This document shows positions 1 through 25,514 of a stretch of 25,514 nt of DNA, piece by piece. The translations under genes and the position numbers were made by a program. Numbering within the stretch: the stretch's first letter is position 1; every line of letters begins with the position of its first letter. Under the pieces are notes generated by a model. The model had not been told where the DNA came from, did not search any database, and worked only from the letters and a program-made list of their open reading frames with translations. Source of the stretch: a virus; the IMG/VR virus record IMGVR_UViG_3300030061_003212, positions 1 to 25,514 of that record; one strand, 5' to 3'.

Positions 1-165
1 GAATCCCTATATACTAGTCATGTTATTAGTTCTACCCATGTATTTAATCTACGTACCATTATCAATACCTTATTACCTATACCTCAGCAACCTATTAGTA
101 ATACTGATAATTATGAAGTGGACGAAGAAATTACTTATGCATTTAGAAATTGGAAACACTCATGA
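1..165 (+). CDS. C-terminal end of an unrecognised protein (partial)
   Basis: The first frame is open from the window edge to a TGA at 163-165, giving about 54 residues. They end in a charged tail (NYEVDEEITYAFRNWKHS) preceded by a stretch rich in Pro and Gln. The start lies outside the window. An overlapping ORF in another frame at about 20-271 is less credible: its composition is erratic and it would run across the next gene. The stop overlaps the ATG of the next gene in an ATGA junction, the same arrangement seen through this region. No family is recognised. Confidence 0.55.
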   Translation, partial: ESLYTSHVISSTHVFNLRTIINTLLPIPQQPISNTDNYEVDEEITYAFRNWKHS

Positions 166-287
166 TAGAATTTTTAAGACACGCACTAGGATTATGTGGA
201 GAACCACATCCAAGCTTATTATGGTTAATAATGTCTACACCAGTTGTAGGCTATGCATATACAGTTATTAAAGACAAATTAAAATGA
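162..287 (+). CDS. 41-residue small membrane protein
   Basis: The ATG overlaps the preceding stop (ATGA), and the TGA at 285-287 overlaps the next ATG in the same way, so the gene is locked into an overlapping array. The peptide starts MIEFLRHALGLCGEPHPSLL and continues with a hydrophobic segment (LLWLIMSTPVVGYAYTVI) before a Lys-rich end, KDKLK. That predicts one membrane helix with a cytoplasmic basic tail. Small proteins with a GLCGE.HPSL-like motif seem familiar from marine phages, but I cannot name the family. A role in membrane modification or lysis is possible but unsupported. Confidence 0.6.
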   Translation: MIEFLRHALGLCGEPHPSLLWLIMSTPVVGYAYTVIKDKLK

Positions 288-514
288 AGCAACACAAACA
301 TTTACCAAAACTTAACGAGTTAATAAAGAGAATGGATATATGGGAACAAGCAGGACCTTCAGTTTCTGCAGCAGAATATGACACGTTTGTTGATTGTAAA
401 AGAGAAGTACATTATTTAATAGAACAATGTATTAATGATATTGATTGGACAATACCTAATGGCGAGTTAATTAAATGTAATATGTATTGGAAAAAATTTA
501 ACATACTAAGATAA
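284..514 (+). CDS. 76-residue hypothetical soluble protein
   Basis: This opens at an ATG that overlaps the preceding stop by ATGA. The product is charged and mostly helical in appearance, with Trp and Cys residues scattered through it (MDIWEQAGPSV near the N-terminus, VHYLIEQCINDIDW in the middle). There is no signal peptide or membrane segment. No family is recognised. Its stop TAA is separated by one T from the ATG of the next gene, suggesting coupled translation. Confidence 0.65.
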   Translation: MKQHKHLPKLNELIKRMDIWEQAGPSVSAAEYDTFVDCKREVHYLIEQCINDIDWTIPNGELIKCNMYWKKFNILR

Positions 515-515
515 T

Positions 516-644
516 ATGGAAACAGCTATGCAATACTTTGGATTTATATTTGTATTTATATGTATAACGTGTATCGTATGTACTATTATACAAGCTATAT
601 ATGAAACTTATTCGGATAAAATTAAAAAATTAAAAAGGAAATAA
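516..644 (+). CDS. 42-residue single-helix membrane peptide
   Basis: A short ORF sits between two other genes with TAA-T-ATG junctions on both sides (stop at 512-514, ATG at 516; stop at 642-644, next ATG at 646). Residues 8-28 are strongly hydrophobic with several Cys and Ile (FIFVFICITCIVCTII). They are followed by a polar segment and a basic tail, KIKKLKRK. The arrangement predicts an inner-membrane peptide with the basic end inside. Function unknown. The tiling with its neighbours is the main support for it being real. Confidence 0.55.
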   Translation: METAMQYFGFIFVFICITCIVCTIIQAIYETYSDKIKKLKRK

Positions 645-645
645 T

Positions 646-804
646 ATGGACACATTTTCACTTGTTGTAGTGTTAGGCGTCGGTGTGATAATCGGATTGT
701 ATGTATCTTCACAAATAATGGAACACATCGATAGTAATACACGTCACAAAGAATTTATGAAAAACTTAGACAAACACGGAAAAGACGATGAACGAAAAAA
801 ATAA
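646..804 (+). CDS. 52-residue single-helix membrane peptide
   Basis: This begins one base after the preceding TAA. Residues 4-24 form a hydrophobic helix (FSLVVVLGVGVIIGLYV). After it comes a highly charged cytoplasmic-type tail with His, Lys and Asp (HRK and KDDERKK). The last codons overlap the next gene, whose ATG is at 788 in a different frame. Single-helix peptides with charged tails are common among phage morons and lysis accessories, but nothing identifies this one. Confidence 0.55.
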   Translation: MDTFSLVVVLGVGVIIGLYVSSQIMEHIDSNTRHKEFMKNLDKHGKDDERKK

Positions 805-952
805 TAAACACCGCGCGCCGAATGGGAAAAAATTTGTACCCGAGCCGCCGGGCGAAAATGGGAATGAGAAAGTTGCGCGCTTGAATAATATATTAGAAAG
901 AGTTAACATAATAGAATCTAAGTTAGATTTTTTATTGAGTAAATTGAAATGA
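788..952 (+). CDS. 54-residue protein, Pro/Gly-rich N-terminus and coiled-coil C-terminus
   Basis: The ATG at 788 overlaps the end of the previous gene by 17 bases, and the TGA at 950-952 overlaps the next ATG (ATGA). The N-terminal half is basic and rich in Asn, Pro and Gly (NGKKFVPEPPGENGN). The C-terminal half, residues 29-54, has a leucine/isoleucine heptad pattern (LNNILERVNIIESKLDFLL) typical of a short coiled coil. The DNA for the first half is much richer in GC than its surroundings (CGCGCGCCG, GAGCCGCCGGGCG), unlike every neighbour. Function unknown. Confidence 0.55.
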   Translation: MNEKNNKHRAPNGKKFVPEPPGENGNEKVARLNNILERVNIIESKLDFLLSKLK

Positions 953-1161
953 CGTTGCTTTATTATATATCACTATATCTTTTTATAGGTGCTTGTTTTC
1001 AAGTCATGTATGATTTTATAGACAGAAAGTTTATAGTTGAAAAGAAACACAGACTAGATGATTATGATAAAATAATTAGTATTCTTATATGGCCTATAGG
1101 ATTCCTGATATTTTTATATAGTTTTATTATTGCTTTTATTAACAGTGAAAAAGATGATTAG
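949..1161 (+). CDS. 70-residue two-helix membrane protein
   Basis: This overlaps the previous gene by ATGA and the next by about 8 bases. There are two hydrophobic segments: residues 2-20 (LLYYISLYLFIGACFQVM) and residues 42-64 (IISILIWPIGFLIFLYSF). They flank a charged loop (DRKFIVEKKHRLDDYDK), and the protein ends in SEKDD. It is a plausible inner-membrane hairpin with an exposed basic loop. Two-helix hairpins of this size can be holins, but this loop is long and charged and there is no lysis gene next to it. Confidence 0.65.
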   Translation: MTLLYYISLYLFIGACFQVMYDFIDRKFIVEKKHRLDDYDKIISILIWPIGFLIFLYSFIIAFINSEKDD

Positions 1162-1495
1162 AATAATTACATTACTACTAGCTATATCTCCATTTCTGTC
1201 TAATGGTCAAACTTGTTTTGAAACTAAACATAAATGGGATGCTGATATTCTTGTTTATATTACCTCAACTAAATCTCAAGCTACTTATCTTAAATATTAT
1301 AGTAGTCAGAAGTCTAGCTTAAGTGCCAATGTAGTATATTGGTGTAAATATAAGTGGGAAGCGGAGTACAAAGTTTTCTTTGTTAAGTACAAATGGCAGG
1401 CTGATGAGATTTGGTATATTACTAAATATAAATGGCAGGTTAGTGATGAACATAAAAAATGGATAGGTGGTAATGGTATAGAGTTTTACGATTAA
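1154..1495 (+). CDS. Secreted protein with KYKWQA-type repeats (DUF6150-like)
   Basis: I chose the ATG at 1154, which overlaps the previous stop, over an upstream ATG. It gives a clean N-terminal signal sequence (MIRIITLLLAISPFLSNG) ahead of QTCF. The mature part, about 95 residues, is built from short units of about 11-14 residues centred on HKWDAD, TKSQATY, YKWEAEYKVF, YKWQADEIWY and YKWQVSD, each alternating a basic/aromatic turn with a beta strand. This resembles the KYKSQAD repeat proteins (DUF6150 as I recall) found in Bacteroidota and some of their phages. The export signal places it in the periplasm or at the cell surface. Biochemical role unknown. It is the last gene before the hairpin and tRNA. 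Confidence 0.65.
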   Translation: MIRIITLLLAISPFLSNGQTCFETKHKWDADILVYITSTKSQATYLKYYSSQKSSLSANVVYWCKYKWEAEYKVFFVKYKWQADEIWYITKYKWQVSDEHKKWIGGNGIEFYD

Positions 1496-1576
1496 ATTAA
1501 GGAGGCTGAGAATAGGTAGCTTAAACTAGTTCTGACACATGTAGTTTCCTAGCGGTAGCTTAATGCCTCCTTAATT
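1495..1576 (+). ncRNA. Long structured hairpin: candidate small RNA or terminator/processing element
   Basis: A perfect 12-bp inverted repeat (AATTAAGGAGGC at 1495-1506 and GCCTCCTTAATT at 1565-1576) encloses 58 bases with further internal pairing. TAGG at 1513-1516 pairs with CCTA at 1548-1551, and AAACTA at 1523-1528 pairs with TAGTTT at 1542-1547. A 10-base direct repeat, GGTAGCTTAA, occurs at 1515-1524 and 1554-1563. The element starts at the stop codon of the secreted-repeat gene and ends four bases before tRNA-Glu. It could terminate the upstream operon, direct processing of the tRNA transcript, or be an independent small RNA. It does not fold as a tRNA. Confidence 0.6.
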
Positions 1577-1580
1577 ATTT

Positions 1581-1652
1581 GCCCCGGTCGTCTAGTGGTT
1601 AGGACGCCAGGTTTTCATCCTGGTAACCGGAGTTCGATTCTCCGTCGGGGTA
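1581..1652 (+). tRNA. tRNA-Glu (anticodon UUC)
   Basis: All four arms can be read: acceptor GCCCCGG with TCGGGGT (terminal G-U pairs at both ends), a D-arm containing TCTAGTGGTTAGGA, an anticodon arm CCAGG-TTTTCAT-CCTGG with TTC at the anticodon position, and a T-arm CGGAG-TTCGATT-CTCCG. The discriminator base is A at 1652 and no CCA is encoded, so CCA must be added enzymatically. Phage tRNAs usually supplement codons common in phage genes. GAA is abundant in this AT-rich window, which fits. Confidence 0.95.
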
Positions 1653-1706
1653 CTATAATTTAACAATCAGTTAACATTAAATTAACATGATTCAGTTTAA
1701 TTCAAA

Positions 1707-1716
1707 ATATTTATAT
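1707..1716 (+). promoter_or_regulatory. ATATTTATAT element (putative late promoter)
   Basis: This is one of five exact copies of the 10-mer ATATTTATAT found in intergenic gaps of this window. Here it lies 2 bases upstream of a GTG that could open a 25-residue peptide, so a message starting just downstream would be nearly leaderless or would miss the GTG. Promoter function is inferred only from recurrence. Confidence 0.35.
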
Positions 1717-1718
1717 AC

Positions 1719-1796
1719 GTGGAAAACAAAATAGACATAACTCCAGCAATATATGTACTTATGATGATAGTAGTATTCTATCTAGGTACATTATAA
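1719..1796 (+). CDS. Possible 25-residue membrane peptide
   Basis: A GTG-initiated frame encodes MENKIDITPAIYVLMMIVVF and then YLGTL before a TAA at 1794-1796. After a polar start it is a single hydrophobic helix. It is the only reasonable coding frame in the tRNA-to-1900 gap. There is no obvious ribosome binding site, and the frame is short enough to be chance. It may be a micro-peptide or nothing. Confidence 0.25.
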   Translation: MENKIDITPAIYVLMMIVVFYLGTL

Positions 1797-1841
1797 TTGT
1801 TAATAACTTTTCAAAATTTATTGAAAATAACCCGCTAAAAG

Positions 1842-1880
1842 TTTTTATATCTCGGAAATTTTGCGTATATTTATAGTATA
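1842..1880 (+). promoter_or_regulatory. CGGAAA/TATATT-class phage promoter, copy A
   Basis: The segment holds TATATCTCGGAAA, then TTTTGCG, then TATATT and TATAGTATAAAT. CGG is followed after ten bases by TATATT, the same spacing as in the copies near 3743, 6130 and 9592. It lies about 20-58 bases upstream of the ATG at 1900 with no competing gene. It is likely the promoter of the ligase block. The similarity of TATATT to the Bacteroidota -7 element TAnnTTTG is partial. Confidence 0.6.
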
Positions 1881-1899
1881 AATAACAAATAACTAATAA

Positions 1900-2148
1900 A
1901 TGACAAAATTGAAAAAAATCGGCTTATCTCTTTCAGGTCTAGCTTCCCTGTACATCGCTTACATTACCGGTACTGGTGATATCTTAAATTACATTAACTT
2001 TGCTGACCCTCTAAACGAAATGGCATTTTGTATTTGCGCTATGATTATTTCTGTCATGTGCTTTATATCTGCTTTTTCTAGTGACAGTGTACCTTGCTCT
2101 AAAGAGCTTGATATGGAATGGGCTAACGAATCTGAAAATATACAATAA
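1900..2148 (+). CDS. 82-residue two-helix membrane protein
   Basis: First gene after promoter copy A. Its ATG follows an A-rich leader without a Shine-Dalgarno sequence. A basic start (MTKLKKIG) leads into a hydrophobic segment at residues 7-25 (LSLSGLASLYIAYI). A second segment follows at about residues 41-62 (MAFCICAMIISVMCFISAF), then an acidic C-terminal tail (KELDMEWANESENIQ). It is predicted to sit in the inner membrane. No family is recognised. The TAA is one base before the ATG of the next gene. Confidence 0.65.
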   Translation: MTKLKKIGLSLSGLASLYIAYITGTGDILNYINFADPLNEMAFCICAMIISVMCFISAFSSDSVPCSKELDMEWANESENIQ

Positions 2149-2149
2149 T

Positions 2150-2413
2150 ATGGATAGCTCTAAATTAGAAATAATAAAGGAAATCGCTGGTGGTAAATTG
2201 CGTTGGTCATCTCATGCAGATGTAGATGGCAACGTCACAAAACATCCTTATATAAAAGTCTATAGTCAGACTGAAGGCTTTGAGGTTGTTGAAAATCTTA
2301 AAGCTAAAGGAATAGATTCTTATGTAGACCTTTACGAAGATGACGATGGTGACGATGATTACGGCCGTCCAATTATAAGAAAAATATGGTCAGTAAAAAT
2401 TTCAAATAAATAA
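2150..2413 (+). CDS. 87-residue acidic hypothetical protein
   Basis: The start at 2150 is preferred because it follows the previous stop by one base (TAATATG) and avoids a 70-base overlap with the membrane protein. The product looks like a small alpha/beta fold (KLRWSSHADVDGN, YIKVYSQTEGFEVVENLKAKG). A striking acidic patch follows (DLYEDDDGDDDYG), then a final beta segment (RKIWSVKI). The acidic patch might bind cations or a basic protein surface. No family is recognised. It lies directly upstream of DNA ligase, with three bases between stop and start. Confidence 0.65.
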   Translation: MDSSKLEIIKEIAGGKLRWSSHADVDGNVTKHPYIKVYSQTEGFEVVENLKAKGIDSYVDLYEDDDGDDDYGRPIIRKIWSVKISNK

Positions 2414-2416
2414 TAT

Positions 2417-3703
2417 ATGAAAACATTAAACGTATTACAAAAATTAGTCGATGACTTAAACCAGTCTACTAGCACTAATACAAAAATCAAGATATTCGAA
2501 CAATATTCTGAAATGGATAATATAAAGGAAATTCTTGTAAGAATATATAGTCCTTATATACAATTTGGTGTAGGTTCTAAAAACTGTAAAAAATTATCTC
2601 ATATTTGTGATAGCGATGACGCTTACGAATTATTCGATTTGCTTGACGACCTTAGCAATAGACAGCTTACAGGTCATGCTGCAGTTGGTGCGGTCAATGC
2701 TTTTATACTTGCAAACAAGGAACATGAACAGCTTATATATAATATATTGGACAAGGACCTTAAAACTCGTACAGCTGCAAGTATTATCAACAAAGGTATA
2801 CCTGGACTAATACCACAATTCAAAGTTGCGTTGGCAGAAGCTATTGATGATATGCCAGACTTTGAAAACGAAGAGTGGTTTGGTTCTAGAAAACTTGATG
2901 GCGTAAGATGTATTATACGTAAAGAACAAGATGAGATATCAGCTCATTCAAGAAGCGGTAAAGAATTCGAAACGCTAGGTAAATTATTGGACGAGGTTAG
3001 CAAGATAGAAGGTGACTTTGTTTTGGATGGCGAGGTTTGTATTGTCGATGAAAATGGAAATGAAAACTTCCAAGATATTATGAAACAAATAAGACGTAAA
3101 AATCACACCATTGATAATCTCAAGATGTTTGTATTTGATATGTTAACACTTCAGGAATTCGACGAACAGAAAGGTGTAGCGCCGTTATATGTAAGATACG
3201 AAAACTCAATTAACGCATTACATGTAGCTGGTTGTGATGAAAATATTATAGAAGTACTTGACCAAGATTTTATACCTAATGTGAAATATTTTAATCACCT
3301 AAATGATGAGGCTACAGCTGCAGGTCATGAAGGTATTATGATTCGTAAAAACTCAGGATATAAAGGCAAGCGTTCTAAGGATATTCTAAAAGTTAAAAAG
3401 TTTCACGATGCAGAATATAAAGTTATCGGTGCTACGAATGGAGATATTAGAATAGTTGAAGATGGTAAAGAAAAAACAATCAACTGTCTTAGTAACATAA
3501 CAATTATACACAAAGGTAATAAGGTTGGTGTTGGTTCTGGATTTAGTATTGACCAACGTAAAGAGTTTTACAAGGACCACAATAAAATTCTTGGAAAAAC
3601 TGTTACAGTACAATATTTTGAGGAGAGCCAAAACAAAGATGGCGAATGGTCATTAAGGTTCCCGGTACTTAAACACATATACGAAGGTGAAAGAGATTGT
3701 TAA
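2417..3703 (+). CDS. ATP-dependent DNA ligase (T4 gp30-like)
   Basis: This 428-residue protein carries the nucleotidyltransferase motifs of ATP-dependent DNA ligases. Motif I is SRKLDGVR with catalytic Lys159. The LDGE motif is at residues 203-206, EGIMIRK at 305-311, and LKVKKF (motif V) at 324-329. A C-terminal OB-fold-like part follows (about 335-425). The first 140 residues are a helical N-terminal DNA-binding region as in T4 gp30, which is a little longer at about 487 residues. It seals nicks during phage replication, recombination and repair. The operon is driven by promoter copy A, and the gene ends in an AT-rich gap before promoter copy B. No key residue is missing. Confidence 0.93.
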   Translation: MKTLNVLQKLVDDLNQSTSTNTKIKIFEQYSEMDNIKEILVRIYSPYIQFGVGSKNCKKLSHICDSDDAYELFDLLDDLSNRQLTGHAAVGAVNAFILANKEHEQLIYNILDKDLKTRTAASIINKGIPGLIPQFKVALAEAIDDMPDFENEEWFGSRKLDGVRCIIRKEQDEISAHSRSGKEFETLGKLLDEVSKIEGDFVLDGEVCIVDENGNENFQDIMKQIRRKNHTIDNLKMFVFDMLTLQEFDEQKGVAPLYVRYENSINALHVAGCDENIIEVLDQDFIPNVKYFNHLNDEATAAGHEGIMIRKNSGYKGKRSKDILKVKKFHDAEYKVIGATNGDIRIVEDGKEKTINCLSNITIIHKGNKVGVGSGFSIDQRKEFYKDHNKILGKTVTVQYFEESQNKDGEWSLRFPVLKHIYEGERDC

Positions 3704-3731
3704 TAACTTTATAAAAAAAGTTGTAAAATCC

Positions 3732-3770
3732 TTTCATATCTCGGAAAAATTGCGTATATTAGTAGTATAT
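3732..3770 (+). promoter_or_regulatory. CGGAAA/TATATT-class phage promoter, copy B
   Basis: TTTCATATCTCGGAAA is followed at fixed spacing by TTGCG and TATATTAGTAGTATATT. It matches copy A almost base for base from CATATCTCGGAAA to GCGTATATT, and both run into AACAAATAA before the ATG. It drives the block starting at 3790. TATATTAG differs from the Bacteroidota -7 consensus TAnnTTTG at one position. The CGGAAA box may be a site for a phage activator. A 6-bp A/T hairpin just upstream (about 3707-3724) is too weak to call as a terminator. Confidence 0.65.
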
Positions 3771-3789
3771 TAACAAATAACAAATAAAC

Positions 3790-3957
3790 ATGATAAGAAC
3801 AATTGGTAACTATGAAGTAAAACTGACAGGAACGTCAAATCTAATAACTGTATATAAAAACAACGAGCTTATATTTGGTAAGACCGTTAGTGCTCAAGAT
3901 ACAGGTTCGGCATTTAATTCTATATGCGAACAGTTAATCAAAAAAATAAATAAATAA
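3790..3957 (+). CDS. 55-residue hypothetical protein
   Basis: First gene after promoter copy B. The peptide begins with a likely small beta-sheet (MIRTIGNYEVKLTGTSNLIT) and ends in a helix with a Lys-rich tail (SICEQLIKKINK). It has no membrane segment. The TAA overlaps the ATG of the nucleotidase gene by one base (TAATG), so the two are probably translationally coupled. No family is recognised. Confidence 0.6.
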   Translation: MIRTIGNYEVKLTGTSNLITVYKNNELIFGKTVSAQDTGSAFNSICEQLIKKINK

Positions 3958-4412
3958 TGGAAACGCTAAGAATCTACATAGATATGGATGGCGTTTTGGC
4001 AGACTTTCAAAAAGCTGCTAGAGAAATACCTGATGTAATAAATCCGGATGAGGTATTGGACTTTAGCACCTTTACCCCTATGCCAGGTGCAATCGATGCA
4101 GTGGCTGCCCTGATAGACATGGGACATGATGTGTTTATTGCAACTACTCCACCGTGGAATAATCCTGCTGCATGGGGTCAAAAAAGAGATTGGATAGAAA
4201 AGCATTTACCTCAACTAAAGAGAAAAATGTTTTTAACTCATAGAAAAGATTTGCTCAAAGGCGATATCTTAATTGACGACTCTACATACAGAGGTCAAAC
4301 AGAGTTCGAAGGTGAATTTATGCACTTTGGACAAAACGGCATGGACTGGTCTTATGTCGTAGAAACTATTAAAACAATGACTGAATTATTAAAAATAACT
4401 AAAAATGGCTAA
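3957..4412 (+). CDS. 5'(3')-deoxyribonucleotidase, HAD superfamily
   Basis: The 151-residue product has HAD motif I as DMDGVLADF with nucleophile Asp9 and acid/base Asp11. Motif II is the Thr63/Thr64 of IATTPPW, motif III the Lys97 of THRKDLL, and motif IV the Asp107-Asp108 pair in ILIDD. ATTPPW and the short cap are typical of the NT5C family of cytosolic 5'(3')-deoxyribonucleotidases, which remove phosphate from dNMPs. In phages it probably adjusts dNTP pools during host DNA breakdown. It is coupled to the genes on both sides. Specificity for particular dNMPs cannot be read from the sequence. Confidence 0.87.
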   Translation: METLRIYIDMDGVLADFQKAAREIPDVINPDEVLDFSTFTPMPGAIDAVAALIDMGHDVFIATTPPWNNPAAWGQKRDWIEKHLPQLKRKMFLTHRKDLLKGDILIDDSTYRGQTEFEGEFMHFGQNGMDWSYVVETIKTMTELLKITKNG

Positions 4413-4758
4413 GAAAAAACACACATACAATATTGGAGATATCGTTAAATTCAAATTTTTAACTGGCGATATACTCGTAGGTAAAGTTACCGAGCATACT
4501 TATAAAGATGATGGGACACCTACATATAAAATTAGAGTCGAGGAAAATTCTAAGTCAAGGAGAGGTTTTACAATATATCCTTGCATGACAGACTCAAGAA
4601 TAATTAACTTAGAGCAAACAGCACTTAATGCTGTTAAAGCTTTGAATAAAAAAGAAAAGGCTGCCGAAAAGAAATCTATACCACATCATACACCTCAACC
4701 ATTAGGTTTAGATGAGCAGATAAAAAAGCAGCGTGACTTTCTTAACGGAGAAATATAA
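4405..4758 (+). CDS. 117-residue basic hypothetical protein with SH3/KOW-like N-terminus
   Basis: The ATG overlaps the nucleotidase end by 8 bases. Residues 6-60 look like a small beta barrel (YNIGDIVKFKFLTGDILVGK, then TYKIRVEEN). The GDIVKF..GDILVGKV pattern is typical of SH3-like or KOW-like folds that bind nucleic acid or protein. The C-terminal half is a basic helix (ALNKKEKAAEKK), then a His/Pro linker and a final amphipathic segment (LDEQIKKQRDFL). No named family is recognised. The stop and next start share one base (TAATG). Confidence 0.6.
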   Translation: MAKKKHTYNIGDIVKFKFLTGDILVGKVTEHTYKDDGTPTYKIRVEENSKSRRGFTIYPCMTDSRIINLEQTALNAVKALNKKEKAAEKKSIPHHTPQPLGLDEQIKKQRDFLNGEI

Positions 4759-4955
4759 TGATAAAATTTATAAAAGAATATCCACATTATTCATTAGGAA
4801 TAATTTTGGTTTTATTAAAAATTACTAAAGTATTAAACATAAGCTGGTGGTTTATACTATTACCTTTTTATTGGTGGATACCTTTTATGGGTGTGATGTT
4901 TGTGGTGCTATTGACGTATTATGTTATAGCTGACAAGTTAAAGAAAAAGAAATGA
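4758..4955 (+). CDS. 65-residue two-helix membrane protein
   Basis: This starts in a TAATG overlap with its neighbour. The first hydrophobic segment covers about residues 11-27 (YSLGIILVLLKITKVL). A second, longer Trp-rich segment covers about 29-57 (SWWFILLPFYWWIPFMGVMF and VVLLTYYVIA). It ends in DKLKKKK, a typical positive-inside tail. Predicted inner-membrane protein of unknown role. The stop overlaps the next ATG (ATGA). Confidence 0.6.
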   Translation: MIKFIKEYPHYSLGIILVLLKITKVLNISWWFILLPFYWWIPFMGVMFVVLLTYYVIADKLKKKK

Positions 4956-5143
4956 TAGGAGAATTTTTAAGTACACCTAACGGCGAAATGTATTGGGTAA
5001 AAAGAAAGATACGTGAAAGCCATCTAAGAAATCCAGATATGAGTATACTTAAAAAATTTTTTCGATGTGATACCATATTAAGAAATGGAGACATGTTATA
5101 TTTTTGTAATCATATAAAATCAATAGAGTATGAAGAATTATAA
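4952..5143 (+). CDS. 63-residue hypothetical protein
   Basis: A short soluble product: MIGEFLSTPNGEMYWVKRKI, then charged and aromatic residues, with FRCDTILRNGDMLYFCNHIK near the end. The NGEMYW and NGDMLYF segments suggest two similar beta hairpins. Two Cys residues are separated by a fixed loop, but no zinc motif is complete. It overlaps the previous gene by ATGA and the nuclease gene by 14 bases. No family is recognised. Confidence 0.55.
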   Translation: MIGEFLSTPNGEMYWVKRKIRESHLRNPDMSILKKFFRCDTILRNGDMLYFCNHIKSIEYEEL

Positions 5144-5876
5144 GTATTACGTATACGGTTATTTTTGTAAAAAAGGTTTACATGCATACGTAGGAAAAGG
5201 CCAGACAGATAGAGTTACTCAACACATACAACTAAATGATTCTAGTAAAAAAGTAGAATGGCTTAGAAACAATGAATATTCATTTAGACTTCTTGGAAGA
5301 TTTAAGACAGAAGAAGATGCTATGAATGCTGAAACTATGTTAATAGAAACTTGCTGGAAGTATCCTCAGATTTGTATACCTGAAGGTTTTCTTAATATAA
5401 AAAGAGGACACGGAGGTAAGCATTATTTTAAGAAATTTGATAGACTTGAAGACGAGCTAAATACAGGTATAAACATAGACCTATGGGAATTGAAAAAGAA
5501 ATTTAGAAATACAGATAGAAAAATAGTTGTATTAAATGTTAGAAAATCTACAGAGCTAGACCCATACGGAGATAAAGACTGGATACAATATTGTGATGGG
5601 TATCGAAACAAACCATATAAAACTATGGCTAATGAAATATTAGTAAGATGTAAAGGAAAAATTGTAGCTCATTACAAAGACGTAAAATGGACTACTGATG
5701 GTAATGGCGGTCATATACCAAAAGGAAACAAGGTTATGTCTTCAATATATAATGGAGGTATACTTACAGGAACTGCAAGTAAAAGTCAAGCATCTGTAAT
5801 ATATCTTTATACATACAATTACGAATCAAATCGAAAATTCAATAAAAGATTAGAAGAGGAAAAACATGGGATTTAA
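5130..5876 (+). CDS. GIY-YIG family endonuclease
   Basis: The N-terminal 100 residues fit the GIY-YIG nuclease core. YVYGY (residues 7-11) stands for GIY, AYVGKGQTDR (19-28) for YIG plus the catalytic Arg28, His32 follows, and Glu68 in AMNAETMLIE is the metal-binding glutamate. NIKRGHGG follows near residue 90. Such proteins cut DNA, and in T4-like phages they are often free-standing homing endonucleases. The C-terminal 150 residues are basic (GYRNKPYKTMANEILVRCKG, then KGNKVMSSIYNGG) and could recognise DNA. KVMSSIYNGG resembles the repeat-type DNA-binding modules of mobile nucleases. It could instead have a repair or recombination role. No intron is visible nearby. Confidence 0.75.
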   Translation: MKNYKYYVYGYFCKKGLHAYVGKGQTDRVTQHIQLNDSSKKVEWLRNNEYSFRLLGRFKTEEDAMNAETMLIETCWKYPQICIPEGFLNIKRGHGGKHYFKKFDRLEDELNTGINIDLWELKKKFRNTDRKIVVLNVRKSTELDPYGDKDWIQYCDGYRNKPYKTMANEILVRCKGKIVAHYKDVKWTTDGNGGHIPKGNKVMSSIYNGGILTGTASKSQASVIYLYTYNYESNRKFNKRLEEEKHGI

Positions 5877-6102
5877 TAAACGACATATAGACAAAGAAAG
5901 AATAATATCTGCATTTAAGAGCGATGGCGCTAAAGGTATAACTGACTTATACAGAGCTGATGCTATTTTCATGCCAGCAAATAGCCCTGTATGTCATTAT
6001 ATAGATAAAATAATGTCTAAAAACGAGTCAATTGAATATAAACAAAGTCTGATAGATGTATATATGACTCAATTATTAGAAGGAATTTATCCTTTTAAGT
6101 AA
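5866..6102 (+). CDS. 78-residue hypothetical protein
   Basis: The ATG lies 11 bases inside the end of the nuclease gene (ATGGGATTTAATAA). The product is helical and charged: HIDKERIISAFKSDGAKGIT, then YRADAIFMPANSP, VCHYIDKIMSKNE and a C-terminal YMTQLLEGIYPFK. It has no signal or membrane segment. It is the last gene of the block that begins at promoter copy B. Function unknown. Confidence 0.6.
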   Translation: MGFNKRHIDKERIISAFKSDGAKGITDLYRADAIFMPANSPVCHYIDKIMSKNESIEYKQSLIDVYMTQLLEGIYPFK

Positions 6103-6116
6103 AAAAGTACTGTAAA

Positions 6117-6155
6117 TATTTTTATTTGTCGGAAATTTTTAATATATTAGTACTA
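6117..6155 (+). promoter_or_regulatory. CGGAAA/TATATT-class phage promoter, copy C
   Basis: TTTTTATTTGTCGGAAA is followed, at the same spacing as in copies A and B, by TATATTAG and a palindrome TTAGTACTAA (6148-6157). It lies 14 bases after the stop at 6102 and about 160 bases before the next ATG. It therefore likely drives the 6313 and 6659 genes, and possibly the tmRNA, from a long leader. Confidence 0.55.
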
Positions 6156-6312
6156 AAACTAATAATAGTAGTAATAACTACTAATCTTTAATACTAATAA
6201 ATTATTAAATAATAATTAAAATAATTACTATAAAATAATATAAACAGGGGAAGTCGAAAACCTAATAGAGTAGACATATTAAATAGCTTGTGGCTTAACC
6301 ACTAAAATAATT
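6156..6312 (+). other. Long AT-rich leader with small hairpins
   Basis: No gene is visible here. The first 85 bases are almost entirely A and T and include a 7-bp hairpin, TAGTAGT-AATA-ACTACTA (6166-6183). The last 70 bases change character. They contain AGGGGAAGTCGAAAACCT (6246-6263) and a small hairpin GTGG-CTTAA-CCAC (6290-6302), ending 10 bases before the ATG at 6313. If transcription starts just after promoter copy C, this is an unusually long untranslated leader and could hold a regulatory RNA. No known riboswitch is recognised. Confidence 0.4.
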
Positions 6313-6639
6313 ATGTTAAAACATAGAACAGGACCAGGTAATCAATTACCAATTAAACACAACCAGAAAAAACCTTTCAATCCTAATAAATATGGAAAGT
6401 TATGGAGTACAATAAGTTCTAAACTTATGAAAGGAGCTAAAGCTAAAAATCCTCAGGGAGAAGCTAATCAGCCTTTAATCTGTACATTAAATATTGGAAA
6501 TAGTAAGTTTGAACTTACTCATTCAGAATGTAATAGGTTAATAGAAGAAGTACAAGATGCTCAATCAACTTACAGAAAAGCTTTAAGAATGGGGATGTTA
6601 GAACACAACTCAGGTACATGGGAAGGTTACACAAAATAA
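6313..6639 (+). CDS. 108-residue hypothetical protein
   Basis: A basic, flexible N-terminus (HRTGPGNQLPIKHNQKKPFN) is followed by a basic helix (LMKGAKAKNP). Then comes a compact domain, residues 55-100, with beta strands (LICTLNIGNSKFELTHSECN) and a helix (RLIEEVQDAQSTYRKALRMG). The second half looks like a conserved small phage domain, but I cannot name it. The ATG follows the long leader described above, with no clear Shine-Dalgarno sequence. Confidence 0.65.
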   Translation: MLKHRTGPGNQLPIKHNQKKPFNPNKYGKLWSTISSKLMKGAKAKNPQGEANQPLICTLNIGNSKFELTHSECNRLIEEVQDAQSTYRKALRMGMLEHNSGTWEGYTK

Positions 6640-6658
6640 AAGAAAGGAGTAAAAATTT

Positions 6659-6883
6659 ATGGAATCATTTTTAAGTTTAATATTAGGTTTACTAGTAGGA
6701 GCAATTGCAGCTTCAGCATACTTTCTTAGAAGATATACAGGAGTAAATGATTTATTGTCAGACAAGATGTTTGTTAATAGCTTATTGAAAGAGCAGATAA
6801 AAGAGGCTCACGCAAAAAAATCTAAGAAATATTACAGAAGAAAATCTTATAATAAGAATACAGCAAAAGCTTCTAAACAGTAA
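6659..6883 (+). CDS. 74-residue membrane-anchored basic protein
   Basis: A good Shine-Dalgarno sequence (AAAGGAG at 6643-6649) precedes the ATG. Residues 3-23 form one membrane helix (SFLSLILGLLVGAIAASAYF). The rest is strongly basic (KKSKKYYRRKSYNKNTAKAS). The type is a membrane tether with a polybasic tail that could bind nucleic acid or acidic lipid. It ends 8 bases before the ATATTTATAT element and the tmRNA. Function unknown. Confidence 0.65.
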   Translation: MESFLSLILGLLVGAIAASAYFLRRYTGVNDLLSDKMFVNSLLKEQIKEAHAKKSKKYYRRKSYNKNTAKASKQ

Positions 6884-6891
6884 TATATATG

Positions 6892-6901
6892 ATATTTATA
6901 T
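6892..6901 (+). promoter_or_regulatory. ATATTTATAT element upstream of tmRNA (putative late promoter)
   Basis: This is an exact copy of the 10-mer that precedes several late genes. It directly abuts the acceptor half of the tmRNA, so it may drive tmRNA expression. If the start site is 5-12 bases downstream, transcription begins near 6906-6913, and the outermost predicted P2 pairing (6901-6907 with 7025-7031) would not form. Confidence 0.4.
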
Positions 6902-7131
6902 TTGAACGCTATTACTTATATTAGCTACTCTTTTGGACGTGGGTTCGAAACCCACCAGCTCCACAAAACAATTTTAACGACATGGGGCTGACTGGATTTG
7001 ACAGAGAGATAAGGGTATAAGGAAGTTCAAACGCAATTAACTGGCGAACAAGTTGAAATGGCGATGGCTGCCTAATTAGGCACCCTGACCCAACGGTAGA
7101 AGAAGCATACCGTCAAAGCTTCGGTGGTTGG
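6901..7131 (+). ncRNA. ssrA: Circularly permuted (two-piece) tmRNA
   Basis: tmRNA rescues stalled ribosomes and tags the nascent protein for proteolysis. Here the 3' half comes first. The upstream piece holds the T-arm GTGGG-TTCGAAA-CCCAC (6939-6955), acceptor strand CAGCTCC (6956-6962) and discriminator A6963. After a 20-base spacer (6964-6983) comes the 5' half: GGGGCTG (6984-6990), which pairs with all seven bases of CAGCTCC, and the D-like segment GGATTTGACA. P2 can form between the pieces: AGAGAG (7003-7008) with CTCTTT (6928-6933), ATAAG (7009-7013) with CTTAT (6915-6919), and perhaps GTTCAAA (7025-7031) with TTTGAAC (6901-6907). A tag frame, a stop in a hairpin loop and an H-type pseudoknot follow. 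CCA is not encoded. PK1 is not evident. Exact piece ends are uncertain. Confidence 0.88.
7043..7075 (+). other. tmRNA proteolysis-tag reading frame, GEQVEMAMAA-stop
   Basis: From GGC at 7043 the frame reads G-E-Q-V-E-M-A-M-A-A followed by TAA at 7073-7075. The terminal small hydrophobic residues resemble the usual ALAA or AVAA degron read by ClpXP-type proteases. A Gly-Glu start recalls the GE(N/T)NYALAA tags that I associate with Bacteroidota. The stop codon lies in the loop of a hairpin (TGCC 7069-7072 with GGCA 7079-7082), as in classical tmRNAs. The resume codon is inferred: GGC is the best choice, but an upstream in-frame codon cannot be excluded. Confidence 0.75.
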
Positions 7132-7148
7132 AGGTAAAAAATAAAATT

Positions 7149-8078
7149 ATGGAAAGAATTATGTACAAAGGAGATGAAGATAAAGGATTTGATGAAGCTT
7201 TCGAAACAACGTATTTAGTTGTTACGGGTAAGATTAAATTAGAAAATCTAGGAAAAGGTGGTAGAGAAATATTTATGCTCTATGACCCTATTGATGTAGA
7301 TGAAAAAGAACTCCGCGAAGTGTTAGAGGATATGATATTATATTTTATCGAGACAGAAGAGTATGAGAAATGTCAAGAGATAAAAGAAATATTAGATAGT
7401 GGCCTTAAAGCTCTAATGCCAAAAATAACATATAATGATTTGGAAATACTACCTGTTCCAAGTAAAAAGGCATCGACAAAAGAAAATTCTATAGATAAAA
7501 TGATAAACTTATTAAAGAATTTTTCAGAAAAAGAAAAGCAAAGACTTGATAAAAAAATTAAAGATGGTACTTTTCTAGGTGGATATAAAAAATATAGTGG
7601 CGAAATAACAAGTAAAGAATTTTGGTCTATACTTTCTATAGAAGACAAGACAATATTCGAAAATGATTTTGAAATATTTAATATTTGGGTAAAAAAGCTT
7701 GATAAAAAAATTAAAGAGTTTTATCTTGAAAGACTGGTTCAAGGCAAATCACTAATACCTCCTTTCGAAGGATATAACTCAGGACCTGAAAATGCAGGTA
7801 CCTGGCCAACATTTAACGATAGCGAAAAATTTAGTACTGACGATGTGTTTGAAGGTGAAGAAGAAATTGATTATGAAAATAAAGTTGTAATAAGCTTTAT
7901 AGATAATTTTACTTGTATAAGTAATTTTGACTTGAAGAAAATAAATAGAATAAGGTTCCAGTTATTAAGCTTTGGTATTTTAGAAACAGAAATACGAATT
8001 AAAAAAATCGACAAAAGAAATTTATACACACTTGTATATGATAGCCAGCAAAATATAAACAAAATTGACTGGAACTAA
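7149..8078 (+). CDS. 309-residue hypothetical protein
   Basis: I placed the start at ATG 7149 (an alternative is ATG 7161) because an earlier TTG would lie inside the tmRNA pseudoknot. GGAGG at 7130-7134 is a possible but distant ribosome site. The protein is charged and mostly helical, with no signal or membrane segment. Features include a segment like a UVR interaction motif (EEYEKCQEIKEIL, near residue 77), a linker with LEILPVPSKKAS, and a Lys-rich helical region. A Pro/Gly-rich turn (IPPFEGYNSGPENAGTWP) precedes an acidic stretch (FEGEEEIDYENK). No family is recognised. The stop overlaps the next ATG (TAATG). Confidence 0.75.
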   Translation: MERIMYKGDEDKGFDEAFETTYLVVTGKIKLENLGKGGREIFMLYDPIDVDEKELREVLEDMILYFIETEEYEKCQEIKEILDSGLKALMPKITYNDLEILPVPSKKASTKENSIDKMINLLKNFSEKEKQRLDKKIKDGTFLGGYKKYSGEITSKEFWSILSIEDKTIFENDFEIFNIWVKKLDKKIKEFYLERLVQGKSLIPPFEGYNSGPENAGTWPTFNDSEKFSTDDVFEGEEEIDYENKVVISFIDNFTCISNFDLKKINRIRFQLLSFGILETEIRIKKIDKRNLYTLVYDSQQNINKIDWN

Positions 8079-9073
8079 TGAACAAACTTTTTCCTACTAT
8101 AATAGCGATCGCGGCTTTAGCTGTTTCAGGCTCAGCTGCATTTTATTCAGTATTTGGACTGAGTAAATTATTTGCTGGTGCATCTACTGAGGTAATAATA
8201 ATGGCAGGTTCGCTAGAATTTGCTAAATTAGTAGTAGCGTCGCTTTTGTATCAATATTGGGACACTATAAATAAAGTGCTTAGAACGTATTTGGCTACCG
8301 CTTGTTTTATATTGATGATAATTACATCAGGAGGTATTTATGGATTTTTATCTGGTGCATATCAAGAAACTGCAACAAAATCAGAGATGTTAGATAAATC
8401 ATTAGCAATAATAAATCAAAAACAAGTCAGGTTCCAAGAACAAAAGGCAGATTTACAAATAGAGAAAGGACAGTTAAACAAATCAATCTCTGATTTAAGA
8501 GTAGCATTATCAAATCCAGCACAAGTACAATATGTGGATAAAGAATCAGGTCAGTTAATCACAACAACATCAAGCTCTGCTAGAAAAGCTCTACAAAATG
8601 AGTTAACCGCTACAATAGAAGACAGAGATGGTGTTAATGTAAAAATTGAAGCAGTATTGGATTCTATAAACAAGTTGGATGTGGCATTGTTAGAAAAGGA
8701 AATTGGCAATGAAGAGCAAAGAGAACTAGGCCCTCTTAAATATCTTGCAGAAACAACTGGATATGATATGGGCAAGGTTGTAAACTGGTTTTTATTACTA
8801 ATTGTATTTGTATTTGACCCACTTGCTATAGCATTAGTTGTAGCAGCTAATTTTGCATTTGCAAAAATAAAAGAACAAAAAAGCTTAGAAGATAAAGAAG
8901 ACGAGATGAAAGATTTAGGCTTAGACCTGTCAGGAATGAACCGCTTAGAAAAAGTTGAGGCACTTAATAGCAAGGTAGCCAATGGTTTACGTCAAATTAA
9001 CGACTTCGAAAGCAAAATAAACTCTGTTTCAGGTATACTTAATAATATAAGAAATAAAGTTAAGGGTAAATAA
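8078..9073 (+). CDS. Four-helix membrane protein with long coiled-coil domain
   Basis: 331 residues. Hydrophobic segments lie at about 5-28 (TIIAIAALAVSGSAAFYSVF), 38-58 (VIIMAGSLEFAKLVVASLLY), 70-92 (LATACFILMIITSGGIYGFL) and 232-262 (VVNWFLLLIVFVFDPLAIAL). Between helices 3 and 4 lies a coiled-coil region of about 120 residues rich in Gln, Glu and Lys. A second coiled coil closes the C-terminus. The layout resembles DUF4407-like membrane proteins of bacteria, though I cannot confirm membership. It is probably an inner-membrane protein with the coiled coil on one face. It is coupled to the previous gene by TAATG and followed by TAATATG. Role unknown. Confidence 0.75.
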   Translation: MNKLFPTIIAIAALAVSGSAAFYSVFGLSKLFAGASTEVIIMAGSLEFAKLVVASLLYQYWDTINKVLRTYLATACFILMIITSGGIYGFLSGAYQETATKSEMLDKSLAIINQKQVRFQEQKADLQIEKGQLNKSISDLRVALSNPAQVQYVDKESGQLITTTSSSARKALQNELTATIEDRDGVNVKIEAVLDSINKLDVALLEKEIGNEEQRELGPLKYLAETTGYDMGKVVNWFLLLIVFVFDPLAIALVVAANFAFAKIKEQKSLEDKEDEMKDLGLDLSGMNRLEKVEALNSKVANGLRQINDFESKINSVSGILNNIRNKVKGK

Positions 9074-9074
9074 T

Positions 9075-9578
9075 ATGGAATACGCAGTAGAATATAGAAA
9101 AGGAACGAGATGGAACCAAAGTCCTGATAGGGACTATAGATATATGGAATGTAAGCTATGTGGTCAGTTTGAAATGGTATCTGAAGATACAACTGCAGTT
9201 ACATGTCATGAATGCGTAATGGAGATGTGTGAAGCACCAGTATTAACAACAAGAAGAAATGTAGGCCGTCCATCAGGCTGGCATTTTATGAAAGAATTTG
9301 TAGATAAAAATGGAAACGTTTATTTTAAGGGAGTAGAACAACCAAAGCTGAAAGGTACTAAACCTCCTACAGTTGTAGAGAAGAAACGTAGATTTACAAA
9401 ACAAGAAAAACAAGAATATATGCAGAAAGCTGCAGTAGAAATAAATAAACTTAAAAAAGAATTAAAAGGCCTTCGTTGGAAAAAAGACAAGAAGGTTGTT
9501 ATGCAAAAAATAAAAAATTATTCGAAAATCTTGAAAGGCAAGGTTAACGAAAACTTGGTTACAAAACTTTTCAGCTAG
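9075..9578 (+). CDS. 167-residue zinc-ribbon protein
   Basis: The N-terminal 55 residues carry two CxxC pairs, Cys26/Cys29 (CKLC) and Cys44/Cys47 (CHEC), with a further Cys52. This is the layout of a zinc ribbon that binds nucleic acid or protein. A GRPSGW segment (residues 64-69) resembles a short AT-hook. The C-terminal third is very basic and helical (KKRRFTKQEKQEYMQKAAVE, then KKELKGLRWKKDKK), again suggesting DNA or RNA contact. Transcription regulation or DNA packaging are possibilities. No family is recognised with certainty. Confidence 0.65.
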   Translation: MEYAVEYRKGTRWNQSPDRDYRYMECKLCGQFEMVSEDTTAVTCHECVMEMCEAPVLTTRRNVGRPSGWHFMKEFVDKNGNVYFKGVEQPKLKGTKPPTVVEKKRRFTKQEKQEYMQKAAVEINKLKKELKGLRWKKDKKVVMQKIKNYSKILKGKVNENLVTKLFS

Positions 9579-9581
9579 TTA

Positions 9582-9620
9582 TTTTTATATGTAAGAAAAA
9601 TTTGTTATATTATAGTATAT
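9582..9620 (+). promoter_or_regulatory. CGGAAA/TATATT-class phage promoter, copy D (divergent box)
   Basis: TTTTTATATGTAAGAAAAATTTG is followed by TATATTATAGTATATAATC, with the same spacing as copies A-C. The box reads GTAAGAAA instead of CTCGGAAA, making this the weakest match upstream. The downstream part (TATATT-ATAGTATA) is close to copy A. It lies about 10-48 bases before the ATG at 9630, in the only gap of this block. Confidence 0.5.
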
Positions 9621-9629
9621 AATCAAATC

Positions 9630-9863
9630 ATGGAGAAATATGAAATGGCATTAGACAAACTAACATATACGAGAGGCCTAAAATCTAAAGAGCCTCAAAT
9701 TATTGAATTTAGTATACCAACTGATTTATCAATACAAGAATATAAAAGAACATGCAAAAGACTTGCTCACGCTTTAGGATATTCTACTAAAAATATAGAT
9801 GAACAATTTGGTAGGGATGTTGAAAAAGGTGACCCTGCACAATTAAAACTTTTATTTGATTAA
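9630..9863 (+). CDS. 77-residue hypothetical protein
   Basis: First gene after promoter copy D. A start a few codons later (MALDKLTYTRG) is also possible. The product is a small alpha/beta protein (LTYTRGLKSKEPQIIEFSIP, then TDLSIQEYKRTCKRLAHALG). The pattern of a beta hairpin, then helix with IQEYKRTCKRLAHALGYS, suggests a single compact domain. Unknown function. One base separates its stop from the next start. Confidence 0.6.
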   Translation: MEKYEMALDKLTYTRGLKSKEPQIIEFSIPTDLSIQEYKRTCKRLAHALGYSTKNIDEQFGRDVEKGDPAQLKLLFD

Positions 9864-9864
9864 A

Positions 9865-10431
9865 ATGAAACAATTAACTTATTATACGGTAGCTACTTTA
9901 GTAGCTGCAGGTTTATTTTTGTATATGTCTCTAGACTATGAAAAGCAAATAGAAAACCTCAACAAAGAATTACAATATAACATTAATGCCAATGATAGTT
10001 TGGATTGTATAGTTGATAGCTTGAGAAAAGAAATTGACACAATGAAGAAAAACAATATATGGAATTTTGATATACAAGTTAATGGTAAGAGTTTATTGTC
10101 TTCGATAATGTATGTAGAGTCAAGCTATAATGATTCAGCTTATAATGCTAGCGAAGACGCTGTTGGCTGTTTACAAATAAGACAAACAATGGTTGATGAT
10201 ATAAATAGAATATTAAAAAGAAAAGGTAGTACTAAAAGATATACATACCTTGACAGATGGGATAGATATAAATCTATAGAAATGTTTGAAATATACTGTG
10301 AATATTATGGGTTGGATTCTGCTGAAAAGGTTGCAAGATGTTGGAACGGCGGACCGAGAGGTGCAGACAAGCCAGCTACAGTAAGTTATTGGAATAAAGT
10401 AAAAAATAAAATAATGGAGGTTAACTCATGA
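9865..10431 (+). CDS. Membrane-anchored lytic transglycosylase-like protein (SLT fold)
   Basis: The start at ATG 9865 is preferred over a TTG nine bases earlier. Residues 5-22 are a single N-terminal helix (TYYTVATLVAAGLFLYMSL) followed by a coiled-coil stalk (residues 23-65). The lysozyme-like domain follows. The likely catalytic Glu85 is in MYVESSYN, GCLQI (101-105) stands for the usual GLMQI, and CWNGGPRG (159-166) for AYNGG. That order matches soluble lytic transglycosylases, which cleave peptidoglycan. The anchor could make it an exported endolysin held at the membrane. Alternatively it could be a cell-wall remodelling enzyme. The helix is more hydrophobic than typical signal-arrest-release anchors. 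Confidence 0.75.
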   Translation: MKQLTYYTVATLVAAGLFLYMSLDYEKQIENLNKELQYNINANDSLDCIVDSLRKEIDTMKKNNIWNFDIQVNGKSLLSSIMYVESSYNDSAYNASEDAVGCLQIRQTMVDDINRILKRKGSTKRYTYLDRWDRYKSIEMFEIYCEYYGLDSAEKVARCWNGGPRGADKPATVSYWNKVKNKIMEVNS

Positions 10432-11189
10432 ACTTAACAGAAGAACAATTACTACAAAATTGGAATAGTCTAATGGATATCATTGAAGAAAACTTTGATG
10501 GTGATAGAAAAGACAAGCTTGTTGCTATGTATAAATCTTTTCAAGAAAGAATGATGTTTACACCCGCATCGGGTAATATAAATTATCACAATGCTTTTGT
10601 AGGTGGTTATGTTGAACATGTATTAAGAGTTTGTAAGGCAGCAAAACATACATACGACTTATGGAAACATATGGGTTCGAATATGGAAGGTTATACATTA
10701 GAAGAGCTAATGTTTTGTGCACTTAATCATGACTTAGGTAAGTATGGTGACCTCGATAAAGATTTGTATGTACCAAATCCTAGCGAATGGCATAGGAAAA
10801 ATCAAGGTTCGCTTTGGAATCTTAATCCTGAATTAAATTGGATGCCAGTACAGCATAGAAGTCTTTGGTTATTACAAAAATTTGGTATTGAATTTTCTGA
10901 AAATGAAATGATTGCCATTATGGTACATGATGGTTTATATGACGAAGCTAACACGCAATACTTTAAGCATTATAATTCTGATAGAAACTTTAAGACAAAC
11001 ATGCCATTAGTATTACATCAGGCAGACCTAATGGCTTCGAAAATAGAAGGTGAAATAAATAAGGTACAAGGTGAAGTTAAAAAAGCTTCAAACACAAAGC
11101 ATAAAAAGAAATCTTTAGATACTGCAACTGCAAATAAATCTGTTGATGATATTTTTGCTGGATTGTTTGGAGATGGAGATAAAAAATGA
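10428..11189 (+). CDS. HD-domain metal-dependent hydrolase
   Basis: The ATG overlaps the previous stop (ATGA). The 253-residue protein carries a full HD domain: His54 (NYHNAF), His64 (GGYVEHVLRV), the paired His101-Asp102 (ALNHDLGKYG), His143 (PVQHRSLWLL) and His167-Asp168 (MVHDGLYDE). HD enzymes bind divalent metals and hydrolyse nucleotides, cyclic nucleotides or nucleic acids, and close relatives often act on dNTPs. The C-terminal 50 residues are a Lys/Ser linker ending VDDIFAGLFGDGDKK, a possible protein-binding tail. Substrate cannot be deduced. Nucleotide-pool control or removal of a host alarm nucleotide are both open. Confidence 0.78.
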   Translation: MNLTEEQLLQNWNSLMDIIEENFDGDRKDKLVAMYKSFQERMMFTPASGNINYHNAFVGGYVEHVLRVCKAAKHTYDLWKHMGSNMEGYTLEELMFCALNHDLGKYGDLDKDLYVPNPSEWHRKNQGSLWNLNPELNWMPVQHRSLWLLQKFGIEFSENEMIAIMVHDGLYDEANTQYFKHYNSDRNFKTNMPLVLHQADLMASKIEGEINKVQGEVKKASNTKHKKKSLDTATANKSVDDIFAGLFGDGDKK

Positions 11190-11455
11190 CAGATATTCTA
11201 ATGTATTTCTTTATTTGTACTACAATAATATTTGTTTACTCTACAATAAACTTAATGAGAAAAATTGAAGATTTTGAAGACATTATAGAAGAGCAAGATT
11301 CTGAATACTTTAATATGAAACAAAAAGTAAGAGATGCTTTAGCTGAAATGAGACAGATAGATTCTAGACAAGCTTTCGAAAAAGATGATGAGACAGGCAC
11401 AGTGTTTAGTGCTTTATTAAATATAGTAGAAGAGTTGGATGACAACAATGACTAA
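11186..11455 (+). CDS. 89-residue single-helix membrane protein with coiled-coil tail
   Basis: This overlaps the HD gene by ATGA. Residues 3-23 form a membrane helix (DILMYFFICTTIIFVYSTIN). The remainder is an acidic amphipathic helix (LMRKIEDFEDIIEEQDSEYF, then MKQKVRDALAEMRQIDSRQA) ending in ELDDNND. The layout is a type II membrane peptide with a cytoplasmic coiled coil that may oligomerise. No family is recognised. It overlaps the start of the sigma-factor gene. Confidence 0.6.
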   Translation: MTDILMYFFICTTIIFVYSTINLMRKIEDFEDIIEEQDSEYFNMKQKVRDALAEMRQIDSRQAFEKDDETGTVFSALLNIVEELDDNND

Positions 11456-12239
11456 GAAAAAACTAAGCCCTGTTGATAATTTTTATAAAAACTTACCTAA
11501 ATATCAGGAAGAATTAGAGATATTACTTAATCCTAATATAAAAAGGCGAGGTAGAAAAAGAAAGAACAAAATGTATTTTACTCCTATAACTGAAAAGGCT
11601 ATTATTGCTTATAATAAGGAGAGAGACAACTCAAAAAGAAATAAAGTATACTCTGAACACATACATTATCCTATATGGAAACTTTGTCAGAATATAATAA
11701 ACAGATTTAAGTTCCCTTATATGGATGGAACAACCGAGGACAAGCAATATGAGGTAATAGCCTTTTTACTACAAAAACTTAGTAAATATACAGAATCAAA
11801 AGGTAGAGCGTTTTCTTATTTTAGTATTGTTGCTAAAAATTATTGCATACAAACAAATAACAAAGCTTACAAAATGTTAAAGCAGAAAACTAGTTTATTG
11901 GCAGTTGACAATCAAAGAAATATATCTGCAGAGATTGCCAATAGCGATAGAAGAGATTCTCTAAGAGATTTTACAAATATATTTGTAGAAAAATATGAAG
12001 ATAACGTTGAAAGTAGATTTAACAAACAGTCGGATAAAAAAATAGCTTATGCAGTATTGGAGTTATTTAGACGTAGAGAAAATATAGAAAAATATAATAA
12101 AAAAGCAATTTATGTTTTAATACGAGAGATGACAAGTGAAAAAACACAAGATATATCTAAAGTAGTAAACATAATAAAAAAAGATTTTAAGGAAAAACTT
12201 ATTAGTTATGAAAGTTTAACTAATAAGTCCGCGCGATGA
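11439..12239 (+). CDS. 55: Late-transcription sigma factor, T4 gp55-like
   Basis: The 266-residue protein matches the gp55 pattern. A basic N-terminal part (IKRRGRKRKNKMYFTPITEK) is followed by a helical core (YPIWKLCQNIINRFKFPYMD). The signature AFSYFSIVAKNYCIQTNNKAY at about residues 124-144 corresponds to sigma region 2, which binds core RNA polymerase and the promoter -10. gp55 directs the host polymerase to late promoters together with the sliding clamp and gp33. An alternative ATG lies at 11448. It overlaps the previous gene in another frame. The end of the gene overlaps the first hairpin leader. T4 gp55 is about 185 residues, so this version has extra N- and C-terminal sequence. Confidence 0.8.
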   Translation: MTTMTKKKLSPVDNFYKNLPKYQEELEILLNPNIKRRGRKRKNKMYFTPITEKAIIAYNKERDNSKRNKVYSEHIHYPIWKLCQNIINRFKFPYMDGTTEDKQYEVIAFLLQKLSKYTESKGRAFSYFSIVAKNYCIQTNNKAYKMLKQKTSLLAVDNQRNISAEIANSDRRDSLRDFTNIFVEKYEDNVESRFNKQSDKKIAYAVLELFRRRENIEKYNKKAIYVLIREMTSEKTQDISKVVNIIKKDFKEKLISYESLTNKSAR

Positions 12240-12262
12240 AGGTGGCAATAGTGCCACAAAAT
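12231..12262 (+). promoter_or_regulatory. Hairpin leader element, copy 1
   Basis: GCGCGATGAAGGTGGCAAT followed by AGTGCCACAAAAT. GTGGCA (12242-12247) pairs with TGCCAC (12252-12257) over a four-base loop. It overlaps the gp55 stop and lies 28 bases ahead of the outer-membrane-protein ATG. A near copy precedes the 12779 gene. Likely a 5' untranslated regulatory or stabilising element, or a processing site. Confidence 0.55.
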
Positions 12263-12289
12263 AATAATAATAAAAAGAGGAAATTTAAT

Positions 12290-12703
12290 ATGAAAAAATT
12301 GATTTTAACAATGATGTTAGCAATTGCAGCGGTATTCTCTACACAAGCACAAGAAAAAGGTGATTGGTATGTAGGTACTGGTGATGTTGCAAATATCGCA
12401 TGGACAGAATGGGCAGTAAGCCCTACCGTTGGTTACGGTGTTATGGATAATCTAATGGTCGGTGTTTCGGTTGCTCAAGCTGATTCAACGGTCGATATGG
12501 ATTATGATTTTCACGCAAGATATTTTAGAAATGGATATTTTGCTTATGTAGCAACAGATGGTTTAAGCACTGATAACATTAGTTATGGTGTAGGTAAAAT
12601 GTTTACGTTGTGGAACAACAACTTGTATGTTGACCCAAAAATTGTATACAATTCAGGAGAAAAGACTACGAATCTTACTTTAGGATTCGGTCTTAAATTC
12701 TAA
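12290..12703 (+). CDS. Small outer membrane beta-barrel protein (OmpX/Lom-type size)
   Basis: The ATG at 12290 follows AGAGG and opens a classic signal peptide (MKKLILTMMLAIAAVFSTQA, cleavage before QEKGDW). A longer upstream frame would put the leader element inside the protein. The mature 117 residues contain about eight amphipathic strands: WYVGTGDV, WAVSPTVGYGV, LMVGVSVAQA, DYDFHARYF, GYFAYVAT, NISYGVGKMF, LYVDPKIVY and LTLGFGLKF. The last ends in Phe, the outer-membrane insertion signature. FSTQAQEKG resembles flavobacterial outer membrane proteins. Lambda Lom is a known phage-encoded small barrel of the OmpX type. Possible roles are surface alteration, superinfection exclusion or lysis support, none proven. 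Confidence 0.82.
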   Translation: MKKLILTMMLAIAAVFSTQAQEKGDWYVGTGDVANIAWTEWAVSPTVGYGVMDNLMVGVSVAQADSTVDMDYDFHARYFRNGYFAYVATDGLSTDNISYGVGKMFTLWNNNLYVDPKIVYNSGEKTTNLTLGFGLKF

Positions 12704-12720
12704 GAATTGTTATATGCATC

Positions 12721-12752
12721 GCGCTAATAGGTCGGCAATTTTGCCACAAAAC
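12721..12752 (+). promoter_or_regulatory. Hairpin leader element, copy 2
   Basis: GCGCTAATAGGTCGGCAAT followed by TTTGCCACAAAACAA. GGCA (12734-12737) pairs with TGCC (12742-12745). Compared with copy 1, GCGC, AGGT, GGCAAT and TGCCACAAAA are identical, with one inserted C after GGT. It lies 27 bases upstream of the two-helix membrane protein. The hairpin stem is shorter than in copy 1, but the single-stranded flanks are the better conserved part. Confidence 0.55.
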
Positions 12753-12778
12753 AAGTATTACGGAAAACGGAGATAACA

Positions 12779-13003
12779 ATGGATTCAGTAATTAAGTACG
12801 TAACAGGATTTTTTGGTGGTTTATTAACTATCATGATGGCAGTATTGCCAGTAACAATCCTTTGGACTGTTTTGACAGGCGGTTCAGTATTTGGAATGGA
12901 TGTAATCGCTAACTTATCAGCTCTTGTGACTTCACTTGGAGAAGGTGGATTTGTAGGATTGATAGTATTAGTAATTGTAATGTCATTCTTTATTAAGAAA
13001 TAA
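12779..13003 (+). CDS. 74-residue two-helix membrane protein, holin-like
   Basis: This opens after an A-rich leader with CGGAGATAACA. Two hydrophobic segments are clear: residues 9-34 (TGFFGGLLTIMMAVLPVTIL) and residues 55-72 (EGGFVGLIVLVIVMSFF). They flank a Gly/Asn-rich loop (TGGSVFGMDVIANLSALVTS). The protein is short, nearly uncharged and ends in IKK. Its size and topology are those of a small holin, but adjacency to a muramidase is lacking: the transglycosylase-like gene is 2.3 kb upstream. It shares its leader with the outer-membrane gene and ends before a strong terminator, so it is one of the two proteins of this unit. Confidence 0.65.
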   Translation: MDSVIKYVTGFFGGLLTIMMAVLPVTILWTVLTGGSVFGMDVIANLSALVTSLGEGGFVGLIVLVIVMSFFIKK

Positions 13004-13022
13004 TAAAAGTTCTAAATAATAG

Positions 13023-13056
13023 AAGGCCTGGGGTTTAACGACTCCAGGTCTTTTGT
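13023..13056 (+). terminator. Rho-independent terminator
   Basis: AAGGCCTGGGG (13023-13033) pairs with CTCCAGGTCTT (13042-13052) over 11 positions, including two G-U pairs, around loop TTTAACGA. It is followed by TTGTTTTA. It closes the barrel/holin-like unit and separates it from the late structural cluster, whose ATATTTATAT element starts 15 bases downstream. Confidence 0.88.
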
Positions 13057-13070
13057 TTTATATATATCTG

Positions 13071-13080
13071 ATATTTATAT
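13071..13080 (+). promoter_or_regulatory. ATATTTATAT element before baseplate cluster (putative late promoter)
   Basis: Exact copy of the 10-mer in the gap between a terminator and the first structural gene, which is where a promoter is required. AGGAG (13086-13090) follows, then the ATG at 13097. This is the strongest case for promoter function of this element. Confidence 0.6.
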
Positions 13081-13096
13081 ATAATAGGAGAATAAT

Positions 13097-13444
13097 ATGG
13101 AAAGCAATAAAAGTCAAGACGAAGAAATATTCAAAGGTAAGACTTTCTCTGGTCTTATGGAAGATATATACAATAACTCTGCCAAAAAAGAAGCACAGAT
13201 AAATGATTTAATTAAACAGCTTCAGCCTATGATTAAAAATATGGGTGATGCAACAATATTAGTACCTATAATAAAAGAATATTTAGAGGTTGCTGTAAAG
13301 AATGACGAGCATTTAATTAAAATGGCTGCAATTGTACAAAGAGCAAGTAGTAGAAATACAAATGATACATCAGGTGTACTACTTACAGAAGAAGAGAAAA
13401 AGCAGTTACTTGAAGCAGTAGAAGATGTTGAGGATAACAGATAA
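13097..13444 (+). CDS. 115-residue protein at head of late cluster
   Basis: A Shine-Dalgarno sequence (AGGAG) and the late element precede the ATG. The product is acidic and helical: KTFSGLMEDIYNNSAKKEAQ, then a coiled-coil-like helix (INDLIKQLQPMIKNMGDATI), a second helix (VPIIKEYLEVAVKNDEHLIK) and an acidic tail (TEEEKKQLLEAVEDVED). No membrane segment. Proteins of this size and helical layout are common just upstream of the spike gene in marine T4-like phages, but I do not know a function. The stop and next start are adjacent (TAA-ATG). Confidence 0.65.
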   Translation: MESNKSQDEEIFKGKTFSGLMEDIYNNSAKKEAQINDLIKQLQPMIKNMGDATILVPIIKEYLEVAVKNDEHLIKMAAIVQRASSRNTNDTSGVLLTEEEKKQLLEAVEDVEDNR

Positions 13445-14473
13445 ATGAGAAATAGAGTACAAAAAACCAAGCTTGGTGATTCTCATCAAATGCAACAAAC
13501 CACCAACATTATGTGTGGTGAAGTTGTAGAAGTTATAACAAACTCAGACCATCCTTCTTATACAACAGATGTGTCTATAGGCTCTATGAGAGTTAAGCCA
13601 TTGGGAGGTGGTCATAAGTTTAGTTCAGGTCCTGATAATGGAGCGATATGGGTTAGACCTCTTTCTCGAAATTATATGTGTTTACCTTTATTAGGCGAAA
13701 TAGTTGTGTGTATTAAAGCTTCTAGTTTAGGAGCTCAAACAAATCCATTAAATTCCACATTTTATTGGCTTGACACTATAGCACTATATGGAGAGAAAAA
13801 TGAAAATACTCTACCCAATGCTAGTTATCATTCAAACAAAGGTATAAATGATGTACCAGGTGATACATTCGAAGAAAAACAAACAAATCAAATACATCCA
13901 TTTGAAGGAGACTTAATACTTCAAGGCCGGTTTGATTGTGGTGTAAGATTTGGTTCTACTCAAATAGGACAAAAAACAAAAGATACTTGGTCAATAGGTG
14001 GAGGTGCAAGTGGTGACCCAATGACAATTATAACAAACGGATTTGCTGGTGATGAGAAAATAGAAGATATAAATTCCGACTTATCTAGTATTATGATGAC
14101 AAGTACTCAGAAAATAGATATATCATTAGCAAATAAAGAAGCACCTGCAACTGTTACTGTACCTACAGGTCCAGTCTTACCTCATTTACCACCATTAAAT
14201 ATGTTTATGGATAAGCCTCAAATAATAATAAGCTCTGACCGTCTTATATTTAATGCAAAGAATGATAGTGTATTTATAGCTGCAAAAAACAATATAAGTC
14301 TTTCTACCAAAAAGTGGAAGTTAGATGTTACAGCTCTTGCAGATATATTATTGGAGACACTTAATCAATTAACTATGGAGGTGCATCCAACACCTTGTGG
14401 TCCAACAGGCCCTCCTATAAATGCAACGATATATACTATGTTAAAAACTCAACTCGAGGCAATGAAGCAATAA
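13445..14473 (+). CDS. 5: gp5-like baseplate central spike/hub protein
   Basis: 342 residues. The N-terminal 120 residues look like the OB-fold of T4 gp5 (CGEVVEVITNSDHPSYTTDV, then NGAIWVRPLSRNY and CLPLLGEIVVCI). The middle has the conserved FEGDLILQGRFDCGVRFGST and a GDPMTIITNG segment typical of gp5-type hub proteins in marine T4-like phages. The C-terminal part has beta repeats (QIIISSDRLIFNAKNDSVFI, then NNISLSTKKWKLDV) of the spike type. The lysozyme domain found inside T4 gp5 is absent, so wall piercing must rely on another protein. It sits at the tip of the tail tube and contacts the envelope first. Confidence 0.8.
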   Translation: MRNRVQKTKLGDSHQMQQTTNIMCGEVVEVITNSDHPSYTTDVSIGSMRVKPLGGGHKFSSGPDNGAIWVRPLSRNYMCLPLLGEIVVCIKASSLGAQTNPLNSTFYWLDTIALYGEKNENTLPNASYHSNKGINDVPGDTFEEKQTNQIHPFEGDLILQGRFDCGVRFGSTQIGQKTKDTWSIGGGASGDPMTIITNGFAGDEKIEDINSDLSSIMMTSTQKIDISLANKEAPATVTVPTGPVLPHLPPLNMFMDKPQIIISSDRLIFNAKNDSVFIAAKNNISLSTKKWKLDVTALADILLETLNQLTMEVHPTPCGPTGPPINATIYTMLKTQLEAMKQ

Positions 14474-14475
14474 TT

Positions 14476-15000
14476 ATGCCTTTTTTAGTACAGCCATTTG
14501 TAATGAAACTTCAAGAAAAGCTAGACCCTAATTCGTCTACTTGGTCTGAAGGTGCGGAAGGTGATACGATGAAGCCTATCCCTGTACCAGGACAGCTACA
14601 AAAACCTCCACCTCCAGGACCTCCTTTAGTATGGGCAAAAGCTTGGGCTGACGCAACTGAAGTTGGATGCGCTGGTTTAATACCTCCTAATACAATGTTA
14701 AAAGCTGGTTGGGCTGCTCAATATGCTGTATTACTTGGAGCGAAATCTTCTGAACCTAAATATTCAACTTTGAAAAATAGTTTTGTTGCTCAAGCTGCAG
14801 CAATACTTCCAGGATTTTTACCTACAGGTACTGCAACACCACCTCCAGGTCAACCTCCTTTTGAAAGTATAGAAGGGTACGGTAATAATGCAACAACAAA
14901 CCTTCCCTGGATGAACGCTGCAGGTGTTATGTTAAATGATTGGTATATGAAAGCAATAATAATATATACTTCAGGACCCACGCCTATGACATGGCTTTAG
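14476..15000 (+). CDS. 174-residue proline-rich putative baseplate protein
   Basis: The ATG at 14476 follows the gp5-like stop by two bases. An ATG inside gp5 would force a long overlap and is rejected. The protein begins MPFLVQPFVMKLQEKLDPNS. It has a proline tract (LQKPPPPGPPLVWAKAWADA), then a helix-rich middle (MLKAGWAAQYAVLLGAK), another Pro/Gly tract (ATPPPGQPPF) and ends PTPMTWL. No signal or membrane helix is seen. Its place between spike and wedge genes suggests a structural or baseplate-assembly role. The family is not recognised. Confidence 0.65.
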   Translation: MPFLVQPFVMKLQEKLDPNSSTWSEGAEGDTMKPIPVPGQLQKPPPPGPPLVWAKAWADATEVGCAGLIPPNTMLKAGWAAQYAVLLGAKSSEPKYSTLKNSFVAQAAAILPGFLPTGTATPPPGQPPFESIEGYGNNATTNLPWMNAAGVMLNDWYMKAIIIYTSGPTPMTWL

Positions 15001-15014
15001 TTCTCATTATTGTT

Positions 15015-15024
15015 ATATTTATAT
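15015..15024 (+). promoter_or_regulatory. ATATTTATAT element (putative late promoter)
   Basis: Exact copy of the 10-mer in a 48-base gap, one of the few in the late cluster, followed by TAGGAG and the ATG at 15049. It lies 15 bases after the upstream stop. The gap has no terminator, so the element probably reinforces expression of the wedge genes. Confidence 0.5.
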
Positions 15025-15048
15025 AATATAAAGTATAGGAGCATAAAA

Positions 15049-15432
15049 ATGACAAAAAAAGATTTGGTAAAAATTATCAGAGAGGTTGTAAAGCGTGAAG
15101 TAAAAGCTGCTGTAACAAATGAAATTAACGAAGTGTTAACTTCAATGGAGCAGAGTAAAAAACGCGAGCCTATATCTGAAAAGACTTATGCAAAAAATAA
15201 GTCAATAAATAGTATATTAACCGAAATGCAAGCCGACTCTTCTAAAGGAGAATTTGAAGAGTGGCCATCTATGGACGCAGGTACTATAAGAAATAGATTT
15301 GCAGCAATGCAAGGTACTGCACCAATGACTGATGTGAATAATCGACCTGTTGACACAAGTAAGTTAGACCCATCGTTAACTAAAGCATTAAACAGAGACT
15401 ATTCTGAATTGGTAAAAAGATTTAAGAAATAA
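15049..15432 (+). CDS. 127-residue late protein with N-terminal amphipathic helix
   Basis: ATG 15049 is chosen because TAGGAG lies 8 bases upstream. An ATG at 15010 would bury that site and the promoter element. The N-terminus is a basic amphipathic coiled coil (TKKDLVKIIREVVKREVKAA and a following helix with NEVLTSMEQSKKRE). The C-terminal half contains FEEWPSMDAGTIRNRFAAMQ and LTKALNRDYSELVKRFKK. Similar short proteins beginning KKDLVxxIREVVKREV occur upstream of gp25 in marine T4-like phages, as I recall, with unknown function. The stop overlaps the gp25-like start (TAATG). Confidence 0.7.
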   Translation: MTKKDLVKIIREVVKREVKAAVTNEINEVLTSMEQSKKREPISEKTYAKNKSINSILTEMQADSSKGEFEEWPSMDAGTIRNRFAAMQGTAPMTDVNNRPVDTSKLDPSLTKALNRDYSELVKRFKK

Positions 15433-15974
15433 TGAGAAAAAGAGAAGAGTTTAGATATAACCCTATAGATTTTGAAAAAGATAGAGCCATTGGTTTGACT
15501 CTACCTCTTACAAATGATTCTAGCGCTGTAACAAAATTTGATGTGTCGTATGGAACATCAACTGATACTGGTTCGGCTGACTTAAATTTATCTAACATTG
15601 AAAATCTTCACGGTTCTGCAAAATCTTCAACACAAGGAGATTTTACACTTTCATATACAACAATAGAACAAGCTAAAACTAATTTAAGAAATCTAGTGTT
15701 AACAAACAGAGGTGAAAGAGTAATGCATCCAGAATTTGGTTGTGATATATGGGCTTCTCTTTTTGAAAATATAACACCTAAGCTAATAAATGACTTGCGA
15801 GATAGAATATTAAAACAAGTATCTATATGGCTTTCATATATAAACATATTAAATGTTGGTATTGAAAAAACACCTGGATTTGAAAACAGAGTAAATATAT
15901 CTATCACTTTCGCCTTATATAACGACAGTATGAATAAGGAAACAATTACGATAGCAAATGTGGGGACTTTATAA
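15432..15974 (+). CDS. 25: gp25-like baseplate wedge protein
   Basis: The C-terminal 110 residues match the GPW/gp25 family: TTIEQAKTNLRNLVLTNRGE, then RVMHPEFGCDIWASLFENIT with the conserved NRGER (92-96) and PEFG (100-103). The protein forms part of the wedge and the sheath-initiating platform of the contractile tail. Here it has 180 residues against about 132 in T4. Between GLTLPLT (21-27) and the FTLSYTTIEQ strand lies an insert of roughly 40 Ser/Thr/Asn-rich residues (about 28-70). The gene is coupled at both ends by TAATG overlaps, next to gp6 as in many contractile systems. Confidence 0.87.
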   Translation: MRKREEFRYNPIDFEKDRAIGLTLPLTNDSSAVTKFDVSYGTSTDTGSADLNLSNIENLHGSAKSSTQGDFTLSYTTIEQAKTNLRNLVLTNRGERVMHPEFGCDIWASLFENITPKLINDLRDRILKQVSIWLSYINILNVGIEKTPGFENRVNISITFALYNDSMNKETITIANVGTL

Positions 15975-17896
15975 TGGCAAATCAATGTAATCTGGATAAA
16001 AAACAAACAAGGGATATAAAATATCTAAATAAAGATTTTTCTAATTTTAGAAATGATTTAGTAAACTACGCTAAAAATTATTTCCCTGACATATACAATG
16101 ACTTTAATGAGTCATCACCAGGTATGATGTTTATAGAAATGTCAGCTTATGTTGGAGATGTTTTATCGTATTATGTAGATGCGCAACTTAAGGAAAGCTT
16201 GTTGGTTCATGCAGAAGAAAGAACTAATATTATAGATATTGCAAGAGCTTTAGGATATACAACAAAACCAGTTGTACCAGCTATTGTTAACATGTCAATG
16301 TATCAGGTAGTTCCAGTGGATGCAGCAACGATGCAGCCTGATTTTAGATATGCAATGGAAGTATTATCTGGAATAGAAGTAAAGACAAAAACAAACGAAA
16401 TTTTTATGACCCAAGAAGCTGTTGACTTCAAACAAGACACGCCTCAAAGTCCTAGAGAGGTTACCGTATATAAAGTAGATGGTTCAGGAGACCCTGAATA
16501 CTATTTATTAAAAAAAGAAGTACCAGCAATAGCAGGTGAGGTAAAAACAGAAACATTTACATTTGACGACCCGAGAAAATTTGATAAAATTCAATTAGAC
16601 TCTACAAAAGTAATAGGCATATTGGATATAAAAGACGATGCAGGCAATAAATGGTATGAAGTACCTTATCTTGCTCAGGACAATATATTTGAAGACGTAG
16701 TTAACAACTGGGCAGCAGACCCTGAAATGTCTGCGTATAATTACGATGCCCCATATATATTAAAGCTTAGAAGAACAGCAAGAAGATTTACTACTCACGT
16801 AAAAGCAGATAATTATACACAAATATGGTTTGGAGCAGGTATATCTACACAGCCTGATGAGGTTATAGTACCTAACCCTGAAAATATAGGTATGGCATTA
16901 CCTTATGGTAATACATCTGCAAATTATATGAATGGTACAACTTATGTTGATATAGCTTTTGACCCTACAAATACAATGTTTACAAGAGCGTATGGTCAAG
17001 CACCTATGGATTGTACATTGACAGTAAGATATTTGGAAGGTGGAGGTTTGGCATCTAATGTTGCAGCTAGAAAAATAAATGAAATAGTTAAAGATGGAGA
17101 TTATTATTGGTTAGATACAGATGAGTTAGACGCAGGTAAAGTTACCATTGTTAAAAACTCATTAGCATGTATAAATCTAGAACCTGCAGTTGGTGGCCGT
17201 TCGGAAGAGACCACAGATGATATAAGACAAAATGCACTTGCACATTATTCATCTCAAAACAGAGCAGTTACAAGAGAAGATTATATTGCTAGAGTATATG
17301 CAATGCCACCAAAATATGGTTCTGTTTCAAAAGCATATCTAGATAAAGATGAACAATACTGGATGCAGACTGTAGGTACACATGAAATAAAAAATCCTTT
17401 AGCAATAAATTTATATACATTGGCATACGATAAAGATAAAAGATGTGTACCAATGACAGAACTTGCAAAACAAAATCTTCAGACTTATCTATCTCAGTAT
17501 AGAATGTTGACTGATGCTATAAATATAAAAACTGCTCATGTTATCAATATAGGTGTAGATTTTTCTATACTTCCAAGACCAGGTTATCAAAACAAGGAGG
17601 TGCTTCTACATTGTATAGAAAAACTTAAATGTATTTTTGACCCAGATAACTGGTCAATAAACGAACCTATAATGCTACCTAAAATAGCTACAGAATTAGA
17701 CAAAATTGAAGGTGTACAAACAGTAAAGAATTTAAGAATTTACAACCTTTATGATACTAACAATGGATATAGCGGAAACATATATGATATAAAAGGTGCT
17801 ACAAGAGATGCAATAATATATCCTTCAATGGACCCATCTATATTTGAGGTTGCATATCCTGATAATGATATTAAAGGTAGAATAGTGGGATACTAA
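15974..17896 (+). CDS. 6: gp6-like baseplate wedge protein (baseplate J family)
   Basis: 640 residues, close to the 660 of T4 gp6. The N-terminal part includes FIEMSAYVGDVLSYYVDAQL, characteristic of the gp6/baseplate-J family. The conserved central region has VGGRSEETTDDIRQNALAHY, then SSQNRAVTREDYIARVYAMP. The last part (INIGVDFSILPRPGYQNKEV, then WSINEPIMLPKIATELDKIE) matches the C-terminal gp6 domain that dimerises into the baseplate ring. It assembles with gp25 and gp53-type proteins to make the inner wedge. No truncation is seen. One base separates its stop from the next gene's ATG. Confidence 0.9.
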   Translation: MANQCNLDKKQTRDIKYLNKDFSNFRNDLVNYAKNYFPDIYNDFNESSPGMMFIEMSAYVGDVLSYYVDAQLKESLLVHAEERTNIIDIARALGYTTKPVVPAIVNMSMYQVVPVDAATMQPDFRYAMEVLSGIEVKTKTNEIFMTQEAVDFKQDTPQSPREVTVYKVDGSGDPEYYLLKKEVPAIAGEVKTETFTFDDPRKFDKIQLDSTKVIGILDIKDDAGNKWYEVPYLAQDNIFEDVVNNWAADPEMSAYNYDAPYILKLRRTARRFTTHVKADNYTQIWFGAGISTQPDEVIVPNPENIGMALPYGNTSANYMNGTTYVDIAFDPTNTMFTRAYGQAPMDCTLTVRYLEGGGLASNVAARKINEIVKDGDYYWLDTDELDAGKVTIVKNSLACINLEPAVGGRSEETTDDIRQNALAHYSSQNRAVTREDYIARVYAMPPKYGSVSKAYLDKDEQYWMQTVGTHEIKNPLAINLYTLAYDKDKRCVPMTELAKQNLQTYLSQYRMLTDAINIKTAHVINIGVDFSILPRPGYQNKEVLLHCIEKLKCIFDPDNWSINEPIMLPKIATELDKIEGVQTVKNLRIYNLYDTNNGYSGNIYDIKGATRDAIIYPSMDPSIFEVAYPDNDIKGRIVGY

Positions 17897-17897
17897 A

Positions 17898-19121
17898 ATG
17901 ATATATACATTAACAGCTTCAAGAGACGCGACAATATATGAAGGTTCAGGTGCCTCTACTGGATTAAGTACAAAATGGATGAATACAGGAGGAGATGAGA
18001 TACTTGAAAGAGGTAAAATAATTTCGTCATCACAAACAGTTAACACATATAATTCTAGAATGCTATTATATTTTCCAATTGATTGGTCAGTAATAGGTAC
18101 TGCTAGTTATTGGACAACTGCAAGCGATGCATATCTAAATTTATTCGCAACTGAAGGTGCTGCAATACCAAGAAGTCATAGTTTAAGTATACACCCTATT
18201 TCAAAAAATTGGGATGTAGGAATTGGCCGCGCAGGCAACAGACCTAAGACAACAGATGGTGTTAGCTGGGTAAATTACAAAGGTGAAGATACAACTGGAC
18301 AGGCTTGGCCAATAATAAACGCACAATTGGTAGCAGGAGAGACAATGTCCAATGGTGTTACAAATACAGGTGGTGGTTCTTGGTGGACATCATCAGTTGC
18401 TGTACATGAGTATAATTATAACACAAATCCAAATGAAAGTTTAGACATGAGAGTAAATGTTAAGAATATACTATCAGATTGGAGTCAGTCAACAGCTATT
18501 GGTTCGAGTGGTTATCCAATAACAAACCACGGTTTTTTAATAAAGCTTTCTGGCTCTTTTGGTTATGGTAGCTCTCTTGCTAATCAGACTAGTTTTGAAC
18601 ACGATAAATACAAATATGGTATGATTAAATATTTTTCTAGAAATACACATACAATATATCCACCAAAGCTAGAAATATGTTGGGACGATAAAGTATATAA
18701 TACAGGAAGCCTTAGTGTTTTAGATATGACAGACCCTGGCAATGTATTTTTCTATATTAAAAGAAATAGAGGTGCTTATAAACGAGGAAGTAAAATAAGA
18801 TTTTATACACCAGGAAGAGCAAAATATCCAACTAAAACTTATGGAAATACTTCAGCTAATCTTGCTATAAAGCATGTAACAGAATCAGCAAATATATGCT
18901 ATTCAATTATTGATGTCAAGACAAATGAAACTATAATACCTCATGACAATACATATACTCATCTTTCTTGTCACTCAACACTTGGTAATTATTTTGAAAT
19001 ACATTCAGACAGCTTGTTTGAAGAAAGAGATTATAGAATACAATTAAGATATAGAGAAACAACTGCATCAGTTGACTACTCATATTTTGATATTAAAGAT
19101 ACGTTTAAGGTAGTGAGATAA
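17898..19121 (+). CDS. 407-residue beta-rich virion protein (DNRLRE-like)
   Basis: The N-terminal 200 residues fit a beta-sandwich of the DNRLRE type. They begin with TASRDATIYEGSGASTGLST, then SRMLLYFPIDWSVIG, and later a segment with SLSIHPISKNWDVGIGRAGN. The pattern (thread of short strands, LLYF, HPISKNWD) is typical of fibre or baseplate-surface proteins. The second half has FFYIKRNRGAYKRGSKIRFY and a final strand-rich module ending FDIKDTFKVVR. It is probably exposed on the baseplate or tail. It sits where gp7/gp8-like genes lie in T4. Identity as a T4 homologue is not supported by sequence. Confidence 0.65.
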   Translation: MIYTLTASRDATIYEGSGASTGLSTKWMNTGGDEILERGKIISSSQTVNTYNSRMLLYFPIDWSVIGTASYWTTASDAYLNLFATEGAAIPRSHSLSIHPISKNWDVGIGRAGNRPKTTDGVSWVNYKGEDTTGQAWPIINAQLVAGETMSNGVTNTGGGSWWTSSVAVHEYNYNTNPNESLDMRVNVKNILSDWSQSTAIGSSGYPITNHGFLIKLSGSFGYGSSLANQTSFEHDKYKYGMIKYFSRNTHTIYPPKLEICWDDKVYNTGSLSVLDMTDPGNVFFYIKRNRGAYKRGSKIRFYTPGRAKYPTKTYGNTSANLAIKHVTESANICYSIIDVKTNETIIPHDNTYTHLSCHSTLGNYFEIHSDSLFEERDYRIQLRYRETTASVDYSYFDIKDTFKVVR

Positions 19122-19124
19122 TAG

Positions 19125-20243
19125 ATGGCATACGGTAGTGGTAATAATAACAGAAATATGTCAAGAGCCGGTGGTGCTAAAAGTAGACGTGTAAGACGAA
19201 CTAAATATGATAAAGGTTTTGTAGGTAAAGATTATAGTATTAGAACTTCTCATGTTGGTAATGACAAATCTAAGGAAGTTGTACAAGAAATAGTCGAACC
19301 TTCAATAAAAGATTTATATCAGAATATAGAAGTACAATTTGGAAAAGAAGATGTGTTCAAACCAAACGGTGCACATCAAACGGATTTTTCTCTTGACACA
19401 GATTTGAATGAGGAGCAGATGTCAGAAGGAGGTGTTCTTATATCTCACGAGGCACTGGAAGTTGATTGGAAGTTTTTTACTATAGCTTCAGGTAGAGCAT
19501 GTATACAAAAAGAATCTGCTCAAAAGGTATTAGGTGATGACATGAAAATAACAGAGTTAGAGTCTACTGTACCTACAACATCTGATGACTTACCTACAAT
19601 TGACTTCTTAGAAATAAGAAATATTTCTGGACAGATAGTAGGCGGAAGTAGACAGAATACAAATATGCTTGAAAACGACCCTCCAATTATACCTAGACTA
19701 AAAGGCAAAGAAGGTCAATATGCAATTATGGCTAATCACGAACTTCTTGTTGTTGCAAATGCTTATAACTTTATACCATTTGGTGAAGACGAACCTAATA
19801 GAGACAATATAAAATATACTTGGAGGTTTAGTTCAGGTACTGAAAACTATGATGTTAATGTGATAGAGAAAATTGTAAGTAATACAAGAGAGCTTAAAAT
19901 AAGCAATATACAAAGAGACGCTATAGGTACATACACATTAGAAGTTAGCAATATGAACGGCCGAGTATTTTCTAAGGCGTTTGAATTATATGTAAGAAGA
20001 CCTGGTGAAATAAGAGAAGTTAAAATGACCGTAGGTGAACAAGAGATACTTACAGGTAATTATACTTGGGTCGAAAGAGAAGACAATGAACACGACGAAA
20101 GATATACACCTTTCGATAATAAATTCTCTTATGATTATGAAAACGAAGAGTTTGTAAGAATATATCATAGAAAATCTAATAATAAATGGTATTTTGATAA
20201 AGATAATAAGTCCTTTGAATGGGACTTTCCTACACCTGGATAG
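19125..20243 (+). CDS. 372-residue virion protein with Ig-like domain
   Basis: A basic, flexible N-terminus (residues 1-45, including RAGGAKSRRVRRTKYDKGFV) precedes an acidic middle. Residues 187-292 form an immunoglobulin-like domain: EGQYAIMANHELLVVANAY, then IKYTWRF with the core Trp, and a classic end strand pair, GTYTLEVSNMNGRVFSKAFE. No Cys pair is present, as is usual in phage Ig domains. The C-terminus is acidic and Trp-rich. Ig domains on virions often mediate weak contact with cell-surface sugars. Its place between two large surface proteins suggests a baseplate or tail-decoration role. Confidence 0.7.
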   Translation: MAYGSGNNNRNMSRAGGAKSRRVRRTKYDKGFVGKDYSIRTSHVGNDKSKEVVQEIVEPSIKDLYQNIEVQFGKEDVFKPNGAHQTDFSLDTDLNEEQMSEGGVLISHEALEVDWKFFTIASGRACIQKESAQKVLGDDMKITELESTVPTTSDDLPTIDFLEIRNISGQIVGGSRQNTNMLENDPPIIPRLKGKEGQYAIMANHELLVVANAYNFIPFGEDEPNRDNIKYTWRFSSGTENYDVNVIEKIVSNTRELKISNIQRDAIGTYTLEVSNMNGRVFSKAFELYVRRPGEIREVKMTVGEQEILTGNYTWVEREDNEHDERYTPFDNKFSYDYENEEFVRIYHRKSNNKWYFDKDNKSFEWDFPTPG

Positions 20244-20246
20244 AAT

Positions 20247-23200
20247 ATGGCGCAAAGAATAACCAGATATAAACCACAGGATTCCAAGAATATACTTGGA
20301 AAAAAGATATATACAAATTTTGGTAAACATGCTACCGATGTTGTAGAAATGCACATTTATGGTGGTGAGACACTACTTGATTCAGAATATCAAGAAAAAT
20401 ACTTAGTACAATATTATGACAATGTTTCAACACCGCATATATCTTTAGATTTGCACAGAGGTATTCGTGCATTTGGATATACGAAAGGAGATTATAATGT
20501 AAAATTTAATTTCTTTAGAAATATACTTGGTGAAGAAGGTATAGAGCAATTATTTATATCAGAAATATCTCCATCACGTAAAGAAGTTAGAGTAAAATCC
20601 TTAGATACAAACGCATCATTTTTATCAGATATAAAAGAATTTGCTCAAAAGAAAACTGAAGGAGGTGGTAAAAAAGGTTCATATGAAAGTAGAATATCTA
20701 CAGATAACGAATCTAGATTAGAACATTGTTTAGATGATTTATTGCTTAACTTTGGTAGTGATAAACAAGCAATGGTTATCAACTGGATATGGGATGGTGA
20801 AGAAGGCGATGGTATAATATTTAAGTTATACGAGGCACTACCAAAAGATATTTTACCTAAAGATAATCTTTGGGTTGTAAAAGAAATGATAGATTCAATT
20901 GGTCAGAATATAAAGCTGATACCAATTGAAGAAATGGCTGAAGGTACAAAAACTCTTTTACCTAACTTTGAATTAAACACTCCATTAAAAGTAGGTGAAT
21001 CAGGATGGCAAAGCTGGAATGATATATTAGGTTCTAATAAAAACAACAAGCAGAGTTTGATGAATAGGTTTATATCTCAATCTGCTACACAAACAGAAAA
21101 CAATGTAGATTATAGACATTATAAAAACTTTGTACACTTTAGTTCTGCCGTTGAAAGACTTGAGAATTTCAAATATAAAATGAGGTTGCTAGAACAATAC
21201 TCATCTTCTCTTGCTGTATTAAATGCTATGCCAACACCAACAACGTTTGGTAATACAAATATAGCAGAGTATGAAGATAAAATCGAAGCTGTAAAAAATG
21301 GATTTGACGGATATGAAAGATTTTTATATTATGAATCGTCATCTTATGTTTCAGAATCTGTAGGAGAGTTCTATCCTAAAACTTGGCCAAAAACAAATAC
21401 ATCAAAACCATATACAAATGCCACAGTCGATTCGACAGAAGCTACTACATGGTTTGCTTCTCAATCAAACGTAGCTCTAGATTGGGACACAGTAAAAAAT
21501 GAACACAATCTTGAAAACACTATACCTTTTCATATACGAGAAGATGAAGCTAACTCAAACTATTTATTATTTACAAATATGGTTGGTCAGCATTATGATG
21601 AGGTTTGGGGATATCTATCTCAGTCACTTCAAATACATAAAAGAGACAATCCTTTATACGAAGGTTTATCAAAAGACTTAGTATATAATGTTCTTGCTTC
21701 TCTTGGCTGGGAATCATATCAAGGTTTTCATTTTCAAGATTTATGGGAATACGCTTTAGGTTTAGATGCTGATGGAGCTTATGGTTCAATATCATCATCT
21801 TTTGGTTTAGGTACCTCATCGGCATTTCTACCAGGACCTTCAGGTGCAATATCAGGTTCGATAAAAAATACATACGCTTCACTCCAGCAGTTATCTGGCT
21901 CTATGACAAGAGAAGAAATGTCAAGAGAAACTTGGAAGCGAATGCTAAACAACCTTCCATATCTTCTTAAAACTAAAGGAAGTGAAAGAGGTATAAAAGC
22001 ATTAGTTGCAACCTATGGTTTACCCCCTACACTTTTACGTGTATTTGAATATGGAGGTCCTCAAAAATTAAAAAGTGAAGATTCATATGTTAAATATGAC
22101 AAGTTTACATATTCGCTAGAGTTTACAGGAAGTCAGCGTGTTGAAGCTCAATGGCAAAAGGCACCAGCATCACCAATGGATGGTACAGTTAATAGAACTC
22201 CAGATGCAGTTGAAGTTAGATTTAATACTTGGACTCCAGCTTCATATTCTATAATTACATGGCCAAAAATGCATGTAGGTATAGAACCTCATCCAAGCTC
22301 TAGTAATAAAGCTTCAGGATATTATAATTTTGGTAGAGTAACTGCAAACTTTTTTAATGACGGTGTTGCTGGAGACTCAATAGCGACAATGTCCACTTAC
22401 TTTCCTTTCTATGATAATGATTGGTGGAATATACAAGTATCTAGAACTACAGCTTCATATAATTCAGGCCAGCAGCATTTTCATGTTGCAATAGCAAAAG
22501 CAGCTGACCACGCAAACAATAGAATAACACATACAGGTTCTATGTTTGTATCTGCAAGTGAAGACGGTACGAATCAGTGGAATAAAGGCCAGCGTATATT
22601 ATTTGGAGCTGTACACGACCCGTCACATCCTGAAGCTTCATATAGATTCTTTTCAGGTTCTATGCAAGAAGTTAGATTTTGGCACTTCCCTTATGCAGAC
22701 CAAGTAGCTTTGGACTACTGGAATGACTTAAAACCTTTTCATAATCACACAAGAGATGCTTTACAAATACAAGGTTATGGAGCAACGGGTTCTTATGGCC
22801 AGTTAACGGCTAGGTATTCTTTAGGTGCCGACTTAAATAGATTTTCTCAATCTGATGCTTCAGGTTGGGGAGTACAGGCAAATTCAGGAAAAGCAATAAT
22901 ATCAAGTTCTGCACCATCCGCTCCTAGACTTCTGAATCCATACGCCGGCTTCTTTGGAACAGCTACTGAGGTGACAACAAACATGACAGCTAGTGGCTTT
23001 GAAATGGATATCGAAACAGACTGGCCACATGAGGAAGAAAGATATTATACAGCGATGCCAGATTTGGTAGGTACAAGAGAATATACAGATAAAACAAGAA
23101 TAGAAAGCTCTGTACTTACAGGTAGGTTAGATAGCAGAAGAAAAAATGAAAGAAGTCAATTTGATTCTGCTCCACTTGATTCTAATAGACTAGGTGTTTA

Positions 23201-24599
23201 TTTTGCACCTCACTTTGAAATAGATTTAGATATCGCTAGAGAAATAGCAGGTGCAAGATTTAGTAATTATGTAGGTAATCCTTTAGATTATAGAGATGAT
23301 GAGTATAAAAGACTTAGAATTTTAAGACACCATTATTGGTACAAGCATATAAATCCTTATTCATTTCATGATTATATAAAAATATTAAGACACCTTGATT
23401 ATACACTGTTTAGTCAGATAGAACATATATTACCTGCGAGAGCAAATGCTCAGGTAGGTCTTTTGGTTAAACCTAATTTATTAGAAAGACCTAAAGTTAA
23501 AGCTTTGGATTCGTCAAAAGAAGAATTGCATTATGAAGGTGAAATTGATACAAGCTTTTATGATATAACTGCAACAACAACTTTATTAGGAGGCCCTAAA
23601 CACCAATGGAAAAATCCAGAAAATGGAGTTTGGTCAACAGGTTCTGACCAAGCAGGAACGCAAGCAATAAACGCACATACAGGAATTTGGCCATCAGGCT
23701 CGAAATATGGTTCTACAGACCAGTCTGAAGGTGAGCTTGTAGTTGTAATAGATTCTCGTATAACACCTGGTGGACATGATTTAGATAATGGTTCTAGATA
23801 TATTTGGAGATACATGCACCAGTGGAAGAGTAATCACACCTCAGCTCAAGGTACTAATAATCATACAAGTGGTTCTGGATTTTTTAACACTTATGCATTT
23901 ATACAACAAGGTGGTGCTTCATATGAAAACGCTTATGAATTCTTTACAGACCACGGTGACCAGTCGAATCCAGCATCTCAACAGGACGGTTGGAATGTAC
24001 AGCATTTAATGGATTCTCAATCTGCTCAAGCTACAATATCTCCAATTTCTTCTTTCAAACATAGATATGATTATGCATTGAATCTTGTACCAAGAACAGC
24101 TGCTAGTCCTATGGCAATGCCATCATTTCAATATGCTGTTCAGAGAGATAATTTCGCAGATTTTGGTAACATAAAAAATTATCACAATCAAAGACTATCA
24201 AGAATATACAAAAAGGAGAAGTTTTATTATTTCGCTCCAAGAAATAATATGAATAATAGTGGAAGTACAGGAGGTAATCCAACATCTGCTGTTAGTATGA
24301 GTGGATGGTCTCCAGCTGAGTTAGCAAATGGATGGTATAGGTCAGGTCTTAGACCTGTAAGTAGAAGCTATGAGGCTGCAGAAGTAAATGATTATAAACC
24401 TGCAGGATTTAGAAAACTATTCTATGAAGGCTGTAAACTTGTAGGTTCAGATTTTAATATGCCTGTACTTGAAACAGTAGACGGAGGTCCTGTTGTAGAA
24501 GTTACCGATACAAATCCTAATGCTATAATAATATCTGATAGAAATTCTAGAGATGGTGACTTAAGAGCGACTGGACAAACAATGCAGAGAAGTGTATAA
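20247..24599 (+). CDS. Very large baseplate/tail protein with LamG-like domain
   Basis: 1450 residues, the largest product of the window. An N-terminal region (1-600) includes a segment familiar from marine T4-like phage proteins: MLNNLPYLLKTKGSERGIKA, then LVATYGLPPTLLRVFEYGGP, near residues 570-610. Residues about 615-830 form a concanavalin/LamG-like jelly roll (YSLEFTGSQRVEAQWQ, NDWWNIQVSRTTASY, SGSMQEVRFWHFPYAD), a fold that binds glycans. Then come repeated Tyr/Asp-rich stretches and an aromatic C-terminus. Position after the wedge genes and size suggest a gp7-like wedge scaffold fused to a receptor- or surface-contacting module. No protease or catalytic motif is seen. Exact T4 equivalence is unproven. 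Confidence 0.75.
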   Translation: MAQRITRYKPQDSKNILGKKIYTNFGKHATDVVEMHIYGGETLLDSEYQEKYLVQYYDNVSTPHISLDLHRGIRAFGYTKGDYNVKFNFFRNILGEEGIEQLFISEISPSRKEVRVKSLDTNASFLSDIKEFAQKKTEGGGKKGSYESRISTDNESRLEHCLDDLLLNFGSDKQAMVINWIWDGEEGDGIIFKLYEALPKDILPKDNLWVVKEMIDSIGQNIKLIPIEEMAEGTKTLLPNFELNTPLKVGESGWQSWNDILGSNKNNKQSLMNRFISQSATQTENNVDYRHYKNFVHFSSAVERLENFKYKMRLLEQYSSSLAVLNAMPTPTTFGNTNIAEYEDKIEAVKNGFDGYERFLYYESSSYVSESVGEFYPKTWPKTNTSKPYTNATVDSTEATTWFASQSNVALDWDTVKNEHNLENTIPFHIREDEANSNYLLFTNMVGQHYDEVWGYLSQSLQIHKRDNPLYEGLSKDLVYNVLASLGWESYQGFHFQDLWEYALGLDADGAYGSISSSFGLGTSSAFLPGPSGAISGSIKNTYASLQQLSGSMTREEMSRETWKRMLNNLPYLLKTKGSERGIKALVATYGLPPTLLRVFEYGGPQKLKSEDSYVKYDKFTYSLEFTGSQRVEAQWQKAPASPMDGTVNRTPDAVEVRFNTWTPASYSIITWPKMHVGIEPHPSSSNKASGYYNFGRVTANFFNDGVAGDSIATMSTYFPFYDNDWWNIQVSRTTASYNSGQQHFHVAIAKAADHANNRITHTGSMFVSASEDGTNQWNKGQRILFGAVHDPSHPEASYRFFSGSMQEVRFWHFPYADQVALDYWNDLKPFHNHTRDALQIQGYGATGSYGQLTARYSLGADLNRFSQSDASGWGVQANSGKAIISSSAPSAPRLLNPYAGFFGTATEVTTNMTASGFEMDIETDWPHEEERYYTAMPDLVGTREYTDKTRIESSVLTGRLDSRRKNERSQFDSAPLDSNRLGVYFAPHFEIDLDIAREIAGARFSNYVGNPLDYRDDEYKRLRILRHHYWYKHINPYSFHDYIKILRHLDYTLFSQIEHILPARANAQVGLLVKPNLLERPKVKALDSSKEELHYEGEIDTSFYDITATTTLLGGPKHQWKNPENGVWSTGSDQAGTQAINAHTGIWPSGSKYGSTDQSEGELVVVIDSRITPGGHDLDNGSRYIWRYMHQWKSNHTSAQGTNNHTSGSGFFNTYAFIQQGGASYENAYEFFTDHGDQSNPASQQDGWNVQHLMDSQSAQATISPISSFKHRYDYALNLVPRTAASPMAMPSFQYAVQRDNFADFGNIKNYHNQRLSRIYKKEKFYYFAPRNNMNNSGSTGGNPTSAVSMSGWSPAELANGWYRSGLRPVSRSYEAAEVNDYKPAGFRKLFYEGCKLVGSDFNMPVLETVDGGPVVEVTDTNPNAIIISDRNSRDGDLRATGQTMQRSV

Positions 24600-24614
24600 A
24601 AATAAATTAAATGT

Positions 24615-24624
24615 ATATTTATAT
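24615..24624 (+). promoter_or_regulatory. ATATTTATAT element (putative late promoter)
   Basis: Exact copy of the 10-mer in the 51-base gap after the largest gene. It is followed by AGAGGA and the ATG at 24651. It is the third copy that precedes a structural gene after a larger than usual gap. Confidence 0.5.
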
Positions 24625-24650
24625 TAAAGAAATATAATAGAGGAAATAAA

Positions 24651-25328
24651 ATGGGATATTTAGATAAAACAACAATTACTGTCGATGCTATTCTTACCAA
24701 AAAAGGTAGAGAATTATTAGCAAAAGGCTCTGAGCACTTTAATATAACTCAGTTCGCATTAGCAGATGATGAAATTGATTATTCACTTTGGGATGTTAAT
24801 CACCAACTAGGTTCTAATTATTATGGACAAGCTATTGAAGCTATGCCTATAGTAGAAGCCGTACCTAATGAAAATTACGTTATGAAACATAAATTAGTTA
24901 CGCTTCCTAAAAATATTTCTAGAATGCCTAGCGTTACTGTAGGTGTTACGTCTATTGTATTAACGCATGGTGGTGATAAAGCACCTATAACTCCTAATAC
25001 AGCTAACTTTGCTAACGGTAATGCGACTTATGGTTATACAGCAATTCTTGCAGACTCAGATGCATGTTATCTTAATGTAGCGTCAGGTGGAAGAATCAAT
25101 ACAAGATATAATCCAACAGTTGCTGACTTTATAGGAGATACTGGAAATTCTGTATCAGTTACAGGTACAAGATTTGAAATTGTAGCAAAAGCTCAGCCAG
25201 TAGAAGACAAGCAGACGACACTAACAATAATTGGAAATGAAACTGGTGGATATGTAACGATAAACATTACAGTTAAGAAAGAATCTACAGCTACAAACTT
25301 AGTTGAAGATTATTACTACGAAAAATAA
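24651..25328 (+). CDS. 225-residue late structural protein
   Basis: Preceded by the late element and AGAGGA. The N-terminal 45 residues contain MGYLDKTTITVDAILTKKGR, then ELLAKGSEHFNITQFALADD and EIDYSLWD, a segment I associate with conserved virion-associated proteins of marine T4-like phages. The middle region is beta-rich with THGGDKAPITPN. The C-terminal part (TQ-poor, many Thr/Val strands: TTLTIIGNETGGYVTINITV) resembles a small beta-sandwich tail module. Probably a baseplate- or tail-associated protein. Function unknown. Confidence 0.65.
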   Translation: MGYLDKTTITVDAILTKKGRELLAKGSEHFNITQFALADDEIDYSLWDVNHQLGSNYYGQAIEAMPIVEAVPNENYVMKHKLVTLPKNISRMPSVTVGVTSIVLTHGGDKAPITPNTANFANGNATYGYTAILADSDACYLNVASGGRINTRYNPTVADFIGDTGNSVSVTGTRFEIVAKAQPVEDKQTTLTIIGNETGGYVTINITVKKESTATNLVEDYYYEK

Positions 25329-25343
25329 TATAGGGAATAGCAA

Positions 25344-25514
25344 ATGGCAACAAGATTTAATAGAGATAATGCACTATCAAGAAATTATTCTACAAGAGTA
25401 GGACAAAGAGACAGACGACTTACATCTCCTGTTAGACGTTCGGTTACTCCTCTATATACAGCATTTGAAAATGGTGATGTTATCGAAAATGCACAGGCAG
25501 ACACTATTACTGCT
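25344..25514 (+). CDS. N-terminal part of a late protein (runs off the window)
   Basis: ATG 25344 follows the previous stop by 15 bases, with GGGAATAGCAA upstream. The frame is open to the last base. The 57 visible residues start MATRFNRDNALSRNYSTRVG and are strongly Arg-rich (GQRDRRLTSPVRRSVTPLY). They then turn acidic and polar (AFENGDVIENAQADTITA). The basic start resembles the flexible N-termini of the 19125 protein. No family is recognised from this fragment. Confidence 0.65.
   Translation, partial: MATRFNRDNALSRNYSTRVGQRDRRLTSPVRRSVTPLYTAFENGDVIENAQADTITA

Follow-up and report, generated by a model that had tools for sequence, protein, structure and literature searches.

Positions 6901 to 7131 of the window (the whole stretch analyzed, a linear fragment of 25,514 bases that makes up the entire IMG/VR record) carry what is, at a probability of about 0.9 on the sequence evidence, a functional phage-encoded tmRNA that is permuted, in two pieces and of the Bacteroidota type, with its processing and function as we infer them below. 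tmRNA is the RNA that releases stuck ribosomes, and the one-piece form is the rule in Bacteroidota. Comparison with related genes shows that the acceptor stem (P1), T-arm, D-loop, P2, a tag frame ending in -AMAA, the stop hairpin, and one downstream pseudoknot are conserved.

Gene calls and layout of the permuted tmRNA

ARAGORN called a permuted tmRNA (tmRNA*) at 6872-7166 with the tag GEQVEMAMAA, and the Rfam model tmRNA_permuted (RF04321, formerly RF01849/01850/01851) matched with 67.8 bits (E 2.6e-11), above its gathering cutoff of 47. The latter model was built by Nawrocki et al. (PMC11915505). Of the alpha, beta, and cyano lineage models, only beta_tmRNA gave a partial match, at 43.2 bits against a cutoff of 84; the conventional tmRNA model (RF00023) reached 19.7 bits on the window, below its cutoff, and no second, conventional 3' half was found downstream of 7131. 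BLAST found no full match to the tmRNA among isolated phages or plasmids. The original prediction, which had proposed a permuted phage tmRNA from the sequence alone, agrees with both programs.

The gene, which lies on the plus strand throughout, runs from an acceptor piece through a spacer to a coding piece, with the 3' half of the tRNA-like domain (TLD) encoded upstream of the 5' half. The acceptor piece (6901-6963) is supported by ARAGORN, RF04321, and the alignment of relatives, and its 5' edge was set where conservation and P2c pairing start. It contains, supported by covariation, one strand each of P2c (6902-6907, pairing with 7025-7030), P2b (6915-6921, with 7015-7021), and P2a (6928-6935, with one bulged base, pairing with 7002-7008), followed by the T-arm (6939-6955), the likewise covarying 3' acceptor strand CAGCUCC (DNA CAGCTCC; 6956-6962), which holds U70 of the alanine identity pair, and the discriminator A at 6963, the predicted mature 3' end, where CCA is not encoded. 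Enzymes of tRNA processing are predicted to excise the 20-nt spacer (6964-6983). The coding piece (6984-7131), whose 3' edge is approximate and marks the end of conservation, begins with the 5' acceptor strand GGGGCUG (DNA GGGGCTG; 6984-6990), before whose first base, G6984, RNase P is predicted to cut, and continues with the D-loop ACUGGAUUUGACAG (6991-7004), which is Bacteroidota-type (UUUGAC, not UUCGAC), and the partner strands of P2 (7002-7030). The tag reading frame GGC...TAA (7043-7075) encodes GEQVEMAMAA, and UAACU precedes its resume codon GGC; sequence and fold place the stop codon within a P5/H5-like hairpin, UGCCU-AAUU-AGGCA (7069-7082), and an H-type pseudoknot supported by compensatory changes follows the tag (7093-7122; S1 7093-7098/7108-7113, S2 7102-7106/7118-7122). 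The two-piece tmRNA of this family comes to about 211 nt in total.

The original coordinates of the T-arm and of both acceptor strands proved exact, and the 20-base gap it had noted between the halves is the spacer. Its seven-pair acceptor stem with a G-U also forms (7/7 pairs, the G-U being G3-U70), and a free-energy fold of the window sequence alone recovered P1, the T-stem, P2c, P2b, part of P2a, and the stop hairpin.

Immediately 5' of the tmRNA, at 6891-6899, stands GATATTTAT, which roughly half of the relatives retain and which recurs at 13070-13078, before ORF 13097, a count not above chance; it could serve the phage as a promoter or a processing signal. A scan of the window for TAnnTTTG promoters gave no more matches than chance. 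The DUF805b RNA motif (RF02914), a structured RNA element found here in a phage, matches the plus strand at 6244-6276, just upstream of ORF 6313-6639, with 36.0 bits against a cutoff of 35.6.

Covariation, tags, and spacers among the relatives

With the protein of ORF 8078-9073 as query, 80 loci of related phages were fetched, and a DNA pattern of the junction identified 49 stretches with the same junction; removal of copies left 48 distinct tmRNA genes, all from marine IMG/VR phages. The block conserved across the 48-member alignment extends from the P2c strand (6902) to beyond the pseudoknot (about 7131), in good agreement with the boundaries first predicted, 6901-7131. In the 44 distinct rows, the acceptor stem and T-stem are 100% paired, the T-stem has compensatory changes at two pairs, and G3-U70 is invariant (44/44). 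As had been proposed, both the acceptor stem and P2 form across the junction, with P2 divided into three parts: P2a is 96.7% paired (shuffled mean 75%, maximum 79%), P2b 96.7% (mean 90%, maximum 92%), and P2c 89% of cells (mean 75%, maximum 79%), so that pairing exceeds all 300 shuffles, and while these shuffles ignore the relatedness of the rows, the variety of pair types is independent of it. Many pairs have changed on both sides; one P2b pair appears as G-C, A-U, U-G, C-G, and U-A, and P2c occurs as GTTC/GAAC, GGTC/GACC, GATC/GATC, and GACC/GGTC. A huge-phage match, LR756501, was rejected, as it is a tRNA-Lys.

This record also bears on whether the element is a tmRNA at all. The one point in favor of a chance juxtaposition of a tRNA fragment and an acceptor-like repeat is that RF04321 gives matches of 47 to 65 bits and doubtful form in other genomes; however, a search pattern combining the T-arm, the two acceptor strands with the spacer between them, and the D-loop occurs once in the window and in 0 of 100 dinucleotide shuffles, and the covariation among 48 relatives refutes a chance juxtaposition, leaving it hardly any probability.

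The tag reads GxxVxxAMAA in 41 of the 42 short-tag members, the remaining one being truncated by a contig end. Variation in its last two alanine codons is synonymous, confined to third positions, and the stop codon may be TAA, TAG, or TGA. Six members (L089, L139, L143, L144, L145, and L147) instead have a tag of 35 to 37 codons whose protein sequence is conserved; that of L089 is GTQIKSVKAGIFASLAAIRLLATETVATEESVYAMAA, and the long tags resemble the short tag at both ends. ARAGORN misreads several of these members. A hairpin resembling an intrinsic terminator comes after most of the long-tag frames. The S2 stem of the pseudoknot changes in a compensatory manner among relatives (GAAGC/GCUUC, GAGGU/ACCUC, GAGAC/GUCUC, GGGC/GCCC).

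PK1, the pseudoknot between P2 and the tag that is typical of two-piece tmRNAs without defining them, is absent from the window and from the 48 members. There is no room for it, because 12 nt (7031-7042) separate P2c from the resume codon in the window, and 35 to 41 nt separate the GAC of the D-loop from the resume codon in 48/48 members. Tagging by the E. coli tmRNA requires PK1 unless a hairpin takes its place, and two-piece tmRNAs have fewer pseudoknots (PMC3968760).

Spacer length ranges from about 15 to 75 nt. Four spacers contain a whole tRNA gene, tRNA-Ala in L111 (3674-3748), L139 (4786-4860), and L147 (4462-4536) and tRNA-Glu in L229 (1417-1489), as one would predict for a spacer that tRNA-processing enzymes cut out. 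The long spacers of L006, L030, L040, L050, and L064 consist of inverted and repeated AT-rich units (ATTATATGTGAAAACATATAAT). A tRNA-Ala also lies in the spacer of one permuted tmRNA in the literature, which comes from a nominally archaeal MAG (PMC11915505); we suspect that this is a misbinned phage of the present kind.

The phage, its host, and the proposed working of the tmRNA

The phage is T4-like: the window contains T4-type baseplate genes (gp25 and a gp6-like gene), and it also has a DNA ligase gene. Judged by the gp6-like protein, it is closest among isolates to Microcystis phage Mel-JY01 (45%) and Flavobacterium phage immuto (41%), neither of which has a permuted or conventional tmRNA above cutoff. 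Gene order in the relative L087 (GroES-GroEL ... PD-(D/E)XK, the ORF 8078 homologue, two glycosyltransferases) is close to that of immuto. The protein of window ORF 8078-9073 is a conserved membrane protein of T4-like phages that also occurs in Xanthomonas, Stenotrophomonas, and Pelagibacter phages.

In proteins with a signal-like N-terminus we asked which polar residue comes first after the hydrophobic core, following the Q-rule for Bacteroidetes signal peptides (PMC5837995). Glutamine held that place in 41 of 85 such N-termini, versus 1 of 26 in pelagiphage-type loci; a cleavage-site heuristic tried for the same purpose was uninformative, picking sites inside the hydrophobic core. Given this signature and the presence of immuto among the nearest isolates, the host is very probably a member of the Bacteroidota. 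Shine-Dalgarno use is mixed and not decisive. Two small secreted proteins in the window have Bacteroidetes-style signal peptides, at 12290-12703 (..STQAQ) and 1151-1495 (..LSNGQ; matching DUF6150).

The sole MAG with relatives of this phage, G017, is labelled Pelagibacter and contains at least two phage contigs (L087 and L089), so that two permuted tmRNAs are found in it. A SAR11 host was rejected, as L087 is a phage contig with the immuto gene order and the clade obeys the Q-rule; the label most likely reflects misbinning. The suggestion that this is a permuted tmRNA on a T4-like phage, perhaps of Bacteroidota, is supported by covariation, ARAGORN, Rfam, the gp25 and gp6-like genes, synteny with immuto, and the Q-rule.

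RNase P, the CCA-adding enzyme, alanyl-tRNA synthetase, SmpB, and proteases all have established roles in the life of tmRNA, and a working of the phage RNA can be proposed around them. The tmRNA would be transcribed within a longer phage message, host RNase P would cut before G6984, and 3' processing would trim the acceptor piece to A6963, to which the host would add CCA. P1 and the three-part P2 would hold the two pieces together, host alanyl-tRNA synthetase would charge the molecule by way of G3-U70, and host SmpB would bring it to stalled ribosomes; alanine and then the tag would be added, translation would end at the tmRNA's own stop codon, and the tagged protein would pass to host proteases. 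SmpB was not found in 35 phage records (30 of this clade; several exceed 100 kb, and most are fragments), and host SmpB would therefore serve the phage tmRNA. The authors who described the permuted tmRNA of Melnitz suggested both keeping ribosomes in use and tagging chosen proteins as roles (PMC9004378).

The missing PK1 and the lack of SmpB in these phages could also be read as signs of a decoy, an RNA that inhibits or titrates host SmpB with no rescue of ribosomes, as has been suggested for mycobacteriophage DS6A, whose tmRNA consists of the TLD only (PMC4131195). The resume context UAAC[U/A]GGC, the tag frame, the stop codon, and the pseudoknot are, however, kept in nearly all relatives, and we consider a decoy very unlikely.

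Origin of the permutation and comparison with known tmRNAs

The TLD of this phage tmRNA most resembles that of the one-piece tmRNA of Bacteroidota. Bacteroidota-type one-piece tmRNAs from viral contigs and this phage family have the D-loop GACUGGNUUUGACAG and the GGC resume codon in common, and encoded CCA is mostly absent from both. In about 30 permuted genes from alphaproteobacteria the D-loop is of the GGAUCGAC type and the resume codon is GCA or GCC, and the pelagiphage permuted tmRNAs (17 copies besides that of Pelagibacter phage Mosig) have a UUCGAC D-loop and a GUGCAA-type T-loop; the family lacks the alpha-, beta-, and cyano-type signatures of D-loop, T-loop, and resume codon, the beta and cyano types being compared via Rfam models only. 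The tag was rejected as a lineage marker: pelagiphage permuted tmRNAs include GGC-started tags too, so the tag alone is no proof of a Bacteroidota origin. In a TLD tree of 52 columns, the phage family and the Bacteroidota one-piece genes fall on one side of a branch supported at 91/78, and a clade of all permuted tmRNAs is rejected on those 52 columns alone (p-AU 0.016). RF04321 had no match in a control Bacteroidota genome, that of Bacteroides ihuae.

Since the TLD is most like the one-piece Bacteroidota form, the permutation is most likely separate from those of alphaproteobacteria, betaproteobacteria, and cyanobacteria, and it most likely arose either within the phage's own lineage or in some unsampled host. 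The earlier formula of an "independent or transferred permutation" stands, leaning toward the former by the rejection of an all-permuted clade; we prefer an independent permutation, giving it a chance of one half or slightly more, and regard transfer with convergence as its main rival. In that rival, the gene would descend from alphaproteobacteria or pelagiphages through marine T4-like phages, its D- and T-loops having later converged to suit Bacteroidota SmpB. The D-loop contacts SmpB and could converge on the host type; Mosig, moreover, has a permuted tmRNA with the GGC-started tag GEDNFALAA 3.3 kb from its homologue of ORF 8078-9073, 17 further pelagiphage-type copies exist, and few pseudoknots are typical of two-piece tmRNAs (PMC3968760). 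Transfer nevertheless seems somewhat unlikely, as this family departs from the pelagiphage and alphaproteobacterial forms in D-loop, T-loop, encoded CCA, PK1, and spacer, in addition to the tree test. It is less likely still that the gene was acquired ready-made from a Bacteroidota lineage with its own unsampled permuted tmRNA: the Bacteroidota-type TLD would fit, but the 13 Bacteroidota-type tags in viral contigs belong to one-piece genes wherever ARAGORN could read them, and permuted forms occur mainly in three other clades (PMC11915505).

An independent permutation can be put in a fuller form, to which we give about an even chance: a fourth permutation arose in Bacteroidota phages from a one-piece gene, lost PK1, and spread through a large marine T4-like clade, some of whose members hold whole tRNA genes between the two pieces or have a tag extended to 37 codons. 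In a sister phage, L066 (contig G012; L228 1501-1909), the tmRNA is of the conventional one-piece form, its tag apparently 22 codons long (GKTIAKLATLGLVREGSTVAIA). This gene was rejected as the ancestral form: in the tree of ORF 8078, L066 lies within the clade of phages that carry permuted genes, and its one-piece gene therefore looks like a later exchange or replacement.

An independent permutation would be the fourth occasion on which tmRNA was split and rearranged, this time in a virus or its surroundings, which raises the question of what drives permutation. A natural family lacking PK1 offers a test of the view that tagging needs it. The two-piece phage tmRNA and the one-piece tmRNA of the host would be distinguishable in an infected cell by size and tag, and why phages carry tmRNA becomes directly testable, as the two rescue RNAs can be separated. 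Misbinned phage contigs may explain odd permuted tmRNAs from MAGs of other groups, and the Pelagibacter-labelled MAG is a warning for tmRNA surveys of MAGs.

Permuted phage tmRNAs are already known: among 133 unique structures of phage tmRNAs, 53 were two-piece, and 50 of the 53 came from marine or aquatic phages (PMC9004378). The original premise that phage tmRNAs are one-piece was wrong, as Mosig's permuted gene also shows. Those of Melnitz and Mosig likewise belong to T4-like marine phages, some with GGC-started tags, and have alphaproteobacterial affinity (PMC9004378); SAR11 itself has a permuted tmRNA (PMC2704228). Unlike the family described here, pelagiphage-type tmRNAs combine their distinct D- and T-loops with an encoded CCA and a longer pre-tag stretch that can accommodate PK1. 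The cellular permuted tmRNAs of alphaproteobacteria, betaproteobacteria, and cyanobacteria (RF04321) have the same gene order, P1, P2, T-arm, and tag, whereas the phage family differs in its UUUGAC D-loop with one base fewer before it, GGC resume codon, GxxV tags, lack of encoded CCA and PK1, and grouping of its TLD with Bacteroidota one-piece forms. Those one-piece forms (RF00023; tags like GENNYALAA) have the same D-loop, T-loop, and resume codon and usually no encoded CCA, but are unpermuted, with a longer pre-tag region and a tag ending in -YALAA rather than -EMAMAA. The one-piece tmRNAs of mycobacteriophages and Bacillus phage G (PMC4131195) also have a tag frame, but in conventional order and in other hosts. 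As far as these sources go, the novel features of the present family are its Bacteroidota type, its lack of PK1, the long conserved tags, and the presence of tRNA genes within spacers of phage copies.
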